Under the pieces are notes generated by a model that saw only the letters and a program-made list of their open reading frames with translations, was not told the origin of the DNA and did no database searches. 64,000 nucleotides of DNA from an uncultured Lachnospira sp. GTDB lineage: Bacteria > Bacillota > Clostridia > Lachnospirales > Lachnospiraceae. Positions 1 through 64,000 of the stretch are shown in pieces. Position numbers and translations under genes: made by a program. Location of the stretch: the NCBI GenBank assembly GCA_944381165.1, contig CALWKC010000007.1:29656-93655 (forward strand), written 5' to 3'. The stretch's first letter is position 1. Each line of letters starts with the position of its first letter.

Positions 1-260
1 TCCTCCCAGTTTCCCGTATATACAAGGTCGTTCCACTCAGGAATAAGATTGTTTAACGGACATCCTGACGTCATGCCCTTAATATTCATACCCGACTGGC
101 AGAACGGCACGCCGCAGTCCATACAGCGCGCGCCCTGGCGTCTCTGTTCATCCTCAGACAGAGGAGTATGAAACTCATTAAAATTCTTTATTCTCTCTTT
201 AGGCGAAACTGCTTTCGCTTCTTTTCGCTCATATTCCAAAAATCCTGTTGGCTTTCCCAT
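1..260 (-). CDS. gltD: Glutamate synthase small (beta) subunit, N-terminal part
   Basis: Only the first 86 or so codons lie in the window; the gene runs off the left edge. The protein begins [16 protein letters not shown] and continues into the motif [12 protein letters not shown], followed by a further Cys in GCPLNN. This is the N-terminal cysteine-rich [4Fe-4S] region of NADPH-dependent GOGAT small subunits, which pass electrons from NAD(P)H through FAD and iron-sulfur centres to the large subunit. The start is fixed by a GGAG site five bases upstream of the ATG. It lies 87 bp downstream of gltB on the same strand, so the two are very likely one operon for ammonia assimilation with glutamine synthetase. 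Confidence 0.95.
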
Positions 261-347
261 AAAAATCTCCTTTCGGTAATCGCTTAATCACTCCCGCTGC
301 ACATGCCCGAAATCCTACGCGGATTAACGGGGCATGAATACAGCATT

Positions 348-3300
348 TTACTTTGTCACTGCGTAGAACGCCTCAATCTGAGCCTGCTCGCTGCTCAAGC
401 CCTTCTCTTCCATCTGAACAATAGTGTTAAGCATCTTCTTGTAGTCATGAGGAATAATTCTCTTAAACTTAGGAAGATATTCGCCAAAATTGTCGAGAAC
501 TTCTTTGCCCTTCTTTGAATTCGTGTACGCAACATGCTCCGTGATAAGCTCCTTGAGCTCAAGTACATCATACTTATCTGTCACAGGCTCCATAGAGACA
601 AGCTGCTTGTTCATTCTCTTATAGAGACTTGTATCCTCATCGAGAACATATGCAATACCGCCGCTCATACCTGCCGCAAAGTTCTTTCCTGTTTTTCCAA
701 GCACAACAACACGTCCGCCTGTCATGTACTCACAGCCGTGGTCGCCGCAGCCTTCAACAACCGCTGTCGCTCCTGAATTTCTGACACAGAAACGCTCGCC
801 GGCAACACCGTTGATGAACGCTTTTCCGCTCGTAGCTCCGTAAAGAGCAACATTACCGATAATTATATTTTCATCTTCTTTATAAGTACTTCCTGTCGGA
901 GGATATACTATAAGCTTTCCGCCCGAAAGACCCTTTCCGAAATAGTCGTTGCTGTCTCCGACAAGCTCAAGAGTGAGTCCCTTAGGAACAAACGCACCAA
1001 AGCTCTGTCCGCCTGCGCCGTTGCACTTTACTGTGTAAGTATCCTCCTCAAGAGTCTCTCCGAATCTTCTTGTAATTTCAGCTCCAAGCAGAGTTCCGAC
1101 AGAACGGTCCGTATTTGTAACATCAACCTCAACGCTTCTCTTCTGCCTTTGATCTAACGCCGCTGCAAATTTCTTAAGCAGAATTTTTTCGTCAATCGTC
1201 TTTTCAAGCTCAAAGTCAAACACATTTTTCTTATCATAATGTATCTTTGAAGCCTCTTTGATATATGGATTATCCAAAATCTTAGACAAATCAACCTTTC
1301 TTGAGCGTCCGCTCTCAGGGACATCTCTCTGCTCAAGGAAATCAGTTCTTCCCACCAGCTCGTCAACCGTCCTTACGCCGAGCTTTGCCATATACTCGCG
1401 AAGCTCCTGCGCTATAAATCTCATAAAGTTCACAACGTACTCAGGCTTGCCCGCAAATTTCTTTCTGAGCTCAGGATTTTGTGTTGCAACGCCTACAGGA
1501 CACGAGTCGAGGTTACATACTCTCATCATCACACAGCCCATGGTTACAAGCGGTGCAGTAGCAAAACCGAACTCCTCGGCGCCCAGCATAGCGGCGATAG
1601 CAACGTCGCGTCCGCTCATAAGCTTACCGTCCGTCTCGATTATAACCTTATTTCTCAGTCCGTTCATTGTGAGCGTCTGATGAGCCTCTGCAAGTCCGAG
1701 CTCCCACGGAAGTCCCGCATTGTGAATAGAACTTCTAGGCGCCGCACCTGTACCTCCGTCATATCCGGAAATCAGGATAACCTGTGCTCCCGCCTTTGCA
1801 ACACCCGATGCGACCGTTCCTACGCCCGCCTCAGATACAAGCTTGACTGAAATACGCGCATTCTTGTTCGCATTTTTCAAATCATAGATAAGCTGCGCCA
1901 AATCCTCGATAGAATAAATATCGTGATGAGGCGGAGGTGATATAAGCGATACTCCAGGTGTTGAGAGACGCGTCTTTGCAATCCACGGATAAACCTTCTT
2001 TCCCGGAAGATGTCCGCCCTCACCCGGCTTAGCTCCCTGAGCCATCTTAATCTGAATCTCCTGAGCGCTCACAAGATATCTTGATGTAACGCCGAAACGT
2101 CCCGATGCAACCTGCTTGATTGCGGAACATTTATTCAGGCCGTCAGGACCGACAGTGAGGCGCTCTTCCTCCTCGCCGCCCTCGCCGCTGTTTGACTTGC
2201 CGTGAAGCATATTCATCGCAACAGCCATTGTCTCGTGAGCTTCCTTTGAGATTGAGCCGTATGACATCGCGCCTGTCTTAAACCTGCGCACAATGGAATC
2301 AACGCTCTCAACCTCGTCTATATTTATACCCTTCTTAGGGAACTTAATGTCCATAAGGCCTCTTAAGTTCATTGCGCCTGTCTCTTTATTTACAAGCTTT
2401 GTATATTCCTTAAATACATTGTAATCTCCCGTCCTCGTCGCAAGCTGAAGCAGATGTATTGTATGAGGATTATATAAATGCTCCTCCTTTCCGCTTCTGA
2501 GCTTGTGCGCACCGTTACTGTCAAGCGTCGTATCGGTAGGAAGTCCGAGCGGGTCAAAAGCCTTTGAGTGAAGCGTCTCAACGTCCTCCTGAATATCCGA
2601 AAGACTGATACCCTCAATTCTGCTCACTGTTCCCTTAAAGTACTTGTTTATAACATCAGAATTGATACCGATTGCCTCAAAAATCTTAGCTCCCTGATAT
2701 GACTGAATTGTCGAAATACCCATTTTAGCCGCAATCTTGACAATACCGCCTAAAATCGCACTGTTGTAATCGTCGACAGCCGCATAGTAATCCTTGTCGA
2801 GCATATTCAAATCAATAAGCTCCTGGATACTCTCCTGCGCGAGATACGGATTAATGGCAGACGCGCCGTATCCGAGAAGAGTTGCAAAATGATGAACTTC
2901 TCTAGGCTCGCCGCTCTCTAAGATTACAGCCATAGCAGTTCTCTTCTTGGTCTGTACAAGGTACTGCTGAAGCGCAGACACCGCAAGAAGCGACGGAATT
3001 GCAACGTGGTTTTCGTCAACTCCCCTGTCTGAGAGTATGATGATATTTGCCCCCTCCCTGTGTGCTCTGTCAACTTCTACATAAAGGTGGTCGATTGCCT
3101 TCTCAAGAGAGGTATTTTTATAGTAGATAATCGGAATTGTCTCTACCTTAAATCCGTCAACCTTCATATTTTTAATCTTCAAAAGGTCTGTATTTGTAAG
3201 AATAGGATGATTAATCTTGAGCTGCTTGCAGTTTTCAGCCTTCTCCTCCAACACATTTCCGTCTGTTCCGAGATAAACCGTCGTAGCAGTAACAACCTTC

Positions 3301-4886
3301 TCGCGGATAGAGTCAATAGGCGGATTTGTAACCTGTGCAAAAAGCTGCTTAAAATAATTAAACAGCGGCTGGTGTTTGTTTGAGAGAACTGCCAGCGGAG
3401 TGTCAATTCCCATCGCCCCGATCTGCTCGGATCCGTTTAACGCCATCGGAAGAATTGAGTTCTTTAAATCCTCATAGGTATAGCCGAATGCCTTCTGAAG
3501 CCTTGCACGCTCCTCCTTCGTGTGCATAGGAACCTTCTGATTAGGAATTTTCAAATCATGGAGCTGAATGAGGTTGTTGTCAAGCCACTCGCCGTAAGGC
3601 TGCTTGGTCGCATACTCCTCCTTGAGCTCGTCGTCGTCGATAAGCTCGCCCTTTACCATATCAACCAGAAGCATTTTTCCCGGTCTGAGTCTGTCCTTAA
3701 CCTTTATCCTGCTCTCATCTATAGGAAGCACTCCCACCTCTGATGAGAGAATGAGATAATCGTCGTTTGTCACATAGTAACGCGACGGGCGCAGACCGTT
3801 TCGGTCAAGCACAGCTCCCATAATATCGCCGTCCGAGAAAAGGATTGACGCAGGACCGTCCCACGGCTCCATCATAGTCGCATAGTACTGGTAAAAATCC
3901 TTTTTCTCCTGTGCCATTGCTTTATTGTTGCTCCACGGCTCCGGAATTGTAATCATAACAGCCAGCGGAAGCGGCATACCGTTCATAACGAGAAATTCAA
4001 GAGTATTATCAAGCATAGCCGAGTCTGAGCCGTTTGTATTAACGACAGGCGTAATCTTCGCCATTTCAGCCTCAAGATAATCAGAATACATAGTCTCCTC
4101 ACGCGAGAGCATTCTGTCGGCGTTTCCCTTTATAGTGTTGATTTCTCCGTTATGTACGATAAACCTGTTAGGATGAGCGCGTTCCCAGCTCGGATTTGTG
4201 TTTGTTGAAAATCTTGAATGTACGATAGCAATAGCCGACTCGTAATCAGTATCTTCCAAATCGCCGAAGAACTGGCGGAGCTGCCCTACAAGAAACATAC
4301 CCTTATATACAATGGTTCTGCTTGAAAGAGATACGACATATGTGTCCTCGTTTGTCTGCTCAAACACACGTCTGGCTACATAGAGCTTTCTGTCGAAATC
4401 TATTCCCTTCTCAACGCCCGCAGGCTTCTTTACAAACGCCTGCATAATATAAGGCATACAGTCCACAGCTTTCTTGCCGAGGACATTAGGATATGTAGGG
4501 ACCTCTCTCCAGCCGAGGAATTCCAGCCCCTCCTTCTCGACAATAATTTCAAACATTTTCTTTGCCTGGTTTCTCTTCAGTTCATCCTGCGGAAAGAAGA
4601 ACATACCAACGCCATACTCTCTCTCTTCACCTATCTGAATGCCAAGAGGCTTTACAGCTTTCTTAAAAAATTTATGTGACACCTGAAGGAGAATACCCAC
4701 GCCGTCACCAGTCTTTCCCTCTGCATCTTTACCGGCTCTGTGCTCCAGATTTTCAACTATACTGAGTGCATCCGAAACCGTCTGATGCGTCTTAATTCCT
4801 TTGATGCTTACAACCGCGCCGATACCGCAGTTGTCATGTTCAAAGCTTGGACTGTAAAGTCCGGGTTGTCTGCTCTGTTTTTCCAT
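348..4886 (-). CDS. gltB: Glutamate synthase large (alpha) subunit
   Basis: At 1512 residues this is the full length expected for the bacterial large subunit, which makes two glutamates from glutamine and 2-oxoglutarate. The N-terminal class II glutaminase domain (about 20-430) has Cys20 in DNCGIGAV as the presumed nucleophile, so a short propeptide would be removed. A central domain is followed by the FMN/2-oxoglutarate TIM barrel (about 800-1190) with GEGGEEEERL and PPPHHDIYSIEDL. The [3Fe-4S] cysteines CVMMRVCNLDSC lie near 1113-1125. The C-terminal beta-helix (about 1250-1480) carries many Gly-rich turns. The ATG follows an AAAGGATG ribosome site. A sigma-A-like promoter and a palindrome sit upstream, and gltD follows. 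No frameshift is visible. Confidence 0.97.
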   Translation of the reverse strand: MEKQSRQPGLYSPSFEHDNCGIGAVVSIKGIKTHQTVSDALSIVENLEHRAGKDAEGKTGDGVGILLQVSHKFFKKAVKPLGIQIGEEREYGVGMFFFPQDELKRNQAKKMFEIIVEKEGLEFLGWREVPTYPNVLGKKAVDCMPYIMQAFVKKPAGVEKGIDFDRKLYVARRVFEQTNEDTYVVSLSSRTIVYKGMFLVGQLRQFFGDLEDTDYESAIAIVHSRFSTNTNPSWERAHPNRFIVHNGEINTIKGNADRMLSREETMYSDYLEAEMAKITPVVNTNGSDSAMLDNTLEFLVMNGMPLPLAVMITIPEPWSNNKAMAQEKKDFYQYYATMMEPWDGPASILFSDGDIMGAVLDRNGLRPSRYYVTNDDYLILSSEVGVLPIDESRIKVKDRLRPGKMLLVDMVKGELIDDDELKEEYATKQPYGEWLDNNLIQLHDLKIPNQKVPMHTKEERARLQKAFGYTYEDLKNSILPMALNGSEQIGAMGIDTPLAVLSNKHQPLFNYFKQLFAQVTNPPIDSIREKVVTATTVYLGTDGNVLEEKAENCKQLKINHPILTNTDLLKIKNMKVDGFKVETIPIIYYKNTSLEKAIDHLYVEVDRAHREGANIIILSDRGVDENHVAIPSLLAVSALQQYLVQTKKRTAMAVILESGEPREVHHFATLLGYGASAINPYLAQESIQELIDLNMLDKDYYAAVDDYNSAILGGIVKIAAKMGISTIQSYQGAKIFEAIGINSDVINKYFKGTVSRIEGISLSDIQEDVETLHSKAFDPLGLPTDTTLDSNGAHKLRSGKEEHLYNPHTIHLLQLATRTGDYNVFKEYTKLVNKETGAMNLRGLMDIKFPKKGINIDEVESVDSIVRRFKTGAMSYGSISKEAHETMAVAMNMLHGKSNSGEGGEEEERLTVGPDGLNKCSAIKQVASGRFGVTSRYLVSAQEIQIKMAQGAKPGEGGHLPGKKVYPWIAKTRLSTPGVSLISPPPHHDIYSIEDLAQLIYDLKNANKNARISVKLVSEAGVGTVASGVAKAGAQVILISGYDGGTGAAPRSSIHNAGLPWELGLAEAHQTLTMNGLRNKVIIETDGKLMSGRDVAIAAMLGAEEFGFATAPLVTMGCVMMRVCNLDSCPVGVATQNPELRKKFAGKPEYVVNFMRFIAQELREYMAKLGVRTVDELVGRTDFLEQRDVPESGRSRKVDLSKILDNPYIKEASKIHYDKKNVFDFELEKTIDEKILLKKFAAALDQRQKRSVEVDVTNTDRSVGTLLGAEITRRFGETLEEDTYTVKCNGAGGQSFGAFVPKGLTLELVGDSNDYFGKGLSGGKLIVYPPTGSTYKEDENIIIGNVALYGATSGKAFINGVAGERFCVRNSGATAVVEGCGDHGCEYMTGGRVVVLGKTGKNFAAGMSGGIAYVLDEDTSLYKRMNKQLVSMEPVTDKYDVLELKELITEHVAYTNSKKGKEVLDNFGEYLPKFKRIIPHDYKKMLNTIVQMEEKGLSSEQAQIEAFYAVTK

Positions 4887-4927
4887 AAGTCGTTATCATC
4901 CTTTCGCAATGGTTTTTGTCGGTTATA

Positions 4928-4986
4928 AATATACTCTTTTTTTAAACACATGTAAATATCATTTTTTGTTGTTATTATCAGATAAT
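4928..4986 (-). promoter_or_regulatory. Candidate gltBD promoter with upstream palindrome
   Basis: Reading the minus strand, TTTACA (4951-4956) and TATATT (4928-4933) are separated by exactly 17 bp and lie about 45 bp upstream of the gltB start. Just upstream of the -35 box is the 13-bp palindrome ATTATCAGATAAT (4974-4986). A related half-matching site, TTTTCAGATAA on the minus strand, lies at 5014-5024. The position suits an activator site, for example a GltC-like LysR regulator, but no regulator gene is nearby. The promoter is read directly; the operator role is inference. Confidence 0.45.
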
Positions 4987-5221
4987 TTGATATTATTGCA
5001 TTTATTAATATTATTATCTGAAAATGGCGCGTTTTGTTTAAATTAAAGCATGCAATTATATCGTTTTTTTAAATAAAACGAGGCATGTTTACATTAATTT
5101 TACATCTGGTTTTGCACCAAAAATGACCCTGTTTTTGAAATTGTATTTGAATTGTTTATCAGCAAAAAGCCTGCTTTAATTGATTTTATCAGCTGTTTAA
5201 AGCGTTTAATTGTTCAATTCT
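4987..5221. other. AT-rich intergenic region upstream of gltB
   Basis: This stretch between the gltB promoter and the terminator of the lipid kinase gene has no supported ORF or RNA. It is very AT-rich and contains only the second TTTTCAGATAA-like site at 5014-5024. Confidence 0.5.
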
Positions 5222-5275
5222 AAAAAACAAAGGCTGATTCGCAAAATTTTTTTCAAAAATTACGCAAATCAGCCT
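5222..5275 (-). terminator. Intrinsic terminator of the lipid kinase gene
   Basis: AGGCTGATTCGC (5231-5242) pairs at 11 of 12 positions with GCAAATCAGCCT (5264-5275). On the minus strand the hairpin is followed by a T-rich tail (A-rich 5222-5230 on the plus strand). It lies about 110 bp past the stop codon at 5382. Confidence 0.7.
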
Positions 5276-5381
5276 AAAATTATAAATAAATTTCAATTTT
5301 TTCTTAACAAAATTAAGTACAAGTCATCTGACAGCATCATTATCACAAACATGGCACGCCATATTGAACTCAGGTTTAAAA

Positions 5382-6293
5382 CTAAAGCTTTCTCTTCTTT
5401 TTGTTTTTGATTATAAAATTCACAGCCCCCGGAAGCACATCAAAAACAGTCTTATTATATGAGCCGCCAAACTCTCCGTCCAGCGTCCATGCAAGTTCAT
5501 TCGCGGATTCAAATTCAACATGGCTCGCCTTGAAAGAATACATCATATCACAATCCCCAAAATTCTGAGTAACAAAAGCATTGACAAGCTGCTGCAGCTC
5601 TAGCGGATTATGAATTTCTTTGATAAGGGTAACCTCAAACATTCCGTCCTGTAAGTCGGCAGAATTTCCGACAATCCACTTCATGCCTCCAACAGACTTA
5701 GTATTGCTGACCATTCCGTATACAAAGCTGCCCTCCGCATTCACCGTATCGCTTTTTACCCGCACATAGTACGGCTTAAGTCCGATAAAACGCTTTGCCG
5801 CCTCCAATATATAAGCCTGATGTCCAAGAACATTCTTAAGCTGCTGCGGTGTATTATAAGAAACCTCCGTAAACGCTCCGAACGCCGCAACATAATTAAA
5901 GCTGCGCTCACCCAGCATCATTCCTATGTCACAGCTAAACAGCTTCCCTTTGGCAATATTGCGGGCAGCCTCCCTCATCTCGCGCGGAATTCCCAGACTC
6001 TTCGCAAAATCATTCGTTGTTCCGCTCGGAATATAACCTATCGGAAGCCTTTTATCAAGCTTCAGCACAGCTCCGACCGTCTCATTTAATGTGCCGTCTC
6101 CTCCGCTGCAAGCAACCACATCATATTTCATGCCGTTTTTAATGATATAATTGAAGCCGTCCAAAGGCGCCTTAGTAGGATATACCGTAACCTCATAATC
6201 CGCCTGCGAAAATATCTGAATAATCTCCATAAGCTTATTCTTTATCTGTGCTTTTCCTGAATTAGGATTAAATATAAACAGTAATTTTTTCAC
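5382..6293 (-). CDS. YegS/BmrU-type lipid (diacylglycerol) kinase
   Basis: This 303-residue soluble protein belongs to the diacylglycerol kinase catalytic family. The family phosphorylates diacylglycerol or related membrane lipids with ATP and recycles lipid head-group intermediates at the inner face of the membrane. The hallmark nucleotide-binding motif GGDGTLNE is at 64-71, followed by IPSGTTNDFAKSLGIP near 87-102. The length is typical (about 290-310). The start is a GTG with a strong GGAGGG site five bases upstream; no in-frame ATG fits better. It stands alone, with a terminator behind it. The precise lipid substrate cannot be told from sequence. Confidence 0.9.
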   Translation of the reverse strand: MKKLLFIFNPNSGKAQIKNKLMEIIQIFSQADYEVTVYPTKAPLDGFNYIIKNGMKYDVVACSGGDGTLNETVGAVLKLDKRLPIGYIPSGTTNDFAKSLGIPREMREAARNIAKGKLFSCDIGMMLGERSFNYVAAFGAFTEVSYNTPQQLKNVLGHQAYILEAAKRFIGLKPYYVRVKSDTVNAEGSFVYGMVSNTKSVGGMKWIVGNSADLQDGMFEVTLIKEIHNPLELQQLVNAFVTQNFGDCDMMYSFKASHVEFESANELAWTLDGEFGGSYNKTVFDVLPGAVNFIIKNKKKRKL

Positions 6294-6403
6294 AATAACC
6301 CTCCATGTCCGCCGGCGCTTACTTTGTCAAAAATGTGCCTTCTGCCCGTGACAGACCCGAACTTCAAAGTCTGCGCGCATCGCCCTTGACGTATTATATT
6401 CGG

Positions 6404-8002
6404 TTATCTGTCCCATTTGTCACAAAGTGCATTAATCTGGTCTGCAAATTTTGCCAAATCTTTATTTGCACCGCCCTCATTATGGTTGATGACAGACATA
6501 AGACGCTGTCCTGCAGCCACCAATCTTCCGAATACTCCCTGATTGCGTTTTGCAACTGTTCTTCTGCTCTTCTTCTGCTCGTTTCCGTATGCCACGGCAC
6601 GGTCTGCAGCCAGATCAAATATCGCCCCGGTGTAAGGAGCTATCGTATCATAGCCGTAAACATCATGCAAAAGCTTTGCAAAAGAATCACACACTGCATC
6701 CTCACCGTGGACAACAAATACCTTCTGAGGCTTTTTCTCAAATGCGTTAATCCACTTTATCAACCCCTCCCTGTCAGCATGACCGCTGGCTCCCGGAAGC
6801 TGCGCAATCTCTGCGCTGACCTGTATAGGCTCTCCGAACAGTTTAATCTCCTTTGCACCGTCTATAATAGCCCTTCCCGTAGTGCCAAGAGCCTGATAGC
6901 CCGCAAAAAGAATTGTACACTCCGGTCTCCAGAGATTGTGCTTTAAATGGTGACGAACACGTCCCGCCTCGCACATTCCCGACGCCGAAATTATAACTTT
7001 GGGATTTTGGTCAAAATTAATCTGCTTGGAAGCTTCACCCGTTGTCGCAAACTTAAGTCCGTCAAACAGAAGCGGGTTGACGCCCGAATCTATCAGACTC
7101 ATTGCCTCCTCATCAAAACACTCATGTGTGTTCTTGCCGAATATATTTGTTGACTCTATTGCAAGCGGACTGTCCAGATACACATCAAACGGTCTGTCAA
7201 TCAGCTTTTTTTCTTTTATTTCCCTTATAAAATATAACAGCTCCTGTGCTCTTCCCACCGCAAACGACGGAATTACAACATTTCCTCCGCGCTCAAACGT
7301 CCTTGTAAATACCTTAACCAGCTCTGCCACATAGTCAGGAGTTCCTCCGTGGCTTCGGTCGCCGTAGGTTGATTCCATTACAACGTAATCCGCATCCTTT
7401 ATATACTCAGGGTCCTTGAGTATAGGCTTATTTACATTTCCTATATCGCCTGAAAATACAATTTTCTTTGATATGCCGTTCTCGTCTATCCATACTTCTA
7501 TGCTGGCAGAGCCAAGAAGATGACCCGCGTCAACAAACCTCACACATACTCCGTCGCATATATCTATCTTTTCCCCATATGGGCAGCCAACAAACTGCTT
7601 CATTACATTAACCGCAGCATCCATATCGTACAGCGGAACAAACTCTTTGAGCGTTCCGTTGGAACGCTTTGCCTTACGGTTTCGCCATTCAGCCTCAAAC
7701 ATCTGTATGTGAGCGCTGTCCTTGAGCATAATCTCACACAAATCTACCGTTGGTCTGGTAGTATATACTTTTCCCCTGAAGCCGTTAGTATAGAGCAGAG
7801 GAATTAATCCCGAATGGTCGATGTGCGCATGCGTGAGCAGCACAAAATCAACCTCTGCCGCAGGAACAGGCAGTTCCTGATTTTCATAAACATCATTGCC
7901 CTGCTCCATTCCGCAGTCAATCAAAATATTCTTACCGCATGCCTGCAAAAAATGACAGCTTCCTGTGACCTCATGGTCAGCCCCCAAAAAATTCAGCCTC
8001 AT
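6404..8002 (-). CDS. Metallo-beta-lactamase/beta-CASP RNA-specificity domain hydrolase
   Basis: The 532-residue protein has the Zn-binding HAHIDHSG motif (H58, H60, D62, H63), a further ligand in DAGHLLGS, and a beta-CASP region with SASGMCEAGRVRHHL followed by SGHADREGL. This is the bacterial 'RNA-specificity domain' branch of beta-CASP nucleases related to CPSF73 and RNase J, thought to act on RNA in the cytoplasm. Residues from about 470 form a basic then acidic extension beyond the usual 450-470-residue core. The ATG follows GGGGAATATT. It is flanked by the lipid kinase and mntP with no obvious shared function. Activity on RNA is inferred from the family only. Confidence 0.9.
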   Translation of the reverse strand: MRLNFLGADHEVTGSCHFLQACGKNILIDCGMEQGNDVYENQELPVPAAEVDFVLLTHAHIDHSGLIPLLYTNGFRGKVYTTRPTVDLCEIMLKDSAHIQMFEAEWRNRKAKRSNGTLKEFVPLYDMDAAVNVMKQFVGCPYGEKIDICDGVCVRFVDAGHLLGSASIEVWIDENGISKKIVFSGDIGNVNKPILKDPEYIKDADYVVMESTYGDRSHGGTPDYVAELVKVFTRTFERGGNVVIPSFAVGRAQELLYFIREIKEKKLIDRPFDVYLDSPLAIESTNIFGKNTHECFDEEAMSLIDSGVNPLLFDGLKFATTGEASKQINFDQNPKVIISASGMCEAGRVRHHLKHNLWRPECTILFAGYQALGTTGRAIIDGAKEIKLFGEPIQVSAEIAQLPGASGHADREGLIKWINAFEKKPQKVFVVHGEDAVCDSFAKLLHDVYGYDTIAPYTGAIFDLAADRAVAYGNEQKKSRRTVAKRNQGVFGRLVAAGQRLMSVINHNEGGANKDLAKFADQINALCDKWDR

Positions 8003-8061
8003 AATATTCCCCTTTTCCGCTTATATCTTTAATATAATTTTATGATAATACGAGCATATTT

Positions 8062-8622
8062 TCAACCTAAAATCCCCAAACCGTCCAGTAAAATTTTAAG
8101 TCCTATAAATATAAGTATCACACCCCCGCAGACCTCAGCCTTTGATTTATACTTTTCTCCGAAAATGCTTCCTATCTTAATTCCTGCTGCCGAACAGACA
8201 AATGTAGTAATTCCTATAAATGTTACGGCATAAATAATATTTACATTGAGAAACGCAAAGCTGACTCCCACCGCAAGAGCATCTATACTTGTTGCGACTG
8301 CGAGAAGAAACATTGTTGAAATCCCCATATTTGAATCCATTTTTTCTTCCTCTCCAAACGCCTCCCTAATCATGTTTATTCCGATAATAACCAGCAGAAT
8401 AAACGCAATCCAGTGCGAATACATTGTAATTTTATCCGCAAAAATACTTCCCAGAAGATACCCTATAAGAGGCATTAATGCCTGAAAACCTCCAAACCAT
8501 GCGCCGGCAATGCACATATGCTTCACCTTTATTTTACCCAGAGAAAGCCCTTTACAGACAGAAACAGCAAAAGCATCCATTGACAGACCAAGTGCAAGAA
8601 TAAATAATTCAATTAAACTCAT
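8062..8622 (-). CDS. mntP: Manganese efflux pump MntP
   Basis: This is a 186-residue, six-helix membrane protein of the MntP (YebN) family, which exports Mn2+ to protect against manganese excess. The two halves each carry the conserved acidic motif, SMDAFAVS in helix 1 and SIDALAVG in helix 4, as expected for the internal repeat of this fold. The start is placed at MSLIELF because GGAGG lies seven bases upstream of that ATG; the longer reading would put the ribosome site inside the coding sequence. A yybP-ykoY-like riboswitch with a terminator lies about 90 bp upstream, which is a common arrangement for mntP and strongly supports the assignment. Confidence 0.95.
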   Translation of the reverse strand: MSLIELFILALGLSMDAFAVSVCKGLSLGKIKVKHMCIAGAWFGGFQALMPLIGYLLGSIFADKITMYSHWIAFILLVIIGINMIREAFGEEEKMDSNMGISTMFLLAVATSIDALAVGVSFAFLNVNIIYAVTFIGITTFVCSAAGIKIGSIFGEKYKSKAEVCGGVILIFIGLKILLDGLGILG

Positions 8623-8710
8623 TTCATCCTCCATCGTTTTAATTTTCAAGAGATTTCATCATATGCAAAACAATTTCCCATACAAGAACATAAAACTTTC
8701 CTGATAAAAT

Positions 8711-8842
8711 AAAAAAGACCCACGGACAGCTTTTAAAACTGCCCATGAGTCTCATCATTCAAAATAATACCGGGTATGTAAACCATTGTGTCGATATTAC
8801 TACATAATATAAATTATGCCGATTACTCCCTCTTGGTTTCGA
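8711..8842 (-). promoter_or_regulatory. yybP-ykoY-like Mn2+ riboswitch with terminator, upstream of mntP
   Basis: On the minus strand the leader contains GAGGGAGTAATCGGC (near 8816-8832), then a CGACACAAT loop-like stretch, then ATGAGACTCATGGGC. These match in order the conserved GGGGAGUA and UGAGAC elements of the manganese-sensing yybP-ykoY class. The 3' part pairs as a 14-bp stem (8716-8729 with 8739-8752, all pairs Watson-Crick or G-U) followed by six U residues. The UGAGAC element shares bases with the terminator stem, so ligand binding would favour read-through. Covariance-model scoring was not possible. Confidence 0.75.
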
Positions 8843-8864
8843 GTTAATTAACTATATCATTATT

Positions 8865-8893
8865 GATAAATATTATCAAGTAGTTTTTGTCAA
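8865..8893 (-). promoter_or_regulatory. Candidate promoter of the mntP riboswitch
   Basis: On the minus strand a perfect TTGACA (8888-8893) is followed after 17 bp by TTTATC (8865-8870). It lies just upstream of the aptamer and overlaps the stop codon of the preceding nitroreductase gene. The -10 match is poor. Confidence 0.4.
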
Positions 8894-9450
8894 AAAATAA
8901 CATCCTCTATGCGTATTTTGGGAACATGGTGTACCTGTTTGCTGTCCCTGTAATATTTTATGTCGCCGTCCGCCGGAATATCCTCAAGTACAACCTCTTC
9001 TTTTGGATAGCCAAAAGCTATACAGTAATCAATTTTCATATCATCAGGAAGCGAAATTATTTCCGAGAGCTTATCCCTGTTCACATTTCCAAGGAAACAA
9101 CCTCCAAAGCCTCTCTCCGCCGCCGCAAGAAGCATTGTCTGACCGATGATTCCCTCATCGCACTCCGCCTTAGCCTGCTTTGACGTTGCAAGTATTATAT
9201 ATGCCGCAGGTCTCTCCCCCGGCACAGGTCCGTCCCATTCCTTCAAATATCCCGCCCAGCCGAGACACTCAAAAACCTTCTCATTTGTCTTTTCGTCGCA
9301 CACAAGCTTATATCTGACAGGCTGTCTGTTAGCGGCAGACGGCGTGTTTCTCGCAATGTCAACAAGCTCCACAAGCGTCTCCCTGCTGATTTTCCTGTCC
9401 TCATAAAACCTGCGGTAAGAGCGGTTTTTCTTAACTAAATCTTCTATCAT
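8890..9450 (-). CDS. Nitroreductase-family FMN protein
   Basis: This 186-residue protein starts MIEDLVKKNRSYRRFYEDRK and has the SAANRQPVRYKLV and GFGGCFLGN stretches typical of short nitroreductase-fold NAD(P)H:FMN oxidoreductases. The N-terminal RSYRRF element binds the FMN phosphate in this family. Natural substrates of such small members are mostly unknown. The ATG has a GGAGTACAAAA site and overlaps the stop codon of the upstream gene by four bases (ATGA), so the two are translationally coupled. The family call is sure; substrate is not. Confidence 0.9.
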   Translation of the reverse strand: MIEDLVKKNRSYRRFYEDRKISRETLVELVDIARNTPSAANRQPVRYKLVCDEKTNEKVFECLGWAGYLKEWDGPVPGERPAAYIILATSKQAKAECDEGIIGQTMLLAAAERGFGGCFLGNVNRDKLSEIISLPDDMKIDYCIAFGYPKEEVVLEDIPADGDIKYYRDSKQVHHVPKIRIEDVIF

Positions 9451-9923
9451 TTTTGTACTCCTTTCTGCTGCGCATGACTTAAAGGCAAAACGCTGTACTC
9501 ATTTTCATAATATTTTATACTGAGTTCAAAATCACTCAGCTTCATATCCATATTATAAATATTTATATTGATATAGCTGTTATCAGGATAATACATGTGC
9601 CCGTCCTTCAGCTTTTTATCCAAAGAATCCCTGAACATAAATGAAACGGCGTCTGTATTTGCCTCAGGAATATTTGAGATATAAAAAAGCCCTCTGAACT
9701 TATCACACGTATCAGACGTTTCCAATATGTAATTATAGTAATAGCCGTCAACAGTTACCGTAACCTCTTCGCTTTTTCCCTCAGCATCATAAGATATACA
9801 CTGTATTTCTTTTCTGATATGATGTTTAACCGGTATATTTCTCAATGCCAGTATTACTGCCCCGACAATCAGAACAATCCAAACGGCAATATATAAAATA
9901 TCGATTTTTTTAAAAGTCTTCAT
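9447..9923 (-). CDS. Hypothetical membrane-anchored protein
   Basis: The 158-residue product has one N-terminal membrane segment (about 9-28, YIAVWIVLIVGAVILAL) and an extracytoplasmic domain of about 125 residues rich in Tyr and Asn, without Cys pairs or a lipobox. I do not recognise the domain. It is coupled to the nitroreductase gene by an ATGA overlap. The best Shine-Dalgarno-like sequence, GGAGGGAG, lies an unusual 17 bases before the ATG, so the start is uncertain. Confidence 0.65.
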   Translation of the reverse strand: MKTFKKIDILYIAVWIVLIVGAVILALRNIPVKHHIRKEIQCISYDAEGKSEEVTVTVDGYYYNYILETSDTCDKFRGLFYISNIPEANTDAVSFMFRDSLDKKLKDGHMYYPDNSYININIYNMDMKLSDFELSIKYYENEYSVLPLSHAQQKGVQK

Positions 9924-10065
9924 TATGTGTTATTTTGACGCTCCCTCCGTAATAATATTTTACTTTTCCTGTTCCCCGGCTGTGCGGCAATTTATACCAT
10001 TAAGCATGATGCCTGATACCTGCCGTCACACCTGAGCATATATTATCGGAAGCACTTAAACAATT

Positions 10066-11442
10066 TTATCCTACAAGACTGTTTTTCATCCACTTACCGC
10101 TGAAATAATTTGCCGTAAACACAATTCCTCTGACTGCCCAGTCAGCGAACATACAATACCAGAACGCCATTGCCCCGATATTAAAACAGTTAATAAGAAT
10201 AACACAGAGCACCACTCTGCACAGCCACATTGTGCATGTCGCCGCAATCATAGAAAACTTAACATCACCTGCTGCCCTCATTCCGTAAGCAGGTATATAA
10301 GAAAGTGACCAGAATACAGGCTTTACAACAGTAATCGCCGTGAGCATTTTAAGGCTGAGCGCCGCTGCATCCGGCTCCATGCCTCCAATTATTGTAACCG
10401 GCCTGCCGGCAATAAAGACAAGTATACATGACAGCAAAATACCTATCTCGCCTATCCATGTAAACTTAACTATATAATACTTTGCCTCTTCCTTTCTTCC
10501 TGCTCCTATACACTGTCCGACTGCCGTCATAAGACCTATTCCGACGCCTATGCCCACAACTCCGTTTACATTTTCAAATATAGCCGCCATAGACTGAGCT
10601 GCGATTGCAACAGTTCCCATTGACGAAATCATAGACTGAATTGCCAGCTTTCCGAACTGAAACATTCCGTTCTCAATTCCCGCAGGCAGACCTATCGCAA
10701 CAATTTTTTTAATCAGAGCCATATCCGGACGTATTTTAAAATATTCCCTCAGAACGACAGGCTGTTTATCTTTTCTTAGCCTTGCATACACCACTGTCAT
10801 GCATATTATACGCGAAATGAGCGTTGAAAGCGCCGCACCAAACACTCCCATATTCATACCAAAAATAAATACGGCATTTCCTATAATATTTACTATATTC
10901 GCGCCAAACGAAACAAGCATAGGAAATTTTGCGGCTCCTCCTGCTCTGAAAAACGCGGCTCCGGCACTGAACAATGCAAGAAAAGGATACGAAAGCACCG
11001 TAACAAAAAAGTATACAAGACACTGCTCCATAACTTCAGACTCTACTTTTCCGAAAACAGTGTGCAGAAGCCCTCTTCTGAAAATAAGGCATAAAACCAT
11101 TATCACAACAGAAATTGTAAATACGGTCAAAAGCACCTGTTTTGCCGCGCGGTTACAGCCCTTAACATCACCGCTCCCAAGATACTGAGAACAAATAATC
11201 GAAGCGCCCGTAGCCATAGCGGCAAATACCTGAATAACCAGCGTATTTACGGAATCCACAAGAGCGACAGACGACATAGCCGAGCTTCCTACATTGCTCA
11301 CCATCACCGTGTCCATCATTCCCATAAAAGAATTTAATACCTGCTCGATAATAATGGGAATAAGCAGTGCCCTCAGCATTTTATTGTCAAACATCAGATT
11401 TTTACGGTCTATCTTTGACGCATCATAAAGTATATTCTTCAT
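10066..11442 (-). CDS. MATE-family multidrug/toxin exporter
   Basis: At 458 residues with about 12 hydrophobic segments, this fits the multidrug and toxic compound extrusion family, which exports cationic drugs or metabolites in exchange for Na+ or H+. The N-terminal stretch LRALLIPIIIEQVLNSFMGM and its weaker repeat in the second half (GLPAGIENGMFQFGKLA) show the twofold MATE repeat. The ATG has GGAGGCGCAGA upstream and overlaps the M18 aminopeptidase gene by 20 bp, implying coupled expression. The substrate is unknown. The 142 bp between this gene and the next hold nothing I can support. Confidence 0.92.
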   Translation of the reverse strand: MKNILYDASKIDRKNLMFDNKMLRALLIPIIIEQVLNSFMGMMDTVMVSNVGSSAMSSVALVDSVNTLVIQVFAAMATGASIICSQYLGSGDVKGCNRAAKQVLLTVFTISVVIMVLCLIFRRGLLHTVFGKVESEVMEQCLVYFFVTVLSYPFLALFSAGAAFFRAGGAAKFPMLVSFGANIVNIIGNAVFIFGMNMGVFGAALSTLISRIICMTVVYARLRKDKQPVVLREYFKIRPDMALIKKIVAIGLPAGIENGMFQFGKLAIQSMISSMGTVAIAAQSMAAIFENVNGVVGIGVGIGLMTAVGQCIGAGRKEEAKYYIVKFTWIGEIGILLSCILVFIAGRPVTIIGGMEPDAAALSLKMLTAITVVKPVFWSLSYIPAYGMRAAGDVKFSMIAATCTMWLCRVVLCVILINCFNIGAMAFWYCMFADWAVRGIVFTANYFSGKWMKNSLVG

Positions 11443-12802
11443 TCTGCGCCTCCATCATAAACCGCTCTATAAGCCTGCTCATATACACTGTATCTCTCGC
11501 TCCTGCTGTCTCATAGGACGAGTGCATAGCAAGCTGGGCAAGTCCTATGTCAGCGGCTTTTACCGATAAATTTGCCATGACAAGATTTCCCAGTGTAGAG
11601 CCTCCCGGAACATCAGAATTATTATAATAAACCTGATACGGTACAGACGCTTCCCTGCACAGACTTTTTATGCAGGCTCCGGTAACGGCGTCAGTAGTGT
11701 ACTTCTGACCTCCGTGATACTTAATCACAATACCTCCGTTCATCTTCGGCCTGTTAATTATATCTGCTTTTTGCGGATGATTTGGATGAATTGCATGAGC
11801 GTTGTCAGCGCTTATCATAAAGCTTCCTGCAATCATTCTTCTGAAATCCTGCCTGGAAACACCCTGCATGTCGGCAAGCTCTCTTAAAACCGACGGCAAA
11901 AAATCAGACGCGGCGCCCTGCCTTGACAGACTCCCTACCTCTTCATTATCAAAAACAGCTAAAATTTTGATAAATGAAGAAAACCTTTCACCATTGCCTG
12001 ATTTTGCATTTTCCGGACTTCCGTTTTCCTCCCCTGTCTCCTGCTTTTCCTCAGAAACTGCGGCAAGAAAACCTTTAAGCGCTCCGAATACGCACTGCAA
12101 ATCGTCTATTCTCGGCGCGCAAACCATTGAGGCGGCATCACCCATAATGCAGCCCTCCTGCGCGTTATAAAGATATAAATCGCTGCCCAGTATATGTTCT
12201 CGTGATATTCCCGTCTCTTTTTGTATCAATGTATAAATTCCCTCGTCGGCGGCAACCGGCTGCATATCATTTTGAATTGACAGAGGTTTTTTATCTGTTC
12301 CGTTTAAAGACCTTGTCATATGTATTGCAAGATTAGGAATAATAAAATACGGCTTTTTAAGATTAACGGAAACGCTTTCAAGTCTGCCGTTTCTGTCCGT
12401 GACAATCCTTCCCGCAGCGCTTAACGGTCTGTCAAACCATGACTCGGCAATCATCCCGCCGTACTTCTCCACGTCAAGCTTCAGGCAGCCTTCAGGTCCT
12501 GCATACTCTCCGTTTTCCTTAAATTTAAACATCGGAGAATCCGTGTGAGCGCATACAAGCTTAAAGCCCCTGCACAGACATTTTTCAGGGACAGAAAACG
12601 CAATCAGCGACGAGCCTCCTCTAATTACATAGCCGTTGCCATTTTTCCACCCGCCGTAATTATTTTCGTACATTTGTGAAAATCCCGACCTTTCAAGCAT
12701 ATTCGCAATAGTCTCGACAGTCTGAAAGGATGTAGGACTTTTCTTTATAAACTCAAGAAACTCAATATTTTCATCTATTATCTGTTCTTTAGAATATTTC
12801 AT
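11423..12802 (-). CDS. M18-family metallo-aminopeptidase
   Basis: The protein (459 residues from this start) is an M18 aspartyl-type aminopeptidase, a cytosolic two-zinc exopeptidase. Motifs in order are CAHTDSP (Zn His and Asp), APRIDDLQ (bridging Asp), FDNEEVGS (catalytic and Zn Glu) and SADNAHAIHPN. The C-terminal MHSSYETAGARD block is also typical. An in-frame GTG at 12850 would add 16 residues but has no ribosome site; MKYSKEQ fits where the family usually begins, though its own GAGTGAG site is weak. A low-complexity insert with EEKQETGEENGSPENAKSG interrupts the middle, probably a surface loop. It is coupled to the MATE gene. Confidence 0.92.
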   Translation of the reverse strand: MKYSKEQIIDENIEFLEFIKKSPTSFQTVETIANMLERSGFSQMYENNYGGWKNGNGYVIRGGSSLIAFSVPEKCLCRGFKLVCAHTDSPMFKFKENGEYAGPEGCLKLDVEKYGGMIAESWFDRPLSAAGRIVTDRNGRLESVSVNLKKPYFIIPNLAIHMTRSLNGTDKKPLSIQNDMQPVAADEGIYTLIQKETGISREHILGSDLYLYNAQEGCIMGDAASMVCAPRIDDLQCVFGALKGFLAAVSEEKQETGEENGSPENAKSGNGERFSSFIKILAVFDNEEVGSLSRQGAASDFLPSVLRELADMQGVSRQDFRRMIAGSFMISADNAHAIHPNHPQKADIINRPKMNGGIVIKYHGGQKYTTDAVTGACIKSLCREASVPYQVYYNNSDVPGGSTLGNLVMANLSVKAADIGLAQLAMHSSYETAGARDTVYMSRLIERFMMEAQNEEYTL

Positions 12803-12880
12803 CTCACTCAAATATCCGCCTTCTGTTAAATTATAATGAGCGAAACACACTTTGTGAGCCCGTTTTTCTGCACGCGTAAA

Positions 12881-13927
12881 TCAAAGCCTGAGAAGCATGT
12901 CTCCCTCTTTTATCCATTTCATTTTTCGCATCCACTCAGATACCGCAAGCGTGATAACTGCCGGGAGTACAAAATGCATAAGCAAAATCTCTGCCGCCGC
13001 TGACGGAGCCGACATTGTCCGGGTCATTGACTGCCATGACATAATCTGCCCCACAAACCCGGCAGAGCCCATACCGGAGCCCGTAGGAGTACTTGTCATG
13101 CCAAGCACCGCACTCGATACAGGTCCAAGAATTGCACTGGAAATAATAGGCGGAAGCCATATCAAAGGCTTCTTTACTATATTAGGCACCTGAAGCATAG
13201 ATGTTCCAATGCCCTGCGCTATAAGGCCTCCGATTTTATTCTCCCTGTAGCTCGCAACAGCAAAGCCTACCATTTGACAGCAGCAGCCTACCGTTGCCGC
13301 CCCTGCGGCAATTCCGGTAATTCCCATTGATACTCCTATTGCTGCCGAGCTTATCGGAAGAGTGAGTATCATTCCCATAAGCACAGAAATAAGTATTCCG
13401 CCCACAACAGGATGCTGTTCCACGTTAATATTTACAAGATTTCCGAGCCATGTCATAAACGCGGAGATAGGTGGTCCGATTACAAACCCCACCGCCGCTC
13501 CGGATGCAATACATAAAAACGGAGTTACAATAATATCAACCTTTGTCTTTCCAGACACCAGCCTTCCTATTTCAATCGCAGCGTAAGCAGCCACAAATGC
13601 CCCAAGAGGCTCTCCCGGCTTTCCAAGCTCAAATGCAGTCATGGAGTTTACAGAAGGAAATGCTCCAATCATTCCTGCTGCCGCAGCAGCAATAGTCACA
13701 AGCGGTCCCGCTCCTAATTTTACGGCAACGCCCACTCCTATCCCCGCTCCCGTAAGCGTCTTTGCAACATTTGCGGCTCCGTTAATATAACTCCCCGTAT
13801 CGCCTCCGATAAAAGTGCCAATCTGCGCGATAATAGTGCCTATTATAAGCGTTGAAAACAATCCCAGAGCCATTCCGCCAAGACCGTCAATAAAAATTCT
13901 GTTCAAAATTCCTTTAACTTTATCCAT
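12881..13927 (-). CDS. PTS EIIC-like integral membrane protein
   Basis: The 348-residue protein has about ten Gly/Ala-rich membrane segments and starts MDKVKGILNRIFIDGLGGMA, the typical opening of the PTS_EIIC_2 type family. These are annotated as sugar-phosphotransferase IIC subunits, but many members stand alone with no EIIA or EIIB, and their transport role is unproven. No phosphotransferase domains are nearby here. The start is chosen because GGAG lies six bases before this ATG; the longer reading would bury that site. The substrate is unknown. Confidence 0.8.
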   Translation of the reverse strand: MDKVKGILNRIFIDGLGGMALGLFSTLIIGTIIAQIGTFIGGDTGSYINGAANVAKTLTGAGIGVGVAVKLGAGPLVTIAAAAAGMIGAFPSVNSMTAFELGKPGEPLGAFVAAYAAIEIGRLVSGKTKVDIIVTPFLCIASGAAVGFVIGPPISAFMTWLGNLVNINVEQHPVVGGILISVLMGMILTLPISSAAIGVSMGITGIAAGAATVGCCCQMVGFAVASYRENKIGGLIAQGIGTSMLQVPNIVKKPLIWLPPIISSAILGPVSSAVLGMTSTPTGSGMGSAGFVGQIMSWQSMTRTMSAPSAAAEILLMHFVLPAVITLAVSEWMRKMKWIKEGDMLLRL

Positions 13928-14014
13928 ATTCATCTCCATTCCGAAGCATTTACGCATACTTAACCCAAAGAAAATTTCTCAATGGCTGTTTTTCTTCTGT
14001 GACAGCGGTTGTTT

Positions 14015-15460
14015 TCATGCGCGCCCGCTCTTTATTTCAAGCTTCACGTCAGAAAACGTAACATCCGCATTTCTTGCCGCAAACATTCCCACATACACAT
14101 TCTCAGGGTCAACCGCGGTGAGTTTAAAGTCAAAACCGCCCGTCACGGTTGTCTCCTCCCCGAATGTACATGCGTAGCCGTCAGACGTACTCTCTATCTT
14201 TAAATCCACTGTCTCTCCCGGCTTATATCCTCTTGAACATGTACCTCCAAGAATAAGCGCACCGCTCTTCCTGGCAAAACATTTCGCAGGCGCATCCTCG
14301 TGCGTCAGCAGAAGCGGCGCCGCAGCGACATAATCCCCAAGAACATCAGGTGTAACCTTGTCAATATATATGTCGTCCCTTACCATAAGTCCGAACGAAA
14401 CCTGGTCGTTAAGAAAGTAATCGTTTATCTTCATCTTTGCAGTCAGCACAAAATTATCATTCACCGAAACTTTTGTATAAAACATCGCAATTCCGTCAGA
14501 GACCGGAGCTATTTTTCCGGTATTTCCCCGGACAGCAATATGAAAACTTCCGTCATCCGCCGCCTCAAGCGTAAAATTATCCTTCGACGGAGCCTGAGAA
14601 ATATCACCGAATACAGTCGGTTTCCACCGTCCTGCCTTTTCCCATAAAACGCTGTCGCATAAATTAGAATCAAACACTGTCGGCTTATAGTCGGTATTTG
14701 GTTTAAGATATTTTTCCTTTGAAGGGCGCGGAGCATCCTTTTCAAGTCCCGTTATGTGCTCCGATAACCCCTCAACGCCGAGACGCTTTAACTCCGAGAG
14801 ACAAAGATACGCATTTACCCTTGCACCCCATATATTTGTGTGAGTGTTGTCAACGCTGATTTCCTTATTTGACGGCCATGCGTGAAGATATATAGTCTCC
14901 TCTGGTCCGAGACTGTCATATAACTCCTTTGTCATCATCGTCATATCAACAACCGCAATATTAAGCTCTCTTCCCAAATCACGTATTGACTTAGGATAAT
15001 CTCCTCCTGCATAAGCTCCGACAGGAGCCGTTATATGAAGCTCCTGCGCGTTCCAGCGCCCCTGCGGGCATCTCCTGACAATAGGCGTACACAGAACAGA
15101 CGTGCACCCCGCCTCCTGTGCCTTTGCAATATAATTTTCATAAAGAGAATTTGCAAATGTTCCCGGCTCTGTATATGAGCCATTTCCTTCAGTATATCTG
15201 TCCGCCTCGGTCTTCTCGTCATTATGCCCGAAGCCAATCATTAAAAAATCGCCCTTTCTCATGCCTGAAAGCAGCGTCTGATATTCCTCCTCTGTTGTAT
15301 AGCTTTTGCTGCTTCTGCCTGAAAGAGCGATATTTTCAACTGTTATCTCATCGTCAAAATATGCCTGAAGCTGTGTGGCATATCCGTATCTCGGAAAATA
15401 ATATTTGTCATCAAAGCTGCTAAGAGTCGAATCTCCGACCACCCATAAAGTTTTTCCCAT
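14015..15460 (-). CDS. SGNH/GDSL esterase, rhamnogalacturonan acetylesterase-like, with C-terminal accessory domain
   Basis: The N-terminal 240 residues form an SGNH hydrolase: GDSTLSS (Ser11 nucleophile), GFGHNDEK (block III Asn) and the Asp/His block VDNTHTNIWGA. The GDST form and overall pattern match rhamnogalacturonan acetylesterases (CE12 type), which remove acetyl groups from pectin backbone. Residues about 270-481 form a second, beta-rich module with MFYTKVSVNDNF and STSDGYACTF. The same module appears to occur inside the pectate lyase at 39000-43727. There is no signal peptide, so the enzyme probably acts on imported oligosaccharides in the cytoplasm. The ATG follows GGAGAGAGCA. The hydrolase fold is sure; the exact substrate is inferred. 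Confidence 0.85.
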   Translation of the reverse strand: MGKTLWVVGDSTLSSFDDKYYFPRYGYATQLQAYFDDEITVENIALSGRSSKSYTTEEEYQTLLSGMRKGDFLMIGFGHNDEKTEADRYTEGNGSYTEPGTFANSLYENYIAKAQEAGCTSVLCTPIVRRCPQGRWNAQELHITAPVGAYAGGDYPKSIRDLGRELNIAVVDMTMMTKELYDSLGPEETIYLHAWPSNKEISVDNTHTNIWGARVNAYLCLSELKRLGVEGLSEHITGLEKDAPRPSKEKYLKPNTDYKPTVFDSNLCDSVLWEKAGRWKPTVFGDISQAPSKDNFTLEAADDGSFHIAVRGNTGKIAPVSDGIAMFYTKVSVNDNFVLTAKMKINDYFLNDQVSFGLMVRDDIYIDKVTPDVLGDYVAAAPLLLTHEDAPAKCFARKSGALILGGTCSRGYKPGETVDLKIESTSDGYACTFGEETTVTGGFDFKLTAVDPENVYVGMFAARNADVTFSDVKLEIKSGRA

Positions 15461-15557
15461 TGCTCTCTCCGTTCCCGCGCTTGTAAACAGCGCATAAATA
15501 AAATAAAAATTTTACGCGTTACACTAATGCATATTTTTAACTGAACTCCGTCAGCGC

Positions 15558-15598
15558 AAAGGGGCGAAACACTATTTACACAATGTCTCGCCCTTTCA
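15558..15598 (-). terminator. Candidate terminator hairpin after the lipoprotein gene
   Basis: AAAGGGGCGAAACA pairs, with one bulge, with TGTCTCGCCCTTT just past the stop codon at 15605. The T tail on the minus strand is short, so termination may be weak. Confidence 0.45.
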
Positions 15599-15604
15599 AA
15601 TAAC

Positions 15605-16123
15605 CTATTTTACCGAATATACAATACTGCTTATCGCGTCATCCTGAATTGCAAAGCTCAGCATCATATTCCCGGACTCATAAATAAACTGTCCGTTTTC
15701 TTCCTTATAAGAACTGCCGTAAGCCGAAATCATCTTATCCTTACTGTCCCCAATCTTCACGCCCTCTTTTGTCTTTACCGTGTCATCCATAAATGTCACA
15801 GAGTAAACCAAATCAACATTATCCTTCTGGTATCCCTGAAGCGTAAAGCTGTCGTAATACCAGAACTTGTCCATTCCGTCAAAAGCGCAGCTCTTTGCCT
15901 CATAATAACCTCCCTTAGGCTCTCCGAGCTTTGATGTTATGTCTTCAATATTTCCGTCTATTGCAATATCAACACCGTCCGTACTGAATACATAGCCGTT
16001 TGACGCAGTCTGCTCATCCTGTGTACCAGGTGTATTATTACTTGTCTCATTATTTGAGCCGCAGGCTGTGAGCCCCATACATAAAACCATAAGTCCTGCT
16101 GCTATTAAACTTCTCTTTCTCAT
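15605..16123 (-). CDS. Small lipoprotein of the MBOAT surface module
   Basis: The 172-residue precursor has a clear lipoprotein signal, MRKRSLIAAGLMVLCMGLTAC, with Cys21 as the lipidation site, followed by a Ser/Asn/Thr linker. The remaining 130 residues (SLGEPKGGYYEAKS-like strand pattern, VYSVTFMDD, ISSIVYSV) resemble small beta-rich domains found in Firmicute lipoproteins, but I do not recognise a named family. Its ATG overlaps the end of the SGNH gene by four bases and has its own GGAGGTTCACA site, so it is the last gene of the module. Confidence 0.8.
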   Translation of the reverse strand: MRKRSLIAAGLMVLCMGLTACGSNNETSNNTPGTQDEQTASNGYVFSTDGVDIAIDGNIEDITSKLGEPKGGYYEAKSCAFDGMDKFWYYDSFTLQGYQKDNVDLVYSVTFMDDTVKTKEGVKIGDSKDKMISAYGSSYKEENGQFIYESGNMMLSFAIQDDAISSIVYSVK

Positions 16124-17172
16124 TGTGAACCTCCATCTGAATTTTTATTCCATTCCTCCTGCTTGGCGGCCTTTTCGCTGTAATAATTTGCTGCCAGCTC
16201 ATTCCACTCCGCAGAAACTTCCGCATCATTCCTGTGGTCGGGAAGAGAAAACTCCTCCTGAAGCAATGCTCCGAGATAAACGGCTGTCTTTTCTGCTCCG
16301 TCCACATTCAAATGCTGTCCGTAGTCAAACGTGTCCGTCTGATAATCAATTCCAATCTCATCGGCACTGTTTACCATATTTAAGTATAACAGATTATTTT
16401 CGTTTGCATAGTCCTGAATCTGAGAATCCCATTCATCGTACCAGTGCGGGAAAATACTTGGAGCTTTCATAAGAACAAGCTCAATCCCGTTGCTTTCGCA
16501 AAGCGTTCTGATTTTATCAAGATACTCATAATTTCTGTCCGAAAATCTGTAATTTGCAAGAGGCTGCACCTTCGGCACCGTTGTTACAGGACGAACTCCT
16601 ACCTGCATTAAATAGCCGTTGCTTGTAACCTTCGGCTTTGAAAACATATATCTCACATCCTCAAACGTGAGCTCGCTCCAGCGCGAATGATACCTGATAA
16701 GAGGAAAAATATAGCTCAAAAGCGATTCCTCATCAGTCATTGACTCCTTAATAGAATTAAGCTTCGACATAGACCAGCGCATTCCGTCTATAGTCATACG
16801 GTTGTATGCCTCGCTCTTTGATTCAGCCTGAGACATAGCAAGTACATTTAAAACCACAACTTTAGGCGTCTCATATTTGAGAGTGTCCTCTAAAAGATAG
16901 TACGACTGCCATATGAGCTGTTCGGAGCTTCCCCTTATATAGCTTGTAATACCGTACTCCTCCCACATTTTAACCGTAGAAATATTTTCATATACCTCAC
17001 AGTCACCCAGGAAAAGCACGTCGTGATTTTTGCTGCTGTCGTAATACTCCTCGACCATAGAGCCTTCCGGTATATCGCTTACATATTTAGGCGTCAGCAG
17101 AAGCGTCAGCAGATAAAGACACACAATCGGTATCAGGACGACTGCCAGCACACGTATTATTTTCTTTACCAT
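16120..17172 (-). CDS. Membrane-anchored SGNH/DltD-like partner of MBOAT
   Basis: The 350-residue protein has one N-terminal membrane segment (about 4-24) and an extracytoplasmic domain with an SGNH-type first block, VLFLGDCEVYENI, in which the usual Ser of GDS is replaced by Cys in GDCEV. A C-terminal DYGQHLNVDGAEKTA block supplies the Asp/His pair. This architecture, directly behind an MBOAT gene, matches the DltD/AlgX/AlgJ-like partners that receive acyl groups moved across the membrane by MBOAT enzymes. The second of two close ATGs is chosen because AGGAGG then sits eight bases away. It lies 12 bp after the MBOAT gene. Confidence 0.8.
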   Translation of the reverse strand: MVKKIIRVLAVVLIPIVCLYLLTLLLTPKYVSDIPEGSMVEEYYDSSKNHDVLFLGDCEVYENISTVKMWEEYGITSYIRGSSEQLIWQSYYLLEDTLKYETPKVVVLNVLAMSQAESKSEAYNRMTIDGMRWSMSKLNSIKESMTDEESLLSYIFPLIRYHSRWSELTFEDVRYMFSKPKVTSNGYLMQVGVRPVTTVPKVQPLANYRFSDRNYEYLDKIRTLCESNGIELVLMKAPSIFPHWYDEWDSQIQDYANENNLLYLNMVNSADEIGIDYQTDTFDYGQHLNVDGAEKTAVYLGALLQEEFSLPDHRNDAEVSAEWNELAANYYSEKAAKQEEWNKNSDGGSQ

Positions 17173-17184
17173 AAACATGTCCTC

Positions 17185-18744
17185 CTAAAACTGATTATAA
17201 ATAAACTGACTCGACTCATAACCGATACCGTATACGCCGAAGACCGCAATACATAAAAATACAGCCAGAAACAACGCAAACCTCAGCGCAAAGCTTTTCT
17301 GCGCAAGACGCTCTCTCACCGGCTTTTCACGTCCCAAAAAGCTTACGACATACATAATAAATACGCCTATAATAAGAACAGAATAATCCGCTGCGCTAAG
17401 CCCTATATGAAACATTCCGTTACTGAAAACACTTCCGTAGTTAGCCGTTGTGAACATAGAGATAAACTGCCGAAACGCATCTGCGATATTTGCGTGGTAA
17501 TCAAGCATCTGAAGCGCGCATACTATCGCGGTTGTTCTCACAATCTCAAACACCTGATATGCTTTCCGTTTCTTCAATCCGAGCTTTGCGTCAACCTTCG
17601 CGTACACCGGCTCAAGTTCCTGAGAGACGAGCATTATAATGCCGTTTAAAAGTCCCCATACTATAAAATTCCAGCTCGCTCCGTGCCAGAAGCCTGTCAC
17701 AAACCACACCGTCAGCGTAGCCGTATAGATAGGAAATCTCTGTCCGAGCGCGCCCGAAATATGTTTTTTTAGCCATTTAGATGATTTGTTCATCCATTTA
17801 GCCATTGAAATCGGATAAAAAACATAATCCTTAAACCATGCGCACAGCGTGATATGCCACCTTCTCCAGTACTCGGCAAGGCTCTTTGAAAAGAACGGCT
17901 GTCTGAAGTTCTCCGGAAGTCTTATGCCGAACATTTCGGCGACGCCGATTGTAATGTCTATTCCACCCGTAAAATCCGCATAGAGCTCGACTGCGTAAAT
18001 CAGCATTCCAAGAAACGCGTATGCACCCGTATATTTTGAAAAATCTCCGGTCAGCGTCGCAAGACCTATTGCGGCGCGGTCAGCGATAACCATTTTCTTG
18101 AAATACCCCCAGAGCACTCTCTGTAAGCCCATCTCAAACTGAGCCCATGAAAATGTATGAGGGCAAAAAAGAGTCTCTTTTAAATCCTTCCATCTGCTGA
18201 TAGGACCCTGCATCAGCTGCGGGAAAAATGACACAAACAGAGCAAACCTGAAAATATTCTTTTCAGCCTCCGCAACACCCCGGTATACATCTATAATATA
18301 GCCCATTGACTGGAAGGTATAAAACGAAATACCCATAGGCAAAATGAAATCAACAGGTTTCAGTGATGTAAAGCCGATAAAAAAATTTGTGTATTTCAAA
18401 ACCGCGAGAATACCAAAATTAAAAAGCAGACAGCCTGTCATCCAAAGCTTTTGAACGCGCTTTGTCTTTGCCTTATACGCCTTTTTCTGCTCCTTAGACA
18501 TTATATCCTTAAGCTTGTCCATCGCCAGCTTCTGGCGATCCCCTGCCTTTGCAATCATACGGCCGCAAATATATGTTGAGATAATTGTCGCCAGCATAAA
18601 AACGGCGCCGCGTATACCCGCCTGAAGATAAAAGCAGACATTTGCGCACAAAAGCATTATCCACTGCCATTTCTTCGGCACGATATAGTACATCAGCAGC
18701 ACAACCGCCACAAAAAGCACAAAATTAACAGATGTAAATAACAT
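17185..18744 (-). CDS. MBOAT-family membrane O-acyltransferase
   Basis: The 519-residue polytopic protein carries the MBOAT hallmarks: SLAEYWRRWHITLCAWFKDY, containing the invariant WxxWH, and FWHGASWNFIVWGLLNG with the second conserved His. This subfamily (AlgI, DltB, PatA-like) transfers acetyl or other acyl groups across the membrane to cell-surface polymers. A charged insert near 65-110 (about KLKDIMSKEQKKAYKAKTKR) is probably a cytoplasmic loop. The ATG has GGAGAATTT upstream. It sits between a transglutaminase-like gene and an SGNH partner, which suggests modification of a surface glycan. The acceptor polymer is unknown. Confidence 0.93.
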   Translation of the reverse strand: MLFTSVNFVLFVAVVLLMYYIVPKKWQWIMLLCANVCFYLQAGIRGAVFMLATIISTYICGRMIAKAGDRQKLAMDKLKDIMSKEQKKAYKAKTKRVQKLWMTGCLLFNFGILAVLKYTNFFIGFTSLKPVDFILPMGISFYTFQSMGYIIDVYRGVAEAEKNIFRFALFVSFFPQLMQGPISRWKDLKETLFCPHTFSWAQFEMGLQRVLWGYFKKMVIADRAAIGLATLTGDFSKYTGAYAFLGMLIYAVELYADFTGGIDITIGVAEMFGIRLPENFRQPFFSKSLAEYWRRWHITLCAWFKDYVFYPISMAKWMNKSSKWLKKHISGALGQRFPIYTATLTVWFVTGFWHGASWNFIVWGLLNGIIMLVSQELEPVYAKVDAKLGLKKRKAYQVFEIVRTTAIVCALQMLDYHANIADAFRQFISMFTTANYGSVFSNGMFHIGLSAADYSVLIIGVFIMYVVSFLGREKPVRERLAQKSFALRFALFLAVFLCIAVFGVYGIGYESSQFIYNQF

Positions 18745-18820
18745 AAATTCTCCATTCCAACGCGAATAATAATATTAAAATATTACAAATTAAAACCAAA
18801 AAAAGCCTCAACCCATTACT

Positions 18821-19837
18821 CTAATAAGTGTATGGAGTTGTCGGAGTCGCCGGATATTTAGATACGTCCCGTACATAATTATAATTTCCCTGGTCAAGAT
18901 AGTCCTGTATCTCCTGGTCAGTCTTCATAAAACATGCAAAACCCGAACGCATTCTTGTAGAATCAAAGTGATACCAGCCTGTACCGACGTCAACAAGCAG
19001 CCATGCATGGTCTCCCGTCGGTGAATTTTCATTTTCAATCCACATAACCTTTGCGCCGAGAGCTTCAAGCAGCGCTCTGTCAACTGACGTGTACGTAAAG
19101 CAGTCCCCGCCCGTATAATCGGACCTCTTAAGCTCTGTAAGGGCAAGCAGCGCCTCATTCTCCCAATCACTTCCGTCATAACAGATACCCGTATAACCTA
19201 TCTTGTTATGAGCATAGTCAAAAATCGCCCTTAGCTTCTGGCCTGTTGACATTGTATCATCAGTTATGCCGGCAAGAATTTCCTGTGCCAGCGCCTGATA
19301 TGAGCCCTCAACCGGAGCCGGATTTTCAATGGTTATCTGCGCCTGCGCAGTAGCCTCATTTCCGGCAGCGTCAACAGCCCTGTAAGTTACGGTGTAAGTG
19401 CCCGGTGTATTGACGTCAACCTCAGACTTGTCGACCTCAACCTCCACCTCGCCATCGACGTCATCAACTGCTGAGATTCCAGACAGATATGAAATCTTAT
19501 CTCCGAGAACAAACGTCTTATCCTCAACTCCGCTGATAACAGGAGCAGTCACATCTTTTGGCTCCTCTGTTGTCTCTTCATCAGTCTTTTTTTCCTCATC
19601 TTTTTTTGACTGTTCTTCACTCTGCGAATTTACATTGCCGTTGTTTCCGCCGTCTGAAGAAGCTGCAACACTTTTATTGAAATTTATCGCCAAAATCACG
19701 CCCACAACAATCATAACCACAAGCAGCAATGCACCAGCGCAGATAATTGTGTACATGTGCTTTGAGATATATTTTTTTATTTTCTTTATATTAACTTCAC
19801 GTCTGCTCTTTACGTGAACACCTTTTCTGTTTCCCAT
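18821..19837 (-). CDS. Membrane-anchored Ig-like/transglutaminase-like protein
   Basis: The 338-residue protein has a basic cytoplasmic tail, one membrane helix (about 29-51), an acidic Glu/Lys/Thr linker, an Ig-like DUF5011-type domain (about 90-165, VTAPVISGVEDKTFVLGD) and a transglutaminase-like fold (about 175-310). The catalytic triad looks complete: Cys in GGDCFTYTS, His in TGDHAWLLV and Asp in WYHFDST. Such proteins act outside the cell on wall peptides or proteins. The ATG is chosen over a GTG four codons earlier because GAGG then sits six bases upstream. It is first in the apparent operon with the MBOAT genes and starts from a strong promoter at 19888-19916. Confidence 0.88.
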   Translation of the reverse strand: MGNRKGVHVKSRREVNIKKIKKYISKHMYTIICAGALLLVVMIVVGVILAINFNKSVAASSDGGNNGNVNSQSEEQSKKDEEKKTDEETTEEPKDVTAPVISGVEDKTFVLGDKISYLSGISAVDDVDGEVEVEVDKSEVDVNTPGTYTVTYRAVDAAGNEATAQAQITIENPAPVEGSYQALAQEILAGITDDTMSTGQKLRAIFDYAHNKIGYTGICYDGSDWENEALLALTELKRSDYTGGDCFTYTSVDRALLEALGAKVMWIENENSPTGDHAWLLVDVGTGWYHFDSTRMRSGFACFMKTDQEIQDYLDQGNYNYVRDVSKYPATPTTPYTY

Positions 19838-19887
19838 TTTAATCCTCACTTCTGCGCACGCTTTCAGCGTATTGAATTTTCCGTTAA

Positions 19888-19916
19888 ATTATAGAGCATA
19901 TACCTGTCATTTTCAA
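19888..19916 (-). promoter_or_regulatory. Promoter of the transglutaminase/MBOAT module
   Basis: On the minus strand TTGAAA (19911-19916) and a perfect TATAAT (19888-19893) are 17 bp apart, about 50 bp upstream of the start codon. It faces away from the asparaginase promoter. Confidence 0.7.
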
Positions 19917-19931
19917 CCTTTTTTTGCGCAC

Positions 19932-19945
19932 TTGTACAGGTACAA
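19932..19945. promoter_or_regulatory. Palindrome between divergent -35 boxes (candidate operator)
   Basis: TTGTACAGGTACAA is a 14-bp palindrome (TTGTAC-2-GTACAA). It lies 15 bp from the minus-strand -35 box and 3 bp from the plus-strand -35 box, a position from which one regulator could act on both promoters. The regulator is not identified. Confidence 0.45.
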
Positions 19946-19948
19946 ATG

Positions 19949-19977
19949 TTGCCAATTCATGAATAAGGTTTTATAAT
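19949..19977 (+). promoter_or_regulatory. Promoter of the asparaginase gene
   Basis: TTGCCA (19949-19954) and a perfect TATAAT (19972-19977) are separated by 17 bp, about 75 bp upstream of the ATG at 20056. Confidence 0.7.
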
Positions 19978-20055
19978 TTGTTAAAAACGGATAAAATATT
20001 TTTATTAAAAATCAGAACGGAGATTAGTGTAAAACGCTCCGGAACGGAGATTATT

Positions 20056-21153
20056 ATGACTATATACCACCTTTTTACCGGAGGCACAATAGGAAGCAGA
20101 ATAAATACAGACGGACAGATTTCACCTGATGAAAACAGCCCCTACCGTCTCCTGGAAATGTACAAAAAACAATTTACTGCGGATTTTAATATCGAATGTA
20201 TTCCCGTGTATGAAATTCTAAGCGAAAATCTTGACGCAGAACACCTGCTCAAATTAGTAAGAGCCCTCGGTGAACTTCTGGCTTCACAAAAACTTTCAGC
20301 GAATGACGGAATTATAATAACTCACGGAACTGACACGCTTCAATATACCGCGGCAATTCTCGGCTATATCTTCAGCTCTGCCAAAATCCCAATAGTGCTC
20401 GTATCAAGCGATTTTGTTCTTGATGACGAGCGTGCCAACGGCATAGACAACTACCGCTATGCTGTCGAGTTTATTAAAAGCACCGTAAAAGGCGGCTGTT
20501 TTGAAGGCATGAGTGGAGTATTTGTAAGCTACTGCAACAAAGGAGGCGCACCAGCCATTCACCTTGCCACAAGACTGGCTCTTCCCGTTGAATATTCGGG
20601 TGATGTATCAAGCGTATGCAATTCATATTTATGCACGTTTTCTTTCAGGGATAACTCAGGCTCTGAAGCTGTATATAATGAAAAAAGCATACTCCGCACA
20701 GATGCAGACAAAGCCTTCGTTAATATAAATCCGTCGTACCGTATTTTACCCGATAACCGCAGCTTTAATTTAAACCCGAAGACGCTTAAACTGACTGAAA
20801 AAACCGACTATATTCTTCGCATTCGTCCATATCCGGGCTTTAAATATCCCGAATTGTCAGAAGACGTTAAAGCGGTTTTGCATGAAAGCTATCATTCTGG
20901 AACTATCTGCATAAGTGACGACCTGAGAGCCTTTGCCGAAAAAGCCCGCCGTCTCAATATCCCGATTTTGCTGACTGGTCTTGACTGCCGCGAAAACGAG
21001 TATGAAACTGTTGAGCAGTACAGAAAACTTGATATTATACCGGTGCACAACAGCGCGGCAATAGCATTATACTGCAAGCTGTGGCTTGCGGTAAGCAACG
21101 GGCTTGATATTACAGAAATCTGCACGCACAGCTATGCCGGGGACTGGGTGTGA
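20056..21153 (+). CDS. Type I-like L-asparaginase/glutaminase-family amidohydrolase
   Basis: The 365-residue protein shows both catalytic signatures of the asparaginase family: FTGGTIGS at the N-terminus, with the nucleophilic Thr, and ITHGTDTLQYTA near 87-98 with the second Thr and Asp. There is no signal peptide, so it should act in the cytoplasm, converting asparagine (or a related amide) to aspartate and ammonia. The C-terminal half diverges from classic enzymes but keeps overall length. The start is placed at the ATG with GGAG six bases upstream; the longer reading uses a TTG within the promoter. It is the only plus-strand gene here and converges on degV with an 11-bp gap. Confidence 0.88.
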   Translation: MTIYHLFTGGTIGSRINTDGQISPDENSPYRLLEMYKKQFTADFNIECIPVYEILSENLDAEHLLKLVRALGELLASQKLSANDGIIITHGTDTLQYTAAILGYIFSSAKIPIVLVSSDFVLDDERANGIDNYRYAVEFIKSTVKGGCFEGMSGVFVSYCNKGGAPAIHLATRLALPVEYSGDVSSVCNSYLCTFSFRDNSGSEAVYNEKSILRTDADKAFVNINPSYRILPDNRSFNLNPKTLKLTEKTDYILRIRPYPGFKYPELSEDVKAVLHESYHSGTICISDDLRAFAEKARRLNIPILLTGLDCRENEYETVEQYRKLDIIPVHNSAAIALYCKLWLAVSNGLDITEICTHSYAGDWV

Positions 21154-21164
21154 ACTTTAAGCGC

Positions 21165-22043
21165 CTACCCTCTGTCCGGACGGCATGAACATCCGATACC
21201 AAGTCCTCCGTAGCCTATATGACAGGACACTCCCATTGAGAGATTATCGCAGTGTACCTCCATTCCCGGAAACGCTGCCCTGATCTCCTCCTCCCATTCG
21301 CGGGACACATCAGCCGGGGCGCTTGAAGCTGCCAGAAGATTAACCTCTCCGCGCTTATACCACTCCGAAAACGTTGTCTCCAAATCGTGCTTCAGTGCCT
21401 CAATCATCACTCTCTTTGCTTTGTTGAAACCTCTGCACTTCCTGTAAACATCAAGCGTTCCCACATCAAATCTGAGCACGGGCTTAATATTCAGCACATT
21501 TCCGAGAGCTGCCGAAGCCGGAGAAATTCTGCCTCCGCGCTTAAGATTATCAAGCGTCTCAACCCCTATGTAAATAACCATATTGGCCTTTGACGCCTCG
21601 AGCGTCTTTTTAATCCACGGAGCAACATATCCTTCATCTATCAGTTCAAGCGCATCCAGCACCGCCCTGCGCTGTGCCGATGAAACTCTTCCGTTATCGA
21701 CGACAAACACACGGTTTTTGTATTTTTCATCCTCTGCAAAAGTCTCTGCAGTATGACACGAGCCGCTCAGACCGCTGCTTATCGGTATATATATTATCTG
21801 CTCATACTCTTTAAGCGCCTCATCCCAGATATTCATCACGTCCGTAGGCGACGGCTGTGATGTCCGCACATCCGCGCCGCTCTTTAATATTTTAAGAAAA
21901 TCATCCCATGTATATGTAACACCCTCGTAGCAGCATTCCCCGTCTACATAAAAAGGCATCGGCAAAACCTTAATACCGAGCCTGTCCGCTTCTTCCTTCG
22001 TTATTCCGCTGTGGCTGTCAGTCACTACCCCAATCCTCTTCAT
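21165..22043 (-). CDS. DegV-family fatty-acid-binding protein
   Basis: The 292-residue protein begins MKRIGVVTDSHSGITKEEAD and contains RTSQPSPTDV, ISSGLSGSCHTAETFA and KRGGRISPASAALGNVL, the classic DegV motifs. These proteins bind a fatty acid and present it to fatty acid kinase (FakA type) for phospholipid synthesis. The length is typical. GGAGG lies 11 bases before the ATG and a promoter is visible upstream. It appears to be a single-gene unit. Confidence 0.95.
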   Translation of the reverse strand: MKRIGVVTDSHSGITKEEADRLGIKVLPMPFYVDGECCYEGVTYTWDDFLKILKSGADVRTSQPSPTDVMNIWDEALKEYEQIIYIPISSGLSGSCHTAETFAEDEKYKNRVFVVDNGRVSSAQRRAVLDALELIDEGYVAPWIKKTLEASKANMVIYIGVETLDNLKRGGRISPASAALGNVLNIKPVLRFDVGTLDVYRKCRGFNKAKRVMIEALKHDLETTFSEWYKRGEVNLLAASSAPADVSREWEEEIRAAFPGMEVHCDNLSMGVSCHIGYGGLGIGCSCRPDRG

Positions 22044-22086
22044 ATTATAAACCGCCTCCGTTTTTCAAATAATTGAGATAAATTTT

Positions 22087-22114
22087 ATTATATCAAACAT
22101 TTTGAAAATCTCAA
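22087..22114 (-). promoter_or_regulatory. Promoter of the DegV gene
   Basis: On the minus strand TTGAGA (22109-22114) and TATAAT (22087-22092) are 16 bp apart and about 45 bp upstream of the start codon. Confidence 0.6.
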
Positions 22115-22317
22115 TATTATTTTTTCTGTCAAACAACTTTAAAGCACTTCAGCCCGCGCCATTCGCAAAGAGCGCTGTTACTGACGCACACAGCGCAGAA
22201 ACGTCAGGAAACAGCGCCCTTAAAAAGCTTAAAGCTCAGTTTATTTGCTGAATTTTAAATTTATTGCCCGATGCTTCCGCTCTGCTGCGCGGCTCATCGG
22301 CTTTTTCGGCTATCGTC

Positions 22318-22587
22318 TTAAATCTCCTTATATCCGCATGCATATTTCTGTTTAGCCTGTTCTACCTTCTTATCCTCCGCCTCTGGAGTAGGATATAGGC
22401 CTTTAGCATGCATAATCTTAAAAACATCATCCTGAATTTCATGCTCCTGCTCTAAAATTTTTAAAAATGTGTTTCTGACATTTTCATGAACACACTCGTT
22501 TGAAAATGTATTGTATACATTAGTTGATGTCTTCTCTGCTGTAAGTGCATCTCCGAGCACTTCCTTGTCAGTGTAAATCTGCTCCAT
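22318..22587 (-). CDS. CotF-like spore coat protein
   Basis: The 89-residue protein (MEQIYTDKEVLGDALTAEKT) is an all-helical, ferritin-like four-helix fragment of the Coat_F type found in spore-forming Clostridia, usually in small tandem genes. The start is set at the ATG with GGAGG seven bases upstream. It lies 43 bp behind another small helical gene on the same strand and the two probably function together in the spore coat. A GC-rich hairpin (about 22171-22217) follows the gene but lacks a good T tail. Confidence 0.8.
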   Translation of the reverse strand: MEQIYTDKEVLGDALTAEKTSTNVYNTFSNECVHENVRNTFLKILEQEHEIQDDVFKIMHAKGLYPTPEAEDKKVEQAKQKYACGYKEI

Positions 22588-22630
22588 AAAATTTCCTCCA
22601 TTCAAAGCTGTTTTTAATCAGACGCGTTAT

Positions 22631-22816
22631 TTAGCCAAGCTGCTTGTAAAGCATATTGAAATGTCCCTGATGCTTGCGGGAAATCTCCTCAAAGCAGCTC
22701 TTAATCTCCTCATCCTGTGTATGTTCTGCAAGCATCTTGAATTTTTTTACAAGAAGCTCTTCCTCATTTAAAAGTTCGTTTAATGCTGAAAGTTCTTTCT
22801 CTGAAATCTGGCTCAT
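22631..22816 (-). CDS. Small helical spore-coat-associated protein
   Basis: The 61-residue protein (MSQISEKELSALNELLNEEE) is highly charged and helical, with the His/Glu pattern KHQGHFNMLYKQLG seen in short CotF/ferritin-like partners. The ATG follows GGAGG by five bases. It sits directly upstream of the CotF-like gene, the usual arrangement of these pairs in Lachnospiraceae. No sporulation sigma-factor promoter could be assigned with confidence. Confidence 0.7.
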   Translation of the reverse strand: MSQISEKELSALNELLNEEELLVKKFKMLAEHTQDEEIKSCFEEISRKHQGHFNMLYKQLG

Positions 22817-22996
22817 TTTTACCTCCATTCACAAGCGTTCACATAAAGATAAACAGACACAACATCTCTTTCATTGTTTTCTTTAAACGCCGATAATTTG
22901 TTGCCGCATCTTATTATTGCGCATATCAGACATGTTTATACAAGTCCGCGCGATACATTTTTTGTTTTGAATTTTAAACTTTTAAATTTTTATTAC

Positions 22997-23126
22997 AAAG
23001 AGTTCGCTTGCGAACTCTTTCGCGAGGCGCGGATTTGTAAGAATAATTACCTTTCCGCGCCTCTGCGATCATGCGGAGCATTTTTATTCTATAGGAAGTT
23101 CAGAGAACTTTCCTATAGAATAAAAA
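22997..23126. repeat. Block of three consecutive hairpins, intergenic
   Basis: The 409-bp gap between the spore-coat genes and the radical-SAM gene holds three inverted repeats. H1 (22997-23020) is a perfect 10-bp stem with a CTTG loop. H2 (23024-23063) pairs GAGGCGCGGA with TCCGCGCCTC. H3 (23081-23126) is a 21-22-bp near-perfect repeat centred on AGTTCAGAGAACT. The U runs lie on the wrong side for simple termination by H3. Part of H1/H2 recurs at 32837-32877. Confidence 0.7.
23003..23043 (+). repeat. 41-bp dispersed repeat, copy A
   Basis: This 41-bp segment contains TTCGCGAGGCGCGGATT and matches the segment at 32837-32877 at 35 of 41 positions without gaps, in the same orientation. Both copies are intergenic. 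Confidence 0.75.
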
Positions 23127-23129
23127 GCG

Positions 23130-23184
23130 TTTACAAACATATGTTTGTATGTTATTATATAAACATATCAAGAACATATGTTTG
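23130..23184 (+). promoter_or_regulatory. SOS-type promoter with two LexA-like boxes
   Basis: TTTACA (23130-23135) and TATTAT (23153-23158) are 17 bp apart. The perfect 16-bp palindrome ACAAACATATGTTTGT (23133-23148) covers the -35 and spacer, and a second box, GAACATATGTTTG (23172-23184), lies just past the expected transcription start. The cores AAAC-N4-GTTT and GAAC-N4-GTTT resemble the Firmicute LexA box (GAAC-N4-GTTY). Confidence 0.7.
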
Positions 23185-23225
23185 TAAAATATGGCAAATT
23201 TATAAAAAGGCGGTGTTATTCATAT

Positions 23226-24719
23226 ATGATTATTCAGGAGAATATGCAATTAATGGAAAAGCTTTCGATTTTAGGCAATGCAGCAAAGTTTGACGTCTCA
23301 TGCAGTTCCAGCGGCGTTGAAAAGCACAACAACGGCGCCGGTATAGGAAATTCCAAAGCCTGCGGCATATGCCACAGTTTTTCCGCTGACGGCAGATGTA
23401 TTTCTCTTCTCAAAATTTTATATACAAATGAATGTATCTTCGACTGCCGTTACTGCATCAACCGCTCCTCAAACGATGTTGTTCGGACAAGCTTTACTCC
23501 CGAAGAGGTCTGTACTCTCACTATCGAATTTTACCGCCGCAATTATATAGAAGGCCTGTTTCTAAGCTCCGGCATTCTTCACAGCCCCGATTATACGATG
23601 TCTCAGCTTGTCGAGACTGTGCGCCTGCTGCGCACCAAATATCATTTCGGCGGTTATATCCACCTCAAGGCAATACCCGGAGCCTCCGGGGATTTAATTG
23701 AGGCTGCCGGGTGGTATGCTGACAGAATGAGCGTAAATCTTGAGCTTCCTACGGCGGAAGGTCTTAAAAATCTTGCTCCTCACAAGAGCCGCAAGGCTAT
23801 CCTCACGCCGATGCGTCAGATCCGGAACGGAATATATCACAACAGCGGACGGCCACTCATTTCCGCTGTGAATGACAGCCCGTCTGCTTATATCTCCGGC
23901 AGCAGCTTCAATTCTGACGAAAATCTCAACAGCGCAACACGCAAACCTGATACCGGTACTGTCTCCGACATAACCGCAGGAAAAATCACACATCAAAAAA
24001 ATCTGCCGTCAGCGCGCTCTAAGAAGCTTTTTGTACCTGCCGGTCAGAGCACACAGATGATTATCGGAGCAACTCCCGAGAGCGACTACCATATTATGAC
24101 TGTCGCCGAAGCTCTGTACGACAAATATAATTTAAAGAGGGTATACTATTCGGCATTTGTAAACGTCAACCACGACGATACTCTTCCTGTTCAGTCTGAT
24201 AACAGCGATGTTCCTCTTCTGCGCGAACACAGGCTGTACCAAGCAGACTGGCTTATGCGCTTTTACGGGTTTAAATCCTGCGAGCTTCTGTCACAGGAAC
24301 GTCCGAATTTTAACGTACTTCTCGACCCCAAGTGCGACTGGGCGCTAAGGCATCTTGAGCATTTTCCCGTTGAAATTAACCGCGCCGACTACTACACCCT
24401 GCTGCGCGTTCCGGGAATAGGAGTCAATTCAGCAAAAAGAATTGTACGCGCCAGGCGTCAGTCCAAGCTTGATTTTTCTGATATAAAAAAAATGGGGGTT
24501 GTCCTGAAGCGGGCACTGTATTTTATCACCTGTCAGGGCCGCATGATGTACAACACTCCGATAGAAGAAAACTATATAACTAACAATCTTATAGGCAGCG
24601 ACTGGAAAAAGACATATGATATAGCACACCACAACAGTTACAGACAGCTTTCGCTTTTTGATGATTTTAATGTAAGCACTGACACTGCTGCCTCGATTAT
24701 AAAAGCAGAACAATCCTGA
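23226..24719 (+). CDS. Radical SAM DNA modification/repair-type protein (TIGR03916-like)
   Basis: The 497-residue protein has a radical-SAM cluster motif CIFDCRYC (Cx3Cx2C) within NECIFDCRYCINR, an N-terminal FDVSCSSSG and CGICHSFSADGRC region with extra cysteines, and a helix-hairpin-helix near the C-terminus (VPGIGVNSAKRIVRARR) expected to contact DNA. This combination and the neighbouring gene match the pair modelled as TIGR03916/TIGR03915, predicted to act in DNA modification or repair and sometimes joined to uracil-DNA glycosylase domains. A low-complexity insert (about 225-275) separates the core from the HhH part. The start is placed at 23226 because the first ATG of the frame lies inside the downstream LexA-like box; an AAAGGCGG site is 12 bases upstream. 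Biochemical activity is unknown. Confidence 0.85.
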   Translation: MIIQENMQLMEKLSILGNAAKFDVSCSSSGVEKHNNGAGIGNSKACGICHSFSADGRCISLLKILYTNECIFDCRYCINRSSNDVVRTSFTPEEVCTLTIEFYRRNYIEGLFLSSGILHSPDYTMSQLVETVRLLRTKYHFGGYIHLKAIPGASGDLIEAAGWYADRMSVNLELPTAEGLKNLAPHKSRKAILTPMRQIRNGIYHNSGRPLISAVNDSPSAYISGSSFNSDENLNSATRKPDTGTVSDITAGKITHQKNLPSARSKKLFVPAGQSTQMIIGATPESDYHIMTVAEALYDKYNLKRVYYSAFVNVNHDDTLPVQSDNSDVPLLREHRLYQADWLMRFYGFKSCELLSQERPNFNVLLDPKCDWALRHLEHFPVEINRADYYTLLRVPGIGVNSAKRIVRARRQSKLDFSDIKKMGVVLKRALYFITCQGRMMYNTPIEENYITNNLIGSDWKKTYDIAHHNSYRQLSLFDDFNVSTDTAASIIKAEQS

Positions 24720-24775
24720 ATCTGAGCCGGCAGAATGCTTTTATTTGTATTTTGAGAAAAGGAATTTAAAAAAAA

Positions 24776-25597
24776 ATGAACAATTTTCATGACAACAGTT
24801 CTTCAGACAACAGCACAAACATCATTAAAAATATCTATCTGTGCGACGGTACCACAGAAGGAATCTTCACCGCCATATACCGTGCGTGGGCTGACGGAAC
24901 AAACCGCACCGATGTGCGAATAAAAGGCAGCTGCGATACACTGTCGTTTTTTGAAAATTATATTGAGACAAAGACCGATTACAACCTTGCCGAAAAGGTA
25001 TGTCAAAGCATAAAACATAAGCTTTCAGAAAATATATACTTTTATATTTACCGGGCCTCGCTGTCCTTCAATCCCGACAGAGCCTCTTACATATACAGCT
25101 TTTTGCAAAAAGCATTCAGAAACGGGCCTTCTATAATCAATGCGCTCTCCGATAATGATGTGATGAAGCTGTTTGAACTGGACAGACAGGTAGGCCGCGA
25201 AGCTCACACCCATCTTGAATTTGTGCGTTTTGAAGAATTGGAAAACGGCGTGCTCGCATGCAGAATTAACCCTAAAAGCAATGTTATTCCCCTTATAACA
25301 GAACATTTTTCAGACCGCCTGCACACCGAAAACTGGATTATACTTGATACCGGACGCAGTTTTGCAGCCGTGCACAGAGCTCACAGCGCTCCTTTTTTCT
25401 GCGCTCTTTCTGATGAACAGCTCACAGCTTTTTCAGGTTTTTCAGAGAAGGAAGAGAATTTTAAGAAATTATGGAAGACATTTTTTGAGACAATAGCAAT
25501 CAAGGAGCGCGTAAATCCGTCACTGCAGCGCACCATGATGCCTTTAAGATACCGGAAATACATGAACGCAGAATGTCCAAACCCACGTTTACCGTGA
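24776..25597 (+). CDS. DNA-metabolism partner protein (TIGR03915/DUF4130-like)
   Basis: The 273-residue protein begins after a Ser/Asn-rich leader with NIYLCDGTTEGIFTAIYRAW, and has the conserved VGREAHTHLEFVRFEELENG and HFSDRLHTENWIILDTGR stretches of the family that always accompanies the radical-SAM protein above. It is thought to act with that enzyme on DNA; no catalytic mechanism is established. The ATG follows AGGAA. It lies 56 bp behind the radical-SAM gene and so should share its SOS-type promoter. A hairpin overlaps the stop codon. Confidence 0.82.
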   Translation: MNNFHDNSSSDNSTNIIKNIYLCDGTTEGIFTAIYRAWADGTNRTDVRIKGSCDTLSFFENYIETKTDYNLAEKVCQSIKHKLSENIYFYIYRASLSFNPDRASYIYSFLQKAFRNGPSIINALSDNDVMKLFELDRQVGREAHTHLEFVRFEELENGVLACRINPKSNVIPLITEHFSDRLHTENWIILDTGRSFAAVHRAHSAPFFCALSDEQLTAFSGFSEKEENFKKLWKTFFETIAIKERVNPSLQRTMMPLRYRKYMNAECPNPRLP

Positions 25598-25610
25598 ATT
25601 TGGACATTTT
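25574..25610 (+). terminator. Terminator of the radical-SAM operon
   Basis: TGTCCAAACCCACG pairs with CGTGAATTTGGACA (one mismatched pair region) and is followed by four T residues. The hairpin spans the end of the coding sequence. Confidence 0.5.
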
Positions 25611-25654
25611 CCGCTCAACAATCCGGCAACAGAATGCTTTCTTTAAGTACAGCG

Positions 25655-26071
25655 TCACTTGCCTGACGAATAGCCATGCGCTCCCTTTAATCTCGCCATA
25701 GCTCTTGAAAGCGAGGCCTGTGAAATATGGTATTCCATAATGCTCTGCTTAGACTGAAGCTGCTCTCTGGCTCTTTCAAGCGCTGCCTCGGCACGGAATT
25801 CATCTATCTCTTCCGGTCTCTCAGCAGAGTAAACCAGAATATCAACCTTATTGTTTTCTACTTTTATAAGACCATCTGAAACAATCGCCTTCTGCCATGT
25901 TCCGTCAGGCAGCTTAAAACGTATCTCTCCGATTTCAACCGTAGCCGTCATCTGTTCATGATGTGCCATTACAGCCATCTCCCCGTCATAAGCAGGAAAC
26001 ACAAGGATTTCACATTCGCCGTCATAAAAGACTCTGTTGCAGGCAACAATTTTTAATAAAAAAGTGCTCAT
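25655..26071 (-). CDS. atpC: ATP synthase F1 epsilon subunit
   Basis: The 138-residue protein has the N-terminal beta-sandwich (FLLKIVACNRVFYDGECEIL) and the C-terminal helical pair of AtpC (EAALERAREQLQSK). It forms part of the central stalk and can inhibit ATP hydrolysis. The start is the ATG with GAGAGG eight bases upstream. It is the last gene of the operon, 14 bp after atpD. No clear terminator follows it. Confidence 0.96.
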   Translation of the reverse strand: MSTFLLKIVACNRVFYDGECEILVFPAYDGEMAVMAHHEQMTATVEIGEIRFKLPDGTWQKAIVSDGLIKVENNKVDILVYSAERPEEIDEFRAEAALERAREQLQSKQSIMEYHISQASLSRAMARLKGAHGYSSGK

Positions 26072-26085
26072 TACCAACACCTCTC

Positions 26086-28502
<2,417 letters not shown>

Positions 28503-28522
28503 AACGCATCACTCCGTATCAC

Positions 28523-30574
28523 TTAAGTTTCTGCTTCCTCATCCTTTGGCATTTTGCTGTTCTTAAATGCCTGTGCCGCTTCAACAATCGAGTCCTTAAT
28601 ATCATCTGACAGCGTCTTATTCGTCTCAAGCTGATTTAAAATATCAGAATAATTCAGACGGAATTCAGAAAGCAGCTCATTCTGAAACGGTTTAACCTGC
28701 TTAACATCCAGGTCGCTGAAAATGTGAGCGTTTGCACAAACTAATGTTACAACCTGCTCCGCCATGCTCATCGGATAACCAAGAGGCTGTTTTAACAGCT
28801 CCATAAGCGCCTTGCCGTGAGCAAGCTGCTTCTTTGTGCTCTCGTCCAAATCCGAAGAAAACTGTGTGAACACTTCCATTTCTCTGTACTGAGCCAAATC
28901 AATACGAATACTTCCTGCCGCCTTCTTCATCGCCTTAGTCTGGGCAGCACCGCCCACACGCGATACTGAAAGGCCTACATTAACAGCCGGTCTCTGACCT
29001 GCAAAAAACAGCTCACTTTCCAGAAAAATCTGACCGTCTGTAATAGAAATTACATTTGTAGGAATATATGCCGATACGTCTCCTGCCTGAGTCTCAATAA
29101 TAGGCAGAGCCGTAATCGAGCCGCCACCCGCCTCCGGCGTAAGACGGCTTGAGCGTTCCAGCAGTCTTGAATGAAGATAAAATACATCACCCGGATACGC
29201 CTCTCGTCCCGGAGACCGTTCCAGCAGCAGCGAAATAGCACGGTATGCAACCGCGTGCTTTGAAAGGTCATCATATACAATCAATACATCCTTGCCCTGA
29301 TACATAAAGTACTCTGCAAGCGCCGTTCCCGAATAAGGAGCAATATACTGTAAAGGCGCCGGGTCAGAGGCTGTTGCCGACACGATTATGGTGTATTCCA
29401 TCGCCCCGCTTTTCTTCAGCGTATTAACCAGCTTGGCAATAGTAGATGCCTTCTGTCCGATAGCCACATAAATACATATGACATCCTTACCCTTCTGGTT
29501 AATAATTGTGTCCATAGCAATAGATGTCTTACCTGTCTGACGGTCTCCGATAATGAGCTCTCTCTGACCGCGTCCTATCGGAAACATTGAATCTATTGAT
29601 AGAATACCTGTCTCCATAGGAACTGATACCGACTTTCTGTCAACAATGCTCGGCGCAGGAAATTCAATCGGTCTGAAGCCCGCAGACTCAATGTCACCCT
29701 GACCGTCAAGCGGAGCTCCCAGCGCGTCTACTATTCTTCCCTTAAATGCGTCGCCTACCGGAATACCAGCCATCTTGCCTGTGCGGACAACTCTTGTACC
29801 CTCTTTAATCTCTGTGTCCCTGCCGAAAAGTATAACACCTATCTCATCTCTTCTGACATCCTGCACCATACCCTTTACGCCGCAGTCAAATACAACAATC
29901 TCGCCGTAAAACGCATGGTCAATTCCGTCAACGTTGGCAATTCCGTCGCCGACCCAATTAACAACACCTATTTCCTTATTCTTGGCCTCAAGCTCGAAAT
30001 CAGCAATCTCGCTTCTGAGAATTGAAATAATTCCCTCTTCGCTGAATGTAGTATTTCTTGAAGAATTTACCGCCCTGGCAATAGTATTCCGGAGCTGTTC
30101 AATTCTTCCGCGCTCACTCCAGTCATACTCCTTTGTGCCTACTCTTAAAATAAACCCGCTGTTTAAAGATTTATCCTCTTTACACTCAAGCTTAATATCA
30201 GAACTATGAAATTCCTTTTCAAGAAAATTCTTTATTCCCTCAAGCTGTTCGTCAGTAGGAGGCGTAACATAGAGTAACTGTGCCTGATCAGCCTCTGACT
30301 GAGGTGTTTTTCCGAGTTCTTCATAAGCATCACAAATCTCATCGAACAGCCTGAAATCCATGTTGTCACATAAAATTTTCAAAAAATCTCTTATTTCCTT
30401 AGGAAATACTCTGTCAATAACCAGGTGTTTTTTCTCAACAGACACGGTCGGATTTTCAAATTCCGAGCGAACCTGCGGCACAGCTTCAAGAATATCTTTA
30501 ACCTGCAAAAGCAATTCCTTTGGAGTTTCCGTTTTGCGCAATCCTGACGCATAATCAATAGCTGCCTGTGTCAC
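28523..30574 (-). CDS. atpA: Fused ATP synthase delta-alpha subunit (AtpH-AtpA)
   Basis: One uninterrupted 683-residue reading frame holds a complete delta-like domain (1 to about 175) followed by a complete alpha subunit (about 176-683). The delta part shows the family C-terminal pattern [20 protein letters not shown]. The alpha part opens with [17 protein letters not shown], where alpha subunits normally start, and has [15 protein letters not shown], the P-loop [13 protein letters not shown] and the [18 protein letters not shown] stretch. Delta normally binds the N-termini of the three alpha subunits at the top of F1, so a fusion would place one delta per alpha unless processed. The start is a GTG overlapping the atpF stop, with AGGTGA upstream. 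No separate atpH exists in the operon. Confidence 0.93.
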
Positions 30575-31056
30575 TGTCTATCACCTGCTTTATCTAAAAA
30601 TTCGTTGTAAAGGGAACTGTCGACATCTGAACCCTTTTTTTCTCCCACAACTTTTACCGCTGCACTTACAACCATATCCGCAATTTCCTTCTCAGCCTTC
30701 TTTAAAATCTGAAGCTTCTGATTTTGTGCTTCTACGGCTGCATCATCCTTAATCTGCTTTGCCTTATCCTGTGCATCCGTGACAATTCTGTGGTACTCTG
30801 CGTCTGCTTTCCTTCTTGTCTCCTGCAAGGTCTTGGTCTTTTCCTCCTCGGCACTTGCAATAGACTGTTCGTACTGCAGCTTCAAACCGTCAGCCTCCGC
30901 TTTTTTGGCTGCGGCCTCCTCAAACTGTCTGTCAGCCTCCTGCTGTCTCGCAGCAATAATTTTCTGAACAGGTTTAAACAAAAATATTCTCATTAAAACG
31001 AAAAGCAGTAAAAGATTTATTACGGTAAATAAGAAATTCCAATCTAAACGGAGCAT
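30571..31056 (-). CDS. atpF: ATP synthase Fo b subunit
   Basis: The 161-residue protein has one N-terminal membrane helix (about 8-26, [18 protein letters not shown]) and a long charged coiled coil ([20 protein letters not shown]), as expected of the peripheral stalk. It overlaps the start of the fused delta-alpha gene by four bases (GTGA), which couples synthesis of stalk and F1 parts. The ATG follows AGGTTGGTAAA. Confidence 0.95.
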
Positions 31057-31078
31057 TTTACCAACCTGCCTTTCAAAA

Positions 31079-31342
<264 letters not shown>

Positions 31343-31398
31343 TTACATTTGCCGTCTTTTTGTTTAAATTCTTTCTAAAAATGATAAAAATGCCAAGC

Positions 31399-32085
31399 CT
31401 ACTCAACTGCCTCTTTAATATACAGAGACGTTAAAAATACAAAGACATATGCCTGAAGCAGACCGTCAAAAATATCAAAGTACAGGCAGAATACTGCCGG
31501 AACAATGACCGGGACAACCATCTTTAAAAGCTCCATAATTACAAAAGAGCCCAGCACGTTGCCGAAAAGTCGCATACACAGCGACAGCGGTCTTGTAAAA
31601 ACTTCAAGAATATTGATTGGTGTAACAATAGCTATAGGCTCTGTAAACTTATGCAGCCATTTTTTTACACCCCTCTGATATATGCCCGCAGCTTCTACTA
31701 AAACGATACTCATGATTGCCAATGCTGCCGTGACATTCAAATCCTTTGTAGGGGACTTAAAGCCGAACAGACCTATAATATTGGCGATTCCTATGTACAC
31801 AAGCACTGTTGCCAGATAAGGCGCATATCGCTTTCCCTCAGACCCCGTCATATCCTCAACCATTCCTGTCAGCTTGGTAACAATCGTCTCAGCTACTGCC
31901 TGACGCTTACTGATGTGATCAACACGAAGATTCCTTGTCAGAATAAATGCCGCAAGCACCAAAACTGCCATGATAATCCACGTTACGACAACGGATTCCG
32001 CCACATCAATACCTCCGAAAATCGGTATTGTAAAAACCGTCTCACACTCCAGCTCCTTCATCAGAGTCTCTGTCAAATTGCCCAT
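31399..32085 (-). CDS. atpB: ATP synthase Fo a subunit
   Basis: The 228-residue membrane protein has the conserved Arg of the proton channel in RPLSLCMRLFGNVLGS and the C-terminal helix YVFVFLTSLYIKEA. The ATG is placed where a full AGGAGGTGA lies 11 bases upstream; a longer frame begins with a TTG. It is the first gene of the operon; atpI is absent. A promoter is visible at 32133-32161. Confidence 0.95.
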   Translation of the reverse strand: MGNLTETLMKELECETVFTIPIFGGIDVAESVVVTWIIMAVLVLAAFILTRNLRVDHISKRQAVAETIVTKLTGMVEDMTGSEGKRYAPYLATVLVYIGIANIIGLFGFKSPTKDLNVTAALAIMSIVLVEAAGIYQRGVKKWLHKFTEPIAIVTPINILEVFTRPLSLCMRLFGNVLGSFVIMELLKMVVPVIVPAVFCLYFDIFDGLLQAYVFVFLTSLYIKEAVE

Positions 32086-32132
32086 GTGTTTTATCACCTC
32101 CTGATTGTAATATATTACATCCAATCGACGTT

Positions 32133-32161
32133 ACTATACATCCGCCCCAAATTAATTACAA
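32133..32161 (-). promoter_or_regulatory. Promoter of the atp operon
   Basis: On the minus strand TTGTAA (32156-32161) and TATAGT (32133-32138) are 17 bp apart, about 50 bp upstream of atpB. Confidence 0.6.
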
Positions 32162-32293
32162 GTCTTTTTTATACATATTAAAAAATTTTTAATATTTAAA
32201 AAAGTTTTTGTGAAATATATATTAATTCTTCGGAATACAGCAAAATTTTTTGTCTATTTTTATGTAAAAAAGAATTTACAAAATTTATGCTTC

Positions 32294-32322
32294 TTGATTT
32301 CATACTGCCGCTGTGATAATAT
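32294..32322 (+). promoter_or_regulatory. Promoter of the hemerythrin gene
   Basis: TTGATT (32294-32299) and TAATAT (32317-32322) are 17 bp apart, about 75 bp upstream of the ATG. Confidence 0.55.
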
Positions 32323-32398
32323 GAAACAAGCAGCAGAATACAGTTTATTTATGTACAGAATTACACTTAAACAATATTTTAATGGAGGTATATTTACT

Positions 32399-32821
32399 AT
32401 GCTTATCGAATTTGACGATACATTAATAACAGGAAATGATACTATTGACTCTCAGCACAAAGAACTGATCGAAAAAATCAGCAACCTTGTCTCAAGCTGC
32501 GAGGATGGCTCAGGAAAGGTCAAGGCTATACAGATGCTTGACTACTTAAGTGAATACACGGATTTCCACTTTTCTGAAGAGGAAAAGCTCCAGACTGATT
32601 CAGGCTACCCGGAACTGGAGCAGCACAAGAAAAAACACACTGAATTTAAGACTGCTATAGAAGAACTCTATGATATGCTTGAAGAGTCAGAGGGACCTAC
32701 CGAAGAATTTGTCGCACAGGTCCAGAAAAATGTTGTAGACTGGCTGTTCAACCACATTAAGACTTTTGACCGCTCTGTGGCTGAGTATATTAATATGCGC
32801 GGAAACAGCGAGCGCCTTTAA
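32399..32821 (+). CDS. Bacteriohemerythrin
   Basis: The 140-residue four-helix protein keeps the di-iron ligands of hemerythrins in order: IDSQHKELI, the H/E pair in DFHFSEEEKL, HKKKHTEF and the last-helix HIKTFD. These proteins bind O2 or store iron and may guard anaerobes against oxygen. A GGAGG ten bases upstream sets the start; a longer open frame before it is only leader. The gene stands alone between its own promoter and a strong terminator. Confidence 0.93.
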   Translation: MLIEFDDTLITGNDTIDSQHKELIEKISNLVSSCEDGSGKVKAIQMLDYLSEYTDFHFSEEEKLQTDSGYPELEQHKKKHTEFKTAIEELYDMLEESEGPTEEFVAQVQKNVVDWLFNHIKTFDRSVAEYINMRGNSERL

Positions 32822-32836
32822 TTTAAGAACAAAGAT

Positions 32837-32877
32837 TTCGCCCGCAAACTCCTTCGCGAGGCGCGGATTCCTAAGAA
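32837..32877 (+). repeat. 41-bp dispersed repeat, copy B
   Basis: This copy matches 23003-23043 at 35 of 41 positions. It lies just behind the hemerythrin stop codon and four bases before the terminator. The H2 hairpin partner seen beside copy A is absent here. Confidence 0.75.
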
Positions 32878-32880
32878 AAT

Positions 32881-32930
32881 AAAAAAGAGCCATAGGTCAG
32901 ACTTTCAGGTCTGTCTTATGGCTCTTTTTT
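32881..32930. terminator. Bidirectional terminator between hemerythrin and ABC genes
   Basis: A long stem (AGAGCCATA pairs with TATGGCTCT, with CAGAC/GTCTG inside) is flanked by six A on one side and six T on the other, so it can stop both the plus-strand hemerythrin transcript and the minus-strand ABC operon. Confidence 0.85.
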
Positions 32931-32965
32931 ATACGGGCAACCTGTCAGGCACAAGTGCCTGCATT

Positions 32966-34114
32966 TTATGCTATTTTTCTCTTTCTTCTTGCACATATAT
33001 TCGAGAACAGAATAAACGCTGCACAAAACAGCACAAGCACTCCCATATTTACCAATATCGGCTTAAGCGTATTAAAGTCAAAAACTTCTATTGTCTTTGT
33101 CAGCTCATTATTCTGAATATACCAGTATGCCGGCAGAACATGGGCAGCATTTACTATTGACTGCGGAAGCCATTCTATCGGTACAAACGCTCCGCACAAA
33201 AAGCTTGAGCCAAGCGCAAACACATTTACAATACCGTTTACAGCGTTTTTATTATTTACAAGGCTTCCTATAAAGAATGCTATTGTAAGTGCGCATATCG
33301 CAAACAAGAATGAATTAATTATATAAATTAATCCCTGAAAACTAAACATCACCTTTCCGATAAAAATAAAACTTAAAAGCACATAAAACAGCCAGAGGCT
33401 CACGGCAAACACCCCGTTTGAAAGCATAAGAATACTGTTGTGCTTCTTGTAATTCATACTGCTTACCGTAATTCTTTTTTTGATTTTTTCTTCATTGAAG
33501 CTGGAAAGTATTAAACAAATAACATAAATTGCCCCTGCAAGCAGGCTGTAGCTTGCAAAGTTATAATATAAAGTCGCTCTCGACAGACCGCCCGAATCCA
33601 GCTGTGATGTAAGCTCTGCCTTCACATTGCTTTCCAGAGATAAATTAATTTTATTTATAATTTCATCTTCGTCCCGCATTTCATCTGCATAAATATTCTG
33701 TATCTTTATATATCTTGAAAGCAGCATTTCAGCAAAGCTTGCCCCTGCACTCTGCGTGCTCTTAACCTCTATCCGGGGATTTTGTCCGTCAAGCACGTTT
33801 TTGCCATAGTTCTCAGGTATGTAAATAACATAGTCTGCATCTCTGTAAAACAGCGCGTCATCGACAGCCTCCTCATCATTTTTTACATCTATGCTCTCAC
33901 AGTTATCTTCCATATATCTGACAAGATTTTCAGTCAGAACAGAGCCCTTATCACCGTTTACTATCAATATGTCCGGCCTGCTTGCCGTAAACTCCGAGGT
34001 ACTGTCGCCGGCCTGCATATTAAACACTCCGAACACCAGCAGAATGACAGTATACATTATAACCACAAATTTCAGTTTATTAAGTACCTTTAAAAATGTC
34101 TTAAATACTGTCAT
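32966..34114 (-). CDS. ABC-2 type transporter permease
   Basis: The 382-residue protein has an N-terminal membrane helix, a long extracytoplasmic loop (about 35-190) and five or so C-terminal helices, the YhgE/ABC-2 layout of bacterial exporters. Segments such as FLFAICALTIAFFIGSLVNN and GAFVPIEWLPQSI are typical of the family. It overlaps the preceding permease by 14 bp and has AGGAGG seven bases before its ATG. It is the second permease of a heterodimeric exporter; the cargo is unknown. Confidence 0.9.
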   Translation of the reverse strand: MTVFKTFLKVLNKLKFVVIMYTVILLVFGVFNMQAGDSTSEFTASRPDILIVNGDKGSVLTENLVRYMEDNCESIDVKNDEEAVDDALFYRDADYVIYIPENYGKNVLDGQNPRIEVKSTQSAGASFAEMLLSRYIKIQNIYADEMRDEDEIINKINLSLESNVKAELTSQLDSGGLSRATLYYNFASYSLLAGAIYVICLILSSFNEEKIKKRITVSSMNYKKHNSILMLSNGVFAVSLWLFYVLLSFIFIGKVMFSFQGLIYIINSFLFAICALTIAFFIGSLVNNKNAVNGIVNVFALGSSFLCGAFVPIEWLPQSIVNAAHVLPAYWYIQNNELTKTIEVFDFNTLKPILVNMGVLVLFCAAFILFSNICARRKRKIA

Positions 34115-35282
34115 ATTTCTGCCTCCTTAGCCCCCTTACTGATAAAAGCAGCATGACAAGCGAAAATACAAGCAGAGCTGCAACATTAACAAAATATCTG
34201 TCATACGTGTCATAATAATACAGCGAATAAAAACCGTCCGTAATCATCGCGGCGGGATTAATTTTACCCAGAAACGGCATATTCTTATCTACAATATATT
34301 TCATGGTAATCCCCATCATCCCCGACAAAAAGCAGCAAAACATCGTAATGCCTATAAGCACGCCCGTCTTTGTGTTTTCATTGGATTTAATAAGCGCCGC
34401 AACTGCAATTCCAAGCGAAAGCCCTGCAAGACTTCCCGCAAGGGCAAGAACTATAATCAGAGCCAGATTGTCTCCGTAATCTACCTTAAGCACAAATATT
34501 GTATACACAAATAATATTGAAAGACCTATAAGCTGTATAATATACCCTGCAAGCAGGCTTGAAATCAGCACCTTTCCCTTGCTCACAGGAGTCACCGCCG
34601 TCCTTTTTCCCTTATCTCCCATGTTCGGCAAATTATTGTTTACTGCGCACATTCCTATAATTCCGCCATACAGGCAGGTCATAGCAATTAGCGTATAAAA
34701 CTCTATCATCGTGTAGCTCAGATTTTTATTCGATACGTCTTTTAAGCTCACCTCGTTGTCCTGCACTCTTTCAAGCGCACTGAGATAAATATTTTTATAA
34801 TCTGGCGAAAAGTTCCCTGCCGCTACCTCAGCGGCAATTTCTTCCTCAGCCAAAGTATTTACAGTATTTCCGGTCTGTATTATTTCCTCTGTAACATACT
34901 GAAATATAGTTTCATTAATACCGTTTTGCTTAACGACAATTTTCGGCTCGTCCCCATCCATCAGAAGATAACCTGAAATATCCTCACTTTCCAGAAGTTC
35001 CTCCGCTTTATCCTCGCTCACATAAACAATATCAAAAATTCTTTCGCTGTCTTTCTCATCACCGAGAGTATCAAAAGCCTCTTTTAAAATCTCATTATCT
35101 TTAAAGCTCTGATTGTCGACAACAGCAATATCAATCAGATTTAATTTTTCACTGCTCTCTATATTTGAAAACGCCATTTTAAAAAGTGTTCCCAGCACAA
35201 TAGGAAATGCAAATGTCCAAAAAACCAGCATTTTGTTTCTGAATATTATCTTAAAGGTATACTTAAAATTATGTAAAAACAT
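34101..35282 (-). CDS. ABC-2 type transporter permease
   Basis: The 393-residue protein has the same layout as its partner: an N-terminal helix (NKMLVFWTFAFPIVLG), a large outer loop and a cluster of C-terminal helices, with GMMGITMKYIVDKNMPF near the end. The start codon overlaps the ATPase stop as TAATG, so translation is coupled. Together with the ATPase it forms a complete exporter of the kind used for lipids, polymers or antimicrobials. Confidence 0.9.
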   Translation of the reverse strand: MFLHNFKYTFKIIFRNKMLVFWTFAFPIVLGTLFKMAFSNIESSEKLNLIDIAVVDNQSFKDNEILKEAFDTLGDEKDSERIFDIVYVSEDKAEELLESEDISGYLLMDGDEPKIVVKQNGINETIFQYVTEEIIQTGNTVNTLAEEEIAAEVAAGNFSPDYKNIYLSALERVQDNEVSLKDVSNKNLSYTMIEFYTLIAMTCLYGGIIGMCAVNNNLPNMGDKGKRTAVTPVSKGKVLISSLLAGYIIQLIGLSILFVYTIFVLKVDYGDNLALIIVLALAGSLAGLSLGIAVAALIKSNENTKTGVLIGITMFCCFLSGMMGITMKYIVDKNMPFLGKINPAAMITDGFYSLYYYDTYDRYFVNVAALLVFSLVMLLLSVRGLRRQKYDSI

Positions 35283-36226
35283 TAATCTCTAAGCTCCTTT
35301 CCCGTCAATTCAAGAAATACATCATTAAGCGTCGGTCTTTCGGAAAAAATCTTATTATATACAACTCCTTCTCTGCTCATAAAATCAATAAGTGCGCCGA
35401 AATTGTTTTGTCCCTTTTTATAGGTGATAACAAGAGTGTTGCCGATATAATCGGCAGTATCAACATTCTCTGCACTTTTTACAGCTTCAATTATCTCCGG
35501 CTTTAAATTATTTATCTCAACGGTTACCTTCTCTTCTATAGACGCCAGTTCCTTCAACTCATCCGCGCTGCCCTGAGCAATTATTTTTCCCTTGTCAAGA
35601 ATGATAATTCTGTCGCAGAGAAGCTCCGCCTCCTCCATATAATGTGTCGTATAGCAAATTGTGGCCCCTTCATCCCTGAGCTTTTTTATCCCGTCAAGAA
35701 TATTGTTTCTGCTCTGCGGGTCAACCGCAACTGTAGGCTCATCAAGGAATATAAGCGAAGGCTTATGAGCGATACCGCACGCTATATTGAGTCTCCTCAA
35801 AAGTCCTCCTGAAAGCTGCTTAGGATAGAATTTTTTAAACTCCCCCAGGCCTGCCAGCTTTATCGCATCATCAATGCATTTTTTTCTAGTTGCTTTATCC
35901 TTAATATAAAGTCCGCAGAAATAGTCTATATTTTCATATACCGTTAATTCCTCAAAGACAGCTACCTCCTGAAAAATCACCCCAATATTTCTTTTTATAT
36001 CATAAGCATCAGGGCTCATTTCTTCTCCGAATATCTTAATACTTCCGCTGCTGAATTTAAGGAGAGATAAAATGCAGTTAATTGTCGTTGACTTACCGCT
36101 TCCATTCGGACCCAAAAGTCCCAATATCTCTCCCTTTTTAACCTCAAACGACAAATTATCCACAGCCCTGAGGTTATTATATTCCTTAGTTAAGCCCTTT
36201 ACCTCGATAACATATTTATTATCCAT
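35282..36226 (-). CDS. ABC transporter ATP-binding protein
   Basis: The 314-residue ATPase has Walker A GPNGSGKST, the Q-loop in VIFQEVAVFEEL, signature LSGGLLRRLNIA, Walker B LIFLDEPTVAVD and the switch His in CYTTHYMEEAE. A C-terminal extension of about 80 residues is typical of DrrA-type export ATPases. It is the first gene of a three-gene operon with two ABC-2 permeases. The spacing of GGGAG to the ATG is rather long at 14 bases. Confidence 0.95.
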   Translation of the reverse strand: MDNKYVIEVKGLTKEYNNLRAVDNLSFEVKKGEILGLLGPNGSGKSTTINCILSLLKFSSGSIKIFGEEMSPDAYDIKRNIGVIFQEVAVFEELTVYENIDYFCGLYIKDKATRKKCIDDAIKLAGLGEFKKFYPKQLSGGLLRRLNIACGIAHKPSLIFLDEPTVAVDPQSRNNILDGIKKLRDEGATICYTTHYMEEAELLCDRIIILDKGKIIAQGSADELKELASIEEKVTVEINNLKPEIIEAVKSAENVDTADYIGNTLVITYKKGQNNFGALIDFMSREGVVYNKIFSERPTLNDVFLELTGKELRD

Positions 36227-36276
36227 AATGCTTGTTTTTCTCCCGTATTTATCTCATATTTTATATATCTTTTATT

Positions 36277-36305
36277 AAGATACATGTTATTTACCATATT
36301 GTCAA
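36277..36305 (-). promoter_or_regulatory. Promoter of the ABC exporter operon
   Basis: On the minus strand a perfect TTGACA (36300-36305) is followed after 17 bp by TATCTT (36277-36282), about 50 bp upstream of the ATPase gene. Confidence 0.6.
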
Positions 36306-36378
36306 TATTCATAAAATTACAGAGTTGAAACAAGACATGCTTATTTTTTGTTATTGATGCCTCTGAGCTCAGCTTCAT

Positions 36379-38751
36379 TTACTTAACCGTATTTTCCCCA
36401 ACATTATACTTCTTTTTTACATCCGAACGTTCCCCGCCGCCTGTAAAAAGAGAAATCACAGAAATAGAGACAACTGAAACCGCCGCTCCCGTTATTATAT
36501 AATTTCTCATCGCCGATGTTACCGCGCTTATCTCAAAAAGCGAAGGCAGTATCGCAAGAGCCGCAAACGTGCCTATAACCATAGTTACACATATGAAGAC
36601 TCTGAGCATATTAAACGGAACACAGCTTTTTATAACAGCCGCCATTGAAATCAAAATAAGAAGCATATACATAACCGTTCTGCTCTGCTGTGCTCCAAAC
36701 GGAGATGACAGGCTCACTCCTGCAATCATTGCCGCTGCCGTGAGGCCAAAAGGCAGGGCATTCAGAAGCGCTGTCTTTAAAAAGCTTCCCGTTATTTTTC
36801 TAGTATCAGATTCGAAAATTGTCAAAAACGACGGATACGCTTCTATACAAGCATCTATAAGCGTTATCTGTATCGGTATAAACGGAAAAGAAGTGTTTGT
36901 GAGCACACACAGCAGGGATACAATCACAGAGTAAATTGTTTTTATAAAAAACACACTCGCTGTTCTTGTGACATTGTTTACTACCTTTCTCCCCTCCATT
37001 ACTACCTGCGGCAGATTTGTAAAATCAGAATTCAAAAGCACTACCTGCGCAATCTGCCTGCTCGCATCGCTTCCGTCGGCTACGGCAATAGAACAGTCCG
37101 CCTCTCTTAATGCCAGCAGGTCATTCACCCCGTCGCCTGTCATGGCAACCTTATGCCCCTGTCTCTTAAACGCTTTTACAAGCTCCTGTTTCTGTTTCGG
37201 AGTGACTCTCGCAAAAACCGAATATTCCTCACAAATTCTGTCATAGTCCGTTTTTTTGCTGCACGCTGATAAATCGACTGCATTTCTCCAGTTTTCAAGA
37301 CCTGCTCTCTTTGCAATCATTGACACTGTCTTTATATGGTCACCTGATATAACCTTTACGTCAACTCCTTCTTTCTTAAAAAATTCCAGAGTTTTTTTTG
37401 TATTATTCCTTATAGTGTCTTCAAGCACAACAAAGTAAATCGGCTTTATTGCAGCGGGAAGCTCTTTGTCATTTTTCCATATTTTTTCAGTATATCCGAT
37501 AACAATAAGCCTGCGTCCCATATCCAGCTCACGCTCCATTTCATAAGGCAGATGACCGTGCAGCAGTCTTTCAGGCGCTCCCACAAACACGCTGCCAGCC
37601 TCATTGAAACTCACGCACCCCCACTTCCTTTTTGAAGAGAAAGGAATTTTACATACCGGCTTATATGTTTTTCCCTTTATATCAAATTTTTCCTTCAGCG
37701 CCATAAATGTAGCGTTATTATCATCACAGGCTGCCAGATAAGATCTCACAAGCATATTCTCGTCTTTTTTCCCGGATTTGACATCCGAAATTTCTGCCGC
37801 ATCCGAGGCAGGAATAACCCTGCACACCTTAAGCTTTCCGTTGGTTATCGTCCCTGTCTTGTCAAGGCAAAGTGTGTCAACCCTGCTGAGCGTCTCAAGC
37901 GAATAAATATTCTGCACAAGAATTTTCATTTTTGCAAGCCTGATTACACCTGTAGCAAGCGAAACGGAAATCAGCAAAACAAGTCCTTTGGGAAGCATTC
38001 CCAAAAGTGCCGCCGACGAAGCCACCACTGAAGCATAGACTGATGACTGCCGCATCACAAATGCCTCCAGAAACAAAGCAATTCCAAGCGGGATAATCAA
38101 AATACTTGTAAAGCGGGTAACCCTGCGCATTGAGCCCAGCAGTTCTGACTGTACTTTCTTTTCTTTTTTTACCTCGTTTGCGAGCTTAGAAGCATAATTG
38201 TCATTTCCGACATGCGTAACCCTTGCATACGCACGCCCCGAAATTACAGAGCTTCCGGAATACAGCACAGCTCCGTTTTCCTTTACAACGGCATCGCTCT
38301 CTCCTGTAAGCAGAGACTCGTTTACCTCCAGCGCACCTTCAACAACCACGGCGTCATTGCAAATCTGCTTTCCGCTCTCCAATACAATAATATCGTCCAT
38401 TACAATTTCGCCGGGCTCAACCTGAAACTCTCTGTTATCCCTGCGCACACAGACGGACGGGCGATTTAATATCGAGAGCTCATCTACAAGCTTTTTCGCC
38501 TTAAACTCCTGCGCAATTCCAATCAGAATATTTAAAATTATAATTCCTATAAATATCAGGTTTGAATACGCACCAACTGCAAAAAGCATCGCCGCAATCA
38601 AAAAATTAAGAAAATTAAACAGCGTAAAAACATTTTCTTTTATAATTTTCGATTTACTTTTTGTTATCCGCTCTTCCGCCGTTTTTTCTGAACTTTGAGC
38701 CCTGCGCTTCTGCACCTCTTGTTGTGATAATCCGGATATATTTACTGCCAT
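36379..38751 (-). CDS. CtpE-like P-type cation ATPase
   Basis: The 790-residue pump has all enzymatic P-type motifs: LTGES (actuator), DKTGTITNG (phosphorylated Asp), an atypical nucleotide-binding site with VGAPERLL, and GDGVNDLLAL. The N-terminal region NVFTLFNFLNFLIAAMLF resembles the CtpE group, which exports Ca2+ or related cations. The helix-4 transport motif is PKGL where PEGL is usual. The start is placed at MAVNISG because AGGAGG lies ten bases upstream. It is a single-gene unit; substrate is inferred from resemblance only. Confidence 0.88.
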   Translation of the reverse strand: MAVNISGLSQQEVQKRRAQSSEKTAEERITKSKSKIIKENVFTLFNFLNFLIAAMLFAVGAYSNLIFIGIIILNILIGIAQEFKAKKLVDELSILNRPSVCVRRDNREFQVEPGEIVMDDIIVLESGKQICNDAVVVEGALEVNESLLTGESDAVVKENGAVLYSGSSVISGRAYARVTHVGNDNYASKLANEVKKEKKVQSELLGSMRRVTRFTSILIIPLGIALFLEAFVMRQSSVYASVVASSAALLGMLPKGLVLLISVSLATGVIRLAKMKILVQNIYSLETLSRVDTLCLDKTGTITNGKLKVCRVIPASDAAEISDVKSGKKDENMLVRSYLAACDDNNATFMALKEKFDIKGKTYKPVCKIPFSSKRKWGCVSFNEAGSVFVGAPERLLHGHLPYEMERELDMGRRLIVIGYTEKIWKNDKELPAAIKPIYFVVLEDTIRNNTKKTLEFFKKEGVDVKVISGDHIKTVSMIAKRAGLENWRNAVDLSACSKKTDYDRICEEYSVFARVTPKQKQELVKAFKRQGHKVAMTGDGVNDLLALREADCSIAVADGSDASRQIAQVVLLNSDFTNLPQVVMEGRKVVNNVTRTASVFFIKTIYSVIVSLLCVLTNTSFPFIPIQITLIDACIEAYPSFLTIFESDTRKITGSFLKTALLNALPFGLTAAAMIAGVSLSSPFGAQQSRTVMYMLLILISMAAVIKSCVPFNMLRVFICVTMVIGTFAALAILPSLFEISAVTSAMRNYIITGAAVSVVSISVISLFTGGGERSDVKKKYNVGENTVK

Positions 38752-38930
38752 AAATCTTGTGCCTCCTGACCTGCATTTTATTTCTTTTCTGCATGCTGCA
38801 AAGTCTAACACCAAATCTTAAACAATCTCACATTTAATTTTAAACAATTCCTAAACTTTTTATTCCGCCAGGCGGCAGTCAAGGACCATAACAGTATACG
38901 CTCAAAGTTTCAAATAAAACACAAAAACAA

Positions 38931-38960
38931 TCGCAGCGGCTCAATAAAAAGCCGCTGCGA
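38931..38960 (-). terminator. Terminator of the pectate lyase gene
   Basis: A perfect 11-bp stem, TCGCAGCGGCT with AGCCGCTGCGA, is followed on the minus strand by GTTTTTGTGTTT. It lies 40 bp past the stop codon. Confidence 0.8.
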
Positions 38961-38999
38961 CCGTAAAAACTAAATATTCAACAAATATTATTATTGTAT

Positions 39000-41900
39000 T
39001 TATTTTTCAACGTCTCTCTTTTTTAAAGAAACATGTCTTGAAGCCAAGACAAATGCTGCTCCGAGAACTGCAACACACATTACAACAACAAGAGGAATAA
39101 TTACTCTCATTGCAGTATCACCTGTATCAGGTGTATTTACGCCTGTATTGCTGTCATCTCCAGGCTGCTGTGTATCCTGATTTGAGTCATCCGGATTGCT
39201 TGGTGTTTCAGGCTTTGAATCGTCCGGATTTTCTGGTGTTTCAGGATTTTCCGGTGTTTCAGGATTTTCCGGTGTAGGCTCCGGCTCATCTGTGCCAGGT
39301 CTTTCTGACTTAGCCTCGTCACTTGTCACATCAAGTCTTGCACCTGTGTCAGAAGGAGCATCTGCCTTTAACTCCAGCAAACTGTGCATGTTAATTGTTC
39401 CGTCTTCATTTCTTGTAGGAAGAACTGATGTGTCAACACTCACAAACCAGTCTTCTGTTGCCTGTACACCCTGATTGTTATAAGATGCACTGCCGTCATA
39501 AATATAGTTGTCAGCACTGTGAAGTGCAAACGGTATAAGGTCTTCAAGCGTTGTATTCTTACTGTTGTTAAGAGAAATCAAGCCGCTTACAACCCATTCT
39601 TTTCTGTTAGATTCCTTTGTATTTAATCCAACATTATAAGCACTGTTGTCTATTGAATTATTGAATGAAGTACAGTCTATTATCTGAATGTCAGGACAGC
39701 TGTTGCTCGTAATTCCCTTGCCGTGGTTGTTAAAGGTAATACTGTTCTTAAGAACGTGTCCTCCCTTAAGGTAACCGCCGCCGAGCTTAAAGCCGTTGCC
39801 CTCGCCGTATACATAATCCGGATCTGTTATGTCATCTGTTGTAAGCCAGCCGTTATTGTATGCAACACAGTTTTCTATTGTAACTGCACCGATTTCACCG
39901 CTTATTGACTTAGCATATAAATCCCAGCCGTCATCAATATTGTTGTGAGCAATACAGCCATAGAACTTATTTCCGTTTCCGCATGTAAGCTTGGCAGCAA
40001 ATCCGTCTGCATCATTTCTTCCTGCGTCACAGTTGTCGAATGACTCACAGTTCTTTATAAGGTTATCAGTTGGCCACAGCTTGTACTGAATACCTGTAAA
40101 GTTATCAGCACTTCCTGAACGGCTTATCTGAATACCTGAATTGCCTGAATGTTCAACCGTACACATCTCAACGATATTGTTATTTCCGCTTATCTGGATA
40201 CCTACGCCTGAAGCATCCTTTACATACATTCCGTAGATATGCCAGTAATCACCTATCAAATTAATTCCGGCACCGCTGAAGATAACTTCACCTGTTGTCT
40301 CTGCAACCATTGTAATCATCTTGTCCGCTGTACCGCTGACACTTCTCTGAATTGTAGCGCCGCCTGTGTATGTACCATTCTTTAAGAGAATAGTCTGTCC
40401 AGGCTGAGCATACTGAACAGCTGTGCTTATATTTAAAGGCTTAGCCTCTGTTCCGTCGCCGTCGGCTGTTCCATCAGGAGCTACAACAATAGTTCCGTTC
40501 TCACTTCCGTATGTGCTGCGCTTTACTGTTGTTGAGCCGCTTATTGGCTCCGTAGATGTAACATTGTCTGCGGCATCAGGAACAAAAGTATAATTAATTT
40601 CATTTGAGCCCAAATTAACAGAAACATTTACTCTTGCAGCCTCGCCGGCAATAAGCTGCATATTCTCAGCTTCAACCCCTTCAGGACCTGTTACGGTAAG
40701 CTTGCCTGCGCAGTTAGGAACAAATATAAATTCATACTCTGCCGCGCCTACCGTGCCTGATGAATATACTCTGCCTTCTGGTGTAATCATATCATCGCCT
40801 GACTCAGATGATGTGATGCCGTTGCTTGCCGATTTCTCAAAAGTAATATTGCTTACATTTACTCCGACCTTACGGCTTACGATTACGCCTACAACAATAG
40901 TTCCGTCCTCCTGAACAGAAGTAAATGAATTATCTGAAAGGCTCTGCTCTACACCGTTGCAGGTAGCTTTATATCCGTCGTCTGTCTTCTCCAGTGAGAA
41001 TTCATATTCTGTTCCAACATCGAAAGAAGTCTTCTGACCGCTGAAATTAGAGTTCGTAACTGTTCTCTCAGCACCGTCATTATTAGATGTATCAGCCGAT
41101 GTATAGCCTGTAACCGTTCTCATAACAGGTGCGGAAGACTTACTGCTGAACATCATTGATGATGTATAGTTGAAATACTTGTGCACATAATCAGGATTTC
41201 CCCAGTTGTTGATACCGAGCGTATCTGCAGCAACAATACCGAAACCTGTCTGATTATCAGGTGTCCCTGCGCTAGTATTATCTGTAATTGTAAACTTAGC
41301 ACTCAGTTTAAAGTTTTCTGTGTCAGGGTCAATCTTTGTGTAGTAGATTGAAAATCCGTCCTCGTCATCGGAAATCTTACCGCTTGACTGAGCTGCCATG
41401 TCAATAGTTCCGTTTGTGTTAGAAATATCTACTGCTTCAACATTGTTAGTCTTGCTTGCTGTTGCATCTGCTGAACTCAAGTGATATTCGGTAACAGTTC
41501 CTCCATCTGCTGTTATTACGGCATCTGTTGCCTGAGCCGAACCTACGGTTGCCACATACCACTTCTGGTCTGCATCTGCTGTCACTTCAACAGTAGCTGT
41601 TGCATTAGCAACAAAATTATCGCTGCTTCTTGTGGCCTCAATCTTAAATTCATAGCTCTTTCCTGCCGTAAGCCCTGTCACTGTATAGTCAGCCTGATCT
41701 CCCGAAAGATTGTCAGCCGCATATGTAAATTCAGCGTCGCTTCCGGCTTCTCTGTAGCTTACCGCATACTTGTCAGCGTCCTCAAGATTTACCCAGTCTA
41801 AGTATACGCTTCCGTTACCCTTGTTCTGAGCCCATGTGATAACAGGCTTTTTAACTGCAAGAGTATAATCATTATATTCATACACTTCACTTGTCTTATC

Positions 41901-43727
41901 AGGGAAACCTGTTCTCTGCGCAACTGCAACAAATGTATAATCTCCTGACCAAAGCGGTACAAATTCAGCCGTATCCTTCTGTGCCTTGAAGGTCTGCGTT
42001 GCAACCTCATAACCGCTTTCAAGCATTGTAACTCTTACAACTTCTGCGCCGTTCACAGCATCAATAACGGCATTGAAATTAACGACAAAGTTTCCTTCAT
42101 CATTTAATGCAACTGAATTAATAACAGGCGCTGCAACTGTATCCCAGTCAACCGCCGTCTCTTCCTCAGCAGGGTCATATTCAACTACGATTTCATAAAT
42201 ATCCGCGCCGCTCTCGCCGCCGATATAATATTCACCCGGCTTAAGATTCTCTATTGTATACTTATCGATAGCATCTGTCACTCCAAAAGTCCCTATAGCT
42301 GTCGTCCGGCTGTCGCCGACAGCAGAGTAAACCAGCGACTTGCCCTCAGCGCTTTCGCCCTTAGCGGCAGCTATAATTGTAACCTTAGCTGTTTTTTCTA
42401 CATTAATTTTAATCGCAGCTTTTCCTGTGCTTCCGTCAAATGCACTGTTGAGCTGTACCTTCTGGCTGTATGTGCTTCCGTTGTACTCGGCTGCCTTATC
42501 AAGCTTTACAAGAAAATTTTTACTTTTTGTACCAGTGATTGTATAATAGTTGTCCGTTCCAACCGCTGTATCAGCAGTATAACCATATTTATTTTTTGTG
42601 TCTGTTTCCGTCAAACCTGAAGAATCCAAATCATTGGCATTCATTGTATATTTTTCAATATACTTAACGCTGAGCTTAAATATATCAAGACCGTTCTGAG
42701 CGCCAAACTTATATGTACCTGCCGGAAGCTCAATTACATACTCCGTAGCTGTGCCGACTTCAAACTTTGCGTCAGACAGCTCAACCGCAGCGCCTCCGTC
42801 CTTAGAATACTTAAGGGTAGGTACAGACCCGCCTTTCTGCGCGCCTACGAGAGTTAATCTGAAATCCTGCTCCGCTGTAAACTCCACTGTTGCCTTACCT
42901 GTGTTGAAATCAGCGTTTCCGTCAAGTCTGAGCGATGTTGTAAGCGTCTCGTTTCCATACGCAACAGACTGTCCCGAAATAAGCTGTATTTTGGTATCTT
43001 CATCATCTATTTTCTTCACATTGAAAAATCCACCAAGCGTTGAATCAGCTATCAATGTAGGCTTATCCGCATCAGTAAATAATGAAGCGTCAATAGTATC
43101 GCCCTCAACTGAATATTCAGGAAGAAGTGTCTGAACCTCAACATAGAGAATATTTCCGCCGTTGTCACCGCCAATCCAGTACTTTCCTGCTTCCTCAAGC
43201 GTGAACTCAATTCTGTTTACAACGCTTTTGTCATTTTCCATCTCAATGGAAATCTTGTCTCCGCCTTCCTTTGCATACTGGAAAGAATGCTTATCCTTGA
43301 CTGATTTTACCGCGTCATAGACAATAACCTTTACAGGCGAAGAAATCTCAAAGCTCATACCGGCTTTACCTGTTGATGACTTAAGCTCTCCGCCGAGCTG
43401 AAGAGCCTGAGTATACTCGCCCATATCGCATGAGAGAGCGCCGTCCGACAACGCTACCCATAAATTCTTTCCATCGACTCCACTGACTGTAAAGAAATCA
43501 TCAGTTCCAACCTTTGTATCTTCTGTAATGAAAGCTTTTCCATCCTTGTCAAAACTTGGGCTGTAATCAGACGCATCAAAAACATATGCTTTCTTGTCCG
43601 ACACAGTCCCGTCCGTACCAGTTGTCTCGGCATTTACAACTGAAAGCGAACTTGTTGGAAAAGTACTAATTACCATAAGCAATGCCGCAAAAATCGCCAT
43701 TACTCTTTGCCGTAATTTTCTTTTCAT
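39000..43727 (-). CDS. Giant surface-anchored pectate lyase, family PL9
   Basis: The 1575-residue protein starts with a signal peptide (MKRKLRQRVMAIFAALLMVI to NAET). Then come three related beta-rich repeats of about 150 residues (about 38-510), two fibronectin III-like domains (about 515-725), a module shared with the acetylesterase at 14015 (about 735-985), an Ig-like region, and a PL9 parallel beta-helix (about 1085-1450). The PL9 core holds GRNDADGFAAKLTCGNG, with the presumed catalytic Lys and Ca2+ Asp residues, and HNNIDDGWDLYAKS. A Pro/Glu-rich linker leads to TPDTGD, a membrane helix and a basic tail, a sortase-type anchor. It cleaves de-esterified homogalacturonan at the cell surface. 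GGAGG six bases upstream sets the start. Confidence 0.93.
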   Translation of the reverse strand: MKRKLRQRVMAIFAALLMVISTFPTSSLSVVNAETTGTDGTVSDKKAYVFDASDYSPSFDKDGKAFITEDTKVGTDDFFTVSGVDGKNLWVALSDGALSCDMGEYTQALQLGGELKSSTGKAGMSFEISSPVKVIVYDAVKSVKDKHSFQYAKEGGDKISIEMENDKSVVNRIEFTLEEAGKYWIGGDNGGNILYVEVQTLLPEYSVEGDTIDASLFTDADKPTLIADSTLGGFFNVKKIDDEDTKIQLISGQSVAYGNETLTTSLRLDGNADFNTGKATVEFTAEQDFRLTLVGAQKGGSVPTLKYSKDGGAAVELSDAKFEVGTATEYVIELPAGTYKFGAQNGLDIFKLSVKYIEKYTMNANDLDSSGLTETDTKNKYGYTADTAVGTDNYYTITGTKSKNFLVKLDKAAEYNGSTYSQKVQLNSAFDGSTGKAAIKINVEKTAKVTIIAAAKGESAEGKSLVYSAVGDSRTTAIGTFGVTDAIDKYTIENLKPGEYYIGGESGADIYEIVVEYDPAEEETAVDWDTVAAPVINSVALNDEGNFVVNFNAVIDAVNGAEVVRVTMLESGYEVATQTFKAQKDTAEFVPLWSGDYTFVAVAQRTGFPDKTSEVYEYNDYTLAVKKPVITWAQNKGNGSVYLDWVNLEDADKYAVSYREAGSDAEFTYAADNLSGDQADYTVTGLTAGKSYEFKIEATRSSDNFVANATATVEVTADADQKWYVATVGSAQATDAVITADGGTVTEYHLSSADATASKTNNVEAVDISNTNGTIDMAAQSSGKISDDEDGFSIYYTKIDPDTENFKLSAKFTITDNTSAGTPDNQTGFGIVAADTLGINNWGNPDYVHKYFNYTSSMMFSSKSSAPVMRTVTGYTSADTSNNDGAERTVTNSNFSGQKTSFDVGTEYEFSLEKTDDGYKATCNGVEQSLSDNSFTSVQEDGTIVVGVIVSRKVGVNVSNITFEKSASNGITSSESGDDMITPEGRVYSSGTVGAAEYEFIFVPNCAGKLTVTGPEGVEAENMQLIAGEAARVNVSVNLGSNEINYTFVPDAADNVTSTEPISGSTTVKRSTYGSENGTIVVAPDGTADGDGTEAKPLNISTAVQYAQPGQTILLKNGTYTGGATIQRSVSGTADKMITMVAETTGEVIFSGAGINLIGDYWHIYGMYVKDASGVGIQISGNNNIVEMCTVEHSGNSGIQISRSGSADNFTGIQYKLWPTDNLIKNCESFDNCDAGRNDADGFAAKLTCGNGNKFYGCIAHNNIDDGWDLYAKSISGEIGAVTIENCVAYNNGWLTTDDITDPDYVYGEGNGFKLGGGYLKGGHVLKNSITFNNHGKGITSNSCPDIQIIDCTSFNNSIDNSAYNVGLNTKESNRKEWVVSGLISLNNSKNTTLEDLIPFALHSADNYIYDGSASYNNQGVQATEDWFVSVDTSVLPTRNEDGTINMHSLLELKADAPSDTGARLDVTSDEAKSERPGTDEPEPTPENPETPENPETPENPDDSKPETPSNPDDSNQDTQQPGDDSNTGVNTPDTGDTAMRVIIPLVVVMCVAVLGAAFVLASRHVSLKKRDVEK
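39226..39279 (-). repeat. 18-bp tandem repeat in the pectate lyase linker
   Basis: Three head-to-tail 18-bp units (GGATTTTCCGGTGTTTCA with few changes) encode PENPET repeats in the wall-spanning linker. Copy number could vary between strains. Confidence 0.85.
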
Positions 43728-44046
43728 AAATATCCTCCTACTTAAATTTGATAATTTATATTCCCAAACAACGCACATATCACACGCGTATAATAATCAT
43801 CTTTTTTACAATTATTATATTTCTGTGTTATTTTTTTTAGGAATATTGTAATTTTTATATTACCATATCGCTTCCGGCAAAACCACCTCTTTTTTGATAT
43901 TTACACAAGGCATACTACTGTTTTTTTGTCATTTTAGTACATTTTAGACAAAAATTCTTCAAAATGATAAGATTTATAAAAGTTATTGTTTTATGCCCGT
44001 CAATAATTTACACAAACAAAATTCTTAATTTTCAGAAGAACACATG
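43728..44046. other. AT-rich gap upstream of the pectate lyase gene
   Basis: No gene or RNA is supported in these 319 bp. The half next to the lyase must carry its promoter; a minus-strand TATAAT occurs near 43815, but no convincing -35 box at standard spacing was found. Confidence 0.4.
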
Positions 44047-44823
44047 TTATGACCTGCATAAGACAAACACAAACTTACTGATATCAGAAAGCTCTTCTCT
44101 GTATCTGAAATTCATAACGTCAAAATTCTTAATTTGTTCAATATCCTCAATACAATTTTCTGCCATAAACCTGACCATTTCACCTCTCGCCATTTTTGCG
44201 AGAGTCCCCTTAGATTTGAGCCCGCTGTCTGTCTCCTCAAGAAAATCAACCGTTATAATCCTGTCGCACGGCTTAATATACGGCTCTATGGTCTTAAAAT
44301 ATTCTTTTGAGGCGAGATTAATAATTATGTTCCCTCCGCACATTTTTTCGGAGCCGCCGCGGCTTTTTGTGAGACTGTCATACAGCCTGCTGCCCCAAAA
44401 TTCATACAAATCTTTTTTGCCGTCCACCCCCAGTTTAGCCTGCATCTCAAGCCTGTACGGCACAACTCCGTCAAACGGCTTTAAAATGCCGTAAAACCCC
44501 GACAAAATACGAAGATGTCTCTGTATATATTCCAGCGCACGCTCCGTAAACACACGTGGAGCCATATGCTGATACTGTAATCCCTCATAGGAAAATACCG
44601 CAGGAGTAAGCCCGCTGCACAGATTCATATTTTTAAATCTCTCATAGTTAAGTTCAGCCAGCTTATCGTTGCATTTCCATAATCTTTTTGACTCATCTAA
44701 AGAAAGACGCTGTACCGCCTGCATGACAACCACTGTCTCGCTTAAATATTCAGGCAGTCCCTTTGCGTCAAACGAATCGGTGTCGACATTCATCTTTTTT
44801 GCCGGTGAAATAATAATCTTCAT
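44047..44823 (-). CDS. yaaA: YaaA-family peroxide stress protein
   Basis: The 258-residue protein starts MKIIISPAKKMNVDTDSF and contains LSGFYGILKPFDGVVPYRLEM, the two best signatures of YaaA/DUF328. In E. coli YaaA lowers free intracellular iron and limits oxidative DNA damage. Its start lies next to the stop of the peroxiredoxin gene, with the GGAG site inside that gene's last codons, so the two are coupled and form a peroxide-defence unit. Confidence 0.95.
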   Translation of the reverse strand: MKIIISPAKKMNVDTDSFDAKGLPEYLSETVVVMQAVQRLSLDESKRLWKCNDKLAELNYERFKNMNLCSGLTPAVFSYEGLQYQHMAPRVFTERALEYIQRHLRILSGFYGILKPFDGVVPYRLEMQAKLGVDGKKDLYEFWGSRLYDSLTKSRGGSEKMCGGNIIINLASKEYFKTIEPYIKPCDRIITVDFLEETDSGLKSKGTLAKMARGEMVRFMAENCIEDIEQIKNFDVMNFRYREELSDISKFVFVLCRS

Positions 44824-45276
44824 TTATAATTCTCCAAGCATCTGAGCAGGATTATCAGCAGCCTTGACAGCGCCGAAAGCCTTCTCAATTATGCCCTCTT
44901 CGTTGATTAAATAAGTAGTCCTGACAACTCCCATGCTGACCTTTCCCGCTGTTTTCTTTTCCTTCCACACATCATATGCCTTTATACAGGTAAGCTCTGT
45001 GTCTGACAATAAAGTAAACGGAAGTCCGTATTTTTCCTCAAATTTTTTGTGTGAAGCCGCCGAATCCCTGCTTACACCGATAACCACGGCATCCTTCTCC
45101 AAAAACTGCGGATACAGTTCTTTAAACCCGCATGCCTGTTTGGTACAGCCTGCGGTATTGTCCTTAGGATAAAAATACAATATAACCTTCTTTCCTCTGT
45201 ACTCCTCAAGCGTGTGCATTTCTCCGTTCTGGTCCGGCAATTCAAATCCCGGAGCCCTCATTCCAACTTCCAGCAT
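44824..45276 (-). CDS. bcp: Bcp-type peroxiredoxin (thiol peroxidase)
   Basis: The 150-residue protein has the peroxidatic Cys in PKDNTAGCTKQACGF with the resolving Cys five residues later, and the upstream VILYFYPKD strand of the AhpC/TSA fold. It reduces H2O2 and organic peroxides with thioredoxin in the cytoplasm. GGAG precedes the ATG. It is followed at once by yaaA. Confidence 0.95.
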   Translation of the reverse strand: MLEVGMRAPGFELPDQNGEMHTLEEYRGKKVILYFYPKDNTAGCTKQACGFKELYPQFLEKDAVVIGVSRDSAASHKKFEEKYGLPFTLLSDTELTCIKAYDVWKEKKTAGKVSMGVVRTTYLINEEGIIEKAFGAVKAADNPAQMLGEL

Positions 45277-45360
45277 ATAATTATTCTCCTTTCATCAGAT
45301 GCTTATTCAATCGGCTTCCTCCGTGGAAAAGCCCCATTTCCTCCCACAAAAATCATAAGT

Positions 45361-46245
45361 TCAAAAAATCTCTTCGGCATTCTCAGGCAGCCTTTTAACA
45401 TGCTCAAGAAAGCCTCTCGCCGCAGCCGCCTCATCTCTGTTATATGTATATCCAAGCTCCTCTGCAACAAAAAGCGCCGTTTTTTCAAACAAATCGCACA
45501 TCTTTAAAACTGCACTCCATGCACCCGATATATCTCCTGCGAAAAATGTATCTAAATACTGGCGGTATTCATTCCCGTCAAGCCATTTATACAAATATTT
45601 TGACGACTTTCCCACGCTCACGCAAAAATCGCTGCGTACGCCTGCTTTCCAGCAAAGCATTTTATCAAGCTGTTTTCGCACTACAGCATCAGCCATATCG
45701 TGCACATATAATATCTCGCCTCTCCACAAGCCCTTAGCCAGATTATTGGTGCACCACCAAAATTCATTGCAGCAGAAATCAAACTGTTCTTCACTAGGCT
45801 TTTTCACCCAATAATCCTTATCCGACGACTCAGGAATTTCAGGAAGGACGTTATATTTATCCAATAAAACTTTACACAGACCGTCATCTAAAATATGTTC
45901 CCTTGCATGTGCTACGGACTCAACATGCAAATCAATTCTGCTGCCGTCCTTAAACTGCATCAGCCACCCGTAAAAATTATCCTTGTCATGTTCATAAGAC
46001 GAAGCTTCTTCAGGAAATTCATCGGGATACTGCATATATAAAATTTCCCCGAACTTCTCAATCCAGTTTTTATCGCTGATAAAACTTTGCGTTTCACTGA
46101 CAACATAAACAATATCATAATCCTGAAAAATATCTTTTGGAACATTCGGATTAGTCCGTGAGCCATTCATATACAAAGCGGCAATTCTGTCATCGCTGTC
46201 TGCGATATTTAAAAACAGTTCAAACATCTCTTTTTCACTTCTCAT
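45361..46245 (-). CDS. ANT(6)-like aminoglycoside 6-adenylyltransferase
   Basis: The 294-residue protein starts MRSEKEMFELFLNIADSD and has the nucleotidyltransferase core YMNGSRTNPNVPKDIFQDYD with the GS and DxD catalytic residues, followed by the helical C-terminal half of streptomycin adenylyltransferases. Many chromosomal gut Firmicute homologues occur and not all confer resistance. The ATG is chosen since GAGGAG lies 11 bases upstream. It precedes the bcp-yaaA unit by 84 bp. Confidence 0.88.
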   Translation of the reverse strand: MRSEKEMFELFLNIADSDDRIAALYMNGSRTNPNVPKDIFQDYDIVYVVSETQSFISDKNWIEKFGEILYMQYPDEFPEEASSYEHDKDNFYGWLMQFKDGSRIDLHVESVAHAREHILDDGLCKVLLDKYNVLPEIPESSDKDYWVKKPSEEQFDFCCNEFWWCTNNLAKGLWRGEILYVHDMADAVVRKQLDKMLCWKAGVRSDFCVSVGKSSKYLYKWLDGNEYRQYLDTFFAGDISGAWSAVLKMCDLFEKTALFVAEELGYTYNRDEAAAARGFLEHVKRLPENAEEIF

Positions 46246-46441
46246 CTGAATTTCAGCTCCTCTTTTTATAGCTTTATAATAGCACATTAATTGTATCCTT
46301 TCTATGTTGTTTGTATAAAATTGTTTATATAAATTTCGGACGCTTCATTCCGTTAAGTATTAAAAAGAGTGCCTTATAAACAGATGACTAAACTTAAAAT
46401 GAATGATATAATCTCTATATATTTACCTGAGAGGAACTTAA

Positions 46442-47173
46442 ATGAAAGAAAACAAATATGATAATGAACTGTTTTTCGCTAAATACAGCCAAATGGAGCG
46501 TTCCAGAAAAGGATTACAGGGAGCCGGCGAGTGGTCAGCATTAAAAAAAATTCTTCCGGCTTTTAAAGGGAAAAAGGTTTTAGATTTAGGATGCGGATAT
46601 GGCTGGCATTGTAAATATGCAGCAGACAATGGAGCCGAATATGTGCTCGGAACAGATATATCGCATAAAATGCTTGAAGTCGCCAGACAAAATAATAGTG
46701 ACAAAAATATCGAATATAAATGTATCTCAATGGAAGACCTTATTTTGCCGGCAGATTCATTTGATATTATTTTGAGTTCTTTGGCGTTTCATTATGTAAA
46801 AGACTTTGAGCCATTAGTGGAAAATATTTATAAATGGCTAAAAATAAACGGGGAATTTGTTTTTTCTGCAGAACACCCTGTATTTACTTCATACGGATCG
46901 CAGGACTGGTACTATGACAGTGAGGGAAATATACTGCATTTTCCAGTGGATAATTACTACTATGAAGGAAAACGCGACGCTGTATTTTTAGGTGAACATG
47001 TTACAAAATATCACAGAACACTGACTACATATCTTAATACCCTGATTCAAAAAGGGTTTGAGCTTCAGCACATCATTGAGCCGCAGCCTCCTGAAGAAAT
47101 GATGAATATCGCAGGCATGAAAGATGAAATGCGCCGTCCTATGATGCTGCTTGTTTCATCTGTAAAAAAATAA
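46442..47173 (+). CDS. Class I SAM-dependent methyltransferase
   Basis: The 243-residue protein has the SAM motif I VLDLGCGYGWH, motif II GTDISHKMLEVAR and the post-core FDIILSSLAFHYV of UbiE/Tam-like small-molecule methyltransferases. The acceptor is unknown. A GAGAGGAAC site precedes the ATG and a TATAAT lies near 46412 without a clear -35. An arsenate reductase-like gene follows after 74 bp. Confidence 0.9.
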   Translation: MKENKYDNELFFAKYSQMERSRKGLQGAGEWSALKKILPAFKGKKVLDLGCGYGWHCKYAADNGAEYVLGTDISHKMLEVARQNNSDKNIEYKCISMEDLILPADSFDIILSSLAFHYVKDFEPLVENIYKWLKINGEFVFSAEHPVFTSYGSQDWYYDSEGNILHFPVDNYYYEGKRDAVFLGEHVTKYHRTLTTYLNTLIQKGFELQHIIEPQPPEEMMNIAGMKDEMRRPMMLLVSSVKK

Positions 47174-47247
47174 ATCAATACATGCGCAGATAATAAAACA
47201 GGAAATCCTAACGTTACCTATAACTATATGAAAGGCTGATTTTAAAA

Positions 47248-47652
47248 ATGAATAATAATTTGCCAAAAGTAGCATTCGTCTGCGTGCATAACTCCTGCCG
47301 CAGCCAAATAGCGGAAGCTCTCGGAAAATATCTGGCATCGGATGTATTTGAAAGCTATTCCGCCGGAACTGAGATAAAGCCTCAAATCAATCAGGATGCC
47401 GTTCGTTTAATGAAAGAAAAATATGGGATAGATATGGAAAAGACTCAATATTCTAAGCTTCTGTCGGATATACCGCCTGTTGATGTTGTAATTACAATGG
47501 GCTGTAATGTAAGCTGCCCCAATCTTCCATGCAGGCACAGAGAAGACTGGGGTTTGAGCGACCCTACAGGTAAGGGTGACGAAGAATTTTATAAGGTTAT
47601 CTCAGCTATACATTTAAAAATAGAAGAGCTGGCAAAAAAACTTCATTCTTGA
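47248..47652 (+). CDS. arsC: Arsenate reductase, LMW-phosphatase type
   Basis: The 134-residue protein has the phosphatase P-loop CVHNSCRS (Cys12 to Arg18), the downstream redox pair in TMGCNVSCPNLPC, and the DPTGKGDEEF acid motif. This set is that of thioredoxin-type ArsC, which reduces arsenate to arsenite. No arsB, acr3 or arsR is nearby, so detoxification would need an exporter elsewhere. The methyltransferase gene precedes it, but lacks the cysteines of arsenite methylases. Confidence 0.88.
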   Translation: MNNNLPKVAFVCVHNSCRSQIAEALGKYLASDVFESYSAGTEIKPQINQDAVRLMKEKYGIDMEKTQYSKLLSDIPPVDVVITMGCNVSCPNLPCRHREDWGLSDPTGKGDEEFYKVISAIHLKIEELAKKLHS

Positions 47653-47699
47653 TTAAATAATTTCTAATATTAAGCTTCAATAAAGACAAGCTCCATACA

Positions 47700-47721
47700 G
47701 GGCGGGCATTAATGCCCGCCC
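47700..47721. terminator. 22-bp perfect palindrome over the cyclase stop codon
   Basis: GGGCGGGCATTAATGCCCGCCC is a perfect palindrome, extended by ACAG/CTGT. It contains the TAA stop of the minus-strand cyclase and lies between convergent genes. It has no T run, so intrinsic termination is uncertain. Confidence 0.5.
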
Positions 47722-49654
47722 CTCTGTCTTCGGTCGTTTCCTTTTCTCTCGTAATACGCCTTTTTCGACGCGTACATTTTCTTCTCTGCCGCCTTTACCA
47801 GAGCGTCCATAGATGAAACAGCTGTCTCCCATTCAACTCCGACAGACACATGAAAACCTTCTTTTTTAAGTTCACTCTCCGTTTCACGGCTGAGCATCTT
47901 TACAGCCGCTTCATCCATATCCACCGCGAAAGCCAAAAATTCATCACCGCCTATGCGATATGTATACTGAGTACCGAACTTTTCCTGAAGCTTTGACGCC
48001 ACTGTCCTGAGCATTCTGTCACCCGCCTCATGTCCCATGCTGTTGTTTAGTTCATGAAGCCCGTTGGCGTCCACATAAATACAAGCCAGAGAGCTTTTAT
48101 ATTTGTTTAGATAATCCGGCAAATCCATTTCATATCTGTTTCTGTTATACAGTCCCGAGAGAACATCCTTTTCTCCCTGCTCTTTAATGGCGTTATATGA
48201 GCGCATATTATGGCAGAACATTGTAAAACTGAAGCTTACGCTTTTGAGCAGTGTAAAGTTAGACTGCTTATCCGAAATATTAAAGGCCGACAGAATTCCG
48301 CATACATTTCCGTCCATATCCTCTACCGGAACTGCTATCATATTTTTTACATCATGTGATTTGCCCGCCGGCAAAACTGTACGAAGAGTTTCCGCATCGT
48401 ACGCCTTAAATTGTCCCTGCCCCTGAGCACAATAATCTATAAGCCTGCGTAGCCTCTCCTTACCCATTCTGATATTTTCCCCGGCATCCTCCTGTTCCAA
48501 TTTTCCCCATTGAAAAGAGAGTGTGCCTTCAGACTGCTCCAGCATCCAGAAACAAACCTTCTCCGCCGATATAATACCGGCTATCTTCTCCAGCGCCATA
48601 ACAATATTTTCCTGTCTCTCATGCGCATTAAACAGCAGCTTCTCAACGTCATAAATATTATTGACGGCGTCAAGCTGACGCTGCTTGTTTCTCATCTGGC
48701 TCCTGACATAACGAAACAGCCACAGAAGATATAATATAAAGCACAAAGCCTCAAAAACAAGGAATATATAAAGAACATTCCTGATTGAATGAGCGCCTGA
48801 AAATACAACATCCTCCGATACCGACAGAGCAATGCGCCACTGATTAATCGTGAGAGGCTCATAATAAAAATACAGATATTTACCTATTGTTTCCGAAACA
48901 AATACTACATATCCTTTTTCCCCGTCAATTAAGCCCTGTTTCAACTGCTCATGATTATAACCCGGAGCCATTTCTCTCTCTCTCCGAGCGCCCATATATT
49001 TCCGGGCTCATCATGCCATGTATCCACAAGAAAATCTCCTGTGTCTCCTTCTATTATATATACGGCAGCCTCACCGTCATAAGGTTTCATAAGCAGCTCC
49101 TCAGGAAGATTTCCAAGCTCCACAACTCCATATAACATGGCAACTGTCTCACCATCCCTGACCACAGGAACAAAATGACGCAAAATATAATCTTCTTCAT
49201 TTAAAATGTCTGTTTCACGGTCTGTTATGTGAACGCCCTGCGCTTTTTCCTCTTCGAAGGACATGCGCCCCTTTACATCCACACGCTGTCCGCCTTTTAT
49301 AATAACAGTGTCATCCGGCATCAGCAGCTCCAGCCTTGACATCATACCGACTCTTTTGTATGAATCCAGAATTGACCACAGTTCAGGTGAAGACAAATCA
49401 CTGTATCCCGCAATTACAGTGGCAAGCATCTCGAGCTGTTCTGAGTCCTTCTGAGCATTTGCCTCTATCTCCCCGGCAAGCTCTGCCGACTCTTCATACA
49501 ATCTTTCAAAGCTCTTTTCCTCCTCCATTCTGTTAATCCAACCTGTTGCAACAAAGGAGCCTGCTGAAATCATCAAAATCAATACAACTGTCACTATTAT
49601 GGATTTCTGCCATTGCATTTTATTTTCTTTTTTCTTATTTACTGATTTTCTCAT
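47709..49654 (-). pseudogene. Diguanylate cyclase with dCache sensor, split by a (GA)6 tract
   Basis: Two overlapping frames together give one membrane diguanylate cyclase. The first (from 49654) encodes a membrane helix and most of a dCache sensor domain up to LVDTWHDEPGNIWALGERE, then runs into KWLRV and a stop at 48941. The second (to 47709) resumes with MAPGYNHEQLKQGLIDG, the second membrane helix, a GAF-like region and a GGDEF domain (RIGGDEF) with ALYNRNRYE-type start. The break coincides with six GA units (48973-48984); with five units the frame ALGEREMAPGY is restored. The gene is thus off in this sequence, by mutation, assembly error or reversible slippage. It faces the EAL gene upstream on the same strand. 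Confidence 0.85.
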
Positions 49655-49723
49655 ATTAATTATCCGTTCCGAAACCTGAAAGCCCAATTCAAGTTAATAT
49701 GCATTTTTAATATATTAAAATTA

Positions 49724-52021
49724 TCACTTAGTGCTACTATCGTCAAGATAACGCCCCGCGCCCTTCATAAACATCTCATCAAAATCAGAGGCGCAAATCG
49801 GTCTGCTGTAAAGGTAACCCTGTCCGACATCACAGCCAATCGCCCTGATAAACTGCTCATCCTCCGTTGTTTCCACGCCCTCAGCCACCGTTGAGATGCC
49901 AAGCGTCCCCGCCATTCTGACAATCTGTTCCATTATAAGTCTTACACGCCCATGCTCCTGCTCAGAGGCACTCATGAGAAAATCCCTGTCAAGCTTAAGT
50001 TCGTCAATTTTAAGCTTGCCCAATGTGTTCAGCGAAGAAAATCCGCTCCCGAAATCATCAAGAGAAATTCTAAAGCCCTCAGCCTGCAGCCGCCCGATTT
50101 TTTCGTTAAGCTCCTCAACATTTTCGAGCGCGAGCCCTTCCAGAATCTCAAGAGTGATAAACTTTGCAGGAATATCGTATTTTTTCAGCAAATCGGTTAA
50201 AATACTTACATAATTCTCCTCAAAAAAGAGCAGCTTTGACTGGTTTACCGAAATAGGAATCGGAGAAATACCTCTGTCAAGCCAAGACCGTATCTGACGG
50301 CATGCCTGCTCAACCATATAAATATCCAGCTTGATACAAAAACCGTTGCGTTCAAACAGAGGAATAAACTGGTCCGGAAAAATTTGCCTTCCTTCTCCCG
50401 CATTCCAGCGCACAAGCGCCTCCGCGCCGTCCAGCATACCGCTTCTGAGATTTTTCTTCGGCTGCATAAACAGCTTGAACTCTCCGGCCTGCAAAGCCTG
50501 ATGCATATGACTTTCGATATAATTTTCCAGCTCCTCCTTCTTATGCAGCTCGGCGTCAAAAAACCAGACAAAACTTTCATGAGCGCCCTTTGCCCGCTCT
50601 AACGCGAACAGCACATGTGTCATCAGATTATTGGCAGTCTTGTCAGAAGCATCACTCTCGGCTGCTGCCGCCACTCCGCAGTATAAAGCCAGAAGATAAT
50701 TTGTATGGCTAATCTCCGAATTTTTACAAATTTCATCTATAAACGCTTTTAAACGCACACTCAGCACTTCCGGCTCAGTATCCTTAAAAAACAGATAAAA
50801 TCTGTCCTCTGTATCTCTGCAAAAAAATTCTTCTTTATTCAGATGGTGCTCTGCCGCCGTCTTAATCTCGCAAAGAAGCTGGTTTGCCTTTTCTTTTCCA
50901 AATATCTCATTTATAAAAGGAAACTGCCGTATACTGACCGCAGCCACGCTTCCGCCGGCACTTCTCAATGTCCCGCGAAGCCTTTGCTGAAAACGCGTCA
51001 AATTTTCAGCTCCGGTAAGGGAATCGTAATAAGCCATGCGTATTAAAACACGATTATAATTTTTAAGCAGCCTGTACCCATACAGCATAAGGCAAATCAT
51101 AAGCAAAAACACACCTATAAAAGTGATTTGTGCTATAAATGTGGAGGTTTCAGAACTTGCCACCAACCCCTCGCCTGTATTTACGCAGAACAAATACCAG
51201 CCGTTAATTCCAATCGGCTCCAGCAGAAAAGAATATGATTTTCCCTCATAATCAAACGCGTTAAAAATCCTTTCCTGCTGCTGCAAAGCTTCCCTCACTT
51301 CCTCCTTTGACGCCTCAGACAGATAAGGACCGTCAAAAATCGACGGAATATCCTCCTGTACAATCATTTTAGGCGACTGCACGAGAAAATTCCCCTCTGA
51401 GCCTAAAAGATGAATATATCCGGCTCCGCCAAGCACGGTATCACCCGACAAAATTTCAGAAAAAATTTCAATCTGATCGCTGGCAGACAGCGCGCCGACA
51501 ACCTCACCTTCACTGTAAACCGGAACGCTGTATGAAAAAACTCTGTTTTCAGAAATTGAACTCTCAAAAAGCCTTGAAACTGAAGTATTTCCCTCCAGCG
51601 CCAGTTCAACGCCCCTCCTGCCCTCCGGCGAAAGCTCCGAAAGAGAGGCTCCCACTATAGGCTCCTCACCCAAATTTGATATTATCCCCTCTCCGTTCTT
51701 ATCGTAATATACTATAGTCAGAAATTCGTTATTCTGATTAACCTTATCAAGCTGCTGTGCCAGAAACTCCTTATCTTCATCATAGTCCTCCTCAATAAAG
51801 ACAGAAAGCATGGATAATGTCTGAAAATCTGCTTTAAGCTGTTTTAATATCCTCTTTTTGTATTCCTCCGCCTCCGCAATAACCTGTTTCCGTATAGCTT
51901 CATTTCTCGTTCTGTGCAGATATGCCGAAAAAAGCCCTCCGCATATAAAAAACGCGATAATAAAACAAAACGCCAAAATCATAGCTCTGCGCAGCTGTCT
52001 TTGCAGTCTCTGCTCAATCAT
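49724..52021 (-). CDS. Membrane c-di-GMP phosphodiesterase (dCache, degenerate GGDEF, EAL)
   Basis: The 765-residue protein has two membrane helices (about 13-36 and 305-325) around a dCache sensor, then a GGDEF domain whose active-site signature is lost (TEDRF in place of GGDEF), then an intact EAL domain. EAL catalytic residues are present: AEALVRW, ISVNQS, LEILEG, DDFGSG, LKLDRDF and AEGVET. It should hydrolyse c-di-GMP in response to an outside ligand. The ATG has GGAG six bases upstream. Placed 70 bp before the split cyclase, it leaves the pair with breakdown but not synthesis in this sequence. Confidence 0.93.
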   Translation of the reverse strand: MIEQRLQRQLRRAMILAFCFIIAFFICGGLFSAYLHRTRNEAIRKQVIAEAEEYKKRILKQLKADFQTLSMLSVFIEEDYDEDKEFLAQQLDKVNQNNEFLTIVYYDKNGEGIISNLGEEPIVGASLSELSPEGRRGVELALEGNTSVSRLFESSISENRVFSYSVPVYSEGEVVGALSASDQIEIFSEILSGDTVLGGAGYIHLLGSEGNFLVQSPKMIVQEDIPSIFDGPYLSEASKEEVREALQQQERIFNAFDYEGKSYSFLLEPIGINGWYLFCVNTGEGLVASSETSTFIAQITFIGVFLLMICLMLYGYRLLKNYNRVLIRMAYYDSLTGAENLTRFQQRLRGTLRSAGGSVAAVSIRQFPFINEIFGKEKANQLLCEIKTAAEHHLNKEEFFCRDTEDRFYLFFKDTEPEVLSVRLKAFIDEICKNSEISHTNYLLALYCGVAAAAESDASDKTANNLMTHVLFALERAKGAHESFVWFFDAELHKKEELENYIESHMHQALQAGEFKLFMQPKKNLRSGMLDGAEALVRWNAGEGRQIFPDQFIPLFERNGFCIKLDIYMVEQACRQIRSWLDRGISPIPISVNQSKLLFFEENYVSILTDLLKKYDIPAKFITLEILEGLALENVEELNEKIGRLQAEGFRISLDDFGSGFSSLNTLGKLKIDELKLDRDFLMSASEQEHGRVRLIMEQIVRMAGTLGISTVAEGVETTEDEQFIRAIGCDVGQGYLYSRPICASDFDEMFMKGAGRYLDDSSTK

Positions 52022-52220
52022 AATACTCTCCGTTCCTGCTCACTGTTTCACTGCGAAACATCTTAATATACAATATACTTCCCGTCAATATTAAAAAAAT
52101 TACCACTATACAATACATGTTAGTCCGGATTATACCTTCACTAAAACAAAGCATGAAAGCCACATATCTTCCAGCAGAAATAATATCCGGCACATGAAAG
52201 CTATCATATATGAGAGGAAT
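52014..52220 (-). pseudogene. C-terminal remnant of a second large permease
   Basis: This frame encodes a membrane-like stretch, DIISAGRYVAFMLCFSEGII then NMYCIVVIFLILTGSILYIK. It lines up with the last helices of the intact permease that ends at 52222 (ISGYIAFFPCLSDG then NAYWIVLCLTIVLGVFSGIY). It has no usable start of its own and reads best as the tail left from a lost tandem copy. Confidence 0.45.
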
Positions 52221-52221
52221 T

Positions 52222-54456
52222 TCAGGTACACTTTCCGGCATTTGACGTTTCGCCATGTAAAATATATATACCTGAAAATACACCCAATACTATTGTTAAA
52301 CACAATACTATCCAATACGCATTTATTGCTCTTTCCCCATCTGACAGACATGGAAAAAACGCTATATATCCTGAAATTGAAAACCTGTATACATAATCAA
52401 ATCCAATCATATATAATAATTGAGGAATAATTATTACTGCACCAGCGACAAAACCATATATGTATTTTAAATATATAGAAACAACATTCATTACAAGCTG
52501 CACAGATATAAACATTATTAATTTAATTAAAAAATCTATCAATCCGTATATCACAATTGGAGGATTTATTATGAAATTTTCAAATATCATAATACTTTTT
52601 AATGGTGCCAATAAATTACTAAAGTCATAAACTTTTTCAAGTCTTATATAATAACTTCCATATGTCACACATGAAAATATTAATATAAGAATACTCTGTA
52701 CAGCCATTTTTTTCAGGAGCCAGTTTCTTCTTCCCTTATATGATAATATAAGATTATGTATACAGACCTTTTTTTCATATGAAATATAACCGCATGATAT
52801 TACAATGGCTGCAATTACATTAATCAGTGCCAGCAATTCCTGATTATCACGTTCTTTAGCTCCTATTGCATCAATATATGCATATGGATTAATCACAACT
52901 GCCTCAATGCCATTTTCATTCATCCGCTTTATATAACTTACATTTTCTTCAACAGCATTAAACATATCTTTTCTATTATTAAGAACTGTTCCTGCGTTTT
53001 CTATTGTATAATCAAAATCATTAACAAACTGCTCATAATCCTGTTTATATTCATTATATACAGATAAAAGTTCCGGTCCATAACCAAGTCCTTCTGCCTT
53101 TTCATAGTAACCGGCCATATAGCTTTTTTTTGCATCATATATGACCCCCACACCGGGCTGTATATCTGAACTTATATACAGCAGAATCATTAATACTATT
53201 ATTATCCTTTGAGACAGCAAAATCTTATATACTTCTCTGCCAAAATTACCGATATGTTCTAACAGATGCATAATATGTTCTAATGCCTTCTGTGCCATGA
53301 GTTCAATAATATTTTCTTTATTATTAAAATATCTATTAATACTGATATAGGCACTTATAGCCAGCACTGATGCGGCTACAGCCAGCGACATACTTACCAT
53401 TACAGTAAACTGTGAAAAAATCCCCCAGGAATATCCCCAGTTATAATACTCAATACCTTCATTTGGGAAAATCAGATAATATACATTTAAAAATTTTACG
53501 GCTTTAAAAATCGATTTAGCTGAAATTATTTTATAAAAAAACATATCTGCTGCACATATTAAAAAGCAGAAAAACATTCCTATATTGACATTTCTAAAAA
53601 ACAGTAAAATCATCCATAAAAACAACGCCATAACTGCTGTAGTCAATGCAGATATAATGATAATTAATGCCAGAAACTCAATTCTTGTAAAGTTCCCTGA
53701 AGTCAGCATAAAATATTCACTGCTTACTGCAGGTACACCTAATCCGTCTGCCCCTCCATACATATTAATCAGTAAAAACGCTGATTCAATATATATTATG
53801 GCATTAAAAAGCAGCGACTGCCCAAATACAATAAAACATCTTTTAAAAAACAAACTGCCTCTTCCTTTAGGGGTACTGTGAACTATATAATATAATCCAT
53901 TTTTTCTTTCCGCAAAGAAAAGATATACCGTAAATACAACTGATGCCAGAGAAAAAAAATGAATATAGCTTTTCTCAAATAATTTTTCCAGCCAAATTCC
54001 ATTACTCAGCTTAACATCGGACTCTGAAATACCAGACAAATCATATCCGGTTTTTAATAAATTATTATATTCAAAACTGTTTTCTTTATATGTGCCTGAC
54101 GAAGCATATAATATGGCTGTCTGTTCCTTTTTCTCAATTATAGCCTTATAATTATCTATGTATTCAGCTTCTGTGACAATTTTTTCTCTTGCTTGCTTTG
54201 CCAATATTGTTTTCTCTGAAGTATCACTTCCATCTATGTTATTCTCTTCAAAATAATCACGCCATGCTTTTGTTGCAGCCTCTGTATATGATGACAGATT
54301 TTCATAATTAGCATTCGTCATATTAACCATTTCATCATATATCCCTGCCAAATCAGCACCTTCCCTATTACCGGCAATCAAAATTCCATTAGCCAGTAAC
54401 AATAAAAACATTATTAATATATTTTTAAAACTGAAAATCCTCTTAAATTCACTCAT
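52222..54456 (-). CDS. Large two-part ABC-2-like permease
   Basis: The 744-residue membrane protein is built of two similar halves. Each opens with a helix, has a large outer loop rich in Asn, Glu and Tyr, and then five or six helices. This is the layout of duplicated ABC-2 permeases in Firmicutes. No ATP-binding gene is adjacent, so the ATPase is elsewhere or lost. An AAAGGCGG site precedes the ATG. It follows the lipoprotein gene behind a terminator-like hairpin. The DNA is more AT-rich than its neighbours. Transport cargo is unknown. Confidence 0.75.
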   Translation of the reverse strand: MSEFKRIFSFKNILIMFLLLLANGILIAGNREGADLAGIYDEMVNMTNANYENLSSYTEAATKAWRDYFEENNIDGSDTSEKTILAKQAREKIVTEAEYIDNYKAIIEKKEQTAILYASSGTYKENSFEYNNLLKTGYDLSGISESDVKLSNGIWLEKLFEKSYIHFFSLASVVFTVYLFFAERKNGLYYIVHSTPKGRGSLFFKRCFIVFGQSLLFNAIIYIESAFLLINMYGGADGLGVPAVSSEYFMLTSGNFTRIEFLALIIIISALTTAVMALFLWMILLFFRNVNIGMFFCFLICAADMFFYKIISAKSIFKAVKFLNVYYLIFPNEGIEYYNWGYSWGIFSQFTVMVSMSLAVAASVLAISAYISINRYFNNKENIIELMAQKALEHIMHLLEHIGNFGREVYKILLSQRIIIVLMILLYISSDIQPGVGVIYDAKKSYMAGYYEKAEGLGYGPELLSVYNEYKQDYEQFVNDFDYTIENAGTVLNNRKDMFNAVEENVSYIKRMNENGIEAVVINPYAYIDAIGAKERDNQELLALINVIAAIVISCGYISYEKKVCIHNLILSYKGRRNWLLKKMAVQSILILIFSCVTYGSYYIRLEKVYDFSNLLAPLKSIMIFENFIINPPIVIYGLIDFLIKLIMFISVQLVMNVVSIYLKYIYGFVAGAVIIIPQLLYMIGFDYVYRFSISGYIAFFPCLSDGERAINAYWIVLCLTIVLGVFSGIYILHGETSNAGKCT

Positions 54457-54537
54457 ACAAGTACCGCCTTTATATTTTTATTTCTTTGATAAATTTCCTT
54501 TGCGGTTACGCATTCTGTTTTTTATATTTCAAAACAT

Positions 54538-54583
54538 ATCAGGCAGGACTAAATATATCACTTCTATATTTAATCCTGCCTGA
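54538..54583 (-). terminator. Terminator-like hairpin after the lipoprotein gene
   Basis: ATCAGGCAGGA and TCCTGCCTGAT form the base of a long stem continued by TAAATATA/TATATTTA. It lies four bases past the stop codon at 54587; the following minus strand is T-rich but lacks a clean run. Confidence 0.7.
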
Positions 54584-54586
54584 TAA

Positions 54587-56029
54587 TTATTGTTCATATT
54601 GATATATCTGTTTTATAGTAACATCACTTCCGTCGAGATAATCCTTTGTATTCAGAACTCCAACGCCTGATATTTTATCCAGTTTGTCAGAAGTCTCTGA
54701 AGATTTTAAACCTTTAAAAACATTTGCCGGTTCTTCGCATCCCATTAAAATGTATCTGTCATCAATTCCATAAACAATAATATGAGACGCATCGGGTTTT
54801 ACCGCATTATCATCCGGATACATTTTATAATGTTCTTCCATTTTTGATAAATAAATATCATCATAGAGCATTTCATACTTTGATTTAATTGTACCTGCAA
54901 AGTCTGTTGATATAAAATATGATTTTGTATTTCTGCCTGATGAAGATTCAAAAAAATATAAATTTTCCCCGTCACTCTGCAAAGAATATATTCTGTCCTG
55001 CTGTGTCGTATATATTACTTCACTTATATTATCCTCAAAATTAACTTTTATGATTCTGTCAACATTCTCCTCTGTTGCATTCAGAATATAAAAATTCCCA
55101 TCTGAATCCATTTTAACAAAATTTCCACCGGACATATAATTCACATTACCGGTATCTTTCCCCAGCACATCACTGCTGTCATTACCCGTATGTGTCCATA
55201 TAATATCAAACTGTTTTTCAGCTGGATTATATTTTGCAACCCTGTATTGTACTCTGTTATCTTTTGAATACATTCTGGCTGTTCCACCGGCATAAAAATA
55301 TATGTTATTATCCGACAGATAGATTGCAAGTCCATTAGAGTCTCCCGCTTTAGCTGCATAATCTCCCGGAAAATCAAACTCGCCTAATTCTTCCCGAGCT
55401 GCATTTTCTTCAAGTTTAATCCTGTTACACTGAAACTTCGTAATATAGTCATTATTAGCATATTCAGGATCCAAATATGATGTATAATAATACAGATAAC
55501 CTTCCGATATCATACAAACCTTTGCATCACTCACAAATAATTTATCTTCTTTAACAGAAGCAAGTCTTAAAATTTTCTTCTTATTTCCAAACGATGCATC
55601 ATACTGATACAAATCATAATCCCTGTCTTTTGTCACTTCTATGCAATACAGATGATTATTGTAAAAGAAAATTTTATTACCCAGACAATTGCAGGCAAAA
55701 CTTCCTGTTTCCGACTTAACTGAGCTGACATAAGCATCGCAGTTTTCATCAGAATGCTTACAATTAACTTTCGAACAAACAGGCATATTAACATCACTGT
55801 TCACATTATAAAAAAATAAAATATTATCAATTATATAATAATATCCATTCTCAGCTATTGCCATTTCTGACGTGCCATACTTTGACTGTACCTCTTCCTG
55901 ATTATATTGATAATCAGCAAATATGTTACCTGATTCAAACTCACCAACCTGCTGCTTATACTTATTGCATGAAGTAAGCGTTAACATTAATATAACTGTA
56001 CAGAAAATTATTGTAATCTTTTCCTTCAT
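54587..56029 (-). CDS. Beta-propeller-like lipoprotein
   Basis: The 480-residue precursor has a lipobox (LTLTSC, Cys at 21) and a repeated strand pattern such as YYIIDNILFFYN, GYLYYYTSYL and NLYFFESSS, suggesting a DUF5050-like propeller. A cysteine motif, VCSKVNCKHSDENCDAY, occurs near 83-99 and is common in Lachnospiraceae surface lipoproteins. Function is unknown. The start has only a weak GGTGAT site and lies eight bases behind the small secreted protein gene, so the two are coupled. Confidence 0.8.
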   Translation of the reverse strand: MKEKITIIFCTVILMLTLTSCNKYKQQVGEFESGNIFADYQYNQEEVQSKYGTSEMAIAENGYYYIIDNILFFYNVNSDVNMPVCSKVNCKHSDENCDAYVSSVKSETGSFACNCLGNKIFFYNNHLYCIEVTKDRDYDLYQYDASFGNKKKILRLASVKEDKLFVSDAKVCMISEGYLYYYTSYLDPEYANNDYITKFQCNRIKLEENAAREELGEFDFPGDYAAKAGDSNGLAIYLSDNNIYFYAGGTARMYSKDNRVQYRVAKYNPAEKQFDIIWTHTGNDSSDVLGKDTGNVNYMSGGNFVKMDSDGNFYILNATEENVDRIIKVNFEDNISEVIYTTQQDRIYSLQSDGENLYFFESSSGRNTKSYFISTDFAGTIKSKYEMLYDDIYLSKMEEHYKMYPDDNAVKPDASHIIVYGIDDRYILMGCEEPANVFKGLKSSETSDKLDKISGVGVLNTKDYLDGSDVTIKQIYQYEQ

Positions 56030-56037
56030 AAACTATA

Positions 56038-56448
56038 TCACCAACTTTTCACCCAAAAGTATGTATCTCCATATTCATCACATACCACTGTAGGTCTTAC
56101 GCTATGAGTAGTATTATTTATAGAAAATTCCTGATATGCACTTGAACCCGATATCTCAGTCGTACCGACATAATTTATATCAGCACTCATTCCATCTATT
56201 GTAACACATGGTTTTGGAAAATAAGCCGATATTATCCAGCCAGAATATCCCTCATCCCATCCTACTGCTGCATCCACCGAAGCTGTTCCAGACACATGAT
56301 GTGATACATTGTAATCATCCATATAATATGTTGAAAATGGCTGATCATTATAGTTTACATTTCTTGATTGAAAGGCAAATACACTAACTACTGAAAGCAC
56401 ACTTATAGACATTGCAGCGACACAAATTTTTATAAACTTTCTTTTCAT
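56038..56448 (-). CDS. Small secreted protein, unknown
   Basis: The 136-residue precursor has a signal peptide (MKRKFIKICVAAMSISVLSV to VFA) and a mature part of about 110 residues rich in Tyr, Ser and Asp, with two cysteines and ending DTYFWVKSW. I do not recognise a family. It is first in a set with a lipoprotein and a very large permease, which would suit an exported effector or its partner, but nothing shows this directly. GGAGG lies ten bases before the ATG. Confidence 0.7.
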   Translation of the reverse strand: MKRKFIKICVAAMSISVLSVVSVFAFQSRNVNYNDQPFSTYYMDDYNVSHHVSGTASVDAAVGWDEGYSGWIISAYFPKPCVTIDGMSADINYVGTTEISGSSAYQEFSINNTTHSVRPTVVCDEYGDTYFWVKSW

Positions 56449-56798
56449 AATTATAAACCTCCAAACTTAAAATTTTACCCATGAGAAAAACTACACATGT
56501 TCAGTATTTATACTTTTTGCGAGACATGACAAACCACTTTGTGACTTGCACATCTGTAACATAGAGCATAAATCCCAAAATATATGACAGAATAATATTT
56601 ATAAATAATAATAATTTTAATCTATAAATATTGTGATGGCATTAGTTTTGAAAGTACTTTCTGAAATAAAAATTAAAATTTGTCGCCCATGTCATAATAC
56701 TAAGGTATTATTATCTCTGCCTTAATAATATCAGATTATAAATATCAATCAATACCTTTGGCAGAAATCGGACATTTTTTTCAAGAAGTTTTACTAAA
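56449..56798. other. AT-rich intergenic stretch
   Basis: The region between the small secreted protein gene and the remnant that follows holds no supported gene. It must contain the promoter of the 56448-52222 group; no box pair was clear enough to list. Confidence 0.4.
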
Positions 56799-56951
56799 GT
56801 CTATCTTTATTATGCAGATGTGCCTAAACGGCCCGCTCTGTACAGAAGGATTCTGATTGTTAAATGTGTCTGGGAAAATTTCAGCTCTGAAAAGAAAGAT
56901 ATACTGTTTGAATATATGACATATTTAAGAAAATGTATTGAGCGGTTGTGA
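56799..56951 (+). pseudogene. Possible C-terminal gene remnant
   Basis: An open plus-strand stretch of 50 codons ends at a TGA and encodes a well-formed helical peptide, including YADVPKRPALYRRILIVK and ILFEYMTYLRKCIERL. It has no start codon or ribosome site in place. It looks like the tail of a lost gene, identity unknown. Confidence 0.3.
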
Positions 56952-56977
56952 TAAATGGAAAGCAAAGAAGGTGAGAA

Positions 56978-57059
56978 TTTGAGCCGGAGCGGACAAAAGT
57001 CTGTAAATACAGTTTTTCTGTAATAACAGACAGGGATTTGTCCGCACCCTCAGCTCAAA
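56978..57059. mobile_element. 82-bp palindromic IS-end or MITE-like element
   Basis: TTTGAGC and GCTCAAA bound an imperfect palindrome whose arms contain GCGGACAAA and TTTGTCCGCACCC. The right arm, read inwards, is GGGTGCGGACAAATCCCT, nearly the same as the IS-remnant end at 60522. It may be two IS ends brought together or a miniature derivative. Confidence 0.5.
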
Positions 57060-57115
57060 AAAACGCCGTTTATTAGTATTCTCCAGCCGCAAAATACCAG
57101 TTTTCAGAATTACAA

Positions 57116-57778
57116 TTATTCGTTTACAAACTCAATATTTACATCTCCGTTATTGCAGGACACATTCAACGTTTTTTCGCCGCCATCTTTATTGCCCGGC
57201 AGATTGCTTTCACCTTTTTTTATTTCGGACTGAATAGAAAAATCATCATAACTTCCTGCAATCGCACCGGAAATATCTCCATTTTTAACGTTCAGGGTCA
57301 GAGCACTGCCTGCATCTAAGTTTCCAAAGGTAATATTTCCTCCATTAGAAGAAATATTTATACTTCCGGTTACATCCAACGCAGAAAGTGTTATATCCTC
57401 ATTTGTTGTGGATAGTGTAAGGTTTTCTAAAAGTGTGTCTGGTATCTGCAGCGATATTTTTCTATCTTCGGCAGAGGTTTTTCCCCCAATATAATCCGTC
57501 CAATCTTTATCGCTTGCACTTGTCATGGTCAACACATTTTCGTCAGAAACAGAAAATTCGTAATACTCTTTACTATTTTCATAATATTTAATATGGACTT
57601 GTTCGTCCTCGGACAACGACACTTCAATTTCTCTGTCCCGTACATCAAGATTGATTTCATTTATCTTTGTATCTGATGTATAATTTTTTTCCACAAATGG
57701 TTCACTGCTGTTTGAGCAACCCGTAAAAATTAAACTTCCAAATACAAAACACAATACAAGTGAAATGATTTTCTTCAT
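57116..57778 (-). CDS. DUF4097-type lipoprotein
   Basis: The 220-residue precursor has a lipobox (LIFTGC, Cys at 21) and a beta-solenoid of repeated strands (LENLTLSTTNEDITLSALDV, SINISSNGGNITF, LTLNVKNGDISG), the DUF4097 pattern often linked to envelope-stress or ABC cassettes. GGAGG precedes the ATG. It is the last gene of the cassette driven by the MerR-type promoter. Confidence 0.85.
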   Translation of the reverse strand: MKKIISLVLCFVFGSLIFTGCSNSSEPFVEKNYTSDTKINEINLDVRDREIEVSLSEDEQVHIKYYENSKEYYEFSVSDENVLTMTSASDKDWTDYIGGKTSAEDRKISLQIPDTLLENLTLSTTNEDITLSALDVTGSINISSNGGNITFGNLDAGSALTLNVKNGDISGAIAGSYDDFSIQSEIKKGESNLPGNKDGGEKTLNVSCNNGDVNIEFVNE

Positions 57779-57809
57779 AGTGATTCCTCCATAATTTTAT
57801 AGATTAGAA

Positions 57810-58115
57810 CTACAATTCTAATGCATAGCAGTATTCGTCATTATCAATCTTTCCCGTGAACTGAAATCCGAAAGAAAGACATAATTTTTCAGCCATTTTG
57901 TTTGCGTCGTCTAACATTAAGATTACTTTCTTAACGCCTTGAATTTTCAGACCTCTCAAGATATGTTCTAAGGCTTTTTCCTCAAGCCCTTTATGTTGAA
58001 ATCTATCATCTACCATTAAGCGGCAGATAGTTGCCGTTTCAGCTTGATTTGCAGTCAATTCACACAAGTCCAATATATTTTGTGCGTCAACCGCTTTTAT
58101 CCGAATCACAGCCAT
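57810..58115 (-). CDS. Shortened GNAT acetyltransferase
   Basis: The 101-residue product has the start of a GNAT fold (VIRIKAVDAQNILDLCELTA) joined directly to the acetyl-CoA-binding half (RLMVDDRFQHKGLEEKALEH and LCLSFGFQFTGKIDNDEYCY). Homologues usually have about 40-50 more residues between these parts, and the usual Q-x-x-G-x-G/A loop reads QHKGLE. It may therefore be inactive. AGAGGG abuts the ATG, so a GTG two codons in could be the true start. Confidence 0.65.
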   Translation of the reverse strand: MAVIRIKAVDAQNILDLCELTANQAETATICRLMVDDRFQHKGLEEKALEHILRGLKIQGVKKVILMLDDANKMAEKLCLSFGFQFTGKIDNDEYCYALEL

Positions 58116-58124
58116 CCCTCTTTT

Positions 58125-58772
58125 CTATAAAGTTTTTCTTTTTAAGACCACAAGTCCCAAAAAAGACAGAGCAGCACTTAACAGCAGACAGATACCAATG
58201 TGTAAAACTGCATTGCCGTTAAACATAATAATTCGGAAAAATCCTGACAAGATAGCCCGTAATGGTGCAATCGGTGTAAAAATACAAATAACTGCAGCTA
58301 ATACCGCGTCGGTCAGCCACCCGTACCAATGCGGCTGCATGAATAACAGCACATGAAGAAAAACCATAACAAGCAGCAAAAAGAACATTTGCTGTAATCC
58401 GGCAACTAAAATCCCGTTTTGCGTCCATTTACACACGTCCATCATATTGATAACTGTTCGCGCTGAATATACAGGGTCAATCAGGATATGTATTACTGTA
58501 TTGACAAGTGAAATGCAAAATGCCAGGAAACCATAACTGATCAGACAAGCGAAAAAATAATCTTTTTTACTCGCTCCCAAATGCATCAGCTTCGTGAAAT
58601 CATAAAACACAAAAAAGAATGGGGTTAAGGCAGCAAGCAGCCATGTATAATTTCCGTTGCTTAAAGCAACGTCGCCTGAAGATGTGGCACAAAGTATCAC
58701 AAGCGCAGTAATAATAAAACTGATTTTATTGCTCGCAAGCAATCGTTTTACAATTGCAAAAACAGCTTTCAT
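58125..58772 (-). CDS. ABC transporter permease of the MerR cassette
   Basis: The 215-residue protein has six hydrophobic segments and fits the small ABC permeases that pair with single-domain ATPases of the YtrB kind. No family motif beyond membrane topology is clear. Its ATG overlaps the ATPase stop (ATGA) and has GGGAGG nine bases upstream. Substrate is unknown. Confidence 0.78.
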   Translation of the reverse strand: MKAVFAIVKRLLASNKISFIITALVILCATSSGDVALSNGNYTWLLAALTPFFFVFYDFTKLMHLGASKKDYFFACLISYGFLAFCISLVNTVIHILIDPVYSARTVINMMDVCKWTQNGILVAGLQQMFFLLLVMVFLHVLLFMQPHWYGWLTDAVLAAVICIFTPIAPLRAILSGFFRIIMFNGNAVLHIGICLLLSAALSFLGLVVLKRKTL

Positions 58773-59620
58773 CTTTTTACACCTCCCTTATGTCCCACCA
58801 TTTGAATAAAGAATTCCTGCAAAGACAGCGGGCGAATTTCTAATGAAGTCGTCTGTTCCGGCGGGGCGTCAAAAATATAACTTGTTACAAGGCCTCCAAC
58901 TGTATCCTGTCCAATGATGTTCAGATTTTGTGTCGCAGCTTCCACGTCTTTTTGCAGGCCGCTGATACTGAACGCGTTTGCCTCAACCGACTGTAATGTA
59001 TCAAAAAAAAGGATACTGCCTTTATCAATAATTATTAGTTTTTGAATTGTATTTGCAATTTCCTCAATTATATGAGTGGATACAATAATAATTCGCGGGT
59101 GTTTCTGAAAACTCTCTGTCAGCATATCATAAAACTCCACGCGCATAATTGCGTCGAAACCAAGAACAGGCTCATCTAAAAGAATGACCTCTTTATTACT
59201 TGCCAAACAGATAATCGTGGAAACCATTGTTTTCATGCCAAGAGAAAGATGATTAAACTTCTTTTTTCCATCAAGCTCAAAGCGCTCCATCATTTCCCAA
59301 GCAAAGTCGTAATCGTAGTTGGGGTTTACTTCCGAAGCAATCCTAAGCAACTTACGCACCGGAAGATTAAAATGCTTTGCAAAATTTTCGATATAGCTGA
59401 CGCCTGTATCCAAAGCGGATGTTGTTATTGTCTTACCGTCAACTTTAATAATGCCGTCTGTAATATTCTGATACCCGGCAATGGATTTGAGAAGCGTTGT
59501 TTTGCCTGCTCCATTCCTGCCAAGCAGGCAATAAATACCCGGTTCATCAATCGACAAAGTAATATTTTTCAGCACGGCTGCTTGCCCATACTGCTTTGTT
59601 ACCTGTTTGAGTTCTATCAT
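58769..59620 (-). CDS. ABC transporter ATP-binding protein of the MerR cassette
   Basis: The 283-residue ATPase has Walker A GRNGAGKTTLLKS, signature LSLGMKTMVSTI, Walker B VILLDEPVLGFD and the switch His in IIVSTHIIEEIA. The start at MIELKQVTKQ has AGGAGG nine bases upstream; a longer frame is unlikely. It is the first gene of the minus-strand cassette and lies downstream of a MerR-type promoter, divergent from the merR-like gene. Confidence 0.92.
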   Translation of the reverse strand: MIELKQVTKQYGQAAVLKNITLSIDEPGIYCLLGRNGAGKTTLLKSIAGYQNITDGIIKVDGKTITTSALDTGVSYIENFAKHFNLPVRKLLRIASEVNPNYDYDFAWEMMERFELDGKKKFNHLSLGMKTMVSTIICLASNKEVILLDEPVLGFDAIMRVEFYDMLTESFQKHPRIIIVSTHIIEEIANTIQKLIIIDKGSILFFDTLQSVEANAFSISGLQKDVEAATQNLNIIGQDTVGGLVTSYIFDAPPEQTTSLEIRPLSLQEFFIQMVGHKGGVKR

Positions 59621-59686
59621 GCAGCTATTCCTCCTAAACAACATTGCAATATCTATTGTTTTTCGCAATATCCTATGTTAAAGTGA

Positions 59687-59717
59687 ATCATAAACCTTTG
59701 TGTTACACAAATGTCAA
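59687..59717 (-). promoter_or_regulatory. MerR-type promoter with 19-bp spacer and operator
   Basis: On the minus strand TTGACA (59712-59717) and TATGAT (59687-59692) are separated by 19 bp. The spacer holds the perfect palindrome TTTGTGTAACACAAA (59697-59711). A long spacer with a dyad between the boxes is the mark of promoters untwisted by MerR-family activators, and a merR-like gene starts 16 bp away in the other direction. Confidence 0.85.
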
Positions 59718-59732
59718 TAGGAGAAAATAAAA

Positions 59733-60482
59733 ATGAAGAAATATTTTTCAGTTGGAGAAGCTGCAAAGGCTGTCCATACAACTAGCGAAACGCTGCGGCA
59801 TTATGACCGCATCGGATTAGTAAAGCCAAGCAAAAAAGACGAATGGACTAATTACCGCTATTATACCGAACAGGATATTGTCCGGTTGAATACGGTGCGG
59901 GCTTTGCAGCTTATGGACCTGCCTTTGCAGGAGATAAAAAAGGTTTTAGAATATGACGACCTTGAAAAAATTGTGGAATTTTTAGCGCAAGCAGAAAAAA
60001 AGGCTGATGATAAAATAGCAGCGCTCCAGTACAGTAAATCAAAAATCCAGCTGGCAAAAGCAGACTATGAAAAAAAATTGCAGATGCGCAAAAATCCTAA
60101 CGGCACCTTTATTAAGGATTTTCCGGAGCGTGTTATTTTACTTTCAGATACCTTAGAAGTGCCAACGCTTGATAATCTCTGGAATTATCTCAGCCACTTC
60201 TACGATAAAGTTACACCGGCCTTAAAAGAGCAGTTTGCCTTTGAGGATTTAGCCGGCATATACACCGAAAACGGATTATCAAGGCTTTTTGCTGTCTGCA
60301 TTCGCTATGCAGAGACAGATGGATTAAAGATACTGCCAAAAGGAAAATACCTGTGCGCTGATTGTACCGAAGAAAACCGCGAACAGGTATTAAGCGAGGT
60401 AATTCGTATATCCCGGACAAAATATGGCGTTGAGCCGACATTTACAGTACAGCTAATAGTCGTATCGGGCATTTTGCACTGA
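59733..60482 (+). CDS. MerR-family regulator of the ABC cassette
   Basis: The 249-residue protein opens with a MerR winged helix (KYFSVGEAAKAVHTTSETLR, YDRIGLVKPSKK, EQDIVRLN) and a dimer coiled coil near 75-120, followed by a GyrI-like effector region. It probably senses a small compound and turns on the divergent ABC genes. The frame ends ...VVSGILH at a TGA; the codons after it read NYEVQV, as if a Trp codon (TGG) had become TGA, so the natural C-terminus may be a few residues longer. GGAG precedes the ATG. Confidence 0.88.
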   Translation: MKKYFSVGEAAKAVHTTSETLRHYDRIGLVKPSKKDEWTNYRYYTEQDIVRLNTVRALQLMDLPLQEIKKVLEYDDLEKIVEFLAQAEKKADDKIAALQYSKSKIQLAKADYEKKLQMRKNPNGTFIKDFPERVILLSDTLEVPTLDNLWNYLSHFYDKVTPALKEQFAFEDLAGIYTENGLSRLFAVCIRYAETDGLKILPKGKYLCADCTEENREQVLSEVIRISRTKYGVEPTFTVQLIVVSGILH

Positions 60483-60639
60483 AATTATGAAGTGCAGGTA
60501 TGTGTTGAGGGGGTAAGAGACGGGGTGCGGACAAATTCCTAGACTCCCTAAAGGTTTCAAAAAAAGCTAAATCAGATATATTCACGAAACAAAAATCAAT
60601 GTTGCTTTAAAAGTGTATCATTAATGCGGCTCGTTAACT

Positions 60640-60882
60640 ACCACTATACGGATTCTTGGCTATCCAACTCGCAGAACGCTTTACACATGGATAGCTAATG
60701 AAGGCGCAGCCAAACCCGAACAAAAACCTTTGAAACATGTCAACACAGCAGAGCATCCACGAAATCCCTCAGCAGAAGTCAAAATGGATGCAATTCGTCG
60801 TTGCTTTGAACTCGGGGAAAGTATAAAATCGGTATCAGAAGATATCAGTTATACCAGCCCCAGCATTTACAGCTTGGTCCTA
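60640..60882 (+). pseudogene. Remnant of IS3-type orfA
   Basis: The frame reads LGYPTRRTLYTWIANEG, then AEVKMDAIRRCFELGESI and SEDISYTSPSIYS, the helix-turn-helix repeats of an IS3-family orfA product. It has no proper start and is cut at its 3' end by the intact IS. Confidence 0.75.
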
Positions 60883-60926
60883 TGTCAAGAAAAAGTACAA
60901 ATTAAATATGCCCTTTTAATATTGAG

Positions 60927-61850
60927 TTACCCTGCTAAAGTTTCAGCTCTTTTATCTAACGCTGCATAGTATTCCTCTTCATACTGATCTGGCGAAAGAT
61001 ATCCACAATGGCTGTGTATCCTCACTGTGTTATAAAATGTTTCTATATATTCGAATACCAGCTTATATGCATGCCGGTAATTAAAAATTTTAAAACGGTT
61101 GATCCATTCCCTTTTCAGTAATGCATGAAACGATTCAATACACGCATTATCCCATGGATATGCTTTTTTCGAATAGCTGTTTACCATCCCCTCTGTTGCT
61201 TTACGGAACGCATCCGATACATACTGGCAGCCCCTGTCCGTATGTATGATAAGCGGATGTGTAATTCTGCGGTTTTTCTTCGCTTTCTCGATACATTCCA
61301 CTACATGGGATGCTTCCAGTGTTTCGCTCAAGACCCATGCGATGATTTTCCGGGAATACAGATCCATAATGCTGGTTAAGTATACAAAGCCGTCAAACGT
61401 CCAGATATAAGTGATATCCGACACCCATACAGCATCCGGCTGAGCGGGATTGAACTGTTCATTCAGAATGTTATGCAGTTTCGAACTGAAATCAGAATCT
61501 ATGGTTGTTTGTACATATGGCTTTACCCATTGGGCTTTGATTCCCATCTGACGCATGTAATTCGCCACAGTTTTCACTGCGATTTTTTCGCCGGTTTTCC
61601 ACAATTCCCTTGTGATCTTAGGGGCTCCATAGTTCTGGTGGGAATCTTCATAGATTTTTCGGATTTTCTGTTTGATCTCCCCACGGTGTTTTTCCGTGGC
61701 AGAAGGGACTCTTTTTTTCCAAGCATTATAACCGGATCGTGAAACACCAAGATGTTTCAGTACCCCGCTGACAGAGACGTGGTGCTTCACCGGACGCTGC
61801 TCCATTTCCACAATATACTCCGCTGTGGCAGTATAGACAGCCTCTGTCAT
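60927..61850 (-). CDS. IS3-family transposase OrfB (DDE integrase core)
   Basis: The 307-residue frame has an N-terminal HTH_21-like region (YEDSHQNYGAPKITREL) and an rve catalytic core with WVSDITYIW (first Asp), IHTDRGCQYVS (second Asp) and DNACIESFHALLKREW (Glu). As in other IS3 elements, the active enzyme should be an OrfAB fusion made by -1 frameshifting, since the frame stays open upstream of this ATG through the A7G tract at 61870-61877. It overlaps orfA by four bases. Confidence 0.95.
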   Translation of the reverse strand: MTEAVYTATAEYIVEMEQRPVKHHVSVSGVLKHLGVSRSGYNAWKKRVPSATEKHRGEIKQKIRKIYEDSHQNYGAPKITRELWKTGEKIAVKTVANYMRQMGIKAQWVKPYVQTTIDSDFSSKLHNILNEQFNPAQPDAVWVSDITYIWTFDGFVYLTSIMDLYSRKIIAWVLSETLEASHVVECIEKAKKNRRITHPLIIHTDRGCQYVSDAFRKATEGMVNSYSKKAYPWDNACIESFHALLKREWINRFKIFNYRHAYKLVFEYIETFYNTVRIHSHCGYLSPDQYEEEYYAALDKRAETLAG

Positions 61851-62140
61851 TTTCCCAGGATACTGATGGCTTTTTTTAGAATTTCAAGCGCATCCTTTGT
61901 ATCCCTTAGTTCACGCTGGAGACGGGCGATCTCTTTCGCCTCATCACTGGAATAATTTCCAGATCCCCGTGTTGGTACGTTCCCTTCGTGCTCTCTGGCT
62001 GCTCGGAGCCATGTCTTGAGAGCGGAATCACTGATTCCGAGATTCTCAGCCGCTTTCTGAAGTGAGAGCTCTGGATGATCCAAACGATACCTCACTGCAT
62101 TCTCCTTAAACTGTTGATTATATCTGCTACCCTTTGCCAT
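61847..62140 (-). CDS. IS3-family transposase OrfA (HTH)
   Basis: The 97-residue protein (MAKGSRYNQQFKENAVRYRL) has the helix-turn-helix LSLQKAAENLGISDSALKTW that binds the IS ends, and a C-terminal leucine zipper-like helix (LQRELRDTKDALEILKKAI). AAGGAGG precedes the ATG. Near its end the minus strand reads CTAAAAAAAGCC, a classic slippery site for -1 shifting into orfB. Confidence 0.93.
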   Translation of the reverse strand: MAKGSRYNQQFKENAVRYRLDHPELSLQKAAENLGISDSALKTWLRAAREHEGNVPTRGSGNYSSDEAKEIARLQRELRDTKDALEILKKAISILGK

Positions 62141-62289
62141 GCCTGTACTTCCTCCTTCTCATCCTCTTTCTTATCATACATGATTTAGGTTTGCATGGCA
62201 TCTTTACTTTGTACTATTTTTATACTACCACTAGCTGGCGAAAAAATACCTTAATGACGGTATAGTTCCTATAATGGAGAGATATCCTT

Positions 62290-62795
62290 ATGTGTATCCA
62301 ACAAAGTAAAACCGGATTTTCATACTGATAAGTCAGATCAGAAATGGTTGACCGGCATCTCAGAGTTTGACCTTCCATCTGGTAAGGTCTATCTTTCTGC
62401 ACTTGTGGATTATTTTGATGGCCTGCCCCTGGTTAGAATGTAATCACGGCATCTGATTCTGTACTTGTCAATACGATGCCTGATCAGGCAATATCTCCGC
62501 AGCCGAAATGTGAACGGTCGCTCATACATTCTGATAGAAGCTGCCATTACCGATAGCCGGACTGATAGAATGTATAGAAAATGCAGGTTTGGAGCGCTCC
62601 ATGTCCCAAAAGGGCTGTTCTCCTGATAATGCCGCCTGTGAAGTATTATTTGGCCGTTTGAAAATGAGATGTTCTATTATCAGGATTGGACAAGAATCAA
62701 AATATCAGAATTTATTAGCACACTGAATGAGTATCTGATATGGTATAACACCAAAAGTATTAAAAGTATCACTTGGAAATATTATCCTTTGGGAG
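62290..62795 (+). pseudogene. Remnant of IS3-type orfB
   Basis: Interrupted plus-strand frames give FHTDKSDQKWLTGISEFDLP and GKVYLSALVDYFDGLPL, then after stops and shifts FENEMFYYQDWTRI and LNEYLIWYNTKSIK. These are conserved stretches of an IS3-family transposase core, now broken by several stop codons and deletions. Confidence 0.8.
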
Positions 62796-62799
62796 TATC

Positions 62800-62843
62800 G
62801 ACAGAGTCTCGGACTGGTTGAATAACCAGTCCGAGACTCTGTC
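62800..62843. repeat. Perfect 20-bp inverted repeat at the end of the IS remnant
   Basis: GACAGAGTCTCGGACTGGTT and its exact complement are separated by GAAT. The right arm is also the terminal repeat of the decayed IS. With no T run it is probably part of the IS end, possibly shielding it from outside transcription. Confidence 0.75.
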
Positions 62844-62850
62844 CACACCC

Positions 62851-63201
62851 ACTCACCATGTCAGACCGCATTCGTACAATAACTGGATGATACCATTTAA
62901 AACACGAAATATATAGTAAATTTTTCAAACAAAGTATTACAAAAATGCTTGACCAGTACAGAACAACCTTTCCCGTCAGAACACCGCAAATGTAACCACA
63001 CTTTCCGTGATGTGCTACAATTTCGTCAGCCATCTGCTCCACAAATGTATAACACACATGACTTTCCGTGGAAAGTCGTGTGCCAACAGTGATGCTACTC
63101 GCCCATATTGGGAACCCAGAGCCAAGGAGATTTTTCCCTCTGGACCTCCTTCATGTTCGCACAGCGGCTATCCATCCGTCCGTGCCGGTTGGATTTCGCT
63201 G
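62851..63201. other. Unassigned accessory DNA
   Basis: No gene is supported here. A minus-strand open stretch ending inside the IS inverted repeat (62782-63057) has no recognisable domain. A small hairpin, GACTTTCC/GGAAAGTC, lies near 63062-63080 behind hsdR but has no T tail. Confidence 0.4.
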
Positions 63202-64000
63202 TTATGATGCTACTATCTGAACCGCATTCTCACGAATTTGATTTATAGTTGCTATCAATGCGGTTCTAGTCTTTGCATCAAACAGCTTGATAAAGCTAAC
63301 CGGTTTGTCAAATGGCGGCTTTGTAAGTTCTGAAACATTTTCCATGTACCCGTTCAGCTCTATGTGATTGATGATTTTTTTCACAAAGGCAATCTGCTTC
63401 TGATTTAAGGATTGGTCGTTGATAAAAGCAGAAAATGCCTGCATGGCTGCCTCGTGATCCAACTTGGCAATTTTGCGAACCAGAAGACCAAATGGCGTGT
63501 CTCCAAATTCGCGCTTGTAATCTTCTTTACTCCCGAGTTCGCTTGTCAACACTCGTTCCAGCTCCTGATAATCGCCCGTAGCCAACGGAATATTATGGGT
63601 CAGCTTGTAAATAGCCAGCGTATTTCCGTGCCCATTGATATAGCGGTTTACTTTGGCACGGTAGTCTTCAAAATCATACGCCGCATCCAACTGAACCCCT
63701 TCCTGGCTATCTATAATTGGATCAGTAAGTTTGGTAATAATACGTTTTTGCCCTCCATCGTCTTCATCCAAAAAACGAATCAAACCACGAAGCTCTCCCC
63801 GAACTTTTTCAAACAGTAGAATATCATTGGCGTTCCAAAAGACATCGGTATGGATTTCCTGTAGCAGCGGCAGCTTTTCCTTAATCTGCGGAATATTCGC
63901 CTTGCGTTCCAGTAGAGAAGCAATGTCACACAACTGCTTTTTGGCATACTTGAAAGCAGGCATCTGTTCAATATGTGCCAACATCAGCCCGTACATGAAG
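63202..64000 (-). CDS. hsdR: Type I restriction enzyme R subunit, C-terminal part
   Basis: The last 265 or so codons of a larger gene enter from the right edge and end at a TAA. The sequence RGELRGLIRFLDEDDGGQKR, GNTLAIYKLTHNIPLATGDY and FGLLVRKIAKLDHEAAMQAF matches the C-terminal helical domain of EcoEI-type HsdR proteins, which binds the HsdMS methylase. The nuclease and helicase domains must lie beyond the window. No hsdM or hsdS is seen downstream, so they would be upstream, to the right. IS remnants follow the gene directly. Confidence 0.82.
   Translation of the reverse strand, partial: FMYGLMLAHIEQMPAFKYAKKQLCDIASLLERKANIPQIKEKLPLLQEIHTDVFWNANDILLFEKVRGELRGLIRFLDEDDGGQKRIITKLTDPIIDSQEGVQLDAAYDFEDYRAKVNRYINGHGNTLAIYKLTHNIPLATGDYQELERVLTSELGSKEDYKREFGDTPFGLLVRKIAKLDHEAAMQAFSAFINDQSLNQKQIAFVKKIINHIELNGYMENVSELTKPPFDKPVSFIKLFDAKTRTALIATINQIRENAVQIVAS

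Follow-up and report, generated by a model that had tools for sequence, protein, structure and literature searches.

Which signal switches on the TIGR03916 and TIGR03915 gene pair, and what do its two products do once they are made? Both questions are raised by a locus within the 64,000-nucleotide stretch of DNA analysed here (the window), which comes from contig C7 of a 2.57 Mb genome assembled in 60 contigs. An earlier, sequence-only reading of this locus had proposed that LexA-like boxes at the promoter place the pair under SOS control, as an inducible DNA-damage system of unknown chemistry. The findings presented here lead us to read the locus as a LexA-repressed two-gene SOS operon that would encode a radical-SAM repair machine, a reading to which we give a probability of roughly 0.55.

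Architecture of the locus

The putative promoter is of the sigma-70 type and lies at positions 23130-23158 of the plus strand. Its -35 element TTTACA (23130-23135) and its -10 element TATTAT (23153-23158), the latter preceded by TG, are separated by a 17-bp spacer and agree with the consensus at 10 of 12 bases; promoter-like sites as a class are not above chance in this region (5, versus 6.0 in shuffled sequence). Two 16-bp palindromes, both predicted LexA boxes, accompany the promoter. Box 1, ACAAACATATGTTTGT (23133-23148), extends over half of the -35 element and most of the spacer, and carries A in place of G at both outer half-sites. Box 2, AAGAACATATGTTTGT (23170-23185), is located just downstream of the expected transcription start.

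The first gene behind this promoter (23226-24719, plus strand) encodes the TIGR03916 protein, with radical SAM and helix-hairpin-helix (HHH) regions. Its start codon at 23226 fits the family alignment and is preceded by a possible ribosome-binding site, AAGGCGGTG, read from the sequence at 23207-23215 of the same strand. The longer open reading frame starting at 23178 was discarded because it would begin inside box 2 and because the alignment supports 23226. After a gap of 56 bp follows the partner gene (24776-25597, plus strand), whose 273-residue product belongs to TIGR03915 and PF13566 (DUF4130). The arrangement described by the sequence-only reading, with the boxes at a TTTACA-17-TATTAT promoter ahead of the pair, was recovered in full, and the family names that it had given to the two genes proved correct: the first product matches TIGR03916 with 665.5 bits (cut-off 343.5) over profile positions 1-415 of 415, and the second matches TIGR03915 with 250.2 bits (cut-off 112.25) and PF13566 with 181.7 bits (cut-off 27).

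Hairpins are found at both ends of the locus. A long, near-perfect one lies directly 5' of the promoter (23081-23127; fold of 23078-23130, -25.6 kcal/mol, z -9.5), and its 34-bp core (23087-23120) is a dispersed repeat present at 20 places of the genome, with none for the reversed control; this hairpin is probably not part of the switch. The other, on the plus strand, is stable and straddles the end of the second gene (25570-25610; fold of 25565-25625, -20.5 kcal/mol, z -7.8). It possibly marks the end of the operon; a terminator scan did not return it.

The boxes against chance and against the genome's own operators

Loose versions of the motif carry no weight. The pattern GAAC-N4-GTTY occurs twice in the 64-kb window, versus 3.44 occurrences expected; the core RAACRWAYGTTY has 12 forward matches genome-wide, versus 18 for the reversed-pattern control, and RAACATATGTTY has 3 forward places, two of which are the boxes described here, versus 3 for its control. 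Both the loose count and the bare cores were therefore discarded as evidence, being not above chance or control. Box-like cores are likewise seen elsewhere in the genome, ahead of a D12 DNA methylase gene and of a gene adjoining a GmrSD_N protein.

The full 16-mer, allowing up to three mismatches, is found at 3 places versus 0.54 expected, and none of 100 shuffles reaches 3. Sites resembling GAACAAATGTTY precede lexA, recA and uvrB of the same genome. A LexA matrix was built from five of these own-genome boxes, picked by eye before lexA (two), recA (two) and uvrB (one), and it contains no box from the TIGR03916 locus. Across the 64-kb window, this matrix ranks box 2 highest with 17.5 bits and box 1 second with 16.0 bits, followed by the next site at 14.3 bits. 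The five training boxes score between 17.1 and 20.2 bits, so that box 1 stands below all of them. The box at the promoter of the pair is thus of the same kind as those found at lexA and recA of this genome.

Conservation of the operator at orthologous loci

Conservation was scored by asking whether the 315 bp ahead of the TIGR03916 gene hold the unique best Gram-positive-type box of the whole stretch. In the family set, which comprises the best-scoring 30 loci of the 87 genomes over the cut-off among 150 family genomes (L119 being a duplicate of L030), this holds for 30 of 30 loci, versus 2.3 expected. The wider set consists of the best 80 of 589 confirmed loci plus the window, of which 79 have enough upstream sequence once L020 and L085 are dropped; here the unique best box lies upstream in 54 of 79, versus 3.2 expected by position alone, and the upstream box reaches p <= 0.05 in 56 of 79 (100 Markov shuffles per upstream region). 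When the window is taken with its nearest relatives alone (L021-L036), the count is 16 of 17, and in the remaining one, L032 from the Lachnospiraceae, one other site in the stretch scores at least as high. Judged by record title, the 25 wider loci that lack a unique upstream best box comprise 11 Bacteroidota, 6 Bacillota (L032 included) and 8 others. The sequence-only reading had pointed to orthologous promoters, and to the genome's lexA and recA promoters, as the places where its proposal should be checked; it is borne out at both, with the same kind of box before lexA and recA and with the family and close-relative counts given above.

Outside the Gram-positive type, LexA motifs are described, in passages of PMC8565304, as GTTC-N7-GTTC in Alphaproteobacteria, CTGT-N8-ACAG in E. 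coli, and CTAA-N5-TTAG and GGA-N5-TCC in Bacteroidetes. The pattern GAAC-N7-GAAC lies 17-39 bp before the gene in seven of seven hand-picked alphaproteobacterial plasmid loci; one further match, in L139, lies elsewhere in the stretch. Betaproteobacteria share the motif type of E. coli, and in both of the hand-picked Caballeronia loci from this class CTGT-N8-ACAG is located just 5' of the gene and nowhere else in the stretch. Among 11 Bacteroidota loci, an exact CTAA-N5-TTAG lies upstream in one (L077) and GGA-N5-TCC in none. LexA-type operators of at least three kinds thus stand ahead of the gene pair.

Pairing of the two genes and their association with UdgX

TIGR03916 and TIGR03915 are each above the cut-off in 87 of 150 family genomes, and the two lists of genomes are identical; weak or fragmentary matches to one family only are seen for TIGR03916 in G025, G072, G074 and G142, and for TIGR03915 in G073 and G136. 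The pair occurs in several bacterial phyla. Among the best 80 of 589 loci, the DUF4130 gene lies downstream of TIGR03916 in 72. In four others (L044, L059, L080 and L095) the sequence ends at or soon after the TIGR03916 gene, and in L049, L057, L094 and L096 DUF4130 is absent despite at least 1.9 kb of downstream sequence. A candidate assignment of the pair to an anti-phage defence family was ruled out, as PADLOC gave no match at E <= 0.01.

In the window and in those 72 loci the DUF4130 protein stands alone, with a length of 243-305 residues. Profile scans of the window's partner protein return DUF4130 only, with no UDG or UdgX domain, and the two UDG-superfamily genes of the genome sit on other contigs than the pair. 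Uracil excision is therefore no constant element of the system. A different composition is seen in Proteobacteria: in seven of nine picked plasmid loci the annotation places a 'UdgX family uracil-DNA binding protein' after TIGR03916, and the two unannotated loci hold a long frame with GEQPG and a KRRLH-type loop, to be compared with the loop KRRIH and the motif GEQPG given for UdgX in a passage of PMC10359453. The two proteobacterial partner proteins that were scanned (Caballeronia and Phaeobacter) match both TIGR03915 and TIGR03914, that is, a UdgX-DUF4130 fusion. The fixed core thus consists of the radical SAM protein and DUF4130, and the glycosylase is optional.

The two proteins

In the TIGR03916 protein, the radical SAM cysteines C70, C74 and C77 are invariant in 56 of 56 aligned rows, and C26, C49, H50 and C58 are likewise invariant among these rows. 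General Pfam models fall below their cut-offs, with 22.8 bits for Radical_SAM (cut-off 29.5) and 26.8 bits for HHH_3 (cut-off 27); by sequence, the HHH region matches a ComEA-related protein with a ComEA-type HHH (E 3.8e-4). The predicted structure has a pLDDT of 81, with a low-confidence stretch at about residues 213-264. Its best structural matches are radical-SAM folds (HydE, ThiH, HydG and others), with TMq of 0.23-0.36 in the best 50 rows, and enzymes that do not act on DNA are among them, including MiaB (with RNA). Models of spore photoproduct lyase (SplB) gave no NCBIfam or Pfam match at E <= 0.001, and SplB is not found in the best 50 structural rows.

The DUF4130 model (pLDDT 88.8) offers a new lead, namely a weak resemblance to DHH phosphoesterases. 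Its best match in the PDB is the PAP phosphatase 8a8k (E 2.5e-5, TMq 0.41, rmsd 7.7), which we take to be a DHH protein; a DHH-domain protein (E 8.1e-4) and RecJ chains (E 0.0037 and worse) follow. TM-scores are low, and the resemblance is weak. In the viral library BFVD, three of the seven matches at E <= 0.001 are named as DHH proteins (phosphohydrolases). Sequence comparisons give no such signal: in a Pfam scan for remote families, DHH and DHHA1 are not among the 25 families listed at E <= 1 for 58 DUF4130 members, and the DUF4130 profile reaches only E 0.046 against solved structures. The invariant residues R151, P166, F178, R181, D191, R245 and N247 include no DHH triplet. A DHH fold for DUF4130 was not found in the portions of the literature searched, which does not prove that none has been described.

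A proposed mechanism

The operator sequence and its conservation allow us to predict, with near certainty, that the pair is under LexA (SOS) control. From the boxes and established LexA biology we infer that LexA dimers on both boxes would block the promoter, and that RecA-stimulated cleavage of LexA after DNA damage would free it. The TIGR03916 protein would then bind a [4Fe-4S] cluster on C70, C74 and C77 and cleave S-adenosylmethionine to yield a 5'-deoxyadenosyl radical, its C-terminal HHH would contact DNA, and the N-terminal C26, C49, H50 and C58 may coordinate a second metal or provide a hydrogen donor. DUF4130, the standing partner with a DHH/RecJ-like outline, would most likely bind or present a single-stranded or damaged stretch, on which the radical would reverse or unlink a replication-stalling lesion of a base or sugar. 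In Proteobacteria, the UdgX domain fused to DUF4130 would add covalent capture of uracil or abasic sites. In this regard, only the HHH region, the UdgX fusion and the regulation suggest DNA as the substrate. A role of the pair in DNA repair or tolerance is probable, and the narrower proposal of a direct radical reversal of the lesion, with DUF4130 as the DNA-holding partner, has in our opinion an even chance of being right.

A bolder version, which we advance as speculation and hold to be unlikely in its entirety, is that DUF4130 is a DHH/RecJ fold that has lost the DHH metal site and now serves as the DNA-holding half of an enzyme that reverses lesions by radical-SAM chemistry. The pair would then be a widespread system for the direct repair of crosslinks, sugar lesions or trapped protein-DNA adducts, rewired to LexA at each change of motif. 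UdgX would have joined it later in Proteobacteria, perhaps owing to an ability of the pair to clear UdgX-DNA adducts.

Alternative explanations

That the palindromes are not LexA sites, arising instead by chance or serving another regulator, would explain why neither the loose consensus nor the cores exceed their controls, in the window or genome-wide, and why box 1 is slightly off consensus; the presence of the site in all 30 of the best-scoring family loci (from 87 genomes over the cut-off), the other LexA motifs in Proteobacteria and the footprint published for C. acetobutylicum (in a passage of PMC3828012) leave this explanation with a very small probability. Granted SOS control, the operon might modify DNA instead of repairing it, with groups attached to bases as a means of tolerance or protection. 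Radical SAM enzymes often add groups, the NCBIfam name of the family reads 'DNA modification/repair', and the box-like cores before the D12 methylase gene and the gene next to GmrSD_N fit such a role. Regulation that seems to respond to damage, by way of several LexA motif types, however, suits repair better than a standing mark, and the result of the PADLOC search also speaks against modification, which we consider unlikely.

The association with UdgX bears on two further alternatives. UdgX after or fused to DUF4130 in proteobacterial operons argues for an accessory system of base-excision repair at uracil or abasic sites, which is the interpretation published for the COG1573-COG4277 operon in passages of PMC8565304; the solitary DUF4130 of the window and of 72 of the best 80 of 589 loci, and the location of the genome's UDG-superfamily genes on other contigs, make it doubtful as a general account. 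The same fusion, together with the SOS-type control, points to DNA and thus away from the alternative that the pair acts on RNA, or on some other non-DNA molecule, and that its repair is of use during DNA damage. Such a target would agree with the non-DNA enzymes among the structural matches, such as HydE, ThiH and MiaB (with RNA), and HHH motifs can bind RNA; we nonetheless regard it as improbable.

Relation to known systems

LexA control of such a gene pair had already been predicted in print, with a LexA footprint published for CAC3343-CAC3344 of Clostridium acetobutylicum (passages of PMC3828012). That work concerns another species and draws on footprinting and stress microarrays (PMC3828012); by product name, CAC3343-CAC3344 presumably belong to the families of the window pair. 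A second precedent involves COG4277, which is presumably the TIGR03916 family. Passages of PMC8565304 report the COG1573-COG4277 operon as SOS-regulated in Bacteroidetes and cite Verrucomicrobia and Alphaproteobacteria. It is likewise an SOS-regulated two-gene operon, and the TIGR03916 and UdgX-fusion operons seen here agree with it as there described; its partner is a uracil-DNA glycosylase, whereas the window holds DUF4130 alone behind a LexA motif of the GAAC-N4-GTTY type. SOS control of the pair is thus well supported without being new.

In passages of PMC3765255, DUF4130 is predicted to be a mutagenesis-related enzyme and is connected with SplB-like radical SAM photolyases and UDGs; the LexA-site and structural analysis of DUF4130 given here is not found in them. 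Radical SAM proteins under LexA are also mentioned in portions of PMC9380542 (Streptomyces vnz_31145) and PMC7739468 (a Gram-positive core regulon); since the family is not named there, these proteins may be SplB-like and not TIGR03916. No relevant gene was found in passages of PMC12548448, and the UdgX papers PMC10359453 and PMC10776899 make no mention of radical, operon or fused. Literature searches returned nothing under TIGR03916, UdgX with radical SAM, or UdgX with SOS response, and no paper naming a substrate of the pair was found; the 'unknown chemistry' of the sequence-only reading stands as far as this literature goes.

To our knowledge, SplB is the one well-established example of a radical SAM enzyme that repairs DNA, and a second would supply something that is truly missing from the picture of bacterial DNA repair. 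Regulation offers a way in, through the agents that induce the pair and the lesions that accumulate in its absence. Matches are also found in ten phage records, eight of them unannotated 'Bacteriophage sp.' entries from human faeces and two, of 240 kb, titled Acinetobacter phage.

Further LexA-type sites in the genome

Besides the boxes at the promoter of the TIGR03916/TIGR03915 pair, other sites in the same genome (G000) carry LexA-type boxes, cores or half-palindromes. Two such boxes, 32 bp apart, are found at positions 1501-1544 of locus L014 (G000:C35:6374-6417), in front of a gene whose product matches Sigma70_r2 weakly and which is followed by a GmrSD_N gene, and it is possible that these genes constitute an SOS-controlled sigma-factor/defence pair. 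Additionally, LexA-type cores lie about 90 bp 5' of a D12 adenine methylase gene (L019 1501; G000:C59:3732) and about 145 bp 5' of a NOV_C gene (L008 1501; G000:C6:27961), and both could be chance occurrences. By eye, the neighbour of the NOV_C gene resembles a DNA methylase.

At the lexA locus (L001 2106-2340), a small LysM gene in a YneA-like place is divergent from lexA, with several LexA-type half-palindromes in between. A genome search gave a single further copy of AAACATATGTTT, flanked by two genes on the minus strand (L004 1501-1512; G000:C13:62108), the second of which may resemble a manganese-catalase or coat protein.

Repeats upstream of the promoter and a fused ATP synthase gene

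Directly 5' of the pair's promoter, a near-perfect palindrome of 34 bp (TTCTATAGGAAGTTC...TTCCTATAGAA, 23087-23120) looks like a dispersed hairpin repeat, its pattern being found at 20 places in a search of the genome and at none for the reversed control. Further 5' of this hairpin lies the inverted repeat GAGTTCGC-TT-GCGAACTC (23000-23017), which has a cousin with one mismatch at 32837-32851. A stretch resembling it was also noticed by eye 5' of recA (locus L005).

Elsewhere in the window, domain matches (PF00213 followed by PF02874, PF00006 and PF00306) show the delta (OSCP) and alpha subunits of ATP synthase joined in a single 683-aa frame on the minus strand (28523-30574).
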